NCBI RefSeq assembly: GCF_000316665.1
Contig: NC_019678.1
Span: forward strand, 3,410,001-3,474,000
Direction: 5' to 3'
DNA length: 64,000 nt
Source: Rivularia sp. PCC 7116
GTDB lineage: Bacteria; Cyanobacteriota; Cyanobacteriia; Cyanobacteriales; Nostocaceae
In this document: one piece after another, positions 1 to 64,000 of the stretch
Numbering within the stretch: position 1 is the first letter of the stretch
Layout: every line of letters begins with the position of its first letter
Translations under genes and position numbers: made by a program
The notes under the pieces: model-generated
What the model was told of the DNA's origin: nothing
Seen by the model: the letters and a program-made list of their open reading frames with translations, nothing else
The model's database searches: none

Positions 1-1
1 C

Positions 2-1537
2 AGTAGTTTGCGAAGCCAAACATTATCAGATGCGACGGGTGGCGATATCAAGATTGATGCAAGCAAATTAGTTATTAAAGATGGTGGTGCTATATCAGGT
101 TATAATTTCGGTTCTAAGTTTGGTCCTAATATTAAAATAAAAGCTTCAGATTACGTTGAAAATATAGGTAGTTCAGCACAAAGGATTTTTGCTAGCTTTA
201 TTGTTACTAATACTTTTAATTCCGGAAATGGAGGAGATATTGATATATCAACAAATCGATTCGCTTCCCTGGATGGTTCTACCGTTAGTTCTTCAACTTT
301 TTCTAGTGGAAATGCTGGTAATTTGACAATAGATGCTCGCGAATCTATAGAAGTAATCGGTTTTGAGCAAGCTAACCTTAAAACAAGTATTTTAACCTCT
401 TTAACTTTTAATAGTGGTAAAGGTGGTAATTTAATCTTAAATACAAAAAAGCTAATAGTTGCAGATAGTGGCAGAGTAGATGCTTCTACTGTTGGTAGCG
501 GAGCAGCAGGAAGTATTACTATTAATGCTTCTGAGAAAGTAGAAATCAATGGTTCTGTTCCAATATCTTCCATAGGAAGTCGAATTACATCTTCTGCTGA
601 CATTGCAGACAAATTATTACAAGAAGTATTTGGAATTCCGCTAGTTCTTACCGGAGAATCGGGAGCAATTACTATTAATACCAATCAACTAAATATTTTA
701 GACGGTGCTTTGCTAGCAGTTAAAAATGATGGTTCTGGTAATGCTGGAAAACTACAGGTAAAAGCCGATTCTATTAACATTAATAATCAAGGAAGTATCA
801 GCGCTACTACTACAACCGGTGGAGGTGGTGATATTAATTTAAATACCAAAAGTTTACTACTGCGAGGCAACAGTAATATTTCTGCGACTGCTGCTGCTGG
901 TGATGGAGGAAATATTAATATCAATACTCAAGTTCTCGCAGCGCTACAAAATAGCGATATTACAGCGAATTCGGAAGGCAGTTTCGGGGGAAAAGTAACC
1001 ATTAATGCAAAAGGTGTTTTAGGTACTAAATTGAGAGAATCTTTGACTCCAAAAAGTGATATTACTGCAACTTCTGGTAGAGGAGCAGAATTTAATGGTG
1101 TTGTTGATATTAATACTATTACTTTTAATCCTAATTTTAAATTAGTCGAACTACCAACAGGACTAGCTGATTCTAATCAAAAAATAGTTGCCGGATGTAT
1201 TGCAAATCGAGCTAGCAATTTTACAGTGATTGGACGCGGTGGATTACCTGAAAATCCCAGTAAACTGTTTGTAGGAAATAGTCCAATAGTTGACTTAGCT
1301 GATTTAGTTCCGACATCAGAAAATCAACAAAGTTATATTTATTCTACATCTTCAGAAGCATCAATAAATAATTCAATAAATAATTCAATTAATAAAAACA
1401 AAAAAGAAATAGTTGAAGCCAAAGGATGGATTTTAGACGCACAAGGTAACATTGAATTTGTTGCAGAAAATCCAGAGGCGATCGACCATTCTGAAAGATT
1501 ACAGAATGTCAACTGTCAGATAATTCGCTCAAGTTAA
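2..1537 (+). CDS. Two-partner-secretion (filamentous haemagglutinin-like) exoprotein, C-terminal part
   Basis: The reading frame is open from the window edge, so the start lies upstream and only the last 511 residues or so are visible. The protein is a repetitive, low-complexity chain of short G-[GN]-[DN]-[IL]-x-[IL]-[ND] strands, as expected for a right-handed beta-helix exported by a TpsB porin. The last ~150 residues (ELPTGL, a C-x-A-N-R-ASNF segment, GRGGLPENP, EAKGW, GNIEFVAENP) form the conserved tail of the cyanobacterial TPS/S-layer-like family. The gene 103 bp downstream is a full-length paralogue with nearly the same tail, so this is a tandem pair. No TpsB transporter gene is in the window. 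Role (surface adhesion or secretion) is inferred from the family only. Confidence 0.85.
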   Translation, partial: SSLRSQTLSDATGGDIKIDASKLVIKDGGAISGYNFGSKFGPNIKIKASDYVENIGSSAQRIFASFIVTNTFNSGNGGDIDISTNRFASLDGSTVSSSTFSSGNAGNLTIDARESIEVIGFEQANLKTSILTSLTFNSGKGGNLILNTKKLIVADSGRVDASTVGSGAAGSITINASEKVEINGSVPISSIGSRITSSADIADKLLQEVFGIPLVLTGESGAITINTNQLNILDGALLAVKNDGSGNAGKLQVKADSININNQGSISATTTTGGGGDINLNTKSLLLRGNSNISATAAAGDGGNININTQVLAALQNSDITANSEGSFGGKVTINAKGVLGTKLRESLTPKSDITATSGRGAEFNGVVDINTITFNPNFKLVELPTGLADSNQKIVAGCIANRASNFTVIGRGGLPENPSKLFVGNSPIVDLADLVPTSENQQSYIYSTSSEASINNSINNSINKNKKEIVEAKGWILDAQGNIEFVAENPEAIDHSERLQNVNCQIIRSS

Positions 1538-1640
1538 TATTTTAGATGTTTTGTGTTATTTTTCTGATTTATGGGAAGTCTATAAATAAGCATTGCTTCT
1601 TTCAAGCAGAAGTTATCTATAGATTTATCAGGGAAAAATA

Positions 1641-4175
1641 ATGTTCAATCATCAAGCCATTTTTTTAGGTTTAGCATTGGCGTTTGCATTTACACAAGTT
1701 CGTCAAGCTAAAGCCCAATTAATACCAGATAACACTTTCGGAAAAGAAAATTCTCTAGTTAATTCTATTAACTCTCTTGAAGATAGAATTGATGGTGGTG
1801 CAATTCGCGGTTCTAATCTGTTTCATAGTTTTGAAGAATTTAATATTGGTAATAATAGAAGCGTTTATTTTAATAATCCAACTGCAATTCAAAATATTTT
1901 AACTAGGGTTACTGGTAATAATGCATCGCAAATTTTGGGTAAATTGGGAGTCTTAGGAAATGCTAATTTATTTTTAATTAATCCTAACGGAATTATTTTT
2001 GGTAAAGATGCGAGCTTGGATATTAACGGTTCGTTTGTTGGCAGCACGGCGAGTTTTATTAACTTTACGGATGGAACAGAATTTAGTGCAGTTTCACCAG
2101 AAAAGCCATTATTAACAATCAGTACACCTATCGGTTTGGGAATGGGGAATAATCCGGGTGAAATTCGCGTTCAAGGTGATGGACACTCTATAGTTGGTGA
2201 TGGTTTAGAATTTCCTTTTGTAGATAGCAGCACAAAAGGTTTAGAAGTTGCACCAGGAAAGACAATCGCTTTAATTGGTGGAAATATTGTATTAGAAGGG
2301 GGTTTGCTAAAAACAAAATTTGGAAGAATTGAATTAGCTAGTGTTGCTTCCGGTAAGGTTAATTTTACCCCAAATTTACAACTTAGCTACGATAATGCTC
2401 AAAGTTTTCAAGATATTAAACTATCTCAAGAAGCATTGCTTGATGCAACAAATTCTTTACAGAATCCTTCAGATACAGGTAACAGCATAAATCAGAATTT
2501 TGCAGATGCCGGTTCAATAAATATCAAAGCAAAGAAAATTTCTTTAACAGGTAATTCATATATACTTCTGCAAAATCAAGTAAATATAGAAAATTTACCT
2601 CCTGGAACTATAAATATTGATGCTACAGAGTCTTTAGAAATTAACGATAGTGTTATCAGAACTCAATCATTTTTAACAGGAAAAGGCGGAGATATTAAAG
2701 TAAAAACAAAACTGTTAATGATGAAAGACAGCGGTATTATTACAGTGTCTAATTACGGTTTAAATTCTGGTGGAGATATCAATATCGAAGCATCAGATTC
2801 TATTGAAATAATTGGTTCTTCAATTCTAGACAGAGCACCTAGTAGCATTACTACTATCGCTTTTAATTCTGGCGATGGAGGAAATATAAATACATCAACT
2901 AACAAGTTGAAACTGATTGATGGAGGAATTATTAGTTCTACAACCTTTAATAGTGGTAATACAGGAAATTTAACTATAAATGCTCGCGAATTTGTCAAAG
3001 TAATTGGTCTTGGATCGAGTTTTACTGGTGCTAGTTTTTTATCTTCTTTAACTTTAGGTAGCGGTGATGGTGGAAATTTAACTTTGAATACCCAAAGATT
3101 AACTGTTAAAGATGGAGGAAGGGTAGATGCTTCAACTGGTAATAGTGGAGCAGCAGGAAGTATTACAATTAATGCTTCCGACAAAGTAGAGCTAGCTGGT
3201 TCTGGTACTATTCGAGAAGTTGTTATTCCCAGTTTGATTACATCTTCTGCTGATATTGCAGATAAATCACTACAAGAAATTTTAGGAATTCCAGTAATTC
3301 TTAACGGAGATTCGGGAACAGTTACTATTAATACGAATCAATTAAATATTGCTGACGGTGCTTTGTTGGCAGTTAAAAATGATGGTTCTGGTAATGCTGG
3401 AAAACTACAAGTAAAGGCTGATTCTATTAGTATCAAAAATCGAGGAAATATCAACGCTACTACCGCTTCAGGTAGAGGTGGAGATATAAATTTACAAACC
3501 CAAAATTTACTATTAAGAGATAACAGTAATATTTCTGCTACTGCTGGTGATGGTGATGGAGGAAATATAAATATTGATACTCAAGTTCTTGCTGCGCTAC
3601 AAAATAGCGATATTTCTGCTAATTCCGAAGGAAGTTTTGGAGGTAAAGTAGCTATTAATGCAAAAGGAATTTTTGGTACCCAATTTAGAGAATTTCTAAC
3701 CCCAGAAAGTGATATTACTGCGACATCTGGAAAGGGAGGAGAATTTAATGGTGTTGTTGATATCAACACTATTACAATTAATCCTAACTTTAGATTAGCT
3801 GAATTACCAACAGGACTAACCAATTCTAGTCAACAAATTGTTGCTGGATGTAGTGCTTCTAGAGCTAGTAACTTTACAATTGTTGGACGTGGTGGATTAC
3901 CAGAAAGTCCCAATCAACTATTTACAGGAAATATTCCAACAGTCGATTTATTAGATTTAATACCTACATCGAAAAATATGTCAAATGATATTTATTATAG
4001 GTCTTCATCCAATTCAAATAATAATTTCATTCATCAAAACAAGAAAGAAATAGTTGAAGCCAAAGGTTGGATTACAGACACCCAAGGTAACATTGAATTC
4101 GTCGCAAAAGTACCGCGAGTTATCAACAATTCTAGAGGAATAAAAGCAGTTGATTGTCAATCGCTGGTTTCTTAA
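1641..4175 (+). CDS. Two-partner-secretion domain exoprotein (filamentous haemagglutinin N-terminal domain)
   Basis: 844 residues. Residues 1-25 form a signal peptide ending in an AKA-Q type cleavage site. Residues ~30-160 are the TPS domain: FEEFNIG, the NPNGIIFG motif and a following FVGSTA block that in the family directs export through the outer-membrane TpsB porin. The remainder is degenerate beta-helix repeats, ending in the same conserved tail as the upstream gene (ELPTGL, VAGCSASRASNF, GRGGLPESP, EAKGW, GNIEFVA). The ATG follows a GGGAAAAATA stretch and gives the signal peptide exactly at the N-terminus, which supports this start. It is probably a surface or secreted protein. The substrate or partner cannot be read from the sequence, and the dedicated transporter must lie elsewhere. 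Confidence 0.9.
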   Translation: MFNHQAIFLGLALAFAFTQVRQAKAQLIPDNTFGKENSLVNSINSLEDRIDGGAIRGSNLFHSFEEFNIGNNRSVYFNNPTAIQNILTRVTGNNASQILGKLGVLGNANLFLINPNGIIFGKDASLDINGSFVGSTASFINFTDGTEFSAVSPEKPLLTISTPIGLGMGNNPGEIRVQGDGHSIVGDGLEFPFVDSSTKGLEVAPGKTIALIGGNIVLEGGLLKTKFGRIELASVASGKVNFTPNLQLSYDNAQSFQDIKLSQEALLDATNSLQNPSDTGNSINQNFADAGSINIKAKKISLTGNSYILLQNQVNIENLPPGTINIDATESLEINDSVIRTQSFLTGKGGDIKVKTKLLMMKDSGIITVSNYGLNSGGDINIEASDSIEIIGSSILDRAPSSITTIAFNSGDGGNINTSTNKLKLIDGGIISSTTFNSGNTGNLTINAREFVKVIGLGSSFTGASFLSSLTLGSGDGGNLTLNTQRLTVKDGGRVDASTGNSGAAGSITINASDKVELAGSGTIREVVIPSLITSSADIADKSLQEILGIPVILNGDSGTVTINTNQLNIADGALLAVKNDGSGNAGKLQVKADSISIKNRGNINATTASGRGGDINLQTQNLLLRDNSNISATAGDGDGGNINIDTQVLAALQNSDISANSEGSFGGKVAINAKGIFGTQFREFLTPESDITATSGKGGEFNGVVDINTITINPNFRLAELPTGLTNSSQQIVAGCSASRASNFTIVGRGGLPESPNQLFTGNIPTVDLLDLIPTSKNMSNDIYYRSSSNSNNNFIHQNKKEIVEAKGWITDTQGNIEFVAKVPRVINNSRGIKAVDCQSLVS

Positions 4176-4246
4176 ATAAAAAGTAGGGGAGATGGGGAAA
4201 AATTCAATAACCAATTACCAATTCCCCATGCCCAATGCCCAACTCC

Positions 4247-5089
4247 CTACTCTTTTATATACTTACTTCTTGCTTGTTGAGTTGAATGCAATATCTGCTC
4301 TAACGTTGTCCAATCTTCTCGCTCAATCAATTGAACTAATTCATCAAGATTTGAGCGATAATTTTGCAGCGACATTAACAAAGCTTCTCGATTATATTTT
4401 GCCATCATTACTCCTAATTCCGGATTCCCTCCGCCGACGCGGGATGTATCGCGAAAACCCGAACTGGCAAACTTTTGAGCTAGCTGATGCACTTGAGAAT
4501 CAGTTTCTTTATCGCAAGCTGCAATTAATGAAGCACTAGCCATTACCGGTAAATGTGAAATTAAGCTAACTGCTTTGTCGTGTTCCTCTGGGGAACAGTA
4601 ATGAATATTAACCCCCAGTTGACTAATAAGATTTTCAATAACTGTAATTGCCTTTGCCGGAGTTGTATTTATAGGTGTAAGTACGTAAGGCTTATCGCTA
4701 AATAAATTTGAACGTGCAGCTTCTATACCAGAATCATTACTACCTGCCATTGGGTGCCCGCCAACGAAATTTTCCCAAACCGGCGAAATCCCTTTCACAA
4801 TCGGGGTTTTCACCGAACCAACATCAGTTATTACACAAGAACTTGGTAAATAAGCAATCAATTGCTCAAGTGTGGGAATAATAAATCCCAGAGGAGTACA
4901 AATAAATACGACTTCTGCCTCCGATAACAAGCTCATATTTACTGATGCTTGGGAAACAACCCCCAAAGATATTGCTCTTTGAATAGTTGAATCGCGGCGA
5001 CTAACTCCCAAAACATGATGTCCTTGCTTCTTTAAGTCTAAACCTAAAGAACCACCTATTAATCCAAGACCAACTATGCCAATTATCAT
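4247..5089 (-). CDS. tyrA: Prephenate/arogenate dehydrogenase (tyrosine biosynthesis)
   Basis: 280 residues, the normal length for a monofunctional cyanobacterial TyrA. It oxidatively decarboxylates prephenate or, more usually in cyanobacteria, arogenate, using NADP(H), to make tyrosine or its precursor. The N-terminus carries the Rossmann dinucleotide motif GLGLIGGS (residues ~7-14). GGHPMAGS at ~110-117 is the conserved substrate-site block with the catalytic-region histidine, and the C-terminal half is the helical dimerisation domain (SHLPVMASASL, FRDTSRVGGGNPE). No ACT or chorismate-mutase fusion is present. The neighbours are not in the pathway, but a DAHP synthase for the same shikimate route lies 4 kb away on the same strand. 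Cofactor and substrate preference are inferred from the phylum, not read from the sequence. Confidence 0.93.
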   Translation of the reverse strand: MIIGIVGLGLIGGSLGLDLKKQGHHVLGVSRRDSTIQRAISLGVVSQASVNMSLLSEAEVVFICTPLGFIIPTLEQLIAYLPSSCVITDVGSVKTPIVKGISPVWENFVGGHPMAGSNDSGIEAARSNLFSDKPYVLTPINTTPAKAITVIENLISQLGVNIHYCSPEEHDKAVSLISHLPVMASASLIAACDKETDSQVHQLAQKFASSGFRDTSRVGGGNPELGVMMAKYNREALLMSLQNYRSNLDELVQLIEREDWTTLEQILHSTQQARSKYIKE

Positions 5090-5157
5090 ACTTAATTTCT
5101 ATAAGAGGGTGGGAGGGGGAAGAGTGGGAAGAGGGGGTAGAGGGAGAAGAATAAATA

Positions 5158-5229
5158 ATTATTATCAATTATCAATTACCAATACTCAATTACCAATGCC
5201 CAATGCCCAATGCCCAATTATCAATTAGA
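5158..5229. repeat. Short tandem repeat cluster (ATTATCA / CCCAATG heptamers)
   Basis: Between tyrA and the pentapeptide gene the sequence alternates near-perfect 7-mers (TTATCAA, TTACCAA, TGCCCAA), including three consecutive copies of a CCAATGC-type unit. It is non-coding on both strands. Similar arrays occur in many other gaps of this window. Confidence 0.8.
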
Positions 5230-5282
5230 TATTACTTAATTTCTAGATAATTTACCAATTATAAAAATCAGAGGTAGCATCA

Positions 5283-6842
5283 ATGAATGTAGATAAATTT
5301 TTAGAAAAATACGCTCTTGGATTTACGGATTTTAGCGGGGTTGAACTTCCCGAAGCTAATTTATGCGGGGTAAAGCTTAGCGGTATAGATTTGAGCCATG
5401 CCAATTTAAGCATAGTAAACCTGAGTGGTGCTAATCTTACTAAAGCTAATTTAAGCTACGCTCAACTTAATGTTGCAAGGCTTAGCGGCGCTTACCTTGA
5501 AGGTGCAAATCTCACTAAAGCTAGTTTGAATGTAGCGAATTTGATTCGAGCTAATTTAAATAATGCTCAATTAGTTCAAGCTTCTTTGATACGAGGTGAA
5601 TTAATTCGCGCTGATTTTAGCCGTGCTAATTTACGAGAAGCAAATTTAAGCAATGCCGACTTACGGGAAGCTACGCTGCGTCATGCGGTTTTACGTGGTG
5701 CGAATTTAAATCAAGCTTGTTTTAAAGGTGCTTCCTTAGTTGCGGCTAACTTGGAACAAGCAACTTTAAATAGTACCGATTTAGTAAGGGCTGACTTAAG
5801 CGGTGCTAATTTACGAGAAGCCGAACTTCGACAGGTAAATATGTTTCGCGCTAATCTGTGCGGTGCTAATCTGTGCGATGCAAATCTTCGATGGGCTGAC
5901 TTGAGAGGTGCTAATTTGTCTTGGGCTGATTTAAGCGGTGCAAAATTGAGCGGTGCTAACTTAACTGGTGCTAATTTAAGCAATGCGAATTTGACTAATA
6001 CAAGTTTGGTACATGCCGATTTAACTGAAGCAAAATTAATTCAAGCTGAATGGGTTGGTGCCGATTTGACTGGCGCAACTTTAACCGGTGCAAAGCTCTA
6101 TGGTACATCTCGCTTTGGTTTAAAAACCGATATGTTGATTTGTGAATGGGTAGATTTAAGTCCAAAAGGCGATCGCTCAATTATCCATAACTTAAACGCT
6201 GAAGATTCAGGAGATTTTTTCAACGAAACTCCTCCGACTATTCGTATTATTATAGATCGACCTTTAGATCCAGAAGCCAATTTTGCTTTAGCAGGTGCGT
6301 ATTTTCAAATAACTCAAAAATATCAAGGATTAAAACAACCCCCGAGCATGGAAATTGGTCGCCGTCGCACTGTTTTTACTTTCCGTGTAGATAGCGATGA
6401 AAGTCTATTTCCTGTGGCTTATATGGCAATTCTTCCTTTTAAAGATGCTGCCCCAACTCAAAAAAGTATATATACGGCAATAGAAATGATTGCTCGTAAA
6501 GATATAGACGAGCGGTTGATTAGCGCCCAAAAAATTCACCAACTAACTATTTTATTAGAGCAAGCGATGCAAAATGTAAATCTGATTAAGGATGCTACAA
6601 AGATTTTAGGAATTGCAGCAAAACTAAACTTTTTTCAAGCCCCTACGCAAACAATTTTAACTAATTCTAGTGCGAAAAATTTGATTATTAACGACAACCC
6701 ACATTTTGGTAAAAGGCTAATCGATCATCCCCAAATTGAAGCCGATTTATATGAAGACGAATTAAGCGAACTTGCTAAATCCAGGCAACCAACTCTAGCT
6801 ATGGTTGAAGGTTTCTTTAAAGGTTTTCATTATATTAACTAG
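5283..6842 (+). CDS. Pentapeptide-repeat protein with a separate C-terminal domain
   Basis: 519 residues. From about residue 17 to 265 the sequence is almost uninterrupted A[ND]Lxx pentapeptides (for example LSGANLTKANLS), which fold into a right-handed quadrilateral beta-helix. There is no signal peptide or membrane segment, so it is probably cytoplasmic. Residues ~290-519 are not pentapeptide repeats: they contain a predicted alpha/beta region (IRIIIDRPLDPEANFALAGAYFQ, then a GRRRTVFTFRVD strand) and a helical stretch (DERLISAQKIHQLTILLEQAMQ). I do not recognise that domain by name. The ATG is preceded by AGAGG at a usable distance. Function is unknown; pentapeptide helices generally act as protein-binding or DNA-mimic scaffolds. 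Confidence 0.9.
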   Translation: MNVDKFLEKYALGFTDFSGVELPEANLCGVKLSGIDLSHANLSIVNLSGANLTKANLSYAQLNVARLSGAYLEGANLTKASLNVANLIRANLNNAQLVQASLIRGELIRADFSRANLREANLSNADLREATLRHAVLRGANLNQACFKGASLVAANLEQATLNSTDLVRADLSGANLREAELRQVNMFRANLCGANLCDANLRWADLRGANLSWADLSGAKLSGANLTGANLSNANLTNTSLVHADLTEAKLIQAEWVGADLTGATLTGAKLYGTSRFGLKTDMLICEWVDLSPKGDRSIIHNLNAEDSGDFFNETPPTIRIIIDRPLDPEANFALAGAYFQITQKYQGLKQPPSMEIGRRRTVFTFRVDSDESLFPVAYMAILPFKDAAPTQKSIYTAIEMIARKDIDERLISAQKIHQLTILLEQAMQNVNLIKDATKILGIAAKLNFFQAPTQTILTNSSAKNLIINDNPHFGKRLIDHPQIEADLYEDELSELAKSRQPTLAMVEGFFKGFHYIN

Positions 6843-7169
6843 ATAATTGGGCATAGGGCATAGGGCAATGACCTTGAGACATAATTATTCAGTTAAAATA
6901 TTTCATACTTAATAGTAATTTTTTAATATTTAAAGTTGTTTAAATTTAAATAGACAATATCTATAGTTATTATTTAACAATTATTTAATTCTTTGCAGCG
7001 ATTACAACTCATATAGCGTCGCTATATTAATAGCATATTTAATAAATAGATCGAAAATAATAATACTTAATATCCAATGCCCAATGCCCCATGCCCAATT
7101 TCTAATGCCCAATTTATAATTCTCAAACCATAATAGTATTGATTCCAATAAATATATAGGAGTAGAACA
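6843..7169. other. Non-coding gap with short repeats
   Basis: AT-rich 327-bp gap. It holds two small repeat patches (GGGCATAGGGCATAGGGCA at the left, and TGCCCAATGCCCC-type units near 7075-7115) and presumably the promoter of the next gene, whose AGGAG ribosome site is at 7159-7163. No coding signal was seen on either strand. Confidence 0.6.
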
Positions 7170-7751
7170 ATGTTTAATAAAATGATGGGTCGTACCCGAT
7201 ATGTAGTTTGCCGTATTCTGCTGCATCTAAGCGGTTCGGAAGTTGCGCCTATTTTAGGAGTATTAAACCGTAGCGCTTCAGAAGCGATTGATGCTGAAGG
7301 TGATATGGAGGTAATGGGAGAAGAATTAGTTTCAGTTTGCGAAAATCTATTGCAATACGATGAATCTTGGATGTCTGCTGCTAATGAAGGTGATGTGTTT
7401 TGGAAGGAAGAAGATGCAGGAGACTACTTTCAAGAATTATTTACCGACTCAGCACAGCGTTATTTAAGCGAACCACCAGCTAACTATTCTAATTCTGATG
7501 AATCTTTTAGCGTACCCGTAACCCGGAATGTAGTGGTGATGATTACTGTCGCTTATGAAGGAGAAGTTCCGCAATTAGAAGATGATTTGTCAAATATTGC
7601 TGCCCTTCAAGAAGCTTTAAAAGCTTTAATAGATTTAAATTACAAAAATAAATTACGAGCAGTTCAGGTACACTTTTCCCCCGCACAGTTAGGTGATGAA
7701 CTTACAAACGACCAGTTATTACAGCATTTTACAGAATTAATTCCTTTGTAA
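7170..7751 (+). CDS. DUF1517-type protein
   Basis: 193 residues, soluble, no signal peptide. Residues ~115-193 contain the block typical of cyanobacterial/plastid DUF1517 proteins: a hydrophobic strand (VVVMITVAYEG), an acidic segment with LQEALKAL, a strand RAVQVHFSP, and a terminal LTNDQLLQHFTELIPL helix. The N-terminal 110 residues are helical and acidic. Usual family members are longer and start with a membrane anchor and glycine-rich segment, both missing here, so this is a short soluble variant. AGGAG lies 6 nt before the ATG. The assignment is from pattern recognition of the C-terminal block; biochemical role unknown. Confidence 0.75.
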   Translation: MFNKMMGRTRYVVCRILLHLSGSEVAPILGVLNRSASEAIDAEGDMEVMGEELVSVCENLLQYDESWMSAANEGDVFWKEEDAGDYFQELFTDSAQRYLSEPPANYSNSDESFSVPVTRNVVVMITVAYEGEVPQLEDDLSNIAALQEALKALIDLNYKNKLRAVQVHFSPAQLGDELTNDQLLQHFTELIPL

Positions 7752-7763
7752 ATAAAGTTAATC

Positions 7764-7837
7764 GGTAATGGGTAATGGGTAATGGGTAATTGGAACTCCT
7801 CACTCCTTACTCCTAACTCCTGACTCCTTCGGTTCTC
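7764..7837. repeat. Short tandem repeats (GGTAATG x4, then ACTCCTx units)
   Basis: Four consecutive GGTAATG-type heptamers run directly into CACTCCTTACTCCTAACTCC-type units. Non-coding spacer between two same-strand genes. Confidence 0.8.
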
Positions 7838-7899
7838 CGTACCTAACGCCCTCACAAAGAAGTTGTTAAGCTCAAAGATAGAAGAACAATTACCAAATC

Positions 7900-8805
7900 A
7901 TGACAATTTTGCGTAAATTTACAGCGGTTTTTTTAGCCTTGAGTTTGTGTTTTACTACAGTCGCTTGCGGCGGTGGTACAACAACAAGCACCCCGCAAGC
8001 TAGAAATGTAACTCGAACTACCACCAACACCAGAATTAGTGATGGTGAGTATCCCGTACAGCAAGCTAGTTATAACGATGCTGATGGAGAATATACGCTA
8101 TTTCTATTAAATAGCCCTACTCCAACTTTTAAAACCGACAAGTTACAAATGGCTCGTCTTACGGAAGAACAAATCAAAGAAGGTAAAAGTAACTATTTAA
8201 AAGTTGAAAACGGACAACCCGCACTTTATTTAACACCAGATTTTAAAATCGAATACACTCAAAACGTTACTGAAACCAGAACAGACCCCGATACCGGACA
8301 GCAGCGAACAGTTGTAGTTCAGCGCAACAACGGCTTCTGGGCACCTTTTGCTGGTGCAGTTGCCGGTCAAGCGATTGGTAGTTTATTATTTAGACCGCAG
8401 TATTATGTACCACCCGCATATCAGCCAGGAAGGTCTGTATATACAGGCTTTGGTGGTTATGGTAATAGTTACGATGTAGCAGTAGATAGATATCGTCAGC
8501 GCTACAACGAACCACCAGCAGCAGTCAGAAATCGTACCACTTTCCGCACCACAGGAAACGCTAGAAGAAGAAATCGTGGAAATTCAGGTTTCGGAACTAA
8601 TAGAAGCACTACTCCCCGTACAAGCACTGGTAACAGTCGCTCTACAGGTTCCGGATTTGGCAGCAGTACCCTCAAACAATCGGGTAAATCCAGGTCAGTA
8701 AGAAACCGTCCTTCTAACAGCAGTTTCGGCAGCGGAACCCGCTCTCGTTCCACCAGAAGCCGCAGTCGTAGCGGTGGTTTTGGTAGCGGACGCAGAAGAA
8801 GATAA
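7900..8805 (+). CDS. Putative lipoprotein with Arg/Ser/Gly-rich tail
   Basis: 301 residues. Residues 1-22 are a lipoprotein signal peptide, and the lipobox TVAC places the acylated cysteine at residue 23, followed by GGG. Residues ~35-135 form a soluble domain of unknown type. Residues ~148-165 are a small glycine-zipper-like segment (PFAGAVAGQAIGSLLF). From ~200 to the end the protein is a basic, low-complexity Arg/Ser/Gly/Phe tail with repeated SGFGS / GFGTN units, finishing in GSGRRRR. Such a tail suggests binding to an anionic polymer such as peptidoglycan, polysaccharide or nucleic acid; that is inference. I do not recognise a named family. Confidence 0.85.
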   Translation: MTILRKFTAVFLALSLCFTTVACGGGTTTSTPQARNVTRTTTNTRISDGEYPVQQASYNDADGEYTLFLLNSPTPTFKTDKLQMARLTEEQIKEGKSNYLKVENGQPALYLTPDFKIEYTQNVTETRTDPDTGQQRTVVVQRNNGFWAPFAGAVAGQAIGSLLFRPQYYVPPAYQPGRSVYTGFGGYGNSYDVAVDRYRQRYNEPPAAVRNRTTFRTTGNARRRNRGNSGFGTNRSTTPRTSTGNSRSTGSGFGSSTLKQSGKSRSVRNRPSNSSFGSGTRSRSTRSRSRSGGFGSGRRRR

Positions 8806-8974
8806 AGAAAGGTTAGCAGTTGGGCATGGGGAATTGGGCATTGGGCATAGGTAATTGGGAATTGCTTAAAGAGTGATGGGGTAATGTGATGATGATTTTT
8901 TATTTTCTTCCTCCCTCACTCCCTCACTCCTTCACTCCCTCACTCCTTCTTCCCCCTCTCCCCACAACTAACAA
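8806..8974. repeat. Intergenic short repeats between convergent genes
   Basis: Contains GGGCATGGGGAATTGGGCAT-type units, a pyrimidine run of CACTCC(C/T)T units at 8921-8950, and ACTAACA/ACTAACC heptamers up to the aroF stop codon. It separates the convergent lipoprotein and DAHP synthase genes. No clear intrinsic terminator was seen. Confidence 0.7.
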
Positions 8975-10036
8975 CTAACCACTAACCACTAACCCAGCCT
9001 GCTCCCAACGCCCAACCGCTTTACCGATAACCGATAATTCTTGCATCAAACTATCAAAACGTTCTGGCGGAAGAGATTGAGGTCCATCTGATAAAGCTTT
9101 TGCGGGGTTGGGATGAACTTCTATCATTAAGGAATCACATCCGGCTGCTATTGCTGCCATCGCCATTGAAGGAACAAGTTCTGATAAACCCGTACCGTGA
9201 GAAGGGTCAATCATAACAGGTAAATGAGTTAGCTTTCGCAACACTGGTATTACAGATAAATCTAAAGTATTGCGAGTATACTGACGGTCAAAAGAACGAA
9301 TACCGCGTTCGCACAAAATTACGTTGGGATTTCCCGAAGCCAGAACGTATTCAGCAGCCATCAGCCATTCTTCAATAGTTGCAGACATTCCTCGCTTTAA
9401 TAAAACTGGCTTTGGTTGCGCTCCCACCTTTTTAAGCAAAGCAAAATTCTGCATGTTTCTCGCACCAACTTGAACAACATCTGCAACTTCTGCAATTTTG
9501 TCTAAGTCGGCAGCGTCCATTACTTCGGTAATGATTCCCAATCCGCTAGCAACTCTAGCTTTAGCTAATAATTCCAAAGCGCTTTCACCATGTCCTTGGA
9601 AAGCATAAGGTGAAGTGCGGGGTTTATAAGCACCACCACGGAGAAACTTAGCCCCAGCAGCTTTGACGCGCTGTGCTGTTTCTACAATCATTTCTTCATT
9701 TTCTACCGAACAAGGGCCAGCTACAACCACCAAGGGATGATTTTCGCCAAAGGTAACTTCACCATCGGGAGTATTAACTACAATTCCCGAAGCTTCCCCA
9801 TGACGAAACTGACGACTAGCACGTTTGAAAGGCTTTTCTACCCGCAACACTTGCTCAATCCAAGGACTTACCTCTTGAATTTGCAGCGGATCTAAACTTG
9901 CTGTTTCTCCAACTAAGCCAATTACTACTTTATGTTGACCTACTATTTTTTCTGGTGTCAGTCCCCAGTTAACCATTTCTTCACTGATGCGTTTAACTTC
10001 CTGTTCGGGAGAACCGACTTTCATTACTATAATCAT
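8975..10036 (-). CDS. aroF: 3-deoxy-7-phosphoheptulonate (DAHP) synthase, type I beta
   Basis: 353 residues. It catalyses the first shikimate-pathway step, condensing phosphoenolpyruvate with erythrose 4-phosphate. Residues 1-~75 form the ferredoxin-like/ACT-like regulatory domain of the Thermotoga-type (I beta) enzymes. The TIM barrel follows, with AGPCSVE at ~104-110, LRGGAYKPRTSPYAFQG at ~132-148, a VQVGARNMQNF block at ~187-197 and DPSHGTG around residue 300; these carry the metal and phosphate ligands. Length and domain order are normal. Aromatic amino acids may act on the N-terminal domain (family inference). With tyrA it is one of two aromatic-pathway genes here, but they are not in one operon. 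Confidence 0.93.
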   Translation of the reverse strand: MIIVMKVGSPEQEVKRISEEMVNWGLTPEKIVGQHKVVIGLVGETASLDPLQIQEVSPWIEQVLRVEKPFKRASRQFRHGEASGIVVNTPDGEVTFGENHPLVVVAGPCSVENEEMIVETAQRVKAAGAKFLRGGAYKPRTSPYAFQGHGESALELLAKARVASGLGIITEVMDAADLDKIAEVADVVQVGARNMQNFALLKKVGAQPKPVLLKRGMSATIEEWLMAAEYVLASGNPNVILCERGIRSFDRQYTRNTLDLSVIPVLRKLTHLPVMIDPSHGTGLSELVPSMAMAAIAAGCDSLMIEVHPNPAKALSDGPQSLPPERFDSLMQELSVIGKAVGRWEQAGLVVSG

Positions 10037-10553
10037 GGAAAACTTACCGATATCTACTTAATCGCTAATTAAAATCTAACGTTAATAGCTAATTTTTGCT
10101 TGGCAGATATAAGTCATAGTTTGTACATAAAAATGAAATAATTGTGATTTTAATCAGGAAAATTCTAGCGTGTGTTATCGCGGAGGGTAACGCACCGCCA
10201 TATTTTATGGGACAGACTACTATTCGTTTTCATTAAAATTGATGGGTTTTGACAAGCAGGGGGAGCAGGGGAAGCAGGGGAGCAGGGGGAGAAAAGAATT
10301 TTGAGAAAAATAAATCCTTTAAAATTAATGAAAAGAACCACTATTACCACTAATGCCTTTGATTAATTTTGAAGGGGTTTGCGTAGTAATGCGCCACTTA
10401 ATATAAATTCCCTATTACCAATTACCCATTACCAATTACCCAATAAATAAAGAATGAAGAACGAACTTTAACATTCATCCTTCACTCTTCATACATTTTC
10501 ATTTTTCTCAATCAGTTAAGCGATCGCCTTTAAGGGTGGATCTTCGCCTTTGT
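10037..10553. other. Non-coding gap with G-rich and palindromic repeats
   Basis: A 517-bp gap between aroF and the PAM68 gene. It contains an imperfect G-rich tandem array of GGAGCAGGG-type units (10253-10291), a GGTAACGCACC-type dispersed repeat (about 10165-10200), CCAATTACC-type units near 10410-10442, and a HIP1 octamer just upstream of the PAM68 stop. The short open frame over the G-rich array is repeat-derived and not credible as a gene. Confidence 0.65.
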
Positions 10554-11021
10554 TCATACTTTTTTTTGCCGAGTCTCGCGCCAACCTGCTACCATTCGTC
10601 CAAAGTTGGTAGTAAATTCGCTCCAACCAATTAGAGTTCCGACTCTTTGCTCCTCCCAAGAAGCGGAAAGAACCCCGTAGGTAATTCCCAAAACTCCCAA
10701 GCCAAATAGCCCCATATTAACAAGCAGTACTAGCAGGGGAGGAAATTTGATATCAGCATAAATAATCAGCAAATAGCTGACAACCAAAGTCAAAATACCC
10801 AATATAGTAGGTACTCCACATAACCAGGCTACACGTCTAACCATGCGCTGGCTAACAACTTGGGGAATAGCCATTTCTTCCTTAGTAAAAGGAGGCTTTC
10901 TTTGTGCTTCCTCGTTGGGTTCTTCCTTGACAATTGGTGTTTGAGCCTTAGCTTTGGGGGGCTTTTGGCGTTTTTTATTTGGTTCAAAAGGTAAGCGGTT
11001 GCGTTCGGATTCGGCAGACAT
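10554..11021 (-). CDS. PAM68-family photosystem II assembly protein
   Basis: 155 residues. The N-terminal ~70 residues are basic and hydrophilic (KKRQKPPKAKAQ), followed by two hydrophobic helices (around 78-102 and 108-130) and a short tail ending in EFTTNFGRMVAGWRETR. This matches the cyanobacterial PAM68 homologues (DUF3464), thylakoid membrane factors for early photosystem II assembly that interact with assembly intermediates. The gene lies 18 bp downstream of rpsO on the same strand, so the two are probably co-transcribed. Identification rests on the basic N-terminus, the two-helix layout and the recognised conserved segments. Confidence 0.88.
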   Translation of the reverse strand: MSAESERNRLPFEPNKKRQKPPKAKAQTPIVKEEPNEEAQRKPPFTKEEMAIPQVVSQRMVRRVAWLCGVPTILGILTLVVSYLLIIYADIKFPPLLVLLVNMGLFGLGVLGITYGVLSASWEEQRVGTLIGWSEFTTNFGRMVAGWRETRQKKV

Positions 11022-11039
11022 AATCAGCGACTCTATTAT

Positions 11040-11306
11040 TTACCCACGTATACCGAGACTGCGAATCAAAGTTTTATAACGTTCGCGGTCTCCACTTTGA
11101 ATATAAGACAAAAGACGCTTACGTTGACCAATCATCTTCAACAATCCGCGACGGGAGGAATGGTCTTTTTTATTCGCTTGCAGATGTTTGCTCAAACGGT
11201 TAATCCGTTCGGTAAGCATCGCAACTTGTACCTCAGAAGAACCAGTATCGGTTTCGTGGACTTGATATTGTGAGATTAACTCTTGCTTTTTTTCTTGTGT
11301 TAGCAT
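11040..11306 (-). CDS. rpsO: 30S ribosomal protein S15
   Basis: 88 residues, the standard length. S15 binds the central domain of 16S rRNA early in 30S assembly. The family signature is clear: a [15 protein letters not shown] segment at ~22-36, the H[10 protein letters not shown] motif around 44-55 and an [13 protein letters not shown] block near the end. It is the first gene of a likely two-gene unit with the PAM68 homologue 18 bp downstream. S15 autoregulates its own mRNA in some bacteria; I could not identify an operator here. Confidence 0.97.
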
Positions 11307-11445
11307 AAACCAACTTTATTTTCTTTAATCTAGGCAGCAGTTTCTAATATTATCACAGGCATTTGGCTGTGAGATGAATTGTGCTGGGAAGATGGGGAGA
11401 TGGGGAGATTAGAATATAAATGCTAATTTTAAAACTATTTTATAC

Positions 11446-11807
11446 ATGGGTAATCGGTACGCGAATCTTACCTTATACGGGGTTGAGCAAGATGAGTTGA
11501 TAGATTATCTATCTGAAATTGGTTCGGATAGCTAGGTGTCTCCTACAGAAAATTAATTTACGACAATTTAAGATTCTAGTTTTGAAGTAAATGCACAGAG
11601 CTTTGGAAATGATGGGGATTTAGAGAGACAGTAGAGAATTATTATCTACTATCGGAAGCGACGGCTATCAAAATGGCTTGCAATTGCACGATACAGGACA
11701 AATAATTAGCATATGCCGTACAATTATTTCCAATAGTATTTAGATGTCCTATTTTAGAAACGCAGCTACAAGCCGATAATTGTATAGCCGAAATAAAAAA
11801 TAACTGA
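11446..11807 (+). pseudogene. Decayed gene of unknown function (multiple stops and frameshifts)
   Basis: From ATG 11446 the frame reads as a convincing protein (MGNRYANLTLYGVEQDEL, then IDYLSEIGSDS), then hits a stop and continues in the same frame as VSPTEN-stop-FTTI-stop-DSSFEVNAQSFGNDGDLERQ. After a frameshift near 11640 it reads LSTIGSDGYQNGLQLHDTG, and after another near 11748 it reads CPILETQLQADNCIAEIKNN-stop. The continuity of protein-like sequence across four in-frame stops and at least two frame changes indicates an eroded gene rather than chance. I do not recognise the family. The rest of the gap (11307-11445) holds the rpsO promoter side and a GATGGGGA tandem at about 11390-11408. 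Confidence 0.6.
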
Positions 11808-11871
11808 TAATTGATAAACTGCACCCCAGCTAATTGTATCTTTAAGGAACACTGGAGAACTAAAAAACCAA

Positions 11872-12075
11872 TTATTTCACTTCATTAGTACGTAATATTT
11901 GATTTAAAGTTATGCGAGCTTCATTTAAAGGTAAATGCCTTGGCTTACCTTCAATTACGATTTGAAACTCGCTATTATCTGGGCCATCTCCAAAACCAGA
12001 TATAAGCTTGCGGTGAAAAGCTTCATCAGCAAGCCGCCGAATCTCATCTCTAAGAACAGCTTTATCGGTACTCAT
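11872..12075 (-). CDS. Small conserved-looking hypothetical protein
   Basis: 67 residues, soluble and charged, with no signal peptide or membrane segment. It reads as a compact alpha/beta protein: an N-terminal helix (LRDEIRRLADEAFHRKLISGF), a strand pair (EFQIVIEGKPRHLPL) and a C-terminal helix (EARITLNQILRT). An AGGTGACAGCAA stretch lies before the ATG on the minus strand, giving a plausible ribosome site. It follows the decayed gene region and has no operon partner. No family was recognised. Composition and balanced codon use make it a credible gene rather than a random frame. Confidence 0.65.
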   Translation of the reverse strand: MSTDKAVLRDEIRRLADEAFHRKLISGFGDGPDNSEFQIVIEGKPRHLPLNEARITLNQILRTNEVK

Positions 12076-12265
12076 TTGCTGTCACCTAATTCTTTAATAT
12101 TTACTAATATACAGTTATAACATCACATTACTACTTTCTTAAGTAATAAATTTCTTATTATTTGCATTAATCTAAAGTTGCAAAGCATTTATTTACATTT
12201 ATTAATTTTATTTAGCATTTTTTTATATTAAATTTGATTTGCTTCTATTAAAACCCTTTATTAAG

Positions 12266-12424
12266 TTATAGAGATGTAGCAGTGTTAGATATTTCTGCTG
12301 AAGTTTGAACTACGCCTACGGTAAATGCCGAAAAATAACCAGTTAAAATTAATAATAAAAACCAGTATTTGCCTGTTTCAAAGAAATTCTTAAAACCTTG
12401 CTAAATAGTTATTAATAAAGCCAT
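12266..12424 (-). pseudogene. Possible remnant of a small single-span membrane protein
   Basis: On the minus strand ATG 12424 opens a seven-codon frame that hits a TAG, after which the same frame continues for 44 codons. That part reads as a membrane-protein-like peptide (QGFKNFFETGKYWFLLLIL, then TGYFSAFTVGVVQTSAEIS) before a TAA. The hydrophobic helix and balanced composition suggest former coding sequence with a nonsense mutation, but the frame is short and chance cannot be excluded. Confidence 0.3.
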
Positions 12425-12480
12425 TAACCAACAATATTAGCTATTTTTAGTCTTTTCACTTTAAAATCTGAACTCATCTT

Positions 12481-12516
12481 AAAAACCGAGTTTCCTTGTG
12501 AACAAGAAACCCGGCT
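12481..12516 (-). terminator. Rho-independent terminator-like hairpin downstream of ccaA
   Basis: On the minus strand, arms CCGGGTTTCTTGT and ACAAGGAAACTCGG form a stem of about 13 bp with few mismatches and a tiny loop, followed by TTTTT. It lies ~75 bp beyond the carbonic anhydrase stop codon in the right orientation to end that transcript. Confidence 0.65.
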
Positions 12517-12589
12517 TATTTAAACTTATTTGAATTATGTTAGCTGAGAATAAATAACATCTATGATGCAAGACTAAAACAACTAACGA

Positions 12590-13342
12590 CTAATTACTAG
12601 AACCTTGATAAATTCGATTCATTTGTTCTCTGGATAAACGTGTCATGGGGAAACCCAGATTTTCGTAATTACTTTGATCTATTACTGGTTCGGTTACTTC
12701 TTCAGTTTCATACTCGTTTATCTGGCTTTGAGGTGTAATATAAGCATGACTTTCTGGATCGTATGCTAATATTTCTCCGGTTTCAATTTGATAAATCCAT
12801 GCGTAGATTTTAATTTGCTTTTGATAAAGTTTGGAGTGAATTAGAGGATAGGTACGTAAATTATCTATTTGCGTCAAGACGTTTTCAGCCACCATGATTT
12901 CTAATAAATCTTCCTCTTCATATTTGCTGTAATGGTCTAAAACCAAACGTCTAGTAGCTTCAGCATATTTAAGCCAATCAAACACCAAAGGCATGTCTGA
13001 TTGTAATTTATTTAGCTTCATCAGTCCTTTCATCGCGCCGCAATGAGAATGACCGCAGATAATTATTTGGTTAATACATAAAGCTTGTACCGCATATTCA
13101 ATCGTCGCCCCTTCACCACCATTTGTGGCTCCATAGGGAGGAATAATATTACCAGCATTACGGATAACAAATAATTCTCCTACCCCAGCTTGAGTAATTA
13201 GATTAGGGTCTACGCGAGAATCGGAGCAAGTAATAAATAATACTCTAGGCTTTTGACCGTGGGAAAGTTGTTCAAATAATTCTCTATGGGTGCTGTAATA
13301 ATTAGCTTTAAATTCACGCAGACCCTTTACTAGTTTTTTCAT
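12590..13342 (-). CDS. ccaA: Beta-class carbonic anhydrase, CcaA-like (carboxysomal type)
   Basis: 250 residues. It interconverts CO2 and bicarbonate. Zinc ligands are visible as Cys39 (CSDSR), His98 and Cys101 (GHSHCGA), with the Asp41/Arg43 catalytic dyad. The N-terminal FEQLSHGQKPRVLFITCSD and the C-terminal LSREQMNRIYQG closely resemble the CcaA/IcfA proteins of Synechocystis and S. elongatus, whose C-terminal tail helps recruit them to the carboxysome via CcmM. It is somewhat shorter than those (~270). The carboxysome operon lies 15 kb away, so it would act as a satellite gene of that system. A terminator-like hairpin follows. It could instead be a cytosolic beta-CA; the tail motif favours CcaA. 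Confidence 0.88.
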   Translation of the reverse strand: MKKLVKGLREFKANYYSTHRELFEQLSHGQKPRVLFITCSDSRVDPNLITQAGVGELFVIRNAGNIIPPYGATNGGEGATIEYAVQALCINQIIICGHSHCGAMKGLMKLNKLQSDMPLVFDWLKYAEATRRLVLDHYSKYEEEDLLEIMVAENVLTQIDNLRTYPLIHSKLYQKQIKIYAWIYQIETGEILAYDPESHAYITPQSQINEYETEEVTEPVIDQSNYENLGFPMTRLSREQMNRIYQGSSN

Positions 13343-13535
13343 TTTATCTTTGTAGTGGAAAAGTGAGGCAGGGGAGATAAGGAGACAAGGGGAGAGGGAG
13401 AGATAAGGGGATGAGGAGAGGATGGTAAATTTTCAACATGCGATCGCATTACTTCGTCACCTCATCATCTTTGACCTTAAACCTTTGACCTAATATTCAC
13501 CTTCTCACATTTCGGGGGTATTCTGCTCTAGATTT

Positions 13536-14060
13536 TTAGACTTTAACGGCACATCCAAAATAATCTATTTCCACATCTAACACCGGACGAGCCATTTGTT
13601 CAACATATACGACTGGCTGACAGTCGGTGATTTGAGATAATTGTTCTGCTGCCGCTAATTCTATACCAAAATGCTTCTGAAACAATGTTTTAGTTTCAGT
13701 AAAAGCTGCATACAGATTATTTCTATCTGCCTTTCCACGTTTACCAAAATAGGGAAAATGGTGAATAAATCTACCGAACAACATTTCACAGTCTTGTGCA
13801 TACTTCATTGTGTCGAGAATATGACAGTGCCAAACTTTATCTATTTCTTGAGTTGGAACTAATTTATGTTTTGGATAAAGATGAATTAAGCACAGAAAGG
13901 CAGAATAATGATAAATTGCTCGATTTGTCTGCTCATAAGTCCATTTTTCTCCTTCATCAGAGTCCATTAACTGATAAGCAATAGCCTTTAAGTCCAATTG
14001 CTGAAGTTTGTCGGTAAATAATTGAAGTTCCTGAGATAAACCTGACTGAGTTGATAACAT
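13536..14060 (-). CDS. GRDP-like (glycine-rich-domain-protein-like) protein
   Basis: 174 residues. The conserved core of the GRDP/DUF1399-like family is clear: a YHYSAFLCLIHLYP helix, then DKVWHCHILDTMKYAQDC at ~93-110 and HHFPYFGKRGKAD at ~118-130. In cyanobacterial and plant members this core is the recognisable signature, rich in His, Cys and Trp and possibly metal-binding, though no activity is established to my knowledge. No signal peptide, so cytoplasmic. It lies ~190 bp upstream of ccaA on the same strand, separated by a purine-rich GGGGAGA-type repeat stretch (13359-13425) and a HIP1 site, so co-transcription is possible but not evident. Confidence 0.8.
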   Translation of the reverse strand: MLSTQSGLSQELQLFTDKLQQLDLKAIAYQLMDSDEGEKWTYEQTNRAIYHYSAFLCLIHLYPKHKLVPTQEIDKVWHCHILDTMKYAQDCEMLFGRFIHHFPYFGKRGKADRNNLYAAFTETKTLFQKHFGIELAAAEQLSQITDCQPVVYVEQMARPVLDVEIDYFGCAVKV

Positions 14061-14573
14061 AATTGCAATAATTGATTAATAAAGTTTTAAAGAAGCAATT
14101 TCATCAACAAAGAAGGTAGATACGCACAACTACAACTGTGCAACGCCGATTTAAACCCTGTTATTTACTTTTAATCAAGCCAATGAAAGACTGAATATTT
14201 GATATTTGAATTACATTCACCGCTATATTCGTTAATAAAGAGATATACTCCCTATTACTATTATAAATTAATTATCAAGCCCCTGAATCTAAGATTGTTA
14301 GATAACGCTCGAATCGTTAATCCAAAATCGAATTTGCTTCTATGATTGAATTCAAATTAATATTGAATATTTCTGATTCCAATTTATAAAGTGTCACAGC
14401 CTAAATTTGATTATTTGGTATATTGTACTGTTGACAATATCTGATGCGATGCGATAAAACTTTTTGATTAAGGCATATTAGATATATATTTGGTTAAATA
14501 AAAAAAAGTTACTAAAATAATCGCTGTTTTGAGCGTGAGACAAAATAAATCGCTATTTGAAGTTTAAATTCCA
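14061..14573. other. AT-rich non-coding divergent promoter region
   Basis: 513 bp between the GRDP-like gene (minus) and the STAND ATPase unit (plus). Very AT-rich with no repeat arrays and no credible reading frame. It presumably carries both divergent promoters; no specific operator could be defined. Confidence 0.55.
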
Positions 14574-14684
14574 ATGAATGAAACTGTCACACTAAAAACT
14601 TGGAAATTTTGGAGATTAATCAAGTTTATTAGTGATATCATTGCTGTGCATAATGCATCGCTAGAAAAATACAATGCAGTATAA
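14574..14684 (+). CDS. Small upstream ORF (36 codons) before the STAND ATPase
   Basis: ATG AATGAA opens a 36-codon frame reading MNETVTLKTWKFWRLIKFIS, then DIIAVHNASLEKYNAV, ending 11 bp before the ATG of the STAND ATPase. It has an amphipathic, Trp/Phe-rich helix in the middle. The close spacing suggests a leader peptide, a translationally coupled small protein, or chance. There is no good Shine-Dalgarno in front of it. Confidence 0.35.
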   Translation: MNETVTLKTWKFWRLIKFISDIIAVHNASLEKYNAV

Positions 14685-14695
14685 AGAAATCAGGT

Positions 14696-17020
14696 ATGGA
14701 CTTATCCAAGATTGCACTGCTATTATTCAAAGCTGTTTTACAAGAGGCAAAAAACTCCCATAGAGCTTCGGAGTCTGGTTATTCTATATATAATCTTCTC
14801 TTTTGGATTATTGCAGAAAAAATTGCGGAATCGCAATTAGAAGCGATTTTGCACGATCTGATAGATTTAGCTAATCGCGATCTTGAGAAGGAAAATCAAT
14901 CAAGCAATACAATACAGCAGTACTACGCAGAAAAAATATCTGTTGAAAAAAAAGATATACATAGCACGCTGCAAAATTTGATTACTATATATAATTATCA
15001 AGAGTTAATCAAAAATCAAAATACAGCTAAGCTTGATAAATTTAAATCTATTTACCACAATTTACCAGCCCGCGATTGCAATGGATTTGTTGGCAGGAGT
15101 ACAGAAATCAAAGAATTGCTGGAGTTGCTTTCTTTTGAAAGTCTTACTCCCCGGATAAGCATCGAAGGTTTGGGGGGTGTGGGAAAGACGACTTTAGTCT
15201 TAGATATTGCTTATCGTTATTTGCAAGCGGGTAAAAATAGCCATTCTCCTTTTGAAGCCATAGTGTTCACCTCCGCGAAACCGCAACACTTTACAAATAA
15301 AGATATTTTTCCGCAACTTTTGCGCCAGAGAACTCTTCAAGATATTTTGCGGGCTATTGCACGTACTATAAAATGTCCCGATACTGTAACCACTAACTTT
15401 AAAGAGACTTACGAGCAAGTTTATAGTCGTTTGGCAAATATGCCAACTTTATTAATAGTAGATAATTTAGATGCTTTGGAACACGAGCAAGAAGTTATCA
15501 ATTTTTTGTCTGAATTACCTGCGACGGTAAAAGTTATTATTACCAGTCGAGAAACAACCCCCTTTACTCGAATTTGCTTACATCCTTTAACTCAAACTGA
15601 AGGATTGACTTTAATTCAAAATCAAGCCACAGAAAAAAATGTAGAATTAACCTTGAAGGAATCCCGACAACTTTATCAAGCTACTGGGGGAATTCCCGCC
15701 GCAATCGTATATGCTGTAGGACAATTAGCATTTGGCTATCGATTTGCTGATGTTTGTCCTCAGATGATGAATCATCAAGGCGATTTTTCACGTTTTTATT
15801 TTGACAATTCGATCCAAACTCTCAAAGGAGATTCATCTCATCTAATTTTGATGGCTTTAGCGCTGTTTCCCAAAGCTACGATGTTTGAATCAATTTGCAG
15901 TGTTGTAGGGATAAAAGATAATCACCAAGCTTTAGATGCTTTAGCTAAATTGCAACAGCTTTCTTTAGTTACTTGCCATCGGGGATATTATAATATATTA
16001 CCTTTAACTCGGGAATATGCTCTCTCAGAATTAGTTGCAAACCCCGAATTTGCATCGCTGGTACGCAAACGGTGGGTGAATTGGTATCTCGATTTTGCTC
16101 AAAAATACGGTGGAAAATATGAGAAAGAATGGAATGAATATCACGAGTTAGAAGCAGAATGGGAAAATATTTGTGAAGTGATGGAATGGTGTATTGCTAA
16201 AGATGAATACGCTAATGCGTACATTCTGTGGCAACATATAAATTGCTATACTTATTCTCAAGGATATCGCCGAAATCGTCTTCATTATTGGGATACTCCT
16301 CTACACTGGTTGGAATGGTTAATTGAAGCGGCTCAAAAAAGGCAAGATTTATCTAATGCTGCTAGAATGATGAGCGATTATGCTTGGAAATTAATTTTAA
16401 TCGGACAGCCGCAACATTTGAATCAAGCAGATAGTTTGCTAGCTGAATCTTGGAAACTCCGCCTTCATTTAACTGCTAGCGAGCAAGCGAATTTAGCAAT
16501 TCATATTTTGGTTTGGTACATTCAACTCAAACAATTTGGATTTGCAACATTTTGGATTAACCAAGTTGAAACTATCCTAGATGATTCCTATATTGAAGAT
16601 TCTGTGTCAATTCGTATTTCTCTGCAACTTCTTTACTATAAAGGAGAAATTTATTACAAAAATGGTGACTATCAAAGAAGTCAATTACTATTTCAAGAAA
16701 TTGTCGAACAATCTCGAAATATTGGCTGGCAACGAATGATATTTCTCGCTAAAGACTTTTTAGCAGATATATCAATTAAACAAGGAAAATTACAACAAGC
16801 ACAGCAGTTCTTAATGGAAGGGATGCAAACAGCCCAAGAAAATAGAGATAGCTGTAGTAGAGCTTATATGATGCGTTCTTTAGCGAGATTAGAACTTCAT
16901 CAAGGTAACTTGTATTTAGCGTTGTCTTGGGCAAATCAAGCAAAAGCCAGTTTTAATAGTTTGGGTATGCTTTCCGAAGCCGAAGAAACTCAATCTTTAC
17001 TAGCATTTGGCAATAGTTAA
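14696..17020 (+). CDS. STAND-class NB-ARC ATPase with C-terminal TPR-like repeats
   Basis: 774 residues. Residues 1-~125 are a helical N-terminal region with no recognised effector fold. The NB-ARC module follows: FVGRSTEI at ~131-138, Walker A GLGGVGKTT at 158-166, Walker B LLIVDNLD with Asp256, IITSRE sensor around 280, and a GGIPAAI motif near 335. Then comes a winged-helix-like segment and, from ~480 on, degenerate TPR-like helical pairs (YYKGEIYYKNGDYQRSQLLFQEIV; LARLELHQGNLYLAL). STAND ATPases are signal-gated switches: ligand binding by the repeats releases ADP and drives oligomerisation. No dedicated partner gene flanks it, apart from a 36-codon ORF 11 bp upstream. It may be regulatory or a conflict-type sensor; the sequence does not decide. 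Confidence 0.88.
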   Translation: MDLSKIALLLFKAVLQEAKNSHRASESGYSIYNLLFWIIAEKIAESQLEAILHDLIDLANRDLEKENQSSNTIQQYYAEKISVEKKDIHSTLQNLITIYNYQELIKNQNTAKLDKFKSIYHNLPARDCNGFVGRSTEIKELLELLSFESLTPRISIEGLGGVGKTTLVLDIAYRYLQAGKNSHSPFEAIVFTSAKPQHFTNKDIFPQLLRQRTLQDILRAIARTIKCPDTVTTNFKETYEQVYSRLANMPTLLIVDNLDALEHEQEVINFLSELPATVKVIITSRETTPFTRICLHPLTQTEGLTLIQNQATEKNVELTLKESRQLYQATGGIPAAIVYAVGQLAFGYRFADVCPQMMNHQGDFSRFYFDNSIQTLKGDSSHLILMALALFPKATMFESICSVVGIKDNHQALDALAKLQQLSLVTCHRGYYNILPLTREYALSELVANPEFASLVRKRWVNWYLDFAQKYGGKYEKEWNEYHELEAEWENICEVMEWCIAKDEYANAYILWQHINCYTYSQGYRRNRLHYWDTPLHWLEWLIEAAQKRQDLSNAARMMSDYAWKLILIGQPQHLNQADSLLAESWKLRLHLTASEQANLAIHILVWYIQLKQFGFATFWINQVETILDDSYIEDSVSIRISLQLLYYKGEIYYKNGDYQRSQLLFQEIVEQSRNIGWQRMIFLAKDFLADISIKQGKLQQAQQFLMEGMQTAQENRDSCSRAYMMRSLARLELHQGNLYLALSWANQAKASFNSLGMLSEAEETQSLLAFGNS

Positions 17021-17049
17021 ATTTACGATTTAAGTCATATTTCCCAAGA

Positions 17050-17988
17050 TTAAAACCTATCTGTTGCATCAATCAAAGCACTTTGAATACCCGGTTCAGT
17101 CATAGAATGTCCGGCATCGGGAACCACAATAAACTCAGCTTCCGACCAAACTTTGTGTAATTCCCAAGCCGACACCATCGGACAAACTACATCGTATCTT
17201 CCCTGAACAATGACAGCCGGAATATGACGTATTTTATCAACATTTAAAAGCAATTGGTCTTCTCTTTCAAAAAATCCCTTATTTACAAAATAATGACATT
17301 CAATTCTGGCGAAAGCATCAGCAAAAGCGCTTTCACCAAAAGTATTCATTAAAGATTTATCTAAAAACAATTTACTAGTACTTGCTTCCCAAATTGACCA
17401 ATCTTTTGCTGCTTCCTGCCTGACTTGTTTATCTTCACTAGTCAATCTTTTATAATAAGCATTTAACAAATCACCTCTTTCTTCTGGGGGAATTGGCTTT
17501 AAATATTCCTCCCAAGCATCGGGGAAAATATTGCTCGCACCTTCTTGATAAAACCAATGCAATTCCTTTTGACGCAGCATAAAAATACCGCGTAAAATCA
17601 AACCCGTGCAGCGCTCCGGATGAGTTTGACTGTAAGCCAGGGAAAGCGTACTTCCCCAACTTCCACCAAACACAACCCACTTATCTATTCCTAAATGCTC
17701 GCGTAATCTTTCAATATCGCCGACTAAATCCCAAGTTGTGTTTTCCCGTAATTCTGCATGAGGAGTACTTTTACCGCAACCACGTTGATCGAACATGATT
17801 AAACGCCATTTTTCCGGATTAAAATACTGACGATAATAACTCGGACATCCACCACCAGGACCGCCATGCAATACTACAATAGGTTTACCCTGGGGATTCC
17901 CCGACTCTTCAAAATAAATTGTATGTAAATCCGAAACCTGTAATTTACCTTCTTGATAAGCTTCCCTTGGTGGATATAATTCGCGCAT
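17050..17988 (-). CDS. pip: Proline iminopeptidase (alpha/beta hydrolase, S33)
   Basis: 312 residues, usual length. It releases N-terminal proline from peptides in the cytoplasm. HGGPGGG around residues 41-47 is the oxyanion-hole motif, DQRGCGKS follows at ~67-74, and GGSWGS at ~108-113 is the nucleophile elbow with the catalytic serine. The C-terminal QGRYDVVCP and PDAGHS supply the Asp and His of the triad. The enzyme is convergent with the STAND ATPase (29 bp between stop codons) and starts next to a dense AGTGAGC/AGTTATC repeat array. The short 5' region after the repeats carries little room for a promoter, so the transcript probably starts inside or beyond the array. Confidence 0.93.
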   Translation of the reverse strand: MRELYPPREAYQEGKLQVSDLHTIYFEESGNPQGKPIVVLHGGPGGGCPSYYRQYFNPEKWRLIMFDQRGCGKSTPHAELRENTTWDLVGDIERLREHLGIDKWVVFGGSWGSTLSLAYSQTHPERCTGLILRGIFMLRQKELHWFYQEGASNIFPDAWEEYLKPIPPEERGDLLNAYYKRLTSEDKQVRQEAAKDWSIWEASTSKLFLDKSLMNTFGESAFADAFARIECHYFVNKGFFEREDQLLLNVDKIRHIPAVIVQGRYDVVCPMVSAWELHKVWSEAEFIVVPDAGHSMTEPGIQSALIDATDRF

Positions 17989-18065
17989 AATCAGTGAGCA
18001 GTTATCAGTTATCAGTTATCAGTGAGCAGTGAGCAGTGAGCAGTGAGCAGTGAGCAGTTATCAGT
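17989..18065. repeat. Short tandem repeat array (AGTGAGC and AGTTATC heptamers)
   Basis: About ten consecutive 7-mers: AGTTATC units, then five AGTGAGC units, then AGTTATC again. A related patch of CTGCTCACTGTTAACTGTTC units (complementary type) lies at 18195-18240 just before trpS, so the pip-trpS gap is bracketed by inverted relatives. Confidence 0.85.
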
Positions 18066-18245
18066 AAAGAAATTAATTAGGGGTTTTGATTCCTTATTTG
18101 ATTTAGGTTCACGCAATAACTGTTAGGGTATTATTGCAGAAAACCATAAACTAACAACTGACAGCGTTCATCTCCCAAAATATACCTTAATTACTGCTAA
18201 CTGCTCACTGTTAACTGTTCACCGTTAACTGTTCACTGATTCAAT

Positions 18246-19268
18246 ATGGCTAAACAACGAGTTTTTTCTGGAGTACAACCAACAGGTAATTTACATTTGG
18301 GTAACTATTTAGGAGCAATTCGCAACTGGATAGAAATTCAAAACCAGTATAAAGACGAATATGAAAATTATTTTTGTATCGTAGATTTACATGCAATTAC
18401 CGTACCGCAAGACCCCAAAAAGTTGGCGGCAAATACTTATCATTTAGCTGCAATTTATTTGGCGTGCGGTTTGGATTTAAATTATTCTAATATCTTCGTA
18501 CAGTCTCACGTTCCCGCCCACAGCGAATTAACCTGGTTGTTTAACTGTATCACTCCCCTCAACTGGTTGGAAGATATGATTCAGTACAAGGAAAAAGCAA
18601 TCAAGCAGGGTGAAAACGTAAACGTGGGTTTGCTGGATTATCCCGTACTGATGGCTGCTGATATTTTGCTGTATCAAGCTGACAAAGTTCCTGTAGGTGA
18701 AGACCAAAAACAACACTTAGAATTAACAAGAGATATTGTCAATAGATTTAATCATCAATTCGGTAAACCAGAAAAACCTGTATTAAAATTACCAGAGCCG
18801 ATAATTCGTAAAGAAGGGGCGAGGGTAATGAGTTTGACAGACGGTACCAGTAAAATGTCTAAGTCCGACCCCTCAGAATTAAGTCGGATTAACTTGACAG
18901 ATACCCCAGCTGAAATTACCAAGAAAATCAAACGCTGTAAAACTGACCCAGTTCGCGGTTTAGAGTTTGATAATCCCGAGCGCCCCGAATGCAATAATTT
19001 ATTAACTTTGTATATGCTGCTTTCCGGTAAAACCAAAGAAGAAGTAGCAGCAGAATGTCAAGATATGGGCTGGGGTCAATTTAAGCCCTTGTTAGCAGAA
19101 ACTGCTGTTAATGCCCTGCAACCCATTCAAGAGAAGTATCAAGCTGTAATGGACGATAAAGCTTATCTAGAGCAGGTTTTACGCGACGGTAGAGAAAAAG
19201 CCGAGGCGATCGCCAATCAAACTTTGCAAAAAGTAAAATCGGCATTAGGCTTCTCTATGCCTCTATAA
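18246..19268 (+). CDS. trpS: Tryptophanyl-tRNA synthetase
   Basis: 340 residues, typical bacterial TrpRS. It charges tRNA-Trp using ATP. The class I signature is complete: PTGNLHLGNYLGA at ~12-24 (HIGH-type motif) and KMSKSDPSE at ~204-212 (KMSKS loop). A DLHAITVP block and the GEDQKQHLELTRDI block form the tryptophan pocket region. The N-terminus is standard. No tryptophan-responsive leader was identified upstream; the 5' gap holds repeats. metF starts 61 bp downstream on the same strand and may be co-transcribed. Confidence 0.97.
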   Translation: MAKQRVFSGVQPTGNLHLGNYLGAIRNWIEIQNQYKDEYENYFCIVDLHAITVPQDPKKLAANTYHLAAIYLACGLDLNYSNIFVQSHVPAHSELTWLFNCITPLNWLEDMIQYKEKAIKQGENVNVGLLDYPVLMAADILLYQADKVPVGEDQKQHLELTRDIVNRFNHQFGKPEKPVLKLPEPIIRKEGARVMSLTDGTSKMSKSDPSELSRINLTDTPAEITKKIKRCKTDPVRGLEFDNPERPECNNLLTLYMLLSGKTKEEVAAECQDMGWGQFKPLLAETAVNALQPIQEKYQAVMDDKAYLEQVLRDGREKAEAIANQTLQKVKSALGFSMPL

Positions 19269-19329
19269 GCTTTCCTGTAGCAGTCATATGTGATAGAGCT
19301 GTACCAAGTATCGAAATATAACAATAATT

Positions 19330-20250
19330 ATGCTTGGTACGCTAAATCCGACTCAATTAACAACATTCCGTGCGTCAGCACAAGCTGGGGAATTCCTAAT
19401 TACTGCTGAAGTCGCACCACCAAAAGGCGGTAATCCACAACACATGGTAGAAATGGCGGCGACTCTTAAGGGGAGAGTTCATGCCGTCAATATTACCGAT
19501 GGTAGCCGCGCAGTTCTACGGATGTCTTCTTTTGCAGCATCTGTAATATTACAGCAACAGGGAATCGAGCCGATATGTCAAATGGCTTGTCGAGACAGAA
19601 ACCGCATTGGTTTACAAAGTGACTTGATGGGCGCTCATGCTTTAGGCATCCGCAATATTTTAGCTTTGACCGGCGATCCAGTAAAAGCGGGAGACCACCC
19701 CGACGCAAAAAGCGTGTTCGATTTAGAATCAGTACGTTTACTGCAATTAATTGAAAAACTAAACAATGGCTTTGATAGTAACGATAAAGCCTTAACTGAC
19801 GGAGCCACCGACTTATTTGTAGGAGCCGCAGTAGATCCACAATGTCGTAGTTGGAGCGGTTTACAAAAAAGATTCGAGCGTAAATTAGCAGCAGGAGCGC
19901 AATTTTTCCAAAGTCAAATGATTACAGACTTTGAACTTTTGGAGAAATTTATGACTCAAATTGCCGCAGGTTGTAACAAACCAATTCTAGCGGGAATTTT
20001 TCTCTTTAAGTCGGCAAAAAATGCTCGGTTTATTAATAAATGCGTTCCTGGGGTGACAATTCCCGAGCATATAATTGATAGATTAGAACAAGCTAAAAAT
20101 CCTTTAGAAGAAGGAATGAAAATCGCAGCCGAACAGGTACAAATTGCCCAAGAATTGTGTCAAGGTGTGCATATGATGGCGGTGAAACGCGAAGATTTGA
20201 TAGTGCCAATATTGGATATGGCTGGAGTGAAAGCGGTTAGGAAATTTTAG
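19330..20250 (+). CDS. metF: Methylenetetrahydrofolate reductase family protein
   Basis: 306 residues. It matches the catalytic TIM-barrel (MTHFR) domain that reduces 5,10-methylene-THF to 5-methyl-THF for methionine synthesis. Visible motifs are EVAPPKGGNPQHM near residue 22, the Q-M-A-C-R-D-R-N segment around 87-94, the folate/FAD-site LTGDPVKAGDHP around 115-126, and a C-terminal KPILAGIF strand. There is no eukaryotic-type regulatory domain. Members with this N-terminus are common in cyanobacteria; the acceptor (NADH or ferredoxin) cannot be read from the sequence. It follows trpS closely on the same strand. Confidence 0.88.
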   Translation: MLGTLNPTQLTTFRASAQAGEFLITAEVAPPKGGNPQHMVEMAATLKGRVHAVNITDGSRAVLRMSSFAASVILQQQGIEPICQMACRDRNRIGLQSDLMGAHALGIRNILALTGDPVKAGDHPDAKSVFDLESVRLLQLIEKLNNGFDSNDKALTDGATDLFVGAAVDPQCRSWSGLQKRFERKLAAGAQFFQSQMITDFELLEKFMTQIAAGCNKPILAGIFLFKSAKNARFINKCVPGVTIPEHIIDRLEQAKNPLEEGMKIAAEQVQIAQELCQGVHMMAVKREDLIVPILDMAGVKAVRKF

Positions 20251-20339
20251 GTTTTAGTTAAACCTCACCCCGCCCGACCGGCACCCCTCTACTTGTTAAG
20301 GGAGAGGGGAGAGAGAAGTAGTTCTCGTTACAAGGCTCT

Positions 20340-20466
20340 GCTTTGTAATGCATAGCTTGAGGCTCTGCCTTTAGCATCAATTGAAGGCAGAGCCTTCATA
20401 AATGGGTTCCCAGCCAGAGACTGGGAACCAGTCAAAAATACAGAGACTGGGAACCAGTCAAAAATA
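20340..20466. repeat. Dispersed repeat cluster with a perfect 26-bp tandem duplication
   Basis: AGGCTCTGCCT and its complement flank TTGAGGCTCTGCCTTTAGC; then a 26-bp unit beginning CAGAGACTGGGAACC occurs twice in perfect tandem (20415-20440 and 20441-20466). The same word families (AGGCTCTGCCT, TGGGAAC) recur at 49060-49215. Confidence 0.8.
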
Positions 20467-20484
20467 ATAAAAAATTATTTTAAA

Positions 20485-20965
20485 ATGACAGACGAAGATA
20501 ACGAATCGGAAATACTGCATACCGATTTTACTCAAGCATTTGAAGAATTATATTCTCATCAATTAACTATTCCCCGTCTTGATATTAATATTCGCAATAA
20601 TTTTGTAGATAGTAAGTTGGGTTAGATGCAGGAAAAACTTAATAAGTAAATAACAATTGCGACTGCGTCGTAACCCAACATCAAGTTTTGAATGCAGCGA
20701 GTTATTTTGTTGGCTCTTTGACACTTACTTTGATTTTAATTATTTTGTTGAGTTTTCCGCTCTGATGTTGGGTTTCGTCCCTTAACCCAACCTACTAACT
20801 AATATTCAGATTGCTCAAGAAACAGAAGCGAATATCATAATATTTAATTCAAGCAGTGCAAATAGTTGTGCTTCCTACATTGGTTATGACGTAATAGGGA
20901 ATATTGTTAGTGTTGTAACTGATTTTTTCTTAATGTCTGATTTTCCAATATTTGAAGAAGATTAG
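20485..20965 (+). pseudogene. Small gene of unknown function split by a MITE-like insertion
   Basis: The left part (about 20485-20610) reads MTDEDNESEI..., then LTIPRLDINIRNNFVD. The right part (20798-20965) reads TNIQIAQETEANIIIFNSSS and ends SDFPIFEED-stop. Both are protein-like and share one frame if the 20611-20797 insertion is removed, giving an ORF of about 97 codons. As it stands, the left part runs into a stop six bases into the element. I do not recognise the family. The exact start is uncertain by one base from my count. Confidence 0.55.
20610..20797. mobile_element. MITE-like non-autonomous element, ~188 bp
   Basis: Terminal inverted repeats TAGTAAGTTGGGTTA (left) and TAACCCAACCTACTA (right, complement of TAGTAGGTTGGGTTA) bound the element. 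A second nested inverted pair lies inside (AACCCAACATCA at 20672-20683, TGATGTTGGGTT at 20763-20774). It encodes nothing. The GTAGGTTGGGTT family is a widespread dispersed repeat in cyanobacteria (recalled). No clear target-site duplication was found. Confidence 0.7.
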
Positions 20966-20995
20966 AGATAGAAAAAGTAATCACTGAAAACAACC

Positions 20996-21850
20996 CTAAT
21001 CCTCTTTCCCCGAAGCTCCCACATTCGCAATTTCATAACCATCCGGATAACTACGAATGGGAGAATCAATATAAAAATCAGAAGTCAACCTGGGAGGAAA
21101 CAAACGCAATACCCTAGCCCGAATTTTTAAACTATTTGCAACTGCATTTCGCAAGAAATTAGAAGGATGTTCAAATCCAAAAGCATCAAGCATACTATCG
21201 TCAAGTAAAGCCAATGTTGCAGGTTTTAAAGCAGAATGCATCCACGAAGGGAACCAACTTAAAAATAAGTTTTGTGTAGCTTCACCCACTCGACGGTTAC
21301 TTTCTGCAAAACGGAAATATTTTTCTTCGTAATCGAGATTATAGCGTTCAAATTCTTCATAGGTTTCAGGAATGTCTTGAATATGCATCCTAATACCTAC
21401 TTCCCGCCAAAAATAAAAAGATGATAGCTTTTCATTATCGCACATTGCACGCCAACCGAAACGAGCATTCCAACGAATTGGATCGTATATAAAAGTTGAA
21501 AGCACGTAGAGAAAATCTTCGTTAGCAATTTTAAACCGAGAATGAATCGCATTCATTCGTTCGATTGCTTGTTTACCGCGAGTATCATCGTAACCCCACT
21601 TACTAATCTCAACAACAATAATTGAGGTATCGTCATAGCGTTTTTGTGGACGTTTGTTAAATTCTTGGGTTTTATCCAGCAATTTAGAAACACTCGGAAC
21701 GCAGAAAGTTCGCATCAAAGCAACTTCCAACGAACGAACCATATCCCAAGGGAACTCATACCCCGTCATTAAATGGTAAATCTGACAATGATCGCTTACA
21801 GCATCAAGTTGTTTAATTTCATGGAGATTATTGTAGCGTTTGGGATGCAC
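20996..21850 (-). CDS. MpaB-family oxygenase (DUF2236)
   Basis: 284 residues. The MpaB/rubber-oxygenase-like (DUF2236) family is recognisable: an N-terminal YEFPWDMVRSLEVALMRTF helix, RPQKRYDDT near residue 67, a MNAIHSRFKI segment with the conserved histidine near 103, DFLYVLSTFIYDPIRWN at ~113-129, then FYFWREVG. Relatives bind a b-type haem through conserved histidines and include fungal mycophenolic-acid and bacterial latex-cleaving enzymes; the substrate here is unknown. The gene sits between two degenerate genes. The 145-bp gap after it holds nothing recognised. Identification is by recalled motifs. Confidence 0.8.
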   Translation of the reverse strand: MHPKRYNNLHEIKQLDAVSDHCQIYHLMTGYEFPWDMVRSLEVALMRTFCVPSVSKLLDKTQEFNKRPQKRYDDTSIIVVEISKWGYDDTRGKQAIERMNAIHSRFKIANEDFLYVLSTFIYDPIRWNARFGWRAMCDNEKLSSFYFWREVGIRMHIQDIPETYEEFERYNLDYEEKYFRFAESNRRVGEATQNLFLSWFPSWMHSALKPATLALLDDSMLDAFGFEHPSNFLRNAVANSLKIRARVLRLFPPRLTSDFYIDSPIRSYPDGYEIANVGASGKED

Positions 21851-22019
21851 TGTGAATTATTTCCTAAATCAGAAATGATAAAAATTATAAAATTAATCAA
21901 TGTTTAGCTTGGTCTGTTAAAAACGAAGCTACAAAATATCAAGTTAAGTCTCTATTCTATTTAACAATATGATGTTTGGGAAATACTTAACCAACACAAG
22001 AAAACTAGCGACATCATGG

Positions 22020-22316
22020 TTAGATGTGACCCGCATAATAAAAAAATACAACATCTCCGCTGTCAGCTTTGCTTAAATGTTGCTCAAAACCATCAATAAC
22101 CGCTTGACGTGTTGCAGATTCATTTGTTAACTTTTGCGTAACTAATTCCCATGTCTTTTTATTTCCATTATCATCAGAAATCTTGTGTTGAGTCGCAACC
22201 TCTAAATATTTTTCTATTGCCTTAATATCATTAACACAACCCTTTAGCAAACTCACTCCCGATTCAGGAGCATATTCATCAATACCAACAAGTAAAGCGT
22301 AAATTTTGTTAGCCAT
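22020..22316 (-). pseudogene. Truncated caspase-like (peptidase C14 / orthocaspase) gene
   Basis: 98 residues. The start is a perfect caspase-fold N-terminus: KIYALLVGIDEYAPESGVSL, an LKGCVNDIKAI block, and the strand SGDVVFFYYAGH carrying the catalytic histidine. An intact gene would continue with G and then the catalytic cysteine strand (DAC-type) about 50 residues on. Here GHI is followed immediately by a stop and no matching sequence follows in any frame, so the p20 cysteine half is lost. Without the cysteine it cannot be an active protease. The break is an end-truncation rather than a point frameshift, next to a repeat-rich zone. Confidence 0.8.
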
Positions 22317-22542
22317 TCCTCTTCTCCTATCTGAGCATGTAATTTTCTGTTCTGAGTAATAGTATTAATTGCTCACTTTCCTTTGAGAGTCTTTCTTAGC
22401 CAAATATCTTGTACAATTTACTCAAAAACCTCGGCATTACAATTAAGAGTCTTACAGCAGAAATCGTATAACGATTACTGTCTTAACTTTTAAGCATTGT
22501 CCCTATATATATAGGTACAGAAAAAATTAACTTATGCAGTTA
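22317..22542. other. Non-coding spacer upstream of the caspase remnant
   Basis: 226-bp AT-rich spacer that would hold the caspase-fragment promoter. It contains a CCTATATATATAGG palindrome (about 22502-22515). No reading frame was recognised. Confidence 0.4.
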
Positions 22543-22695
22543 GAGGATGTTTGAAAAGTATAGTTTTTAGCCCAACTTTCGGATTATCCCCCCTTCCCCC
22601 CTTAAAAAGGGGGGTAACGGCTCCCCCTTTTTTAAGGGGGATTTAGGGGGATCTTAAGATTTACGAGTTTTATTTATGACTTCCCAAACATCCTC
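22543..22695. mobile_element. 153-bp MITE with TTA target duplication
   Basis: Ends are imperfect inverted repeats GAGGATGTTTGAAAAGT and ACTTCCCAAACATCCTC. They are flanked by a direct TTA on each side (22540-22542 and 22696-22698). The interior holds two further inverted G/C tracts (CCCCCCTT...AAGGGGGG and CTCCCCCTTTT...AAGGGGGAT) and has no coding capacity. The ends plus a 3-bp duplication fit a non-autonomous IS derivative mobilised in trans. Confidence 0.8.
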
Positions 22696-22817
22696 TTAGG
22701 TTGGTTAGTGATGGGGTAAAGGGGGGATAAAATAATTTTTATTTACCTTTTGGGGAATACGTCTGTGTTAGCACTGCATCTCCCGAAGGTTCAAATCCAA
22801 TAATTTGTTCTCCTGCC

Positions 22818-22843
22818 AAAAAAATAACGGGCAAAAAGCCCGT
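22818..22843 (-). terminator. Rho-independent terminator downstream of cupB
   Basis: On the minus strand ACGGGC-TTTTT-GCCCGT forms a perfect 6-bp GC-rich stem followed by TATTTTTTT. It lies about 150 bp after the cupB stop and would end the ndhF4-ndhD4-cupB transcript. Confidence 0.75.
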
Positions 22844-22991
22844 ATAATAATTCTTTCTATTCAAAGTCAGGTACGGTCACAATTATCACAATGTTTTGTT
22901 GGTGCGTGACACAGTAAAGGTTATTACTACGTTTAAAACTAGTCAAAGTGTCACAGCACCCTACAGTCAAACCTCTAACCTTTAACCTGTT

Positions 22992-24164
22992 TTACATCCA
23001 CTTAGGTACAGCTATCTCACAAGCTATAGGCTTTTCATTGACATCTTTCAATCGTGAAGTAGTAAATCTATCCATCCAATTTCGTAGATAATCTCGATTT
23101 GCTTTTTGCTCGGAAGGTTCGGTACTATCTGGAGAATGAGGCATTAATCCCACAATTGCTGCGGTGGTAACGCAGTACATAGATTTTTGGAAACTTTTAC
23201 AAATTTGCACTAGTAAATCATCTTCTCCTCGACGAGTTTGACGATAAACTTCGTGCAAATATTCAGGTAGATAGTGACGCATATCATGCATTAATAATGT
23301 GGGAGGAATTCCCGCACCTCCGATTGGTAATGGATCTGCATATAATGCACCGTATTGAAATTTTCCTTGATCTGGGGGAATTTGATAAGCTTGAGCGTTG
23401 TAAGAAACTGTACCGTGGAAAGGCGTTCCTCGGAAGAATATTGCTTCTACATAAGGAACAGCAGTATCCATTAAAAATGTTAAACCTACTTCTTCGGGGA
23501 TTAAGTCGTAAACTTGATCTCGAATTTTGACGCTGTAGGTAATCGGGTTACTCGCATTTGCCACCAAACCGCCTTTAATATGGTCTACAACTTGACCAAT
23601 TGATGTTATTTTACCTTTATTGTATAAGTCCGATAAACTCATAAAAGCATCGGACATGACGCGCCAAAATTGCCCCAAACCGCTGTAATAAGAGCAAACT
23701 CTTAACTGTTCGATTAAAAATTCTGGAAACAGTTGATTAATACCCAATACTAAAGGATTATTTTTAAATTTCGCGTTAATAACAGCTTTTGCTTTTTCTC
23801 TAAATTTGTCTGAATCTACGTATTCATCTAATCCACCGCCACCATGCCACAGCATTGATTTCATACAATACTCGGCATATTCGTAATTAATTCTGTCGTG
23901 CTGCCAGTGACGCAGTAATTTTTGTAAATTGATTTCGCCGTTAAAATATTTGAAAAACGGGAAAAATACTAAAAATTGATTATTGGCAAAGTATATAAGA
24001 TTGTTTGAATAAGCATCTAAAACTACACCGTAACTATGAAGAACTCCAACTACTTCAGTTAAATTTTCTGGAGTATCTGGAAGTAATGCATCTCCACTTA
24101 ATAACCGTTCAATATATTCTGCTAAAGGATGCTTACTAAATTGATTTTTCTTAGTAGTTACCAT
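22992..24164 (-). CDS. cupB: CO2 hydration protein of the specialised NDH-1 complex (ChpX/CupB type)
   Basis: 390 residues. It belongs to the Cup/Chp family that binds the NdhD/NdhF distal module of NDH-1MS complexes at the thylakoid and converts CO2 to bicarbonate coupled to electron transport. Recognisable blocks are LPDTPENL near residue 34, FPFFKYF near 68, a HDRINYEYAEYCMKSMLWHG region, a PYVEAIFFRGTPFHGTVSYNAQ region, GIPPTLLMHDM, and FQKSMYCVTTA near the end. It lacks the ~45-residue insertion after FFKYF that I recall in CupA, and its length matches CupB/ChpX. With the ccm operon adjacent, this favours the constitutive NDH-1MS' set. The CupA/CupB choice is from memory and should be read as likely. 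Confidence 0.87.
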   Translation of the reverse strand: MVTTKKNQFSKHPLAEYIERLLSGDALLPDTPENLTEVVGVLHSYGVVLDAYSNNLIYFANNQFLVFFPFFKYFNGEINLQKLLRHWQHDRINYEYAEYCMKSMLWHGGGGLDEYVDSDKFREKAKAVINAKFKNNPLVLGINQLFPEFLIEQLRVCSYYSGLGQFWRVMSDAFMSLSDLYNKGKITSIGQVVDHIKGGLVANASNPITYSVKIRDQVYDLIPEEVGLTFLMDTAVPYVEAIFFRGTPFHGTVSYNAQAYQIPPDQGKFQYGALYADPLPIGGAGIPPTLLMHDMRHYLPEYLHEVYRQTRRGEDDLLVQICKSFQKSMYCVTTAAIVGLMPHSPDSTEPSEQKANRDYLRNWMDRFTTSRLKDVNEKPIACEIAVPKWM

Positions 24165-24190
24165 AAAAATTTATCCTGTAATATTTTAAT

Positions 24191-24327
24191 TTGGTAATTG
24201 GTAATGGGTAATTGGTAATGGGTAATTGGTAATTGGTAATTGATAATTGGTAATGGGTAATGGGTAATTGGTAATTGATAATAAATAACTAACCACTAAC
24301 CACTAACCACTAACCACTAACAACTAA
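24191..24327. repeat. Short tandem repeats between ndhD4 and cupB
   Basis: About a dozen GGTAATT/GGTAATG-type heptamers are followed by five CTAACCA units. They fill the intergenic space inside a presumed operon. Confidence 0.85.
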
Positions 24328-25808
24328 TCATTAAAAGACACATTCACAATCGGATTTTGTACGCTCATCATGGCGTTTGTTGTTGGTTCCGTTAAACGTG
24401 TTAACCAGTTTGGTTGGATGCCAAAAATTACTATTAATACAGCTAAAACTATTGCTGGCATTCTATCCGCCCAATAAACGCGGGGTAGATTAGTTACTTG
24501 TTCGGATAATCGTCCGAAAAAGCATTTACTCATCAAAATCAAAAAGTAAGCAGCAGTTAAACCGGTTCCAATCATCGAAACTAAAGTTTGTATCGGAAAA
24601 ACTTCATAACTGGCACGGAATACCACAAATTCCGAAATAAAACCTACCATTCCCGGTATCCCAGCACTTGCCATTACCCCCAAAACCATCAAGCTGCCAA
24701 TTAAAGGCAAACCTCTTTCCGGGTTTAGCAATCCTTGAACAACATCTAAATTGCGACTGCCTGCTTTTTTATACACAATTCCTACCAGCAAAAACAGCAG
24801 CGCCGAAATTAAACCGTGGCTAATCATTTGCATGACGGTACCTAATATACTTAATGGTGTGGCAGCCGCTGCACCTAGAAGTATATATCCCATATGCGCT
24901 ACAGAACTGTAAGCCACCATTTTCTTCATGTCTTTTTGCGCGATCGCACAGGATGCACCGTAAAGCACGCTGATTACTGCCCAAGTTGCCAGCCAAGGCG
25001 CTAAATATGTCCAAGCTTCTGGCAGCAAATACATTCCGAAGCGGAGTATACCGTAGGTTCCTAGCTTCAAAAGTACTCCCGCTAGTAATACGGAAATTGG
25101 TGTAGAAGCTTCTACGTGAGCATCTGGCAACCATGTATGCAAGGGTACTAAGGGCATTTTGATGCCAAAACCAATCAAAATTCCAACTAGCAGTAAAATT
25201 TGTGTCGCTAATGGTATGGAGCTTGTTTGCAATCCTTCCAAAGCAAAACTAGTCGCACCACTTAACCAAACCAAACCCAAGAAACTCGCTAAAACCAAAA
25301 TTCCGGAAACAGCAGTGTAAATCAAAAATTTTGTTGCTGCATAACCCCGACGTTCCCCACCCCATATAGCAATCAGCAAATAGAGGGGAATTAATTCTAA
25401 TTCGTAAAACAAGAAAAATAACAGCAAATCCTGGGATAAAAACGCTCCGGTTACTCCCACGTTGAGCAGCAATAACAAAGAATAATACAGCCGCGATCGC
25501 GATATGGCTTTATCGCTGCTATAAACGGCTATTCCTGTCAACAATGCATTTAATATCAGTAAAGGCAAAGATAAACCATCAATACCAATCTGATAATTCA
25601 AACCTAATGCATCTATCCAAGGAATGAATTCGCTAAACTGTTGATTAACTTCCCCGATATTAAACTGACTGGCTAAAACTAAAGTCCATAAAAAAGAAAT
25701 TACAGTAACACTCAAAGCTACTGTTCGAGAAACTTTTGATGTCATGCCGGGAAAAAACCCAATTAAAGCCGCACCTAAAAGCGGTAGCACAATTAAAATA
25801 CTCAGCAT
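24324..25808 (-). CDS. ndhD4: NAD(P)H-quinone oxidoreductase subunit D, CO2-uptake type
   Basis: 494 residues, a polytopic (about 14-helix) proton-pumping antiporter-like subunit of NDH-1. Typical NdhD elements are PWIDALGLNYQIGIDGLSLPL near residue 43, the loop with conserved Glu in FFLFYELELIPLYLLIAIWGG, PLHTWLPDAHVEA around residue 223, and KMVAYSSVAHMGYILLG around 295. It is placed between ndhF and the Cup gene, the arrangement of the CO2-uptake modules rather than the respiratory complex. The D4 rather than D3 designation rests on the cupB-type neighbour. The protein is predicted in the thylakoid membrane. Repeat-filled gaps of 150-165 bp separate the three genes, which are likely co-transcribed from upstream of ndhF. 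Confidence 0.9.
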   Translation of the reverse strand: MLSILIVLPLLGAALIGFFPGMTSKVSRTVALSVTVISFLWTLVLASQFNIGEVNQQFSEFIPWIDALGLNYQIGIDGLSLPLLILNALLTGIAVYSSDKAISRSRLYYSLLLLLNVGVTGAFLSQDLLLFFLFYELELIPLYLLIAIWGGERRGYAATKFLIYTAVSGILVLASFLGLVWLSGATSFALEGLQTSSIPLATQILLLVGILIGFGIKMPLVPLHTWLPDAHVEASTPISVLLAGVLLKLGTYGILRFGMYLLPEAWTYLAPWLATWAVISVLYGASCAIAQKDMKKMVAYSSVAHMGYILLGAAAATPLSILGTVMQMISHGLISALLFLLVGIVYKKAGSRNLDVVQGLLNPERGLPLIGSLMVLGVMASAGIPGMVGFISEFVVFRASYEVFPIQTLVSMIGTGLTAAYFLILMSKCFFGRLSEQVTNLPRVYWADRMPAIVLAVLIVIFGIQPNWLTRLTEPTTNAMMSVQNPIVNVSFND

Positions 25809-25973
25809 GGGGGAATTGGTAATTGGTAATTGGTGAGAGACGGGAGAGAGGGGGGAGAGGGGGAAGAGTGGGAAGAATTAATTATTTAAACTCCTAACTC
25901 CCAACTCTTAAACTGTTAACTGATAATCCACACCCTTTGAATGAATAACTGATAACTGTTCACTGTTCACTGA

Positions 25974-27830
25974 TTAAAACGGTAAATTATTCAGCAAACC
26001 TAAGGACCAACTAATAAATAAGCCGATTAAACTGACTCCGAAGATAATGGTCAGTAAATAACCTTGAGAACGCCCGGAAATACTGTATTTCAAACCTTGT
26101 CCGCTGAAGATTGCTGCAAAACCAACTAGATTCACAAATCCATCTACCAAATAGCGATCGCTCCAAGCAGAAATTTTAGATAACCATGCGACAGCACCCA
26201 CTAAGGTTACTCGATAAATCCGGTCTATATAAAAGTCATATCCTAATAAATCTTGTATAAATCTCCAAGTTAATACTCTCGATCTTGACCAAGCTTTATG
26301 CAGATAAATTGTAGAACCGATAATTACCCCAAGTAAACTCGAAGATACTAATGCTGCTAATACATACCAATTAATACTGTCCCAAGTGGGTAACAAGTAC
26401 CATTTCTGAAGCATCATAGGTACTAACAAAGTCATTATAGTCAGCGATACCATTGGTAATGCCATTGGCCAATGCACTTCGGGAGTTCGACGAGTTTTTT
26501 GTTGTGTTTCTCCCCAAAATGCTAATCTAAATACCCTTGTCAAATTCAAGGCTGTTAAACCGTTGACTATTACCAAAATTCCAATTACCCAGGGGCTAGT
26601 TAAAACAAAACCGTCAGCCCATGAGAGCATTGCCCAAAAACTTCCTAAAGGTAGCAGCGTTACCATACCCGCCGAACCCACAATAAAAGCTGTAGTGGTT
26701 GCAGGCATCCGCGACCATAATCCCCCCATCTCGGTTATATCCTGAGTGTGAGTAGTATAAATCACCGAGCCAGCACTCATAAATAATAAAGCTTTGGCTA
26801 TACCGTGAGTCAATAATAAAAGCAGCGCTACACCACCTTGTTCCATACCTGCTGCCACAAACACTAAACCCATGTATGCACTAGTGGAATGGGATAATGT
26901 TCGCTTAATATCTATTTGAGCGATGGAAACTAAACTTGCTCCTACCGCAGTAACAGTACCGATAACTAGCAAAGCATCTAAAGCTACTGGCGATAAAGCT
27001 ATAATCGGCTCTAACTTGTAAAGTACGTAAGCACCACCAGCAACTACTAAAGAATTTCGCAGTACAGAAGCTGGATTTGGTCCTTCCATTGCTTCGTCTA
27101 ACCACAAATTCAGGGGAAACTGAGCGCATTTACCTATAGGTCCAGCAATCAATGCTAACCCCAATAAAGTCGAAGTTAGGGGGCTTAAATCTGCCGTCTG
27201 CGCCCATTCATATAAGTCGGAAAAATCCCAACTACCTGCCATCGTGCCAATAGTTACTACTCCCATTAGCAGCAACAAATCCCCTACTCGTTTGGTAAGA
27301 AATGCATCGCGTGCAGCAGTAACTACTAAGGGTTGAGCATACCAAAATCCGACCAATAGATAAGTTGAAAGAGTTAAAACTTCCAATACCATGTAGCTGA
27401 GCAATAAAGAATCGCTAATAGCTAAAGCAGTCAAAGCTGCTTCAAAGAAACCCATTAAAGCGAAAAATCTTGCTGTAGCCCAGTCTTTTTCCAAGTAGCC
27501 CAAGGCATAAATTTGTGCTAGCAAACTTAATCCGGCAATTAAAATCGTCGCACCAATACCTACTGACGATATATCTAATTCAAAAGCTAAATTTAAATCG
27601 CGGCACGAAAACCAATTAATAATATAAGTTTGTGGTGTACTACCTTCAACTTCTTTAAATACCAATAAACCATGAATTAAAGCTGCCGCAGTTGTCAGTA
27701 TATTTAAATAAGCTGCCGGTCTTGGCCCAGTACGCTTAATTAAGCCTACCGTCCAAGGCAAAGTTAATAGCGCACCTACTAATCCATATAAAGGCAAAGC
27801 CCAACTAGTTGAAAACAAGAACTGATTCAT
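25974..27830 (-). CDS. ndhF4: NAD(P)H-quinone oxidoreductase subunit F, CO2-uptake type
   Basis: 618 residues, polytopic. It is the largest antiporter-like subunit (NuoL/NdhF type) of NDH-1, carrying the lateral helix and supporting proton pumping. Visible family blocks are LDISSVGIGATILIAGLSLL near residue 85, LGYLEKDW, FPLNLWLDEAMEGPNPASVL around 238 (the HAMEGPTP-type loop), and IKRTLSHSTSAYMGLVFVAAG around 305. It is shorter than the photosynthetic/respiratory NdhF1 and matches the F3/F4 size class. It is the first gene of the ndhF4-ndhD4-cupB unit and is divergent from ccmK2, so both arms of the CO2-concentrating mechanism start from one 624-bp region. Confidence 0.9.
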   Translation of the reverse strand: MNQFLFSTSWALPLYGLVGALLTLPWTVGLIKRTGPRPAAYLNILTTAAALIHGLLVFKEVEGSTPQTYIINWFSCRDLNLAFELDISSVGIGATILIAGLSLLAQIYALGYLEKDWATARFFALMGFFEAALTALAISDSLLLSYMVLEVLTLSTYLLVGFWYAQPLVVTAARDAFLTKRVGDLLLLMGVVTIGTMAGSWDFSDLYEWAQTADLSPLTSTLLGLALIAGPIGKCAQFPLNLWLDEAMEGPNPASVLRNSLVVAGGAYVLYKLEPIIALSPVALDALLVIGTVTAVGASLVSIAQIDIKRTLSHSTSAYMGLVFVAAGMEQGGVALLLLLTHGIAKALLFMSAGSVIYTTHTQDITEMGGLWSRMPATTTAFIVGSAGMVTLLPLGSFWAMLSWADGFVLTSPWVIGILVIVNGLTALNLTRVFRLAFWGETQQKTRRTPEVHWPMALPMVSLTIMTLLVPMMLQKWYLLPTWDSINWYVLAALVSSSLLGVIIGSTIYLHKAWSRSRVLTWRFIQDLLGYDFYIDRIYRVTLVGAVAWLSKISAWSDRYLVDGFVNLVGFAAIFSGQGLKYSISGRSQGYLLTIIFGVSLIGLFISWSLGLLNNLPF

Positions 27831-28454
27831 ATAAAATTGTCGCTACAAAAGCCTTTAAGATTTTTTCCTAAATTTGTCACTAAATCATGCAATATAAACC
27901 TGTATTCATGCAGTTCCATTTTTGATTCAAAGCTTGTTTATAGGTACTTTTTTTGAAAACAATCTCATCTAAAAAAACTCTTCTCCGAATAAGTGTTTTT
28001 GCTTCGTTCTGCGATTTTTACTAATTTCAGAATCCAAAATTATGTGTCTGATAAGAAAAATTTATATTTATTTTATATCTGTTTTGCACCAATGACAATC
28101 TTGGAAGAAAGACCGAATTAGAACTCTTTGAGATGACGGAGATTCCTCACTACTATATAATTTATGCTTGTACGAAGGCAGTTTGGGCAAATGTAATAAA
28201 GAAATTATAAAGCAGAAGTGACCACTCTAGAAACTGTAAAGTTCTAGACGACTGTAACTGACCCTCAAAGATATGTTAAGTTTTTTAAAATGCTTTTATT
28301 ACAAACTATTATACTAATTTATATTGCAAGGGGTGCAAAGCTTTCATATGCTTAATTGAGAAGGCTTTTTTTTTAGCTCAAGATTGAGGGCTATATGCGT
28401 TCAAAAAACCTTCCCTCTAAGAGTACGAATCGAGTAAGTTGTTGGAGTCAGTAA
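27831..28454. promoter_or_regulatory. Shared divergent promoter region, ndhF4 / ccmK2
   Basis: 624 bp without genes between two divergent inorganic-carbon units. It is AT-rich and free of the heptamer repeats that fill most other gaps here, which fits selection for regulatory function. It contains a perfect inverted repeat at 28226-28248 and a GGAG ribosome site 8 nt before ccmK2. The LysR regulator at 34.1 kb is a plausible ligand (T-N11-A type sites), but no site can be assigned by reading. Confidence 0.6.
28226..28248. promoter_or_regulatory. Perfect 7-bp inverted repeat, candidate operator
   Basis: TCTAGAA and TTCTAGA are separated by 9 bp (ACTGTAAAG), followed shortly by a second CTGTAA word. 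The 16-bp dyad spacing is compatible with a dimeric regulator site; binding is inferred only. Confidence 0.4.
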
Positions 28455-28763
28455 ATGCCTATAGCAGTTGGAATGATTGAAACCAAAGGTTTCCCAGCAG
28501 TCGTGGAAGCTGCGGATGCGATGGTGAAAGCCGCTCGCGTTACCTTGGTTGGTTATGAAAAAATCGGTAGTGCCCGCGTGACAGTAATTGTTCGGGGAGA
28601 TGTTTCTGAAGTACAAGCTTCAGTTGCAGCAGGAATCGAAGCCGCTAGAAGAGTTAACGGTGGTGAAGTAGTTTCCACTCACATTATTGCTCGTCCCCAT
28701 GAGAACCTGGAATATGTACTACCAATTAGGTACACCGAAGCAGTGGAGCAATTCCGAACTTAA
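28455..28763 (+). CDS. ccmK2: Carboxysome shell hexamer protein CcmK (first copy)
   Basis: 102 residues, a single BMC domain that forms cyclic hexamers tiling the carboxysome facets. It starts with [21 protein letters not shown], carries the pore loop KIGSAR at ~36-41 and [11 protein letters not shown], and ends [22 protein letters not shown]. Length and position as first gene match Synechocystis ccmK2 (recalled order K2-K1-L-M-N). It differs from the second copy mainly at the pore (SAR versus TGR) and by lacking the 12-residue tail. GGAG lies 8 nt before the ATG. First gene of the ccm operon. Confidence 0.95.
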
Positions 28764-29122
28764 CGGCTTTTAATTAGTAAAAATTTTTGTGATATGCCCT
28801 GCATACTGGCTTTAATTGAGCTTGCTGCGCGAGCAAATTAATAACAAAAATAAGAAAAACGCCCCAAGTAACATCTGTTATTTTCTGTAAAAACTGATGG
28901 GTTGATTATATTCATTTAAAGTGTGGTAGTCAGTAACTCAAATAAGCACTTGGGAATTATTAGTTAAGCCTCCCAGGGCAAATCTAATCATTGCCTTTGT
29001 GTAGAGAAAAATAGACCGCCAAGTTTTTACTGTACAAATATTTGTACGGTTTTTTGAAGGCGGTTCCCTTCTTAAAACAAGAGCAGTTTTATTTTTAGGA
29101 CAATTTTCGAGGATTAAAAGAA
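28764..29122 (+). other. ccmK2-ccmK1 spacer with a long hairpin
   Basis: A 359-bp untranslated gap inside the operon. At 29015-29064 ACCGCC and GGCGGT form outer arms around a perfect 16-bp palindrome GTACAAATATTTGTAC (29032-29047). A smaller hairpin TTGCT-GCGCG-AGCAA lies near 28828. The large one is 58 nt before the ccmK1 start. These could set relative expression of the two shell proteins by partial termination, RNA processing or a separate promoter. No coding signal. Confidence 0.55.
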
Positions 29123-29467
29123 ATGTCGATTGCAGTCGGAATGGTTGAAACTCTGGGTTTTCCAGCGGTTGTAGAAGCAGCAGACGCGATGGTGAAAGCC
29201 GCTCGTGTTACCTTGGTTGGATACGAAAAGATTGGTACCGGAAGAGTTACCGTTATTGTTCGAGGAGACGTATCTGAAGTCCAAGCTTCAGTTGGAGCAG
29301 GAATCGATTCAGTAAAGCGAGTAAACGGCGGACAAGTATTATCTACCCATATCATTGCTCGTCCTCACGAAAACCTCGAATACGTTCTACCGATTAGATA
29401 TACCGAAGATGTAGAACAATTCCGGGAAAATGTGAACGCAATTCGTCCTTATGGTGGTAGACCGTAA
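29123..29467 (+). CDS. ccmK1: Carboxysome shell hexamer protein CcmK (second copy)
   Basis: 114 residues: a BMC domain very similar to the first CcmK, followed by an extra C-terminal tail ([13 protein letters not shown]) of the length seen in Synechocystis CcmK1. The pore loop is KIGTGR. CGAGG precedes the ATG at about 11 nt. The 3' end lies 21 bp before ccmL, so these two are tightly coupled, unlike the 359-bp gap to the first ccmK. Paralogues of this type can form mixed hexamers and tune facet permeability (family knowledge); the difference at the pore is what the sequence shows. Confidence 0.95.
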
Positions 29468-29488
29468 TTTTAATATCATACGAAAGGA

Positions 29489-29791
29489 ATGCAAATTGCC
29501 AGAGTTCGCGGTACCGTATCTAGCACGCAAAAAGACCCAAGTTTTAGAGGAGTTAAACTGCTGCTGTTACAACTAATAGACGAAGAAGGACGTGTCCAGC
29601 CAGAATATGAAGTAGCAGCAGATGCCGTCGGTGCGGGAGTTGATGAGTGGGTACTTGTCAGTCGCGGTAGTGCTGCTCGTCAAGTTTATGGCAACGAACA
29701 GCGTCCAATTGATGCAGCAGTAGTAGCGATAATCGATACGGTTTACGTTGAAAATCGCCAAATCTACAGTAAGAAAGACCAATATCGATAG
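29489..29791 (+). CDS. ccmL: Carboxysome vertex pentamer protein CcmL
   Basis: 100 residues, the usual BMV/CcmL length. It forms pentamers that cap the twelve carboxysome vertices. MQIARVRGTVSSTQKDPSFR at the start, DAVGAGVDEWVLVSRGSAAR at ~46-65 and the terminal YSKKDQYR are diagnostic. The start is fixed by the family N-terminus, although the only Shine-Dalgarno (AAAGGA) directly abuts the ATG, closer than usual, so translation may depend on coupling with ccmK1. A dispersed-repeat block follows before ccmM. Confidence 0.96.
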   Translation: MQIARVRGTVSSTQKDPSFRGVKLLLLQLIDEEGRVQPEYEVAADAVGAGVDEWVLVSRGSAARQVYGNEQRPIDAAVVAIIDTVYVENRQIYSKKDQYR

Positions 29792-29804
29792 TTAGTTGTT
29801 AGTG

Positions 29805-29966
29805 AGACAGCGCTGTCTTGGGGGTTTCCCCCATGAGCGACTGCGTTAGCGAAGCGTCTCCCGGAGGGAGATACCCGAAGGGTGGATAGTTGTTAGTTGT
29901 TAGTAGGACAACTCATAACTCATAACTCCTAACTCCTAACTCCTAACTCCTAACTCCTAACTCATG
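29805..29966. repeat. Dispersed repeat and heptamer block inside the ccm operon
   Basis: 29805-29886 is a palindromic cyanobacterial dispersed repeat (a CAGCGCTG palindrome, GGGGGTTTCCCCC, GCGACTGCGTTAGCGAAGCG, CTCCCGGAGGGAG). It is followed by GTTAGTT units and six CTAACTC units up to the ccmM ribosome site. It is non-coding and separates ccmL from ccmM by 206 bp. Confidence 0.75.
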
Positions 29967-29997
29967 ACTAACAACACATTTGAGGAGAAATAAAGCT

Positions 29998-31770
29998 ATG
30001 AGAGTCCGCACTATGACAGCGGCTCCCCCAACCCCTTGGTCGAATGATTTATCTGAACCGCGAATTCACGAGACTGCTTTCGTACACTCGTTTTCCCATA
30101 TAATAGGCGATGTTGAAATCAGTTCTAATGTAATTGTTGCTCCAGGAAGTTCGGTGCGAGCGGATGAAGGAGCGCCGTTTTTTATAGGTGAAAACACTAA
30201 TATTCAAGATGGCGTTGTTATACATGGCTTAGAACAAGGTCGGGTATTAGGGGATAATAAAAAAGAATATTCAGTATGGATAGGTAAAGACAGTTGCATT
30301 ACCCACATGGCTCTGATTCACGGACCTTGTTATATCGGTAGTAACTGCTTTATCGGCTTTCGTTCGACGGTATTTAATGCCAGAGTAGGCGATGGATGTA
30401 TCGTAATGATGCACGCCTTAATTCAGGATGTAGAAATTCCCCCCGGTAAATATGTACCTTCCGGGGCTGTGATTATTAGTCAACAGCAAGCCGACCGCTT
30501 GCCAGATGTAAATCCACAGGATAAAGAATTTGCTCATCATGTAGTAGGAGTAAATCAGGCACTTAGAGCGGGTTACCTTTGTGCTGAAGATACTAAATGT
30601 ATTACAAAAGTACGTGAAAAAATAGACACATATAATACAAAAGCCAATAACGATTCGCAAACACAAACGCAAAGGAGTATTGAAGTGTATAACAGTGGTT
30701 TGGATAATCAAACAGTAGACCAAGTACGCTATCTGTTGGAGCAAGGATTTAAAATTGGCACCGAGCATGTAGATAAAAGACGTTTTCGCACGGGTACCTG
30801 GCATAGCTGCCAACCTATAGATGCTAGAAGTATTGGTGATGCAGTATCGGCTTTAGAAGGTTGCATGACCGAACACCAAGGCGAATATATCCGCTTGTTC
30901 GGTATCGATACCAAGCACAAAAAACGAGTTTTAGAAACAATTATTCAACGTCCCGACGGTTCCACAAAACCAAATACAACATCTACCTACACTACGCCTC
31001 CAAAACCCAGCAATGGTGGATATAGTAGCAGTTATAGCGATAGCAGTTACAACAATAGTAGCTATAGAAGCACTAACAATGGTAACTATAGCAACGGCAG
31101 TTCTCAACTCAGCACCGAAACTATAGATCACGTTCGTAACTTGCTCTCGGGCGGTTACAAGATTGGCATGGAACACGTTGACAAGCGACGTTTTCGCACC
31201 GGTTCTTGGCAAAGCTGTAGTCCAATTCAGACCAACAACGCCAGCGAAGCTATTTCAGCTTTGGAAGAATGCATGAGAAGTCATCAAGGCGAATACGTGC
31301 GTTTAATTGGAATCGACCCCAAAGCAAGAAGAAGAGTATTAGAAACCATTATTCAACGTCCCGATGGTTCTAGTAACGGCTCATCCAACGGCAACGGTGG
31401 TTCGTACCGTCCCGCCACTGATGTTCCTTCAGACTCAGCTTCTACATTTACCCCTGAAGTCAGAAGATATGGCGCGGGTGCTGGTTCTACGGCAACTCTT
31501 ACAGATACTCGCTTGAGTGCTGAAGCCATAGACGAAGTTCGCAATCTGTTGCGTGGTGGTTATCAAATCAGTGCCGAACACGTAGACAAGCGTCGTTTCC
31601 GAACAGGTACTTGGTATAGCTGCGGACAGATAAATTCCAACTCCGAAAGAGAAGTAGTAGGAATCTTAGAATCATACATAACAGAATATCCAGGAGAATA
31701 CGTCCGCTTAATTGGCATTGATCCCAAAGCCAAGCGTCGTGTAGTCGAAACCATTATTCAACGTCCGTAA
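29998..31770 (+). CDS. ccmM: Carboxysome organiser CcmM: gamma carbonic anhydrase plus three Rubisco-small-subunit-like domains
   Basis: 590 residues from the ATG at 29998, which has GAGGAGA 9 nt upstream; a TTG further upstream overlaps that site and is rejected. Residues 1-~205 are the left-handed beta-helix gamma-CA domain. Putative zinc ligands His76, His103 and His108 are present, as is the Cys195/Cys201 pair whose disulfide activates the Thermosynechococcus homologue (recalled). Three SSU-like domains follow (about 233-318, 368-455, 505-590), each with GxHVDKRRF-type core ([11 protein letters not shown]), joined by Ser/Asn/Gly-rich linkers. These domains bind Rubisco and condense it. 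An internal GTG with its own Shine-Dalgarno (codon 230) would yield a short form with only the three SSU-like domains. Domains 1 and 2 have a Cys pair; domain 3 has only the first Cys. Confidence 0.96.
30672..30687 (+). promoter_or_regulatory. Internal ribosome binding site and GTG start for a short CcmM form
   Basis: AAGGAG at 30672-30677, a 7-nt spacer and an in-frame GTG at 30685 (codon 230) sit exactly at the boundary between the gamma-CA domain and the first SSU-like domain. This would give a ~361-residue protein equivalent to the CcmM35 form of S. elongatus, which also starts at an internal GTG. Confidence 0.7.
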
Positions 31771-31840
31771 TTTGGGAATTGGGGAATGGGTAATGGGTAA
31801 TAGATAATGGGTAATAGATAATGGGTAAGAAATTAAAGAT
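31770..31840. repeat. Short tandem repeats in the ccmM-ccmN gap
   Basis: TGGGTAATAGATAA-type units repeat after the ccmM stop; a pyrimidine-rich stretch (TCTCTCCTTGTCTCTCC) follows before ccmN. Confidence 0.7.
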
Positions 31841-31950
31841 ATTAACTTAATTCATAATTCCTGATTCTTTCTCTCCTTGTCTCTCCATCCTCTCATCCCC
31901 TTCTCCCCCAATCCCCTTTTCTTCCCTCCACTCAAGAGATTAAAAACAAA

Positions 31951-32787
31951 ATGTCCGTGCCGCCACTGCGTCTGTATAACAATTTTGAGACTTTTTTCAG
32001 TGGTGAGGTGATTATTCATGCTAGTGCTGTGATTGCACCAGGCGTAATAATGCAGGCAGCCCCCGATAGCAAAATAATTATCGGTTCTGGAGTTTGTATT
32101 GGTATGGGGTCGATTCTCCAGGTAGATACAGGAACTTTAGAGATAGAATCGGGCGCTAACTTGGGAGCCGGTTTCCTAATGGTTGGTGCCGGTAAAATTG
32201 GTGCAAATGCCTGTATAGGTTCGGCTACAACTGTTTTTTGTGCTTCTGTAGAACCAGGAGAAGTAGTAGCACCTGGTTCGATTGTGGGAGATAGCAGTAG
32301 GTCTTTTACAGAATCTTCCACCAAAGAAATGAATGGTAGAGTTCACCAGCCTCAGTTACCTTTAGCAGAAGAAGCCGAAGAAACACAAGAAGTTGAGGAA
32401 GCCGAAGAAACACAAGAAGTTGAGGAAGTCCACAAAGAAATCTCTTCTGATACTTCTGGAGATTCTGATGCTCCTAATAATTCGATTTATAGCACTCCTC
32501 CCATTACCCCTTCACCTCGCCCTTACGTTAGTCCATCCCCAATTTCTTATTTTTCTCTGACTCAAGAGTCAACAGAGGAAATCGTTTCGTCAGAGAATTC
32601 ATCAGAGGAACATGTCAATATAGAAAATACAGAAGAGTCATCAGCAGAAGAACCAGCCAATACAAATTCTAACGGCATGGGAAATCATATTTATGGAAGA
32701 AGTAGTATTAAAAGCCTGCTAGTAACTTTATTTCCCCACCGACAAAACTTGAACGAACCTCCTGAAGATGAATCTGAAGAAGGATGA
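31951..32787 (+). CDS. ccmN: Carboxysome assembly protein CcmN
   Basis: 278 residues. It bridges CcmM to the CcmK shell. Residues ~10-125 are hexapeptide-repeat beta-helix (IIHASAVIAPGVIMQAAPD, IGSGVCIGMGSILQ, LGAGFLMVGAGKIGANA). Residues ~130-235 are a long acidic, Ser/Pro-rich linker containing a near-perfect tandem 10-residue duplication (EEAEETQEVE, then EAEETQEVEE). The C-terminal amphipathic segment IYGRSSIKSLLVTLFPHR at about 244-261 is the encapsulation peptide that docks on CcmK. A further 17 acidic residues follow, so the peptide is not strictly terminal. It follows ccmM by 180 bp. Confidence 0.93.
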   Translation: MSVPPLRLYNNFETFFSGEVIIHASAVIAPGVIMQAAPDSKIIIGSGVCIGMGSILQVDTGTLEIESGANLGAGFLMVGAGKIGANACIGSATTVFCASVEPGEVVAPGSIVGDSSRSFTESSTKEMNGRVHQPQLPLAEEAEETQEVEEAEETQEVEEVHKEISSDTSGDSDAPNNSIYSTPPITPSPRPYVSPSPISYFSLTQESTEEIVSSENSSEEHVNIENTEESSAEEPANTNSNGMGNHIYGRSSIKSLLVTLFPHRQNLNEPPEDESEEG

Positions 32788-33034
32788 AATAAATCCGCCT
32801 ATGCATTAGACTTATATACTTTAATTGTTCCTAATAAGGGTTTTGACCCTTCAAGTTTTAGTATCAAAAAAAGACAACTTTTTTCTTTGAATACAAGCCC
32901 ACCGGCTTCAAGATATTTTCCATGCTCCATGCTTCACTTTTATAAAAGCTAGGATTAAAGGTAAATCGTAAACTCATATACTTAATTTTATCCTTCACCT
33001 GTCGCAGTTAGTTGGAGTTTTGGGGAAAACTTAA

Positions 33035-33832
33035 ATGCACTCGTATAATTATTCATCAGACCGAGATAATAGCAAAGGGGCTGCTTTAGGATTAGTGTCT
33101 ACTCTTAGTTTTCCTGCCATCGTGGGAACTGCGGACATGATGCTTAAATCTGCTGGAGTTCACTTAATTGGGTATGAAAAAATTGGCGGGGGACATTGTA
33201 CGGCAATTATTCGGGGTGGAATAGCCGATGTGCGTTTGGCTGTAGAATCCGGCGAACAAACCGCACAACAATTCGGGCAGTTTGTTTCGAGTTTGGTAAT
33301 ACCTCGCCCCTATCCTAATTTGAATATTGTCTTACCTATTATTAGCAAAATAGGTAATATTGCCGAAGGAGCTAGTTATAGTAAATTGAGCAATCAAGCA
33401 GTTGGTTTGGTTGAAACAATCGGTTTCCCGGCAATGGTGGGAGCCTCGGATGCCATGCTTAAATCAGCAGATGTTCAGCTGGCAGCTTACGAAAAAATCG
33501 GCTCTGGTTTGTGTACTGCGATAATTCGCGGTTCTGTCGCAAATGTTGCAGTTGCTGTAGAAGCTGGGATGTACGAAGCCGAGCGAATTGGGGATTTAAA
33601 TGCTGTTATGGTAATACCTCGTCCGTTGGATGAATTAGAGCAAACGCTACCTGTAGCAAGTTGTTGGATAGAAGAACGTCAACCAGTAAATTTACCAATC
33701 AACATCAAAGAGCAAGTTGGAGAAGCTGAATTATTGGAATTGCCAGAATTAAACAAGTTACCCGAAAAAGTAGTTGAAGAAATTTCAATCGTACCGGAAG
33801 TTGAAAGATTGGAAATTGGTGAGTTGGAATAA
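33035..33832 (+). CDS. ccmO: Carboxysome shell protein CcmO (tandem BMC domains)
   Basis: 265 residues. Two BMC domains (about 12-100 and 123-210) are fused, forming pseudohexameric trimers needed for shell closure. Domain 1 has pore loop KIGGGH and domain 2 KIGSGL, in YEKIGxGxCTAIIRG contexts; both differ from the CcmK pores. Residues ~215-265 are a Glu/Leu-rich acidic tail (AELLELPELNKLPEKVVEE). The N-terminal ~12 residues (HSYNYSSDRDNS) are an extra hydrophilic lead. It directly follows ccmN (247 bp) on the same strand; in many beta-cyanobacteria ccmO sits elsewhere, so this is a complete K-K-L-M-N-O set. A weak AAGGG-TTTT-GACCCTT hairpin lies in the preceding gap near 32836. Confidence 0.93.
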   Translation: MHSYNYSSDRDNSKGAALGLVSTLSFPAIVGTADMMLKSAGVHLIGYEKIGGGHCTAIIRGGIADVRLAVESGEQTAQQFGQFVSSLVIPRPYPNLNIVLPIISKIGNIAEGASYSKLSNQAVGLVETIGFPAMVGASDAMLKSADVQLAAYEKIGSGLCTAIIRGSVANVAVAVEAGMYEAERIGDLNAVMVIPRPLDELEQTLPVASCWIEERQPVNLPINIKEQVGEAELLELPELNKLPEKVVEEISIVPEVERLEIGELE

Positions 33833-34109
33833 TTATAGGTTATTGGGCATTGGATTACTTGTTGTGCTTTCATGCTAAATGTACAGCCTAAATACCGTTA
33901 TTTCAAATAATAACTTTTAATGTATCATAAATGAAATACTTATTCTTAGATAAATACTATAGAGAATAGTCTATGGATATCCCTATAACTTTTCCATGAG
34001 CTAAAACTGTTTCTAGCTTGATTCTTCGATAATATATATAGATATATCTATGGAAAAGCATTTTTACATAGACATTTGTTTATTGAGTATTATTTGAGGA
34101 TAATCAACA

Positions 34110-35030
34110 TTGAATCAAGCGACACTGCACCAGTTAAGAGTGTTTGAAGCAGCAGCACGGCACGGTAGTTTTACACGCGCTGCAGAAGAATTGTTTCTTA
34201 CGCAACCCACCATTTCCATGCAGATAAAACAACTGACAAAATCGGTGGGAATCCCGTTATTTGAACAAGTTGGTAAGCGATTATATCTTACAGAAGCAGG
34301 ACGAGAATTATTTGCTACTTGCCAAGAGATTTTTAATACTTTGGCTCAGTTTGATATGAAAGTGGCAGATTTAAAAGGTTTAAAACAAGGGCAATTACGC
34401 TTATCAGTCATAACAACAGCAAAGTATTTTATTCCGCGTTTATTAGGTTCATTTTGTCAGCTTTATCCAGGAATTGAAATTTCTTTACAAGTGACAAATC
34501 ACGAAGGAATTCTGGAAAGAATGACAAGCAATCAAGATGATTTATATATTATGAGTCAAATTCCTGAACATCTTGATATAAATTGCGAAGCATTTTTAGA
34601 AAATCCTTTAGTCGTTTTAGCTCCTATTAATCATCCTTTAGCTGGTGAAAAGAATATTCCTATATCAAAGCTGGCAAATGAACCTTTTATTATGCGCGAA
34701 CCTGGTTCTGGAACAAGAAGAGCGGTGCAAAAATTATTTGACGAAAATGATGTAGAGGTCAAAGTAAAACTAGAATTGGGTAGTAATGAAGCGATAAAGC
34801 AGGCTATTGCTGGTGGTTTAGGAATATCGGTTTTATCTCGTCATACGTTAATGCCTCATGCAGAGGATTTAACTGTTTTAGATGTAGAATATTTCCCTAT
34901 CAAACGCAATTGGTATATGGTTTATCCTAATGGAAAGCAATTATCTATTGTTGGACGTACCTATTTTGAATATTTACTCGAAGCAGCCAAGCAATTTGCG
35001 ACAGGAAACACTTTGTACGAGAAAAAATAG
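34110..35030 (+). CDS. LysR-type regulator of the CmpR/CcmR (CbbR) group
   Basis: 306 residues, starting at TTG 34110. LHQLRVFEAAARHGSFTRAA and ELFLTQPTISMQIKQLTKSV form the N-terminal winged-helix DNA-binding domain, closely resembling CmpR and CcmR/NdhR, cyanobacterial inorganic-carbon regulators. Residues ~90-295 are the periplasmic-binding-like effector domain (GQLRLSVITTAKYFIPRLLG; EPGSGTRRAVQ; GSNEAIKQAIAGGLGISVLSRHTL). In relatives the effectors are 2-phosphoglycolate, 2-oxoglutarate or ribulose bisphosphate. Its position directly after ccmO and near ndhF4 supports a role in CO2-responsive control of this island. Whether it is the CmpR (activator) or CcmR (repressor) orthologue is undecided. 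The start is fixed by homology; GAGGATAA lies ~8 nt before the TTG. Confidence 0.88.
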   Translation: MNQATLHQLRVFEAAARHGSFTRAAEELFLTQPTISMQIKQLTKSVGIPLFEQVGKRLYLTEAGRELFATCQEIFNTLAQFDMKVADLKGLKQGQLRLSVITTAKYFIPRLLGSFCQLYPGIEISLQVTNHEGILERMTSNQDDLYIMSQIPEHLDINCEAFLENPLVVLAPINHPLAGEKNIPISKLANEPFIMREPGSGTRRAVQKLFDENDVEVKVKLELGSNEAIKQAIAGGLGISVLSRHTLMPHAEDLTVLDVEYFPIKRNWYMVYPNGKQLSIVGRTYFEYLLEAAKQFATGNTLYEKK

Positions 35031-35131
35031 GGAATGGAGGAAATTCCTTGGCTGATGTTGTGTGGAGATGCAGCGCACTGCTGCGTCTCCGGGTTTTGCA
35101 GGATAATAAAAAATCCTTAAAAGAATATCTC

Positions 35132-35196
35132 TTAAACAAACAAAGAATTGTCTACAGCAACTAAACTATCAGCAAACTTGAGAAATTCGATATCGA
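35132..35196 (-). pseudogene. Remnant of a C-terminal exoprotein module
   Basis: On the minus strand this reads FDIEFLKFADSLVAVDNSLF, V, stop, nearly the same as the tail of the ELW-repeat protein (IEFLKFDDGLVAVDDSLFV at 36473) and similar to the last residues of the gene at 35222. It has no start and an in-frame stop shortly upstream, so it is a leftover 3' end rather than a gene. Confidence 0.7.
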
Positions 35197-35221
35197 AGTA
35201 GAATTTTCAAATAAAACTCGC

Positions 35222-36259
35222 TTAACTAAAAACTTCTGAAACGAATAAAGAAACATCTATCGTAAGCAAACCATCGTTAAATCTAAGAAAATCCATATCA
35301 TTTGAATTATCAGTAATAATACTTCTAACTTGAACAGTAAAATCATCCATAAAATCAGCAATAGTCAAATCAGATAGATTGCTGCTATTATCTATCGCAT
35401 CTTCACCGCGATCGCTAAAAATTTCGTTGCTTACTATACCCTCGATTTGACTTACAGGTTGTTCTTGAGTACCCACAATAGTAAAAGTTACAATACCACT
35501 ATCGGTACCACCCTTACCATCGGAGATAGTATATTCAAAACTATCGGTTGTGGTTTCACCGTCGTTTAGCGAATCAAATTGTCCGTTGGGATCGTAATCA
35601 AAAGTTCCATCGGAATTCATGGTTAATAAAGCACCCGAATCAAGAATAATTTGATTACCCACATCTGTATTACTATTAACTTCAATAACTGTCAAAATAT
35701 CGCTATCGGGGTCGCTATCAACACCTCTACCGTTATTAACAAAAACCTTACCTCCTCGAAAAGCTTCGTTTTCTAAAGTTGTAAATTCGTCGTCATTAGC
35801 AATAGGAGGATTATTTGGTGAAGGGTTATTTAATAATACTGAAACATTACCAGAACTTAAGTTAATTGCAGCAATATCAGAATTTCCATCACCGTTAAAA
35901 TCTCCTACTATTAACGAGTCTGGATTATTGCCAACAGCAAAATTCTGTGCCGCGTCAAAATTGCCATTACCATCTCCTAATAGCACTGACACATCGCTAG
36001 ATAAATAATTAGCCGTAATCAGGTCAAGTTTTTCATCACCATTAAAGTCTGCTACAGTTACCGAACGTGGCGAATTTCCGACAGCAAAACTTTGTGGAGC
36101 AGCGAAATTATTATCATCTCCTAATAGCACTAAGACGTTATCGGAAGACTCGTTTACTACAGCAATATCGGAATTTCCATCACCATTAAAGTCTGCAACA
36201 CTCAACGTTTGTGCCAAATTTCCAATCGCATTTTGTATGAGGTCAAAATTAACTGCCAT
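35222..36259 (-). CDS. FG-GAP/VCBS-repeat extracellular-type protein
   Basis: 345 residues. Residues ~10-140 contain three FG-GAP/VCBS blades with Asp-rich calcium loops (VADFNGDGNSDIAVVN, VADFNGDEKLDLITAN, VGDFNGDGNSDIAAIN), the fold of a partial beta-propeller. A cadherin/Ig-like VCBS domain follows (~150-265, ending SDGKGGTDSGIVTFTIVG). The last ~60 residues end in the module DFLRFNDGLLTIDVSLFVSE shared with neighbouring sequences. There is no N-terminal signal peptide, consistent with type I secretion of this protein class, but only three blades is short for a propeller. The gene downstream of its stop is a tail remnant. Role probably adhesion or surface; inferred. Confidence 0.85.
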   Translation of the reverse strand: MAVNFDLIQNAIGNLAQTLSVADFNGDGNSDIAVVNESSDNVLVLLGDDNNFAAPQSFAVGNSPRSVTVADFNGDEKLDLITANYLSSDVSVLLGDGNGNFDAAQNFAVGNNPDSLIVGDFNGDGNSDIAAINLSSGNVSVLLNNPSPNNPPIANDDEFTTLENEAFRGGKVFVNNGRGVDSDPDSDILTVIEVNSNTDVGNQIILDSGALLTMNSDGTFDYDPNGQFDSLNDGETTTDSFEYTISDGKGGTDSGIVTFTIVGTQEQPVSQIEGIVSNEIFSDRGEDAIDNSSNLSDLTIADFMDDFTVQVRSIITDNSNDMDFLRFNDGLLTIDVSLFVSEVFS

Positions 36260-36472
36260 AATTACTTCTCCATTAATTTAAAAATAATAAGCGGTTAATT
36301 CTACTAATAAAGCAGTACACCGCTAAAATATACATATAAATTAACCGAGTTTTTACCGGCGAAGATTATCACTAAATACGATTGAAGAATCTGAGTTCAA
36401 ACCTTTTGGAACACCTGAAGGTTAACTTTGAACTAACTTCGGATAAATGTACAATTTATTTTTTGGATCTTC
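36260..36472. other. Spacer between the two exoprotein genes
   Basis: 213 bp, AT-rich, non-coding on both strands. Holds the presumptive promoter of the 345-residue gene. Confidence 0.4.
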
Positions 36473-38656
36473 CTAAACAAACAAAGAATCGTCTACAGCA
36501 ACTAAACCATCATCAAACTTGAGAAATTCGATATCAATTAAAGTGTCGGTACCAATTTCGGAACCGCAGACGGTAAAGTTATCGGTAGAACCCAAAATCG
36601 TGAAATCGGATTGATTGCCGCTATACTCAACCACATCCGCAGTTACCTGGTATTCATCACCATTTTGAGCGGTGAAAGTAGTTTGCCGATATGCTGAAGG
36701 CATGACGCTTTGATTAATTTCCCCTTTGCCATCGAATAGATTGTCGTCTTGATTGCCAATAAATCTATCGTTGCCAATGGTTCCAGTAACGTTTTCAATT
36801 GTGGTTAAAGTGTCTTCCCAAGTGAGAGCGTTGTTATCAGAAGAATGTCGAGCGCTGTTTTGAGATAGATTTACATCCAACCCAGCAATATCTCCAAATA
36901 CACCATCAAAAGTTAAATCGGAATAATCGGCGGTATCAATACCATCTTGCCCGCGTAAAGTATCGTTACCCAAACCACCGTTAAGAATATCGTCACCGCT
37001 AGCACCGCGAACTAAATCGTTACCGCCTTTACCGAACAATACATCGTTATCGTTGCCGCCACCAATTAATTCATCTTTACTACCGCCATAGATAGTATCG
37101 TTGCCGTTATCTCCCCGAAGTTCGCTGTTTTCACCATCAAAATCATCAAAACGGTCAATTCTGTCTGCTGCTAAAACATCATCACCCGCATTACCGCGAA
37201 TTATGTCGCCACCTCTTCCGCCTTCGATAGTATCGTTACCGTTTTTACCGGAAATTTTATCGTTGCCGGAAGTACCTTGAATATCGTCGTCGTTTTCTGT
37301 GCCTTCGATTAAATTTACTGGATTAGTCTTATCTAAATCTAGCTTCCAGAGTTCCCTTCCATTGCTACCGTCGTCGGCAGTGAAAAACAGCTTGCCATCA
37401 AAGACAATCAAATTTTCTGGATTGGAATTACCTTCACCAGGATTAATATCAGCTACAAGTTGAGTACCGTTTGCAGTAACGTCACTTACCCACAATTCTC
37501 TACCGTTAGTACCGTCATTAGCTGTGAAAAACAGCTTATCGTTAAAGACAGTTAAATTTGCTGGAGAAGAACTATTAAAACCAGGATTAATATCTTTGAA
37601 GAGTTGGGTACCGCTTTCGGTGCCATCAGTTACCCATAATTCAAAACTCTCACCGCCAGTGAAGGCAGTAAAAAACAGCTTATCGTTAAAGACTGTAAAA
37701 TTTCCTGGGGTAAGTACATCAAATCCTGGGGTTATATCTTTGAGCAATTGAGTACCTTCGGAAGTACCATCGCTTACCCATACTTCTGGGCCGGTGGAAC
37801 CGTTATCGGCGACGAAAAACAGCTTATTATTAAAGACTGTTATATCTCCGGGAAAAGCTGTACGGGGACTTGTATTAATATCTTTTATTCGTTGAGTACC
37901 ACTCTCTGTGCCATCAGTTACCCATAATTCTGAATTATTCACACCAAAATACAGTTTTCCGTTAAGCTCGGTAAAACCTGTTGGAGAAGAATTATCGCTA
38001 CCAGGGGTAATATCTTTCACCAGTTGAGTGCCATCTTCGGTGCCGTCACTTACCCATAGTTCATTGCCATTAATACCATCCGAGGCACCAAAAAACAGCT
38101 TTCCATCAAATACAGTTATATCTGTGGGTTCGGAATCTTCCTGACCTGGATTAATATCTTTTAGCAATTGGGTACCATCTTCAGTGCCGTCACTTACCCA
38201 TAATTCATTGCCATTATCGTTGTTTTGTGCTGTAAAAAACAATTTTTCGTCAAGGATAACGAAATTGTTGGGGAAGGAATTATTTTCCCCAGGGTTAATA
38301 TCTTTGATTAATTGAGTACCATCTTCAGTGCCGTCACTCACCCACAGTTCAACCCCATTATTACTATCTGAAGCTCGGAAAAATAGCTTTTCATTAAATA
38401 TTGTCAAATCTTGTGGATTGGAACCATCCCCACCAGGACTAATATCGTTGAGTAACTGGGTACCAGCTTCGGTGCCATCGCTTACCCATAGCTCCTCTCC
38501 ACTGCTACCATCTGAAGAACTAAAAAACAGCTTTTCGTTAAAAACTGTCAATTCTTGTGGGGAGGAATTCCCGTTACCAGGATTAATGTCTTTGACTAAT
38601 TCGGGTGTGAAATTAAAGCTATGAAATTTTCTGTCCACGTTGTTATTGTTAGACAT
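36473..38656 (-). CDS. ELWxxDGT-repeat protein with RTX-type calcium-binding repeats
   Basis: 727 residues. Residues ~18-430 hold about eight ELWVSDGT-type repeats of ~48 residues (ELWVSDGTEDGTQL, KDINPG, LTVFNEKLFF) of a predicted beta-propeller. Residues ~440-580 are RTX nonapeptides GNDxIxGGxGND (GTSGNDKISGKNGND; GKGGNDLVRGASGDD) that bind calcium and mark type I secretion. The end carries EFLKFDDGLVAVDDSLFV, repeated in the neighbour. There is no signal peptide and no ABC/TolC exporter in the window. A long intergenic region lies upstream. Several ELW repeats are so alike at DNA level that repeat-number change is likely between strains. Confidence 0.88.
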   Translation of the reverse strand: MSNNNNVDRKFHSFNFTPELVKDINPGNGNSSPQELTVFNEKLFFSSSDGSSGEELWVSDGTEAGTQLLNDISPGGDGSNPQDLTIFNEKLFFRASDSNNGVELWVSDGTEDGTQLIKDINPGENNSFPNNFVILDEKLFFTAQNNDNGNELWVSDGTEDGTQLLKDINPGQEDSEPTDITVFDGKLFFGASDGINGNELWVSDGTEDGTQLVKDITPGSDNSSPTGFTELNGKLYFGVNNSELWVTDGTESGTQRIKDINTSPRTAFPGDITVFNNKLFFVADNGSTGPEVWVSDGTSEGTQLLKDITPGFDVLTPGNFTVFNDKLFFTAFTGGESFELWVTDGTESGTQLFKDINPGFNSSSPANLTVFNDKLFFTANDGTNGRELWVSDVTANGTQLVADINPGEGNSNPENLIVFDGKLFFTADDGSNGRELWKLDLDKTNPVNLIEGTENDDDIQGTSGNDKISGKNGNDTIEGGRGGDIIRGNAGDDVLAADRIDRFDDFDGENSELRGDNGNDTIYGGSKDELIGGGNDNDVLFGKGGNDLVRGASGDDILNGGLGNDTLRGQDGIDTADYSDLTFDGVFGDIAGLDVNLSQNSARHSSDNNALTWEDTLTTIENVTGTIGNDRFIGNQDDNLFDGKGEINQSVMPSAYRQTTFTAQNGDEYQVTADVVEYSGNQSDFTILGSTDNFTVCGSEIGTDTLIDIEFLKFDDGLVAVDDSLFV

Positions 38657-39522
38657 AACTGCTCCTTTCTAAAAATTATTTTGAAGAAGTACTTTTTATC
38701 TAGTTTTATCGCTGACTGAAGATAATAAATTAACTGAAATATAAAACTGCATCGACTTTAAAATCAATTATTTCTTTACACTAATAACGGCAAACGCAGT
38801 TGAAAAAACATCTGTAATTTCAAGCCTTTCAGAAAATCATTCGTAATTTACCTATGTATGACAACAAAAAATAATCTCGTATTGGAATGATTCTGTTTAC
38901 GTTATTAGAATCTTTATAACGGCATAAATTGCATAGCAGAAGATAAAAAGATACAATTCCCTACGAACCTGCGTATTTAACAGTTATTCTACATCTGTAA
39001 TTAATAAAATATCTCTAATTTTAAGGGTATTATGTGACTTTTTTTAAATCGCCAGGATTAATGTATTTAAATAAACATTCATCAAAAATAATTCAAGTAT
39101 TAATTAATGCAGCATCATCTGAATTAGAAAAATTTTAAAAGCATAAATACCAATTAATTTGGTGTAGATACGCTAATTAAAATATGTTTTTAGTTGCATA
39201 TCGAAATTGAATTAGAAACACAGTGTTCGTTGGGATATAAATCGTAATTGCTTTTTATACAGCGATTATTTAGTTAAAAATAATATAAATAATATTTACT
39301 TTATGAGTATTTAGTTTGCAGTTCGTAATGTTAAAAATTAAGACAACAATTCTAACAAAAGCAGGGCATAGTGCAGAATATAGGAAGTATAAATATAGAC
39401 ATAGATGGAAAGCCCTCTTCAAGCCCCACCCTTGTGAAACATTGCAAACCATATTGACGATTAAGCTAATGTCGATTAACAATTAACCTGCATAACCGTT
39501 CGCAATTAAGGAAAAACTGGCA
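38657..39522. other. Divergent promoter region, no gene
   Basis: 866 bp between the ELW-repeat gene (minus) and the DUF4139 gene (plus). It is AT-rich, has no heptamer arrays, and any short open frames are low-complexity. Nothing specific was recognised. Confidence 0.5.
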
Positions 39523-41151
39523 GTGGTTAACCAGGAAATACCATCTCAGCGTAAAGTCGTAGAAACAGATGTTATCGCAGTTGCTGTTTACACAAATCAA
39601 GCCTTGGTAACTCGCCGTGGTGTAGTGGAGCTAAGCGGACAGGAGAAAGAGTTGATAGTCTCCCAACTGCCAGTAACTATTAATACGGAATCGGTACGGG
39701 TTAGGGGTAAAGGTAATGTGGCTGTGCGTTTGTTGGGTGTGAATACAGAGCGTATTTACACAACTGAATCGGTAGTGGCACGGGTATCGCAGTTAAATCA
39801 ACAAATTGAGCAGTTAGAAGCGCAAAAACGGCAATTTCAAGCCCAGATGGATGCTTTGGCGCTACAATCTCGGTTTATCGAAGGTTTGCGAGAGAAAACT
39901 GAAGAGCAATTTTCGATTAGCTTGGCGCGTAAAAGCATTAGCTTGAGCGAAACCTTGGATTTAGTCAACTTTCTTGGCAGTCAGTATACAGAATATGCGA
40001 TCGCGACAGAAGATTACAAAAATCAGCAACGGGAATTACAGAAGCAGTTAGAAGTGTTATACGCTTCTTTGAAAGAAACTAAGTCACCATCGCCCCAGGA
40101 AAGTTTTAATTTGACTATAGGAATTGATAGTACTGGTGCGGGAGAATTTGAGTTAGAAGTGTCTTATGTAGTCAATCGCGCTAGTTGGAAACCGCTTTAC
40201 GATATCCGAGTAGATAGTAAAAGTAAAAACGTCAATTTAGGATACCTAGCGCAGATAATTCAAAGCACCGGCGAAGATTGGACAAATGTAAATTTAACTC
40301 TTTCTACAGCCAAACCGGGCAGCGGTACGTTACCACCGAAGTTCAAACCTTGGTATGTTGATATTGAGCAAACTCTAGTAAATCCTCGAAGAGCAAAAAA
40401 GTTTGCTGCTGCGCCAATCGCTGCAAAATCTCGCGGCTTTGAGTTTGAAGATGAGAATTTCTCGGGGGAAATTGCAGAGTTAGAAAAGAGAATAGTTGAA
40501 GCAGAAGTAACTACAGCAGAAGTATCCCGAGAAGGAAATGTAGTTACTTTTAATTTGGATAGCAACGGAAATATACCTAGCGACGGTGCACCTCATAAAA
40601 CTACAATTTTTCAAGATGATTATTCTTGTGATTTTAGCTATATAGCAATGCCGCGTTTGGTAAGTTTTGCTTATTTACAAGCCAAAGTTAAAAATAATTC
40701 TCATGGTGCAACTTTGTTACCCGGAAAAGCCAATATTTTTCGCGATAATATCTTTGTTGGCACTTCTGAATTAGAAAATACTGTACCGGGTGAAGAATTT
40801 AAATTAAATTTGGGAATTGACGAAGGTGTAAAAATTAAACGCGATTTAATTGAGCGTGAAGTAGATAAAAGGTTTATTAGTAATGTTCGCAAAATAACTT
40901 ATGCATATCGATTGCAGGTTAATAACTTGCTCGATACACAAGCGCAATTAGAGCTTATCGAACAACTGCCAGTTAGTCGCAATGAACAAATAAAAATACG
41001 TCTCAACCGTACAAATCCCCAAATTCAACTTGGTGAAATGGGAATCTTAGAATGGAATTTAATTCTTAAACCACAAGAAGAACAAGAAATTTATTATCAA
41101 TTTACCGTAGAGCATCCACCGCAATTAAAAGTAGTGGGATTAGATATTTGA
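39523..41151 (+). CDS. DUF4139 / MuiA-family protein
   Basis: 542 residues, starting at GTG. The N-terminal ~100 residues match the DUF4140-type domain (VIAVAVYTNQALVTRRGVVEL). A coiled coil follows at ~90-190 (QLNQQIEQLEAQKRQFQAQM) and a large DUF4139 beta-rich domain runs from ~205 to the end (YVVNRASWKPLYDIR; VNLTLSTAKPG; VPGEEFKLNLGIDEG). This domain order defines the mucoidy-inhibitor MuiA-like family of unknown biochemical role. No signal peptide, so probably cytoplasmic. A short acidic/coiled insertion (GEIAELEKRIVEAEVT) sits in the middle of the DUF4139 domain. No operon partner; the following gene is convergent. Confidence 0.85.
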   Translation: MVNQEIPSQRKVVETDVIAVAVYTNQALVTRRGVVELSGQEKELIVSQLPVTINTESVRVRGKGNVAVRLLGVNTERIYTTESVVARVSQLNQQIEQLEAQKRQFQAQMDALALQSRFIEGLREKTEEQFSISLARKSISLSETLDLVNFLGSQYTEYAIATEDYKNQQRELQKQLEVLYASLKETKSPSPQESFNLTIGIDSTGAGEFELEVSYVVNRASWKPLYDIRVDSKSKNVNLGYLAQIIQSTGEDWTNVNLTLSTAKPGSGTLPPKFKPWYVDIEQTLVNPRRAKKFAAAPIAAKSRGFEFEDENFSGEIAELEKRIVEAEVTTAEVSREGNVVTFNLDSNGNIPSDGAPHKTTIFQDDYSCDFSYIAMPRLVSFAYLQAKVKNNSHGATLLPGKANIFRDNIFVGTSELENTVPGEEFKLNLGIDEGVKIKRDLIEREVDKRFISNVRKITYAYRLQVNNLLDTQAQLELIEQLPVSRNEQIKIRLNRTNPQIQLGEMGILEWNLILKPQEEQEIYYQFTVEHPPQLKVVGLDI

Positions 41152-41222
41152 ATTGGGAATGGGGAATAGGGAATAGGGCATTGGGAATTGGTAATTGGTA
41201 ATTGGTAATTGGTAATTGTTAA
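41152..41222. repeat. Short tandem repeats between convergent genes
   Basis: GGGAATA/GGGAATT and GGTAATT heptamers run from the DUF4139 stop to the 3' end of the LRV gene. A T/C-rich CTCTCCCCCCTCTACCCCC stretch follows at 41247-41279, overlapping the end of the LRV coding sequence. Confidence 0.8.
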
Positions 41223-41264
41223 TAGGGCATAAATTCAACATCATTTCTCCCCTCTCTCCCCCCT

Positions 41265-43547
41265 CTACCCCCTCTCCCCCTGATTTTTTGCTGCTGCACG
41301 CACAACTCGATTCCCGTCGCGGGCTAAAGCTGCGCGTATCTCGGTGGGGGTATTGGGATTTTGAGCGATTGCGTATCTTTCTAACCACGATGAAGAATAA
41401 ATATTTTGCGCTAATATTTCGCTTGGTGTGGAAGGATTTAAGAAAACGAGCAAGCGGGTAAATATTGGAGTGAAAGAAGTAATACAGTCTGCTAAGTTTT
41501 TACCGAGTTTATCTGGAAAACGATTTATCAAAGCTTTGGCTGCTGCTTGTTTAATTTGATTATCTGGCTTTCCTAAAATGGCTAGTTGTTCAAGAATATT
41601 CAAAGACGTGTTGGGATGAGAAGCAACAGCGACAACAATTTGATTATCTTTATCTATTGCTAATAGCTCTAACAAACTACTAGGAGTATGGGGATTTTCT
41701 GCGACACCCAAACGTACCATACTAATTTTGTCTTCTGCTAACTGCTTGAGCAAATTTTTGTCCGTATTGGGATGACGTGCAACCCCCTGACGTGTTATTA
41801 CGCATTTACTGTTAGCAAGTTGATTAAGAGTTTGCCCAGATGTGTTGGGATTTTTAAGAATGCTAAGCTCTTCTAAGATGCTTGAGGGAGCGTAAGGATT
41901 GTTTATTGCTGCTTCTCTTACCGTTGCATGTTTGTCTTGAATCAGTTGTATAAGAGCTTCGAGGGGAGTTTTGAGATTTTTCGCGACTATGGTACGTACT
42001 TCCCAACGATGATGTTTTGCTAACTGTACGAGTGTTTTACTAGAAGTATTGCGATGACGAGCTACAGCAGTACAAACTTTTAAATCGGAAGTTTGCGCTA
42101 GACATTGTAAAGTACTATCGGGTGTTTTGGAATTACGGGATAGATTACTTAAGGCAGTTTCTAAAATCGAATTATTTTCTTTATCAACAAGTTGCTCTAA
42201 AACGCGAATCGGAGTATTAGGATGCTGTGCGACTCTTTGACGGGTATCATAATTACTACTTTCTGCCATTGCCGTTAATAAGTTTGGATCGTAAACGGCG
42301 TATGCTGGCATAATTGGTATACCTTGAGCGCGGGCTGTATTTATATAGTCGTGTATTGTAGTTTTCTGCCCATCAAAACTATTGGTTGCCGGATTATTGG
42401 GGTGAGCCGCGATAATTTTACTAATCCAAGCATCATTATTATCTGTAGCTAATTGCTCTAAGGCTTCTGCGGTTGAATTTACGTTTAGCGCTACAGCTTT
42501 GCGTACCATGATATCCTCATCGCTAGCTAATCGTAACAACACATCCCCAGGAGTATTGGAATGTGCTGCAACACCCAAACGAATCCGCATCCATTGACTT
42601 GTAGAAAGTTGTCTGAGAATATCAACCGATGTGACTGGATTTTCAGTTGCTTCTAATTGGATTTGAAACTGTTGGTGTAAAGTTAAAGGTGTATGGGGAT
42701 GATAAGAAACCGCTTCTCGTACAATATCGCTAACATCTCCCATTAAATCTTCAACAATTTTTATCGGAGTACGAGGATTTTGAGCAACCATTGCCCGCAC
42801 TCGACTATAACTATCCCCAGCCAAATTTTCCAAAATTTGTTCCGAAGTGTTGGAACTTTCTGCAATATGCAAACGCACCTCAGCATCAAGGGTTTTTAGC
42901 AGATATTCCGGCACCGCACCAATTGCCCAAAGATACATTTCAGATTGGCGATCGCGTGGTAAATTTGTAGTTTGCATTGCCGAGATTGCAGTTTCATGCC
43001 ATCCCTGCGGCATTTCTCCAGCTAAAGTAACGTGCAACTTCGCAGCTTCAACAACTTCTATATTTTGTACTTTCGTCAATGCCTGCAAAGCGTATAACGG
43101 TGTTTTAGAATTCATGGCGATGGTTAATAGCACTTCCACATCATCATGATTGCTGGCTAATTGTAGAAACTGGGGTGAAACCTCATCAATTTTTAACAAA
43201 GAAAGCAAGGTAGCAACAGGAATATCAGCGACAAAGTTGGGATTTTCTAGCAGCAGTAAAGAAAACACCGGATTCTCTAATAGCTGCTGGGGAAAATCTG
43301 CACCCAACTCGAATAAAATGTCTGTTGGCGTGTTGGGATTACCGGTAATATTTGCCCGAATAATTCTATCCGATTCACTACTCAAATTCCGCAAAAAATC
43401 TGGAGCAGTATTTGCATTATTCGCTACAATTCTTGTTAATTCAATATTAATATTTGATAGCTCTTCTAATCGCTGTGGCGAAATATTTTCGCTTGCTGCT
43501 TCTTGCCGAAGTTGTGATAAATTCGGGTGTGATAAACGATTAGCCAT
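41265..43547 (-). CDS. Leucine-rich-variant (LRV) repeat protein, long paralogue
   Basis: 760 residues built almost entirely of ~24-residue LRV/HEAT-like helical units with consensus VAxNPNTPxxxLxxLAxDxxxxVR (for example VRLGVAENPHTPSSLLELLA). These stack into a right-handed superhelix used for protein binding. No enzyme motif, signal peptide or cysteine cluster is visible, so the Fe-S cluster of the Azotobacter LRV protein is absent. The N-terminal ~130 residues share a specific block with the second LRV protein (NPNTPTDILFELGADFPQQL, NPVFSLLLLENPNF), showing they are paralogues. The repeat pattern is interrupted once at ~385-420 by a non-repeat stretch (TIHDYINTARAQG). It is transcribed toward the DUF4139 gene, 750 bp downstream of the MoxR/VWA unit on the same strand. 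Confidence 0.88.
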   Translation of the reverse strand: MANRLSHPNLSQLRQEAASENISPQRLEELSNINIELTRIVANNANTAPDFLRNLSSESDRIIRANITGNPNTPTDILFELGADFPQQLLENPVFSLLLLENPNFVADIPVATLLSLLKIDEVSPQFLQLASNHDDVEVLLTIAMNSKTPLYALQALTKVQNIEVVEAAKLHVTLAGEMPQGWHETAISAMQTTNLPRDRQSEMYLWAIGAVPEYLLKTLDAEVRLHIAESSNTSEQILENLAGDSYSRVRAMVAQNPRTPIKIVEDLMGDVSDIVREAVSYHPHTPLTLHQQFQIQLEATENPVTSVDILRQLSTSQWMRIRLGVAAHSNTPGDVLLRLASDEDIMVRKAVALNVNSTAEALEQLATDNNDAWISKIIAAHPNNPATNSFDGQKTTIHDYINTARAQGIPIMPAYAVYDPNLLTAMAESSNYDTRQRVAQHPNTPIRVLEQLVDKENNSILETALSNLSRNSKTPDSTLQCLAQTSDLKVCTAVARHRNTSSKTLVQLAKHHRWEVRTIVAKNLKTPLEALIQLIQDKHATVREAAINNPYAPSSILEELSILKNPNTSGQTLNQLANSKCVITRQGVARHPNTDKNLLKQLAEDKISMVRLGVAENPHTPSSLLELLAIDKDNQIVVAVASHPNTSLNILEQLAILGKPDNQIKQAAAKALINRFPDKLGKNLADCITSFTPIFTRLLVFLNPSTPSEILAQNIYSSSWLERYAIAQNPNTPTEIRAALARDGNRVVRAAAKNQGERG

Positions 43548-44296
43548 AGCGAATAATTAATCAATGATATAGAATAAAATGTATATTTTCTGAAGCTGAC
43601 TATTATATAATTTCTCGTATTTATACAGAATTGGTCAAGAGTAAATATTGCAATACCAATTGTAGTTTTTAACTAAATAAAGTGATGCGAAACACATTTG
43701 CATAAGTTTAAAGTATATCGAATTATATAAATATTCTCTGGATTTAGGATTGTTTTCAGTAGCGATACCAACTAAATTTATAAAATATTAGCTATTCCCG
43801 TGCTTGGTATGCAGTATTAAATAGTCTGGAAAGAATAAATCGACAAAGAGAAATCAGGAAACTGAGGAAGAAAGCGATATTAGCTAGTTACATCATTAAG
43901 GTAAATATATAATCCATTGATGATAGTTACAGCACTTTACAGACAAATAAGGATTTTCCTTATTCTTTATTAAAAATAAACTGTTTTGCTTTTGGAGTCT
44001 GAATACAATTTGTCATAATATCTCTTTCTTCTACTGCTGGTGTTGCAATTTACAAAGCAATTATAAAATAGCGCTTTCACGCTTATTGGAATATAAATTA
44101 AACCTCACCCCTTCTCTTTCCTTATTAAGGAGAATAGGACGGGGTGAGGTTTCGAGTGTATTAGATTCAACTGAAAAATGCTATCTCTTTGAATTGCTCC
44201 GCACGGCGAACAAAGGCATTTGTCCTTTTACAAGCAATTAACCGAACTTAATATCACCAATTACCAATTACCAATTACCAATTCCCTATTCCGTAT
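43548..44296. other. Non-coding gap within the LRV/MoxR cluster
   Basis: 749 bp, AT-rich. It contains a perfect 12-bp inverted repeat at 44100-44152, a dispersed repeat around 44195-44255 and GGTAATT-type units just before the VWA stop codon (44262-44285). It includes the promoter side of the long LRV gene, implying that gene has its own promoter. No coding signal. Confidence 0.55.
44100..44152. repeat. Palindromic dispersed repeat
   Basis: AAACCTCACCCC and GGGGTGAGGTTT are perfect 12-bp inverted arms around a 29-bp centre. One arm of the same family occurs at 20263-20274 after metF. Confidence 0.75.
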
Positions 44297-45517
44297 TTAA
44301 ACAGATAACAACCGCACAGCTTCCCCAAAAGGAAATTCTTCTAAAGCCAAACCACCCGGAGTCACTACCCATAAAACTGGTAATTCTGGTGCTTTATCGG
44401 GAAAATTACCGTACCCATCAGTCAAATAAACGCATACTCCCTGGGTTTGCCCATCCCATGTTTGAGCAACTTTATCAAAGAAAGGTACAAATGACGTACC
44501 GCCGCCACCTTGGGGCTTCGGCGGCATGGAATCGGCATTAATTTCGTAAGGTCCGTAAACTTCAGCATCAACGTAATAAAACTCACATTTGATATGTGGG
44601 TAAGAACTTAAAATACCCTGCACTTCCGAGAAAAACAAACCTAACAATTTTGTATCAATTGAGCCACTGGTATCCAAAGCCAGGTAAACGCGAATCGATT
44701 CCCCTTGCAAACTTTCTAGATACAGCCTGCGTCCAATAAAGCGCCTATCAAAGCCAGAAAAATCAGTAGGAGTTTGTACTAAATATCGCCAAAGGTAAGA
44801 GCGCCAATCAATTTGAGCAGAATTTAAAGTTTCTAATTCTCGCTCTACTCCTCCCCCAAGACTACCTTTATTCGCAGTGCGAGCCACAGTAGCAGCTTGC
44901 TGCATCGCATTCCGCCAATGAGCTTCCATTGTGGCTTTTTTAGCTTGGGACATACTATCCCCTGTTGGGGAATTATTTGGAGAACTTTGTCCTTTCCCTT
45001 CCTTATCTTCGCCTTCCTGACTTTCTCCTTGACTACCTTGTTGTTGGGAACCACCAGCATCTTCTGGTGGGCTATCAAGTAAATCTGGATTGGTTAATTG
45101 TGGGGCATTATCGGCATCTTGAAGCAGAATTTCATAAACTTCTTCAACACTTAAATTTTCTAAATTAACTTCTCTTAAAGTTCCTTCGGGTAACTCAAAA
45201 CCATGAGCCGCAATCATACCGTTGATTACAATATCAGCAGCAATATTCCACAACTGAGCATCTCTCACACCCCGACGCGGTACATGAAGCAGCGCTGCAT
45301 GAAGCACTTCGTGTAGTAAAACCCCATCAAGTTGTTTTGGTGGCAAAGATAACAAAAACTCTACATTATAAAAAATATCTTTACCATCAGTTGCCGCAGT
45401 TGGTAATTTTTCTGTAGGAACAAAACGAGCAAACATCGCCAAAGTTGCGAAAAAAGGCGATTTTGTTTGCAAGCGTAACAAAGACGCGCTGATACTTTTT
45501 TGAATATCTTCAGTCAT
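44297..45517 (-). CDS. Putative zincin metallopeptidase fused to a VWA-like domain (DUF2201)
   Basis: 406 residues. The N-terminal ~140 residues are the DUF2201 metallopeptidase-like domain with an HExxH zinc motif HEVLH at 69-73. An acidic, Gln/Gly/Ser-rich linker spans ~140-190. The C-terminal half is a von Willebrand A-like domain with an intact MIDAS start DTSGS at 282-286 and a second acidic cluster (VYLTDGYGNFP) for metal-dependent ligand binding. Proteins of this class work with MoxR AAA+ ATPases as substrate adaptors or chaperones. Here the MoxR gene lies 204 bp upstream on the same strand and LRV proteins flank the pair. The HExxH motif suggests catalysis, but no activity has been shown for the family as far as I know. 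Confidence 0.9.
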   Translation of the reverse strand: MTEDIQKSISASLLRLQTKSPFFATLAMFARFVPTEKLPTAATDGKDIFYNVEFLLSLPPKQLDGVLLHEVLHAALLHVPRRGVRDAQLWNIAADIVINGMIAAHGFELPEGTLREVNLENLSVEEVYEILLQDADNAPQLTNPDLLDSPPEDAGGSQQQGSQGESQEGEDKEGKGQSSPNNSPTGDSMSQAKKATMEAHWRNAMQQAATVARTANKGSLGGGVERELETLNSAQIDWRSYLWRYLVQTPTDFSGFDRRFIGRRLYLESLQGESIRVYLALDTSGSIDTKLLGLFFSEVQGILSSYPHIKCEFYYVDAEVYGPYEINADSMPPKPQGGGGTSFVPFFDKVAQTWDGQTQGVCVYLTDGYGNFPDKAPELPVLWVVTPGGLALEEFPFGEAVRLLSV

Positions 45518-45721
45518 GATAAAGAGTTAGGAATAAGTAAGGTTAAAGGTTAAAAGTCAAAGGTCAAAGGTGAGGAGTTAAAAGTCACTAGTTAAGAGTT
45601 AAGAATTAAGAATTACTAACAGCATTAACAGTTAATAATAAAAACTTGACTGACTGCATTTATTCAGGTGAAAGCATAAATTTAACTAACATTTACCTTT
45701 AACCTTTAACCTTTGACCTGT

Positions 45722-46723
45722 TTAAGGTTTCTGCGATTCTAGATACTCTTGCAGTAGTTTCTTGAATTCTGGTTCTTTACTTAATAAATTAGCTAAAACT
45801 CCTCGCTTGCCTTTACTTTCCATAGTTCGCGATAAGTCAACAGCAAAAAGTCTTACCCATTCGTTTGCTGCAACTTGATTTAACCAGTTGAAGGCATTAA
45901 GGGCTTGATTTGCATTCTCGGCACGTACTGTTAAGCCAATTACCGTTGCATATCTGACACTAGGTTCTTTAGGAAATTGAATGCTTTCGCCTTTACCTGA
46001 CAAAATCGCAATCAAATTAGGTAGATTTTCGTACATCGAAATGTATGAAGAAAACTCAGTTGCAGCAGCAGTACCAACTGCTGGATTAATGTCTAAACCG
46101 GCAAAATGTAACGCACTTGCCATTACCCAAGAACGAGGAGAAGGCCAAGCTGGCTGTTGGGGGTCGATTTTATGCAATAAAGTTGTACGGAAAGAAAGAA
46201 AAGCGATTATCTGCTCGTGTACTCCTTTATCTAAAGCAAAAGCTTTGAAGCTGTCAAAATCTGGCTGTACTTCCAGATGCAAAAATCTATTTGCTAAAGG
46301 TGAAGGCATATCAAATACAGCAGCACGATCTTCTTTGCGGTTCCCTGCTGCCCATACATACCAACCATCCGGAACTTCGTAGGAACCTACACAGCGGTCT
46401 AAAATTAGCTGTTGCGCTACTCCCTGCATTGCCGGAGGAGCCATATTCAATTCATCAAGGAATAATATACCTTTACCTTTACGAGGCAAAAATTCCGGTG
46501 GAAACCATTTAGAAATACCGCTCTCGGCAACCGGCAAACCCCGTAAATCAGTAGGTGCTAACTGAGATAGCCGTACATCTACAAAATCAATGTCGCTTTC
46601 TTTTGCTAATTGACCAACAATACTAGACTTTCCAATACCGGGAGGTCCCCAAATCATCGTACTGATTTGAATATTATTAGTTAGGAGCTGCTCTAAAAAT
46701 ACTTTGAGTTCGCTGGGAGTCAT
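45722..46723 (-). CDS. MoxR-type AAA+ ATPase
   Basis: 333 residues. Walker A GPPGIGKS at 26-33, Walker B LFLDELN with Asp90-Glu91, sensor-1 AAGNRKED around residue 126-132 and the MoxR-typical SPLANRFLHLEV arginine-finger region at ~141-152 are all present. MoxR ATPases form hexamers that remodel or load cofactors onto partner proteins with VWA-domain adaptors. It sits between an LRV gene (108 bp upstream) and the zincin-VWA gene (204 bp downstream) on one strand, so a three-gene operon is likely. A heptamer array fills the gap to the LRV gene. Confidence 0.93.
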   Translation of the reverse strand: MTPSELKVFLEQLLTNNIQISTMIWGPPGIGKSSIVGQLAKESDIDFVDVRLSQLAPTDLRGLPVAESGISKWFPPEFLPRKGKGILFLDELNMAPPAMQGVAQQLILDRCVGSYEVPDGWYVWAAGNRKEDRAAVFDMPSPLANRFLHLEVQPDFDSFKAFALDKGVHEQIIAFLSFRTTLLHKIDPQQPAWPSPRSWVMASALHFAGLDINPAVGTAAATEFSSYISMYENLPNLIAILSGKGESIQFPKEPSVRYATVIGLTVRAENANQALNAFNWLNQVAANEWVRLFAVDLSRTMESKGKRGVLANLLSKEPEFKKLLQEYLESQKP

Positions 46724-46731
46724 AAGATTTC

Positions 46732-46806
46732 AGTTAGGAGTTAGTGGTTAGTAGTTAAGAGTTAGTAGTTAGTAGTTAGTAGTTAGTGGTTAGGAGTTAG
46801 TTGTTG
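46732..46806. repeat. Short tandem repeat array (GTTAGTA / GTTAGGA heptamers)
   Basis: About ten consecutive 7-mers between the MoxR start codon and the LRV stop codon. It abuts the MoxR gene, so the MoxR leader starts inside it. Confidence 0.85.
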
Positions 46807-46831
46807 AGAATAAAGATTTTTTCTCCCCCCT

Positions 46832-48619
46832 CTACCCCCTCTCTCCTCTCTTCCTCAAGGAGCGCTTTGCAGATTTGGAAACAACGGGGTCTTCATCCTC
46901 GGCAAGATGTTCTAAAATTTCTACAGGAGTGTCTGCATGTCTGGCGACAAATAGTCTTTCGGTTTCGACAACACTGGTAGAAAATTCTTCTAATAACCTC
47001 TGCCGCAATTGAGGTGGGCTGTTAGGATGCTGTACTATATACCAGTCGTATCGGAAGAATTGCGTGAGTTGCTCTAATGCTGTTGCAGGGGTGTTGGGGT
47101 TTTGAGCAATAAACGAACGTAAATGCCAATCTTTAATTAAAATTTCTAAAATATCCCCAGGCGTTTGAGGATTTTGAGCCACAGCTTGACGCACTTCCAA
47201 TCGCCAATCTTCAGCCAGTTTTTTCAAAATGTGGGGAGGAGTGTTAATATTTTTTGCCACACCATAACGCACATCTTTGGATGTATCTTTGGCAAGTTCT
47301 TCTAAAATCCTGGATGGAGTGCGAAAATTTGAGGCAATCCACGGGCGTAATTCCGGCGAACTTTTAGCCCACTGCGTCAAAATAGACACTGGTGCCTGGT
47401 TGTGCTGGGCTACATATTTGCGAACAGATAAACGCTCATCCAATGCCAAACGCCACAATACTTTTTGCAAAGTACTGCTTGAAGTATTCGGATGACGCGC
47501 TAACAACAAGTCATGAAACGGAGTGCTACCCAATATATCCAAGACATAGCCTGGAGTATTGGCATTTCTTGCTACAGCAGCCTGTATATCTCCCCGGCTA
47601 TCCATTGCCAATTCTTGAAGTGTAGATGCAGGGGTATTTGGATTTTCAGCTACAAACTGCCGTAGTTCCAAATTATTTGCCGCTAGTACAAGTAAATGCG
47701 CTGGTGTATTGGGATGCCTTGCCACCATTTGACGCACTCTTTCGTTGGGATGTTCTGCCATTTCCTCTAACCAACTGCTGGGAATGTGAGGATTTTGGGG
47801 CAGAAAATTCATCGTATGTACCCGATAATCCATTGCCAATTCGATTATCAGATGCTTTGTTAAATCGGAACGTTTTGCGATCGCGTTCTTAACTTTGGTG
47901 TAAGGTACCTTAATTAATGCTTGGAGAACATTTAGCGGCGTGTTGGGATTTTTGGCAATACTAGTTTCAATAGCTACCCTTAAATTCCAGTTCGGTTCTG
48001 GATTTTCCACTAAAATTTCCAAAACCCTGACAGGAATTTTTGGATATGTAGCCAGATGCAAACGAACCGAACCCGCACCATGTTGAGCTAACTTTTCCAA
48101 AACTGTTTGCGATACATCTTTGCGTTGTGCAATACATAAACCCAATTCTGGATCGTACCTACTCTTAATTGCCAGTTGTACCAGAACTTGTTCTGAAGCA
48201 TGTTTGTGTTTGGCTACAGCTTCCAATACCAAAGAATTGGCATGCATTGCCGCACAAGCTAAGAACCATTCTGGTGCATCATCCTGTTTTAACAGTTTTA
48301 ACAAAGACCAATATGATATATCTGTTGCTAAATTGGGATTTTCTAACATTAATAGGGATAAAACCGGATTCGAGAAAAATTGTTGAGGAAAATCCCCCGC
48401 TAATTTCAACAGTACGTCAGTTGGTGTATTGGGATTTTTTGCCACACCTTCACGAGTAACCTTATCTTCACTCGATGCCAACTCCCCTAATAAATCCGGT
48501 TCTGCGCTGGGATTTGTAGCTACTAACCTTGCAAGTTCTACACTTTCATAAGCAAGAATTCTCAGCTTATTTGGTGGAGTCGTTTCGTCAGCTGCAAGTT
48601 GTTCTGGGGTTGGGTACAT
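46832..48619 (-). CDS. Leucine-rich-variant (LRV) repeat protein, short paralogue
   Basis: 595 residues of ~24-residue LRV/HEAT-like units (VAxNPNTPxxxLxxLAxD), like the 760-residue protein, with which it shares the N-terminal block NPNTPTDVLLKLAGDFPQQF, NPVLSLLMLENPNL. No signal peptide or catalytic motif. It is the first gene of the apparent LRV-MoxR-zincin/VWA unit (gap to MoxR 108 bp). An extended helical superhelix of this kind would suit a substrate-recognition or scaffolding role for the ATPase; that is inference from context. The basic C-terminus ends SAKRSLRKRGERG, nearly the same terminal GERG as the longer paralogue. Confidence 0.88.
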   Translation of the reverse strand: MYPTPEQLAADETTPPNKLRILAYESVELARLVATNPSAEPDLLGELASSEDKVTREGVAKNPNTPTDVLLKLAGDFPQQFFSNPVLSLLMLENPNLATDISYWSLLKLLKQDDAPEWFLACAAMHANSLVLEAVAKHKHASEQVLVQLAIKSRYDPELGLCIAQRKDVSQTVLEKLAQHGAGSVRLHLATYPKIPVRVLEILVENPEPNWNLRVAIETSIAKNPNTPLNVLQALIKVPYTKVKNAIAKRSDLTKHLIIELAMDYRVHTMNFLPQNPHIPSSWLEEMAEHPNERVRQMVARHPNTPAHLLVLAANNLELRQFVAENPNTPASTLQELAMDSRGDIQAAVARNANTPGYVLDILGSTPFHDLLLARHPNTSSSTLQKVLWRLALDERLSVRKYVAQHNQAPVSILTQWAKSSPELRPWIASNFRTPSRILEELAKDTSKDVRYGVAKNINTPPHILKKLAEDWRLEVRQAVAQNPQTPGDILEILIKDWHLRSFIAQNPNTPATALEQLTQFFRYDWYIVQHPNSPPQLRQRLLEEFSTSVVETERLFVARHADTPVEILEHLAEDEDPVVSKSAKRSLRKRGERG

Positions 48620-49290
48620 GAGTGCTAACCTACCTCTTGCTTAGATGTATTATTTTATTCTGTTATTTATAGTAATTTCTAGTAAAAAAGCTACATTTTT
48701 ATGCTTAGTAGTAAATTACTTTGACTATAGAAAATTAAGAGTTATTTAAGTTACTTTAATAAAATAATTATCTTTAAATTACTTAGATAAATAGACTCAA
48801 TTGTCACGTTTGAATAGCTAAATCGAAATTGTACAAAGTTTATATAAAGAAAATTATAGGTAAGTTTAGCCAGCATAAATTTGATAATGACTTGTCGCAT
48901 ACAAAGTGTTTATGGATACTTATAATATTTACGAAAAACAAGTATTCATATTTCTTTTTCTCCTTTTTTTTTTTAATCAATCAGTCAACTATTGATGTAA
49001 TTTGAATTATTTTTAACATCTTCTATATTCTCGCTTAGGAATAAATTCCCAAGCTAATATACAAAGTCGTCTAAAGACGACTGGGAAAAGGTTTGAGTTT
49101 TCAGTGCGTTTTAACGCACTTAGCTTATGAGCCTTTAACCTAGTCCCCAGGCTTAACCTGGTTCCCAGTCTGAGCCTGGGAACTAGCTTTTAGAGGCTCT
49201 GCCTCCGATTATTGCAATTGGTGCAAGATGTGAAATCAATCAGTCTTAAAGTAAGGATTTGAAAAGAAGCGGAGGAAGAATTTTGATTAG
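48620..49290. other. AT-rich gap with dispersed repeats
   Basis: 671 bp. The left ~430 bp is AT-rich and should contain the promoter of the LRV-MoxR-VWA unit. At 49060-49215 lie several short palindromic repeats (GTCGTCTAAAGACGAC, GTGCGTTTTAACGCAC, CCCAGGCTTAACCTGG, CAGTCTGAGCCTGGGAAC, AGAGGCTCTGCCTC), related to those at 20340-20466. No gene. Confidence 0.55.
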
Positions 49291-49530
49291 CTATTTTTTC
49301 CTATTAGCTATCAGCCAACCTACAGCAGTAAAGAATAAAGTTGCTGCAATGCTGATAAATAAAGAAGCGTAAAACGGATGTAGTGGTTTATTAAAAGATA
49401 AATTTAAATCTACAGGTTGGTTGATTTTCTCGATATGTTGCACAATTATACCGGAAATAATTGCACCACCACCAAGCCCAATACCGAGTATTTGTACTGT
49501 GTTATTGAGAGAGCGATCGCGTGCGGTTAA
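49291..49530 (-). pseudogene. 5'-truncated remnant of a two-helix membrane protein
   Basis: The minus-strand frame reads LTARDRSLNNTVQILGIGLG, GGAIISGIIVQHIEKIN, then a second hydrophobic helix (PFYASLFISIAATLFF, TAVGWLIAN) and RKK-stop. It has no ATG, and an in-frame stop precedes it, so the N-terminal part is missing. The organisation and the positive-inside RKK end look like a genuine C-terminal membrane domain. Family not recognised. Confidence 0.6.
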
Positions 49531-49594
49531 TCATTCTTATTTACCAAACGCAATAAAAACCTAAACAATAAAATAAACAACTAAAAAAACAACT

Positions 49595-51109
49595 ATGACA
49601 TTCCGCGAAGAGTTTAAATTACTATTACGCGCTCGCTACTCCTTAATTTACATTCCTACTCACGAAGAAGAGCGTTTAGAAGCCGTAATTAGAGAAGAAG
49701 CAGCCAAACAAGGTAATCGTCAGGTATACACTTGGGATTTTGTAGATGGTTATCAAGGTAATCCTAACGACGAGGGTTTTGGAAGACGCAACCCATTACA
49801 AGCTTTAGAATTTGTAGAAAAGTTACACGCCTCCGCACCGGCTGTATTAATTCTTCGGGATTTTCATCGGTTTTTAGATGATGTAGCCATTTCCCGCAAA
49901 CTCCGCAATTTAGCACGCTTACTAAAATCGCAACCAAAAAATATTGTTTTACTCTCGCCACGGGTTGCCATTCCCGACGATTTAGCTGAAGTGCTGACAG
50001 TGGTAGAATTCGCTTTACCCAACAGTACAGAAATCCAAACCGAAATCGAAAAACTATTAACCGCGACTAATAATTCTCTACCAAATCAAGTTTTAAATGA
50101 ATTAGTGCGGGCAGCCAGAGGCTTGAGTATGGAGAGAATTCGCCGGGTTTTGTCCAGAGCGATCGCTGCACGTGGAGAATTACAATCGGATGACGTGGAA
50201 TTAGTTTTACAGGAAAAGCGTCAAACCATCCGCCAAACTCAAATCCTCGATTTTATTCCCGCCACAGAACAAATTTCTGACATTGGTGGATTGGATAACC
50301 TCAAAGATTGGTTATTAAGAAGAGGCGGTGGTTTCAGCGAAAAAGCCAGACAATACGGTTTACCCCATCCTCGCGGTTTGCTATTAGTAGGAATTCAAGG
50401 TACCGGTAAATCATTAACCGCTAAAGCCATAGCCCATCACTGGCATTTACCTTTACTACGTTTGGATGTAGGAAGATTGTTTGGCGGTTTAGTCGGTGAA
50501 TCGGAATCCCGCACCCGTCAAATGATACAGGTATCCGAAGCCCTTGCACCTTGCATTTTGTGGATAGATGAAATAGATAAAGCATTTTCCGGGCTTGGTA
50601 GCAAAGGCGACGGAGGAACCACTAGTAGAGTATTCGGTACCTTTATCACCTGGATGGCAGAAAAAACTTCACCCGTATTTGTAGTTGCCACAGCCAATGA
50701 GATTCAAGAATTACCGCCAGAATTACTACGTAAAGGTAGATTTGATGAAATATTCTTTGTCGGTTTACCCATCCAAGAAGAAAGAAAAGCCATTTTTAAC
50801 GTGCATTTATCGCGATTGCGCCCCCACAATATTAAAGAATACGACATTGACAGATTAGCCTACGAAACACCCGATTTTTCCGGCGCGGAAATTGAGCAAA
50901 CATTAATTGAAGCCATGCACATTGGCTTCAGCCAAAACCGCGATTTTACTACAGACGATATTTTAGAAGCTGCCAGTCAGATTATACCTTTAGCCAGAAC
51001 TGCTCAAGAAAAAATCGAGCAGCTACGTCAATGGGCTGCTTCAGGAAGGGCACGTCTAGCCTCAAAGCACAACCCCTTGAACGATAGGATTCAAAGACAG
51101 TTGCAGTAA
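49595..51109 (+). CDS. ycf46: Ycf46-like AAA+ ATPase
   Basis: 504 residues. The first ~230 are the Ycf46-type N-terminal domain (FREEFKLLLRARYSLIYIPT; EERLEAVIREEAAKQG). Then comes a FtsH/CDC48-type AAA+ module with Walker A GIQGTGKS at 266-273, Walker B CILWIDEIDKA with the DE pair at ~326-327, sensor VVATANEIQELPPELLRKGRFDEIFF and a C-terminal helical lid (DFSGAEIEQTLIEAM). Plastid and cyanobacterial Ycf46 is soluble. In Synechocystis it has been linked to CO2 utilisation (recalled, not checked), which would fit the nearby inorganic-carbon genes. It is divergent from the LRV-MoxR unit. Start chosen at ATG 49595; no strong Shine-Dalgarno is visible. Confidence 0.9.
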   Translation: MTFREEFKLLLRARYSLIYIPTHEEERLEAVIREEAAKQGNRQVYTWDFVDGYQGNPNDEGFGRRNPLQALEFVEKLHASAPAVLILRDFHRFLDDVAISRKLRNLARLLKSQPKNIVLLSPRVAIPDDLAEVLTVVEFALPNSTEIQTEIEKLLTATNNSLPNQVLNELVRAARGLSMERIRRVLSRAIAARGELQSDDVELVLQEKRQTIRQTQILDFIPATEQISDIGGLDNLKDWLLRRGGGFSEKARQYGLPHPRGLLLVGIQGTGKSLTAKAIAHHWHLPLLRLDVGRLFGGLVGESESRTRQMIQVSEALAPCILWIDEIDKAFSGLGSKGDGGTTSRVFGTFITWMAEKTSPVFVVATANEIQELPPELLRKGRFDEIFFVGLPIQEERKAIFNVHLSRLRPHNIKEYDIDRLAYETPDFSGAEIEQTLIEAMHIGFSQNRDFTTDDILEAASQIIPLARTAQEKIEQLRQWAASGRARLASKHNPLNDRIQRQLQ

Positions 51110-51744
51110 GAATAAAATTTGAAGAGCTAGGAATTGAAGGGACGGAAGTTTAATTTTCCCTTTCATTTCCTCTCTCCTAGGTTTACATGCTTAATGCTTT
51201 TATAATTATTTATTTCAATAAAATAACAACTAGTAGCAAGTAATAACTATCACATATTTACTCGGATATTTTGTGATACTATTGCGTAAGTTTTCCGGTC
51301 TAGTTTTTGTTATCTAAAGAATTATTTTGCAGTAATATACTGTATTTCTTGAAGTGGGAATCTGGGTCGTAAGTTACAATTTCTTTCATGAATAATATTT
51401 ACGTCTCGGGTTCTCAAAAATCAGATTTCTTTATCAAAGTTTAATTTGTTCAACTTATAATCTTTATAAAAACTGATTTTATTGATAGTAAGTATTGTGC
51501 GATACTCACTCTAGATATAAATAGTAATGCATAGTCAATTATATGTATCATGATTTAATTAGTATAAAGTTTTTAATAACTAATTTATTTTTAACTATTT
51601 TCTGAACTAGTAATAACATCTTCATCAATTTAATTAACTATTTTATTCATGATTAAATACATCAGGGATGATTACTTAACGCTCGGTTCGCTATTTTTCC
51701 GCGCCTCGTAAATAACTAATCAACCCATCATACTTCATTCAATT
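51110..51744. other. AT-rich gap, no gene
   Basis: 635 bp, very AT-rich with no heptamer repeats and no reading frame of note. It presumably carries the promoter of the first peptidoglycan-binding gene. Confidence 0.5.
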
Positions 51745-53355
51745 ATGGAAAATATTGCTTATACTCATGCTGCTTTAAGCTATGAAGCAGAAGAAAATAT
51801 CGAATTTGTTCCTTTTTTATTTGATTTTAATGCTTTTAGTGAAATCAATAGAAAAAATAAGTCTAGCTTCGCTACAATAAGTTTTTTATCTATATCGCTT
51901 GTCTTATTCTTTTTAAGCAGTATCGGACAAGCTTTAGCATTAGAAAAATATGGAAATAAAGGTGCGTCGGTTACAACTATTCAAAAGTGCTTAAAAGAAT
52001 TAGGCTATTTCAATAGTTCAGCAACTGGTTATTACGGTTCGATAACTAAAAATGCTGTAATTAAGTTTCAGAAAGATAACGGACTCGGAATTGATGGTAT
52101 TGTAGGCAGCGATACACAAAAAAATCTCCAATCTAAATGTTTGACTCAATCGTCAGCGAGTAAGCAAACTAAACAAGCAGACGTACTTCAACTTGGCAGT
52201 CGCAATCAAACTGTTAAAAAACTTCAGCAAGATTTAAAGCAATTAAACTACTTTGTTGGCAATCCTAGCGGTTATTTTGGGCCAATCACTAAAGATGCTG
52301 TCATTAAATTTCAGAAAGATAAGAATTTAACCGTTGATGGAATCGTTGGCTCAACGACTTTTTCCGCCCTCAAGCAAAGTTTAACCAAAGAGACTAATTT
52401 CGGTATTGGTGGTGAAAACTTTACTCTTCGTCTGGGTTCCAGAAGCGCGGAAGTTGCATCATTACAAAAGCGTTTGCAGCGATTGAATTATTTCAAAGGT
52501 AAGATTACTGGTTATTTCGGTCCTTATACCAGAGATGTAACAATCAGATTCCAAAAAGATAAGGGATTAACTGCCGATGGAATTGTTGGTGCAAAGACTC
52601 AACAAGCTATTGATAAAGCAATTCAACAATTAAAGTCAGCAAAACCCCCATCTAATAAAATTTTGCCTCTGGCTATCGGTTCTTGCAGCAACGGCAAATG
52701 CCCGACTCTACGATTTGGCGATAAAAATCGTTATGTGGCATACCTGCAAACTAGATTACGCCAATGGGGTTATTTCTCATCTAACCCCAACGGTAATTAT
52801 GATTCCAAAACTGTAGAAGCCGTAAAACCATTCCAGCGAGACAATAAATTGCTTGTCGATGGTGCTGTGGGACCGCAAACTTGGCAGCGAATCGAAACTC
52901 CTAGGAAGCCTACAGTAAAAATATCGAATAAATGTAATAAACCCGTTCTTCAAAGAGGTGACAACAACGATTGCGTCATCATAGTTCAGCGCATATTGCG
53001 AGAACTGGGCTATTTCAAAAACAATCCCACAAGTTATTTTGGAAGTACAACTTGGGAAGCTGTAAAAAAATTTCAGCTTAACAACGAATTACCACCCAAC
53101 GGTATTGTAGATTCGCAAACTTGGAAAGCATTAGGTAAATCGGAAAATCGCTATGCTGTAGTTATACCAGTAACCAGTCAGTACACTTTAGATGAAGTAC
53201 GACGTATCGTACCCGATGCTTATATCCGTAATTCCAAATTAGGCAAGTACGTCCAGGTAGGAGAGTTTCAATACCCAGAAGGGGCGCAAAAATACTCTCA
53301 ATATCTACGCGATCGCGGTTTTAATGCGCGGGCAATATCTACAGAAAAACTTTAG
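51745..53355 (+). CDS. Multi-domain peptidoglycan-binding protein (five PG_binding_1 repeats, SPOR-like tail)
   Basis: 536 residues. Residues 1-~45 are a hydrophilic N-terminal extension, then a hydrophobic segment at ~48-70 (FLSISLVLFFLSSIGQALA) acts as an uncleaved anchor or late signal. Five PG_binding_1 domains of ~60 residues follow, each with LQxxLxxLxYFxxxxxGYFGxxTxxAVIxFQKDxxLxxDGIVG (about 70-130, 148-210, 230-295, 315-375 and 392-453). The last ~65 residues (YAVVIPVTSQYTLDEVRRIV, GAQKYSQYLRDRGF) resemble a SPOR-like beta-alpha-beta domain. No amidase, transglycosylase or peptidase domain is attached, so it is a binder or scaffold of the cell wall. A paralogue lies 1.2 kb downstream with the same layout. 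Confidence 0.88.
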   Translation: MENIAYTHAALSYEAEENIEFVPFLFDFNAFSEINRKNKSSFATISFLSISLVLFFLSSIGQALALEKYGNKGASVTTIQKCLKELGYFNSSATGYYGSITKNAVIKFQKDNGLGIDGIVGSDTQKNLQSKCLTQSSASKQTKQADVLQLGSRNQTVKKLQQDLKQLNYFVGNPSGYFGPITKDAVIKFQKDKNLTVDGIVGSTTFSALKQSLTKETNFGIGGENFTLRLGSRSAEVASLQKRLQRLNYFKGKITGYFGPYTRDVTIRFQKDKGLTADGIVGAKTQQAIDKAIQQLKSAKPPSNKILPLAIGSCSNGKCPTLRFGDKNRYVAYLQTRLRQWGYFSSNPNGNYDSKTVEAVKPFQRDNKLLVDGAVGPQTWQRIETPRKPTVKISNKCNKPVLQRGDNNDCVIIVQRILRELGYFKNNPTSYFGSTTWEAVKKFQLNNELPPNGIVDSQTWKALGKSENRYAVVIPVTSQYTLDEVRRIVPDAYIRNSKLGKYVQVGEFQYPEGAQKYSQYLRDRGFNARAISTEKL

Positions 53356-53542
53356 GTAATTGGGTAATAGGAGATATACAACAGGAAGAAAAACTTATTA
53401 CCTATTACCCGCTACTTATTACCTATTGCCAATACCTTACAACTCAACATACATGCAATAATGATTGAGAATTTAATATTTAAGAGTTATAATTTTTCAC
53501 TTACAACTTTATAACTCTAGCTTTTGGGAAGAGGTATTTACG

Positions 53543-54034
53543 ATGTTATCTAACATACTCAAAATCATACTTGGCGTTTTCCTGGCGATGACTATTCTAG
53601 TAGGTGGTAGTGCAGCGCTTGCAATTTATTTTATGAATAGAACTTCTATCAATCCTCCTAAACCCGTTTTTTCTAATGATAAAGCTGCGGTGAAAGCTCA
53701 AGCTGCAAAAGCTCCGACACCGGGTGCAACAACTGCTGCTAATTCGAGTGCCAAAACCACTTCAAAACCAAAACCTACTCCTATAGAATCACCATTAGCA
53801 GAAGAAGAAAAACCATTACCTCCTGGTGCTTATCCTGCTACAGTAACCTGGCCTCAAGGTCTAATTTTGAGAGCGGAACCAAAACTTAATGCAGAACGTC
53901 TTGGTGGTATTGGGTTTAATGCAAAAGTTGTAGTTCTAGAATTAAGTAATGATAAAACTTGGCAAAAAATTCGCATTGAAGGTAGTGGAAAAGAGGCTTG
54001 GGTAAAAGCGGGCAATACAAAAAAAGTAGAATAA
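53543..54034 (+). CDS. Membrane-anchored SH3-type (SH3b) domain protein
   Basis: 163 residues. One N-terminal transmembrane helix (~7-31, ILGVFLAMTILVGGSAALAI) is followed by an Ala/Pro/Thr-rich linker (~40-95) and a bacterial SH3-type domain (~100-158: TVTWPQGLILRAEPKLNAERLGG, KVVVLELSNDKTWQKIR). It fits a periplasmic protein that may bind peptidoglycan or a partner. GGGAAGAGG lies about 9 nt before the ATG. It is sandwiched on the same strand between the two five-repeat peptidoglycan-binding genes, suggesting a cell-wall cluster. Confidence 0.85.
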   Translation: MLSNILKIILGVFLAMTILVGGSAALAIYFMNRTSINPPKPVFSNDKAAVKAQAAKAPTPGATTAANSSAKTTSKPKPTPIESPLAEEEKPLPPGAYPATVTWPQGLILRAEPKLNAERLGGIGFNAKVVVLELSNDKTWQKIRIEGSGKEAWVKAGNTKKVE

Positions 54035-54604
54035 TCAGTTTCTTCTAAGCACTGAGTTCAGTTATATATTGGTTTCGCGACAAAATAGTTAGACTAACAA
54101 GGCAATTTTCGGTAGCTGATAATATTAAACAAATGTGCTGAAAATTATAGTATTAATACAGTGTGTTTTACTCTTTACTTAAATTAGATTTAATACGGTT
54201 TTATCTAAAAGTTAAAAAAAGATTATTTACTTTAGAATTTAAAATCTATTAATGTATAATTGATACATATACTATATAAAAATTATGTGTAATTACTTTG
54301 ATAGACAATATATTCGATCCTAATATCTGGTATATTTTGTATGGGTGCATGTAATGCCAGAAATATCAATGTCTAATTGTATGTGCATTTGAGGATTCTT
54401 AGATATTCAAATTGTGAATTTTAATTGCAATTAGTAGCCATTAATAGAAAGAGTAGCGTCTTAGAAAGACATAGCTGGTAATGATAGTAATAAATATTGC
54501 ATTATCTTAGGTAAAAAATTACGAATAGCATCTTGTAAATAATCGCTAGCTATAGTAGTTTGTCAAAAACTACTCATATAAACTGCAAAAAATTTTCCTG
54601 TGAG
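54035..54604. other. AT-rich gap, no gene
   Basis: 570 bp of AT-rich sequence without repeats or credible frames, probably the promoter region for the second peptidoglycan-binding gene. Confidence 0.45.
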
Positions 54605-56236
54605 ATGAATACTATAACAGGGAATTTATTTCACTTAAAAACGATGAAAAGAAACGGTTCTGACTGCCATGATTTAGCCGTGGAAGCATCCCTAAACAAT
54701 CGGGTTGTTCCCGTAATATTTGATTTCAAGTTGTTTGCCGATATCTGTGAGAAAATGCCCAACAATAGCAGACTTGCTTTACCTTTAATATCTGTTGTTA
54801 CAACTCTAACAATACTGGGAAGTTCAGACGTAGTTTTTGGTTTACAGAGGGGAGATAATAATTCCGAAGTCAGGAATGTCCAGAGTTGCTTGAGAAGATT
54901 AGGTCATTATAATGGCCCAACAAACGGTAATTTTGGTTCAATGACCGAAGCTGCTGTAAGAAAATTTCAGCGAGCTAATGGAATATCTGATATCGGAAAG
55001 GTTGGCCCCAGAACACAAGCTGCATTACAACGCAAATGTGATCGCAGAGCTACAACTGTTTCTGCAAGTGATTGTCAGCGCGGGCTTAGAAGCGGTTGTG
55101 ATGGTGCTGAGGTAAGAAGATTACAGCGGAATTTAAAAACTTTAGGCGTTTATAATGGCCCCATAACCGGTAGATTTCGCGGACTAACCAAAAGTGCAGT
55201 TATTAGATTTCAACAACAAAATGGTATAAGTCCAATTGGTGTTTTTGGTCCTCAAACTCAACGAGCAATGCGTTTAGCATTGAACCGGCGACGACCTAAT
55301 CCACCCGGCAATACAAATCGTCCCGGTCGTTTTTGCGATTATAACAGAGAGATTATTCGCATTGGTTGTAGAAGCGAATGGGTAAGACAGCTACAGCAAA
55401 GATTGAAAGATTTAAATTACTTTAACGGAAATCCTACCGGCTATTTTGGTGAAGTTACTAGAAATGCTGTAGTCAGATTTCAGCAAGATAATCGTCTTCC
55501 CGTTACTGGAACGGTAGATTCAGTCACTTGGGGTAGAATTGCAAACCGCCCAACGGTTTCACCACCCACTTTACCACCAAGTATCATAACCGCTGGTAGC
55601 AGGGGTCCTCAAGTTGTAACTTTACAGCAAAACTTGAAGCAATTGGGTTATTTTTATGGTAATCCAACAGGCTTTTACGATAGGTCTACTCAAGAGGCTG
55701 TAATGAGATTTCAGCAAAGCTACGGTTTACCTATGACTGGAAATGTAGATCCCCGGACTTCTCAAACAATATTTCAAGTATTGAGAAGCGGAAGAGGAGG
55801 TATGGGAGGGGGTTCGGATTTTGAACCAATTTATCCCGGCGAGAACAATCAAAGAGTTGAAAAACTGCAAAACCGTTTAGTGGAATTAGGATTACTAAAA
55901 GCTAATCCTACCGGTTATTTCGGAGCTTTAACAAGAGAAGGTTTGCTTGCATTCCAACGGTATCAGGGATTATCCGAAACTGGATTTGTAGACGAAAATA
56001 CTTGGAAAAAACTAGGGTTTAGTAATTCCCGCGAAAAACGTTATGTAATAGTTGTACCTTTGCAAAACCAAGATACTTACCGTTCAATACTTCAGTACGT
56101 GCCTTCAGCGCGAGTCGGTAAATCTAGATTAGGAGATTTTGTCAACGCAGGAGAATATATGCGGCGTAATGAAGCACAAAGACAAACTCAATATTTACGC
56201 GATATGGGTTTCGACGCAAGGGTGGACTATTTCTAA
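54605..56236 (+). CDS. Multi-domain peptidoglycan-binding protein, second paralogue
   Basis: 543 residues from ATG 54605. Other in-frame starts (TTG 54560 and ATG 54644) exist; 54605 keeps the N-terminal extension seen in the paralogue. As there, a hydrophilic stretch containing VVPVIFDFKLFADI (compare FVPFLFDFNAFSEI) precedes a hydrophobic segment, then five PG_binding_1 domains with the LQxxLxxLxYFxGNPTGYFG core and a SPOR-like end (RYVIVVPLQNQDTYRSILQY, LRDMGFDARVDYF). Overall more basic (Arg-rich) than the first copy. No catalytic domain. The two copies look like an old duplication with retained architecture but strongly diverged sequence. Confidence 0.85.
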   Translation: MNTITGNLFHLKTMKRNGSDCHDLAVEASLNNRVVPVIFDFKLFADICEKMPNNSRLALPLISVVTTLTILGSSDVVFGLQRGDNNSEVRNVQSCLRRLGHYNGPTNGNFGSMTEAAVRKFQRANGISDIGKVGPRTQAALQRKCDRRATTVSASDCQRGLRSGCDGAEVRRLQRNLKTLGVYNGPITGRFRGLTKSAVIRFQQQNGISPIGVFGPQTQRAMRLALNRRRPNPPGNTNRPGRFCDYNREIIRIGCRSEWVRQLQQRLKDLNYFNGNPTGYFGEVTRNAVVRFQQDNRLPVTGTVDSVTWGRIANRPTVSPPTLPPSIITAGSRGPQVVTLQQNLKQLGYFYGNPTGFYDRSTQEAVMRFQQSYGLPMTGNVDPRTSQTIFQVLRSGRGGMGGGSDFEPIYPGENNQRVEKLQNRLVELGLLKANPTGYFGALTREGLLAFQRYQGLSETGFVDENTWKKLGFSNSREKRYVIVVPLQNQDTYRSILQYVPSARVGKSRLGDFVNAGEYMRRNEAQRQTQYLRDMGFDARVDYF

Positions 56237-56318
56237 AATTATTTCATGAGGAGATAGGGACAAGGGACAAGGAGAAATTTAAACTTCTTAACTCTTAATT
56301 CCTAACTCCTAGCTATTA
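56237..56318. repeat. Short spacer with CTTAACTC/CTAACTCC units
   Basis: 82-bp convergent gap with ACTCTTAATTCCTAACTCC-type units; no terminator recognised. Confidence 0.5.
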
Positions 56319-59198
56319 TTAAGCGGCTAAAACAGAGGTATTAATCAATCTAGATTTAGATTTGAGTAATAATTCTGTAGCCTCTCGATCGCAAACAGCA
56401 GGACTAAAAAGATTTCCCTGCATCGATTCGCATTCTAAAATTCTGAGCAAATTACGTTGTTCTTCGGTTTCTACGCCCTCTGCAACAACAGAAAAATTCA
56501 GTCCATGCGCTAAAGCAATCATGGCTGTAATAATAGCAGCATCATTAGTATCATTAGTTAAATCTTTTACAAAAGATCGATCAATCTTTAAACAGTGAAT
56601 CGGGAACTGCTTAAGATAATTAAAAGAACAATATCCAGTGCCAAAATCATCTATAGATATAGAAACACCCATATCATATAACTCAGTGAGAATTTTCGTA
56701 CTGAAATCAACATTTTGCATCGCAGCACTTTCAGTAATTTCTAACTCTAAATATTGAGGAGATAACTGATTCTCAGCTAATATTCGCCGCACAGTCTCAA
56801 CCAAGTCTGGTTGCTGAAATTGTCTGGGAGACAAATTAACCGCTACTCTTACAGGCTGACTACCCGTGATTTTTTGCCAATCTTTAGCTTGAGCGCAAGC
56901 AGCTTTTAAAACCCATTCGCTGATAGGCACGATTAACCCAGTTTCTTCAGCAATGGGAATAAACTTACTAGGAGAAATTAACCCAAATTTAGGATGTTGC
57001 CAGCGTAATAAGGCTTCAAATTTCTGAATTTCTCCTGTAGTAATATCAACTTGAGGTTGATAATATAACTTTAATTCATCTCTTTCCAAAGCATAATGCA
57101 AACTGTTTTCTAAACTAAGTAATTCTGAAGCTTGAGAATTAATAGTCGAATTATAAATTTGATAGTTATTTCTGCCTTGCAATTTTGCTCGATTCAATGC
57201 TGCATCAGCATTTTTTATTAAAGTTTCTCCATCTTTTCCGTGGTTGAGATAAACAGCAATCCCAATACTAGCGCTGACATGTAAAACATGATTATCGATC
57301 AAAAAAGCTGGCTTTAAAACTTTCAAAATTTCTTCAGCTATACGAGCAGCATCTCGGGTATCTTCAATTTCAGATAAAAGCAAAGTGAATTCGTCACCTC
57401 CCCAACGAGCAATCGTATCGCAAGAACGTACACACGTATTTAAACGCCGAGCAACACTTTGTAATAATTTGTCACCAATTTTATGACCTAAAGTTTCGTT
57501 GATAGTTTTGAATCTATCTAAATCCAGAAAACATACAGCGAGTTTACTCTTGCTTTGAGACGCTTTGATTAAAGAACCTAATAATCTTTGATAAAACTGC
57601 ATCCGGTTAGGTAGATTGGTTAAAAGATCGTGATTTGCTTGATGCTGTATTTTTGCTTCTGCTCGAAAGCGTTCGCTAATATCCCGAAAACTCCATACCC
57701 TACCTACAATTTCACTACCAATATATTGTGGTTGGGAGTAACGCTCGAATATCCTACCATCTTTAAATTCAATCCAATCGTAAATTTGATTACTAGGATA
57801 GGTTTCTAGCTGCGAAGCCGAAATAAAAAATTCTTCAGGGTTTTTCAGCTGATTCGATACGAATTCTATTACTTGTGCATATTTGCCAGATGTCATTAAT
57901 CTTTGGGGAATACCCCACATTTCCACCAATTTATGATTGTAACCAGCAATACAGCCTTTACTATCTACTAATAAAATACCGTCGGTAGTAGTTTCTAAGG
58001 TTGTTTTTTGCAAAGAAAGAGACTCTTCTAATTCTTTCTGTATGCATTGGTGTTTAGCAATCTCTTGATGCAATTCAATAGTACGCTGATTTACTTCATC
58101 TTTTAATTCAGAATTGATTATTTGGCATTTTTTAATATCGTTACGTAAAGATTTTTCTGTTAATAAGTTTTTGTAAGCAAGAGAAATTACACCTGCTATA
58201 GCCTGCAAAAAATTAATTTCTGTTGACTGCAGTGCTTTATCTATTAAGCAGTATTCTAAGCCTATAAAACCGATAAAATTACCTTTTAGGATGATAGGCA
58301 AAAGTAAAATTGAGGCAATTCCTCTTGCTTCAAAAAAAGCTTTTTCTTCCAGACTCACTTCTGCTATATTGCTCCAAACTAATTTACCTCGTAGTAACTT
58401 ATCGGCTAAACTTGGAAAAATTTCTTCAACTGATTTATTTTCCAGAGAAACCCCATTACTTGAAGATAAAATAGCTGTATCTTGCCACTGAGCTTTCTGA
58501 TTAATTACTAATTTATCGCTCGAAGGCTTTTTTTTATGTTCGCATATATAAATTCTACTAGGCTGATAAGTTAGTCTTAAGATTGAGAGAATCTCTGCAT
58601 AGCATTCATCTTCACCATCAAAAGTCTCCAAAGCTTTCTCTAGATTAATAAGTGCTTCGATGTAAGTATGATTATTATCTCTAATCACTTCTAAATCATC
58701 TTTGGTATCAATTTTATATTGGTTATTTGCATCATCTTCTGTCTCTATTTCAAAATCATTTATTTTTAATTTACCAGAAGTACCAATCATTTGCCCTTTA
58801 CTATTTAATAAAGCCTTTATAGAACTTTTCACTAGACAAACATTAGCGTAGCGAGTTTGATGGCGAGTGTTGTGGAGTCTTTCTTCTATATATTGTGCTT
58901 TGAGAATTTTAAATAATTCTAATTTCTGTATATATTCGCGGGGATAAACGTAATCAAGAAAACTATTTACAATAATCTGTATAACAGCAAATTCGGTTAG
59001 CTCTTTCCAAAGTGGATTAATAAATGTCAGTTTATCGAAATTATTTGCTTTAAATAGTATTTCTTCATTAATAATGCTAGAAACATAATTTATTTTATTT
59101 TGATAAGTTAGTAGTAGCTCCTGACGTAAATCTCGGCAGGGGATATATGTATTTGCCGTTTCTACTTTGAGCAGTGTTTGCAATTTATATTTTTTCAT
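56319..59198 (-). CDS. GAF-PAS-GGDEF-EAL cyclic-di-GMP signalling protein
   Basis: 959 residues from ATG 59198. An upstream in-frame ATG at 59246 adds 16 residues but has no ribosome site; neither start is certain. Residues ~1-195 are a helical N-terminal region of unknown type. A GAF domain follows (~200-350), then a coiled coil (~355-390) and a PAS domain (~400-520). The GGDEF active site is intact (RWGGDEFTLL at ~596-605), as is the EAL motif (FEALLRWQHP at ~725). Both diguanylate cyclase and phosphodiesterase activities are therefore possible; which dominates cannot be told. No chromophore cysteine could be assigned with confidence in the GAF domain. No operon partner. Confidence 0.9.
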   Translation of the reverse strand: MKKYKLQTLLKVETANTYIPCRDLRQELLLTYQNKINYVSSIINEEILFKANNFDKLTFINPLWKELTEFAVIQIIVNSFLDYVYPREYIQKLELFKILKAQYIEERLHNTRHQTRYANVCLVKSSIKALLNSKGQMIGTSGKLKINDFEIETEDDANNQYKIDTKDDLEVIRDNNHTYIEALINLEKALETFDGEDECYAEILSILRLTYQPSRIYICEHKKKPSSDKLVINQKAQWQDTAILSSSNGVSLENKSVEEIFPSLADKLLRGKLVWSNIAEVSLEEKAFFEARGIASILLLPIILKGNFIGFIGLEYCLIDKALQSTEINFLQAIAGVISLAYKNLLTEKSLRNDIKKCQIINSELKDEVNQRTIELHQEIAKHQCIQKELEESLSLQKTTLETTTDGILLVDSKGCIAGYNHKLVEMWGIPQRLMTSGKYAQVIEFVSNQLKNPEEFFISASQLETYPSNQIYDWIEFKDGRIFERYSQPQYIGSEIVGRVWSFRDISERFRAEAKIQHQANHDLLTNLPNRMQFYQRLLGSLIKASQSKSKLAVCFLDLDRFKTINETLGHKIGDKLLQSVARRLNTCVRSCDTIARWGGDEFTLLLSEIEDTRDAARIAEEILKVLKPAFLIDNHVLHVSASIGIAVYLNHGKDGETLIKNADAALNRAKLQGRNNYQIYNSTINSQASELLSLENSLHYALERDELKLYYQPQVDITTGEIQKFEALLRWQHPKFGLISPSKFIPIAEETGLIVPISEWVLKAACAQAKDWQKITGSQPVRVAVNLSPRQFQQPDLVETVRRILAENQLSPQYLELEITESAAMQNVDFSTKILTELYDMGVSISIDDFGTGYCSFNYLKQFPIHCLKIDRSFVKDLTNDTNDAAIITAMIALAHGLNFSVVAEGVETEEQRNLLRILECESMQGNLFSPAVCDREATELLLKSKSRLINTSVLAA

Positions 59199-60558
59199 AT
59201 ACGAACACACTAGTCTCCCTCGCAAGCAGGTAAGAAAACCAAGCATTAGCAGCTTAATGGTACTTTATGATGGCTATCTATTTTTATGTTTGCCGCAATA
59301 CTAAAGTAAAGTTGTCAGCCGATTATATGTTCTCTAATTATGTTACCAACACCTTTATTTGTTGATAATTATAATACTATGATGATTGGCTTTTATTTAT
59401 GAAGTATTCATGTTTTGTATTTACAATATTAAATGAAGTATATCCTAGCTAAAGCATCCAAAAAACAAAGCAATATATCAACAAGTATTATCTTGTATCT
59501 ATTTGCAAAACTTTAAATATTATTCTATTTTATAACTGATTATCAACTAGAATGGCAAATAATTAACTATCCAACAGGGATTATTCTGTATTTCTAATAT
59601 ATTTATATTATGGAATAAATTCTTTTATGAATTAACTATGTAATCAATTCAAAATACGATTAAATTGATACTCGTTAAAATATTTGATTAATATAATTAA
59701 TTGTTTGTTAAAACCATTGTAGCTAAATATTATGTTGTTGCCTGAAACAAAATAAGATTTAGATTAATGCGGCGTTCAAATAATTGAGCATCTCAGAGAC
59801 ATATTATCCCAACAAGTTTTGTTTGGATATAATTTTTGAACTAGATTCAATACCAGCCCAAAGTCAGTTTTTATAATCAATTACAACAATTAATAAAAAG
59901 TATAGCAAACAACTTATACTGCTGTATAGAGAGAAAATACTTAAATGTATAAATTTATATATATTATATTTTGTTAGTTATCAATAGGCTGAGACTATGT
60001 TTTTAGCTCTTTTGCTCAAATACCACTCTAAACTATTGATTATAGGTTTTAAACACTTGGTAAAATTTGTTACTTTCTCAAAAATTGCTAATTACGTACA
60101 CAATATTCTTCAAAATATAGTAATACTAAAGTCACGCAACTATAACCTAAAGTGTCTAAAAACTAGATATTGCAGTTTTAGTAAACAAAACTGCTTTGTT
60201 ATAAAACCTTAACTCCAGTAAAAATATGGCAAGGCATTCTATCTTTATATAGAAACGCGTAAAAACTTCACAAGAGTAAAAAACGTCAGGTTTGTAACAC
60301 TTTTTTTCTTATTTTATTCCATTATCTGTAATAAACAAGTCTAACTGTGTATTTCTTAAATAGCTGTTGAGATGACGGGTTCTTTGCTTGTTCAATACGA
60401 AATCATATTCTTTGAGTGCAAAGTATTTTTTTTGATTGTAGAAAAAATTGTCATAGTTTGGATGGAACAATTCAAGAAAAAATAACTTGTAGCCAATGTA
60501 GTTTAAACGACTTATCCTGGTAAAATCTTGCAGCACTTAAAGTTAAATAGAGGTTAAG
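59199..60558. other. Long AT-rich region without convincing genes
   Basis: 1.36 kb, the most AT-rich part of the window. Two open frames (59997-60212 plus, 60309-60536 minus) have low-complexity or weak start contexts and are not supported. The right end holds AGAGG upstream of the protease gene. No repeats of the heptamer type were seen, unlike most gaps here. Confidence 0.5.
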
Positions 60559-62301
60559 ATGAGACACGAAAAACTTTCTCCTGGAATATTATTAGCTTAT
60601 GAGGACTATCACAGAGAAGGAAGTCAAGCATTAACAACCCACAGGCGTTCGCTTGGAATTGTTTCTCCTAGAAGTGCTTTGAAACCAATTCGTAGTGTAG
60701 TTTTTATTTATTGCGATCGAGAGGCTGACTTGAGTCATTTATCGCAGTACGGTATAAAAATAAATCAAAATAGGGGTGAAGTAAGAACTGCCTTTTTACC
60801 TATTGAAAGTTTAGACCGTTTATCAGAAGAACCAGCTATCGAGCGTATTAAGCCATCCCGAAAATTGCATTGGCGAATGGATGTTGCACCCGAAAAGGTG
60901 CAGCTACCAAAGTTTCAACAACAAAATTCACAATTAAGCGGTAAAGGTGTAATCGTCGGCATTATTGACAGCGGTATCGATCCAGCACATCCTGCTTTCG
61001 CAGGACGTATTGTACGTGTATGGGATCAAACTTTATCGGGAAAAGGAGTCGCAGAAGGTGGATACGGTGCTGAGTTAGAAGATAAATATTTATCAATGTC
61101 GCTTGATACCGACGGACACGGTACCCACGTAGCAGGAATTGCTGGAGGTTCCGATGAAGAATTTTGTGGAGTTGCACCGGAAGCAGAATTTATTATTGTC
61201 AAAACCGATTTACAGGATGCTCACATTGCCGATGCAGTCCGGTATATTTTCCGAGTTGCTGGCGAACTAGGACTTCCGGCTGTAGTAAATCTCAGCTTGG
61301 GTGGACATGCTGATGGTCATGATGGTAGTGATTCTCTTTCAAAAGTGATCGACGCTGAAACTGGTCCTGGAAGGATTGTGTGCGCTGCTGCGGGTAACGA
61401 AGGTAATGATAATATTCACGGTCAAACCAATATAAGCGCCGGTGAAATGAACACCATGCGTTTTTCTGCGCCCTTAAATCAAGTAGGTATAGTATGGTTA
61501 AACGGCTGGTATTCTAAAGAATCCGAACTAGAAATATCTGTACGAAGCCCCAACGGTTTTGTTACACCTTTTCAACCAGTTATTACTGACGATAATCCGG
61601 CACAGGAATATAACTTATCAGATGCAAAAATTGAAATAGTAACACCGGGCAAAGACCCAATGAACGGTGATTACAATTTCTTCGTACAGATACGTGGTAC
61701 TGGTGAAGGCCAATTCAATCAACCCGTGCCCGGTGGCGTATGGCAATTGCGGTTACGTAATAAATCATCAAAAGACACCCGTGTAGACGTTTGGACTTTA
61801 GATGACGTAAGTTCGGTATTTTTTACTGGTAAAAGTATTGCCGATTCCGTCAAAATTGGTTCTCCTGGTTGTGCCGCAACTGCCGTCACAGTTGCTTCTT
61901 ACACTACAAAAGCTAAATATATTGATATCGATGGAAAAGAGCGGAAAATGGGCTTAGAGTTAGATACCATCTCAGAGTTTAGCAGTGAAGGACCTTTACG
62001 CAATGATGCACAAAAACCAGATCTAGCTGCTCCCGGAGCAATGATAGTTTCAGCCCTTTCTAGCGATGCCAACTTGGATAGATCGATGATTATTAATTCC
62101 AAGTTTGTTGCATTAGCAGGAACTAGCATGGCGACACCTTTTGTTACCGGCTTAATTGCCCTACTTTTGCAGCGCAATCCCAAACTAGATCCCCAAGCTT
62201 TGAAAAAGTTACTTTACCAGAATAGTTCTATTCCTGGCAAAGATAAAGGAACATTTGATAAAAAATGGGGATTTGGGCTGATTAACGCGGAAAAACTGTA
62301 A
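60559..62301 (+). CDS. Subtilisin-like serine protease (S8)
   Basis: 580 residues. Catalytic triad Asp137 (IIDSGIDPAHP), His187 (DGHGTHVAGI) and Ser523 (GTSMATPF) are intact, with the oxyanion Asn in AAAGNEG near 280. A ~190-residue segment between the Asn and Ser motifs forms an inserted beta-rich domain (MRFSAPLNQVGIVWLNGW; VWTLDDVSSVFFTGKS). The N-terminal ~115 residues look like an I9-type propeptide (RSVVFIYCDREADLSHL; LDRLSEEPAIERIKPSRKL). No signal peptide is evident, so it is intracellular or uses another route. A homologue of the propeptide is encoded separately 145 bp downstream. AGAGG precedes the ATG by ~7 nt. Confidence 0.92.
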   Translation: MRHEKLSPGILLAYEDYHREGSQALTTHRRSLGIVSPRSALKPIRSVVFIYCDREADLSHLSQYGIKINQNRGEVRTAFLPIESLDRLSEEPAIERIKPSRKLHWRMDVAPEKVQLPKFQQQNSQLSGKGVIVGIIDSGIDPAHPAFAGRIVRVWDQTLSGKGVAEGGYGAELEDKYLSMSLDTDGHGTHVAGIAGGSDEEFCGVAPEAEFIIVKTDLQDAHIADAVRYIFRVAGELGLPAVVNLSLGGHADGHDGSDSLSKVIDAETGPGRIVCAAAGNEGNDNIHGQTNISAGEMNTMRFSAPLNQVGIVWLNGWYSKESELEISVRSPNGFVTPFQPVITDDNPAQEYNLSDAKIEIVTPGKDPMNGDYNFFVQIRGTGEGQFNQPVPGGVWQLRLRNKSSKDTRVDVWTLDDVSSVFFTGKSIADSVKIGSPGCAATAVTVASYTTKAKYIDIDGKERKMGLELDTISEFSSEGPLRNDAQKPDLAAPGAMIVSALSSDANLDRSMIINSKFVALAGTSMATPFVTGLIALLLQRNPKLDPQALKKLLYQNSSIPGKDKGTFDKKWGFGLINAEKL

Positions 62302-62326
62302 ATACTATTGTTCTTGAAATATTTTT

Positions 62327-62427
62327 AAGCCTATCAATTGAATTAAGGTCTACATAAAGATGGATTGGAATCAACTTTATACTTGATAGGCTTAAAAAGG
62401 GGCAAGTAAGATTGCTGTTACCTGCCC
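62327..62427 (+). terminator. Inverted repeats after the protease gene
   Basis: AAGCCTATCAA (62327-62337) and TTGATAGGCTT (62383-62393) are perfect 11-bp arms. They are followed by GGGCAAGTAA / TTACCTGCCC arms at 62400-62427 with a small loop. There is no clean T-run. Together they form structured RNA between the protease and the small downstream gene and may attenuate rather than fully stop transcription. Confidence 0.45.
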
Positions 62428-62445
62428 TTAATTCATTAACAGTTT

Positions 62446-62721
62446 ATGAACTTTAGTAAGCTAGATACCGCTCTTATATTGGCTCTTAGAAACACTCAAG
62501 ACCAATCAAAACCTTGCTTAGTAGTTTTTATTCATACACAATCAGCTATAGACTCTGCGGCAATTGCTGTTTTGGAAGGTTTTGGTGTCAGTGGTATCAC
62601 GGCAAAAAGAGATGTGTTTACAGCAACCGTGTCGCCAAATGCAGTTTCTCAGCTTTCAGAACAGCCTTGGGTAAAGTATCTAAGGCTTTCTCAGGAACTA
62701 CGTTTGGTTAGCGGGGATTAG
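62446..62721 (+). CDS. Stand-alone I9-like propeptide/inhibitor domain protein
   Basis: 91 residues. CLVVFIHTQSAIDSAAIAVLE, FGVSGITAKRDVFTATVSPN and VSQLSEQPWVKYLRLSQEL parallel the N-terminal prodomain of the adjacent protease (VVFIYCDREADLSHLSQYGI; VRTAFLPIESLDRLSEEPAI; ERIKPSRKL) in order and spacing. No catalytic domain is attached and no signal peptide is present. Isolated I9-like domains elsewhere inhibit subtilisins in trans or help them fold. The gene follows the protease on the same strand after an inverted-repeat region. Function here is an inference from the similarity and position. Start ATG 62446; the ribosome site is weak. Confidence 0.7.
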   Translation: MNFSKLDTALILALRNTQDQSKPCLVVFIHTQSAIDSAAIAVLEGFGVSGITAKRDVFTATVSPNAVSQLSEQPWVKYLRLSQELRLVSGD

Positions 62722-62925
62722 GATAGTAAAAGTGTAGTTGATTGATAAGAAGGTAACTTTAATTGATACATGTAATTCAACCTTGAAGTTATTAAAAGTC
62801 CAATTTTTACTACAGCTATAGTGTTTTCATTAACTTACCTTAATCTTTGATTTCCCCTGTGCGAGCTGTCACACACAGTCATAAACTGATTAGTGAGAGC
62901 TTCAAGGCAGTCTGGAGAAATATAA

Positions 62926-64000
62926 ATGAAAAAAGTTTTAGGTATTATTCTTGGTGGTGGTGCGGGTACCCGTCTTTATCCGCTAACAAAGTTCCGTGCT
63001 AAACCAGCAGTACCCTTAGCTGGTAAATATCGCTTAATAGATATTCCGGTTAGTAACTGTATCAATTCAGAAATATTTAAAATTTATGTTTTAACGCAGT
63101 TCAATTCGGCTTCCCTCAACCGTCACCTTGCTCGAACCTACAGCTTTGCTGGTTTTACCGAAGGTTTTGTAGAAGTGCTTGCCCCCCAAAAAACTCCAAG
63201 CAGTTCAAACTGGTTCCAAGGTACTGCCGATGCGGTGCGCCAATATCTATGGCTTTTTGAAGATTGGGATATAGATGAGTATCTGATTTTATCAGGCGAC
63301 CACCTTTATCGCATGGACTACCGCCAATTTATCCAACGTCACCGGGAAACTGGTGCTGATATTACTTTATCGGTAGTTCCAATAGAGGAGCGTGGTGCTT
63401 CTGCTTTTGGCTTAATCAAAATTGATGATACCGGTAAAATCATCGATTTCAGCGAAAAACCCAAAGGGGAAGCTTTGAAGCAAATGGCTGTTGATACAAC
63501 TGTATTGGGATTGGATACAGACCAAGCAAAACAAAAGCCTTATATTGCCTCAATGGGAATTTATGTCTTTAAAAAACAAGTTTTACTCGACTTGCTAAAA
63601 CATTCAAAAGACCAAACCGATTTTGGTAAAGAAATTCTTCCTGCTGCATTAAATAAATACAACGTTCAAGCTTTCTTGTTCGATGATTACTGGGAAGATA
63701 TTGGAACCATTGAGGCTTTTTATGATTCCAATTTGGCACTAACTCAGCAACCAACTCCACCTTTTAGCTTCTATGATGAAGAAGCACCGATTTACACGCG
63801 TTCTCGTTACCTGCCTCCCACTAAGCTATTAAATTGCCAGATAGCACAGTCTATGATTGGAGAAGGTTGTATCCTCAAAGATTGCCGCATTGTCAACTCA
63901 GTTTTAGGAGTGCGATCCCGCGTTGAATCTGGATGCAATATTGAAGATACGCTAATTATGGGATCGGATTTTTATGAGCCTTATGCTGAGCGTCAGTCCG
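62926..64000 (+). CDS. glgC: Glucose-1-phosphate adenylyltransferase (ADP-glucose pyrophosphorylase), 5' part
   Basis: The first 358 residues of GlgC; the 3' end is beyond the window. It makes ADP-glucose from glucose-1-phosphate and ATP for glycogen synthesis. [12 protein letters not shown] at ~9-20 is the nucleotide-binding loop, [11 protein letters not shown] near residue 100 and [10 protein letters not shown] near residue 125 are conserved catalytic elements, and FSEKPKG follows near 181. The beta-helix hexapeptide segment begins near residue 310. GGAGAAA lies 8-12 nt upstream of the ATG. Regulation by 3-phosphoglycerate and phosphate is the family property. No operon partner is visible. 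Confidence 0.95.

What the first reader, a model, noticed from the sequence alone, without database searches (positions are those of the whole stretch)
41265..51109. LRV-repeat proteins clustered with MoxR, a zincin-VWA protein and a Ycf46-type ATPase: possible undescribed ATPase system
Seen: on one strand a 595-residue LRV protein, a MoxR ATPase and an HExxH-plus-MIDAS VWA protein lie in tandem with 108- and 204-bp gaps. A 760-residue LRV paralogue follows 750 bp on, and a second AAA+ (Ycf46-like) is divergent. The two LRV proteins share an N-terminal block and C-terminal GERG, so they are paired parts rather than chance neighbours. Established: MoxR plus VWA proteins form ATP-driven adaptor/chaperone pairs. 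Inference: the long LRV superhelices are recognition or scaffold components, and the zincin is a conditional protease.
Basis: partly seen in the sequence, partly recalled or inferred. Interest (0 to 1): 0.75.

Follow-up and report, generated by a model that had tools for sequence, protein, structure and literature searches.

The report
LRV-repeat partners of a MoxR-zincin-VWA machine
A cyanobacterial gene cluster pairs long repeat-solenoid proteins with an ATP-driven motor and its metal-binding partner; the same set recurs in several bacterial phyla, so it looks like a real but uncharacterised molecular machine rather than chance neighbours.

Summary
In detail: LRV595, MoxR, an HExxH+MIDAS VWA protein and LRV760 lie on the minus strand as stated. 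The link is not chance. Of 87 non-redundant VWA loci, 66 have MoxR and 52 an LRV gene within the fetched flank, in five phyla, two of them by one contig each. Where MoxR and VWA are apart, MoxR still has an LRV gene directly upstream in 7 of 8 loci. MoxR is in 33 of 36 genomes with full-length VWA and 1 of 255 others. Most LRV proteins of these loci share an N-terminal module (FPxxLLxNPVFxLLLLENP); 14 of 19 LRV ORFs from elsewhere lack it, but 22 genomes without full-length VWA carry it too. Corrections: the Ycf46-like AAA+ is a universal neighbour; the shared GERG tail comes from a G-rich repeat across the stop codon. Best reading: LRV proteins are exchangeable adaptors, or else dedicated clients, of a MoxR / zincin-VWA remodelling machine. 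Defence is less likely: genes under purifying selection, no known effector or third component. A new variant of a known kind.

The parts
46832..48619 (-). LRV595: leucine-rich-repeat-variant solenoid protein, 595 aa, first gene of the tandem
   Evidence: searches (ORF; PF01816 E 7.5e-51, PF25591 E 1.5e-30), dN/dS 0.09-0.12 against five relatives
48242..48481 (-). N-terminal module of LRV595 (residues 47-126) with the FPxxhhxNPhhxLLhLExP motif
45722..46723 (-). MoxR-type AAA+ ATPase, 333 aa; Walker A GPPGIGKSS, Walker B-like ILFLDELN
   Evidence: motif columns across 24 aligned sequences; only PDB match of the profile at E 1e-4 is midasin
44297..45517 (-). DUF2201_N zincin-like domain + low-complexity linker + C-terminal VWA domain, 406 aa
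45299..45313 (-). HEVLH (HExxH) motif, residues 69-73 of the VWA protein
   Evidence: sequence; His69, His73, His78 and Asp95 in 36 of 36; Glu70 in 34 of 36
44660..44674 (-). MIDAS DTSGS, residues 282-286 of the VWA protein (with T341 and D367)
   Evidence: (D282, S284, S286 and D367 in 36 of 36; T341 in 34 of 36, S in one, A in one)
41265..43547 (-). LRV760: second LRV solenoid protein, 760 aa, 749 bp downstream of the VWA gene
   Evidence: dN/dS 0.16-0.18 against three relatives
43146..43385 (-). N-terminal module of LRV760
   Evidence: G000:C1:3453146-3453385, E 3.5e-31
49595..51109 (+). Ycf46-like AAA+ ATPase, judged NOT part of the module
46822..46846 (-). G-rich repeat that encodes the GERG end of LRV595 and continues past its stop codon (a like copy at 41260-41279 ends LRV760)

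Best explanation
The cluster is a self-contained molecular machine. SHOWN: MoxR and the zincin-VWA protein are a tightly co-occurring gene pair, and LRV proteins, most with a common N-terminal module, are its most frequent further genomic partner. INFERRED: MoxR forms an ATP-driven hexamer; the VWA protein binds it and grips a partner through its MIDAS metal; the LRV proteins dock through their N-terminal module (its conserved Glu is a candidate MIDAS ligand) and use the alpha-superhelix to choose and hold target proteins. ATP hydrolysis remodels the bound target, working through the flexible linker between zincin and VWA domain, and may let the HExxH domain cut it. One machine would serve several exchangeable LRV adaptors (two here; seven tandem LRV ORFs in L069).
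For: Conserved neighbourhood: 52 of 87 VWA loci with LRV, 66 with MoxR; the loci were fetched by VWA similarity, so not selected for LRV. LRV genes of at least 120 aa lie on the VWA strand in 92 of 99 cases; of 49 direct tandem pairs LRV-MoxR, MoxR-LRV or LRV-VWA the median gap is 58 bp, and 14 touch or overlap, 8 of them by exactly 4 bp. LRV stays with MoxR where VWA lies elsewhere (7 of 8 loci, gaps 19-280 bp). MoxR with full-length VWA: 33 of 36 genomes against 1 of 255. Module: once per protein in 70 of 72, Glu in 64 of 72; module with full-length VWA 31 of 36 against 23 of 255 genomes. Several module-bearing LRV genes per genome (7 matches in G008, 11 in G247 at dispersed sites). Purifying selection on all four genes. 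The domain-linker-VWA layout resembles NorD, whose linker is remodelled by NorQ (PMC13036017, abstract).
Against: No contact, expression or activity has been measured. NorQD acts on a client enzyme, so LRV could likewise be the client. 23 of 255 genomes without full-length VWA have a module match (22 without one generic-repeat match), and 21 of these 22 have no MoxR match; of ten such loci fetched some hold short or split LRV ORFs, others long ones (417-791 aa). All 8 Chloroflexota genomes searched that lacked LRV near VWA have no LRV match anywhere. In the Rivularia clade the module is not more conserved than the array: in LRV760 module dN 0.19-0.21 against array 0.13. The catalytic Glu is absent in 2 of 36. 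The Glu of the module as MIDAS ligand is a guess.
Confidence: 0.46

Rival explanations
1. LRV proteins are the dedicated clients: MoxR and the zincin-VWA protein fold, assemble or metallate the LRV (or pentapeptide) solenoid, which is itself the working protein, as NorQD does for nitric oxide reductase.
For: NorQD remodels its client and MIDAS grips an acidic surface residue of it (PMC9976466 passages). LRV-MoxR linkage persists where VWA has moved away. Some orphan LRV genes in genomes without MoxR-VWA are short or split, as expected of clients without their chaperone. A pentapeptide-repeat protein lies beside VWA in 8 loci without LRV nearby (regex call; Pfam check of one, L118); of 6 such genomes searched 5 have no LRV match, while a seventh (G249, L125) has an LRV-type locus elsewhere and the eighth was not held.
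Against: Some orphan LRV proteins are long without the machine. Several divergent LRV paralogues per MoxR-VWA pair fit adaptors better than a single client.
Confidence: 0.3
2. It is a conflict (anti-phage or anti-invader) system of the MoxR-vWA ternary type, with LRV arrays as sensors and zincin-VWA as the executioner.
For: MoxR-vWA ternary conflict systems occur in multicellular prokaryotes (PMC7159879 abstract and sections; PMC8195603 passages). Patchy distribution (40 of 291 genomes); LRV number, order and strand vary; a DpnII-type restriction pair sits between VWA and LRV760 in close relatives.
Against: No effector, or protein other than LRV as third component, among the six window proteins. 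dN/dS 0.03-0.18 with no gene-wide positive selection. The VWA tree separates Cyanobacteria from the other phyla, although phyla mix among the others on long branches. No PADLOC model matched LRV, MoxR or VWA. The PADLOC near/far neighbour comparison is inconclusive: 61 families near, 25 far, none hitting more than 2 of 120 near or 4 of 120 far ORFs.
Confidence: 0.18
3. Chance neighbours: the four genes have no joint function.
For: MoxR and VWA domains are widespread (recalled); the gaps of the tandem hold short heptamer repeats, and promoter- and terminator-like sites are not above shuffles.
Against: Recurrence across phyla and the co-occurrence statistics.
Confidence: 0.01

Closest known systems
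NorQ-NorD (and CbbQ-CbbO, recalled in detail): MoxR-VWA couples that remodel enzymes
   Same: MoxR AAA+ with a partner made of an N-terminal domain, a flexible linker and a C-terminal MIDAS-bearing VWA domain (PMC9976466 passages)
   Different: Here the N-terminal domain is a DUF2201_N zincin-like domain, and the recurrent partner is an LRV (or pentapeptide) repeat protein
MoxR-vWA ternary conflict systems (VMAP, iSTAND, FtsH, beta-propeller, TERNS3 types; PMC7159879, PMC8195603)
   Same: MoxR + vWA pair with a third conserved component; reported mainly from multicellular prokaryotes, cyanobacteria among them
   Different: Third component is a stand-alone LRV protein; no effector fused after the vWA domain. 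'LRV' and 'DUF2201' do not occur in the main text of PMC7159879; 'LRV' does not occur in PMC8195603 (DUF2201 not looked for there)
Azotobacter vinelandii LRV protein (PDB 1LRV; recalled, no call)
   Same: LRV repeats forming an alpha-superhelix (recalled)
   Different: The recalled protein has a cysteine-rich N-terminal 4Fe-4S domain; LRV595 has 2 and LRV760 4 scattered cysteines; phmmer of LRV595 against PDB sequences gave no hit at E 0.01
FtsH-type AAA+ metalloprotease (recalled)
   Same: ATPase plus an HExxH zinc-protease motif
   Different: Motor and zincin are separate proteins, and the AAA+ is MoxR-like

Membership tests
MoxR AAA+ / VWA chaperone couple | MoxR-like AAA+ ATPase with intact Walker A/B | tested here: met
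   PF00004 and PF07728 above cut-off, PF07726 (AAA_3) below its own; G26, P28-S34, F88, E91 invariant and D90 nearly invariant in 24 aligned sequences
MoxR AAA+ / VWA chaperone couple | Linked or co-occurring VWA protein with complete MIDAS (DxSxS-T-D) | tested here: met
   D282, S284, S286, D367 in 36 of 36; T341 in 34 of 36; MoxR in 33 of 36 genomes with full-length VWA
MoxR AAA+ / VWA chaperone couple | VWA finger entering the pore of a MoxR hexamer | not testable with these tools
MoxR-vWA ternary conflict system (Kaur et al. 2020) | Third core component VMAP, iSTAND, FtsH or beta-propeller | tested here: not met
   None reported by Pfam at E 0.001 for the six window proteins (whether Pfam holds every one of these models was not checked). 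Over 87 loci the recurrent extra families are LRV (52), pentapeptide (17) and SDR (10)
MoxR-vWA ternary conflict system (Kaur et al. 2020) | Effector domains fused C-terminally to the vWA domain | tested here: not met
   DUF2201 VWA match ends at residue 403 of 406
MoxR-vWA ternary conflict system (Kaur et al. 2020) | High variability, lateral transfer and patchiness | tested here: inconclusive
   Patchy (40 of 291) and variable LRV number, but purifying selection; VWA tree separates Cyanobacteria from the rest but mixes other phyla
Zincin metalloprotease | HExxH motif | tested here: met
   Glu in 34 of 36, both His in 36 of 36; PF13203 E 1.1e-38
Zincin metalloprotease | Peptidase activity | not testable with these tools
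   Needs enzymology
LRV repeat family PF01816 | Repeats above curated cut-off | tested here: met
   (194 and 167.5 bits; cut-off 21.6)
Azotobacter-type 4Fe-4S LRV protein | N-terminal cysteine cluster (recalled) | tested here: not met
   Cys at 122, 162 (LRV595) and 482, 492, 582, 688 (LRV760) only
Ycf46-like AAA+ as member of this module | Conserved linkage to LRV-MoxR-VWA | tested here: not met
   Orthologue in 20 of 20 genomes; within the fetched flank of 4 of 87 loci, plus one (G172) about 6.6 kb from MoxR, outside the stretch fetched

The most novel reading that the evidence does not exclude
A so far undescribed class of ATP-dependent targeting machine: a MoxR motor and a zincin-VWA protease served by a set of exchangeable LRV superhelix adaptors that plug in through one N-terminal module, comparable in logic to ClpXP adaptors or cullin-ligase receptors, and in some lineages re-fitted with a pentapeptide-repeat solenoid or an SDR enzyme.
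Probability: 0.26. Interest if true: 0.82.

Novelty: new variant of a known kind. Interest (0 to 1): 0.6.

Why it matters
Few papers on bacterial LRV proteins turned up, and none on the DUF2201 zincin-VWA family in the searches made. A conserved genetic link between them, with a definable docking-like module, turns both into a testable system: what does the motor act on, and do LRV proteins choose it? If LRV proteins are adaptors, bacteria have an exchangeable-receptor system built on MoxR rather than on Clp or Lon; if they are clients, MoxR-VWA chaperones have a new class of client.

Tried and rejected
Rejected: (1) Ycf46-like AAA+ as a component. (2) GERG as homology: the DNA GAGAGGGGGTAGAGGGG runs across the stop in both genes, a near copy lies at 25843 away from the LRV genes, and the five aligned LRV595 orthologues end otherwise; the exact 20-mer of LRV595 occurs once in the genome. 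(3) Gene-wide positive selection on LRV. (4) 4Fe-4S LRV type.

Inconclusive: defence-gene enrichment. PADLOC was run on 120 ORFs within 2.5 kb of the core genes and 120 at 5 kb or more, drawn at random from 255 and 141 that met a filter of 150-700 aa; the filter dropped large proteins such as the 1156-aa TPR-CHAT protein of L082. Near: 61 families, only 25 shown, at most 2 members each; far: 25 families, at most 4 members each. How many ORFs matched in each set is not given, so neither enrichment nor its absence is shown.

Led nowhere: PDB sequence searches with the VWA profile (0 hits at 0.01) and LRV595 (0 hits); promoter/terminator scan (17 and 9 sites, shuffles 22.6 and 7.5). No search for expression data of this organism was made. 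A wider search for a diversity-generating retroelement was not made either.

Literature: MoxR+VWA+LRV gave 0 papers. Further listings: 13 papers; 8; 3; DUF2201 or MoxR, 15 of 310 listed, none of the 15 with DUF2201; 9; 15 of 28 listed; Rivularia terms with MoxR, 10 of 40 listed, none of the 10 with MoxR. In these listings and in the passages read I saw no description of this triad; DUF2201 alone was not searched and most subscription papers are not in the library, so absence from print is not proven.
Full report
Setting. The window is G000:C1:3410001-3474000 of a genome of 8,728,773 bases in 3 contigs. The closest relatives of its VWA gene are in Rivularia sp. MS3 (96%) and Calothrix parasitica NIES-267 (95%) (both nearest in the tree). 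That the genome is Rivularia sp. PCC 7116 is my recollection from its size, not a tool result.

Observation. The four minus-strand genes and their gaps (108, 204, 749 bp) are as described. Pfam gives LRV for both repeat proteins, DUF2201_N + DUF2201 for the third, and AAA/AAA_5 for the MoxR-like one, with AAA_3 below its curated cut-off. NCBIfam has no match at E 0.001 for LRV760, MoxR or VWA and only a weak one far below cut-off for LRV595; PADLOC matches none of the four. In the whole genome PF01816 matches five places at E 0.001, all inside these two genes.

Conserved neighbourhood. The VWA protein was searched in 291 genomes of the order: 40 match, 36 with a long VWA protein and 4 with open frames of only 48-95 codons. 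Neighbourhoods of those loci and of the best 80 of 148 relatives in a named genome collection were scanned with phmmer. Of 117 loci with VWA, 87 remain after removing copies at least 97% identical (one of the 87, L078, holds only a 95-codon piece). 66 have MoxR and 52 an LRV gene within the fetched flank, which is often cut short by contig ends. The loci were chosen by VWA similarity alone. In the VWA tree LRV loci occur on both sides of the split between Cyanobacteria (64 rows) and the rest (23 rows: Deinococcota, Chloroflexota, and one contig each of Armatimonadota and Verrucomicrobiota); the root is a midpoint and several long branches meet. LRV genes of at least 120 aa share the VWA strand in 92 of 99 cases, and 14 of 49 direct tandem pairs of LRV with MoxR or VWA touch or overlap, 8 by exactly 4 bp (a few larger overlaps reflect my longest-ORF starts). 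Order varies: LRV-MoxR-VWA, MoxR-LRV-VWA, MoxR-VWA-LRV, and one LRV gene antisense between MoxR and VWA (L066/L108).

The split test. In 8 genomes whose VWA gene is not next to MoxR (by matching contigs: six Chamaesiphon, Calothrix NIES-3974, Hyella), MoxR lies elsewhere; 7 of the 8 MoxR loci have an LRV gene directly upstream in tandem with gaps of 19-280 bp, and the eighth, on a short contig, has a 160-aa open frame there that phmmer did not call. LRV-MoxR linkage therefore does not depend on VWA linkage.

Co-occurrence. MoxR (E 1e-45) is in 33 of 36 genomes with full-length VWA and 1 of 255 others; in that one (G322) the contig ends just after MoxR. The three without MoxR are G180, G221 and G271. 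PF01816 is in 25 of 40 VWA-matching genomes and 16 of 251 others.

A module shared by the LRV partners. 127 of 171 LRV ORFs (fragments and duplicate loci included) carry [FYW]P..[VFLIM]..NP. In 72 windows left at 80% identity the block reads NPNTPxxxLxxLGxEFPxxLLxNPVFxLLLLENP, occurs once per protein in 70, starts between residues 37 and 97 in 68, and keeps the Glu in 64. Of 19 LRV ORFs fetched from places without MoxR or VWA beside them, 14 lack it (L170-L173, L175-L178, L181-L183) and 5 have it: L174 and L184-L186, whose genomes have VWA elsewhere, and L180, whose genome has no VWA match. A profile of it (A5) matches 54 of 291 genomes: 31 of 36 with full-length VWA and 23 of 255 others; one of the 23 (G054) is a partial, generic-repeat match. 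Of the remaining 22, 21 have no MoxR match. Ten of these orphan loci were fetched: some hold long LRV genes (417, 440, 440, 791 aa), others short or split ones. The module is thus strongly but not strictly tied to MoxR-VWA. The five VWA genomes without it are G109 and G229 (MoxR match broken or partial), G259 and G271 (66% and 77% complete drafts) and G310.

Replacement and additions. A pentapeptide-repeat protein (called by a regular expression; Pfam-checked for L118) lies within two genes of VWA in 8 loci without LRV nearby and 4 with LRV; the 8 fall on two branches of the tree. Of 6 of those 8 genomes searched, 5 have no LRV match and one has matches in large 824-1345-codon frames; a seventh has an LRV-type locus elsewhere (G249), the eighth was not held. 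A short-chain dehydrogenase lies beside the module in Cyanobacteria (VWA-penta-SDR) and in Ktedonobacteria (SDR-LRV-MoxR-VWA) at about 45% identity; it is in 7 of 33 VWA genomes and 1 of 33 others (Fisher p 0.054) and not in the window's genome. The 8 Chloroflexota genomes searched because they lacked LRV near VWA have no LRV match at all, so LRV is not obligatory.

Selection. Against close relatives dN/dS is 0.05-0.08 for MoxR, 0.03-0.08 for VWA, 0.09-0.12 for LRV595 and 0.16-0.18 for LRV760; the neighbours Ycf46 and MuiA give 0.03-0.05 and 0.17. The LRV genes are kept by selection and evolve faster than the motor, without a gene-wide sign of an arms race. Against a simple 'fixed module, variable array' picture, module and array have similar rates in this clade: LRV595 module dN 0.01-0.08 against array 0.03-0.08; LRV760 module dN 0.19-0.21 against array 0.13.

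Motifs. His69, His73, His78 and Asp95 are in 36 of 36 aligned VWA proteins, Glu70 in 34; MIDAS D282, S284, S286 and D367 in 36, T341 in 34. One Chloroflexota protein (L148) lacks both the Glu and the MIDAS Thr. A low-complexity stretch separates zincin and VWA.

Mechanism. In NorQD the VWA domain is proposed to grip an acidic patch of its target through MIDAS while a finger enters the MoxR ring (passages of PMC9976466), and NorQ activity remodels the linker of NorD (abstract of PMC13036017). Applied here: MoxR drives, the VWA protein grips, and the zincin may cut. I read LRV proteins as exchangeable adaptors because several paralogues with one shared N-terminal module serve a single MoxR-VWA pair; the rival that they are clients is close behind. 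Sequence alone cannot settle it.

Known systems. The MoxR-vWA ternary conflict systems of Kaur et al. (PMC7159879: abstract, passages and sections 6 and 8 seen) and their extensions (PMC8195603, passages) share the pair but differ in the third component; LRV is not mentioned in either main text, DUF2201 not in the first (not looked for in the second). PMC10907252 and PMC12691664 (passages) treat MoxR/VWA loci linked to diversity-generating retroelements; no reverse transcriptase is among the six window proteins scanned, but no wider search for one was made. The PADLOC near/far comparison is inconclusive.

Corrections to the finding. The Ycf46-like AAA+ is not part: its orthologue is in 20 of 20 genomes searched and within the fetched flank of 4 of 87 loci, with one more (G172) about 6.6 kb away. 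GERG is a repeat artefact.

Noticed in passing
L085:11378-13427, L086:9809-11933, L087:11466-13355: A DpnII-type restriction enzyme and a Dam-like methyltransferase lie between VWA and LRV760 in close relatives (a shortened form in L088) and are absent from the window, where the gap is 749 bp.
   Followed up: partly
L116:12561-13742, L121:12386-13660, L128:12361-13583, L144:4966-6723, L153:4635-6389: A short-chain dehydrogenase with an extra N-terminal part is linked to the module in both Cyanobacteria and Ktedonobacteria (about 45% identity); 7 of 33 VWA genomes against 1 of 33 others.
   Followed up: partly
L170:6825-13603, L175:9009-13016, L176:9277-13251: In three genomes of one genus without MoxR or VWA matches, a Ycf46-like paralogue is followed by LRV genes that lack the N-terminal module: another AAA+/LRV pairing.
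   Followed up: no
L171:7050-11198, L172:7533-11483, L173:6153-10013, L181:1845-5978, L183:6320-10501: A separate family of 1286-1393-aa LRV proteins, each followed by a gene for a 280-364-aa protein with a start like MxPxTxQLLxTLEVL, without MoxR-VWA beside it.
   Followed up: no
L082:756-6314: A TPR-CHAT gene (1156 aa), a small gene and a 485-aa gene without a Pfam match lie between the Ycf46-like gene and LRV595 in Rivularia sp. MS3; the window has 975 bp there.
   Followed up: partly
window 45539-45615 and 46732-46805: Heptanucleotide tandem repeats fill much of the two gaps of the tandem (AAGGTCA, GAGTTAA, AGTTAGT types).
   Followed up: no
L146:6061-8994: In a Gloeobacterales genome a PAS histidine kinase/response regulator (977 aa) overlaps MoxR by 4 bp, in the place where LRV often lies.
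   Followed up: no
L109 and L162; L163-L169: In Calothrix NIES-3974, Chamaesiphon and Hyella the LRV-MoxR pair and the VWA gene lie at different places of the genome yet all are kept.
   Followed up: yes
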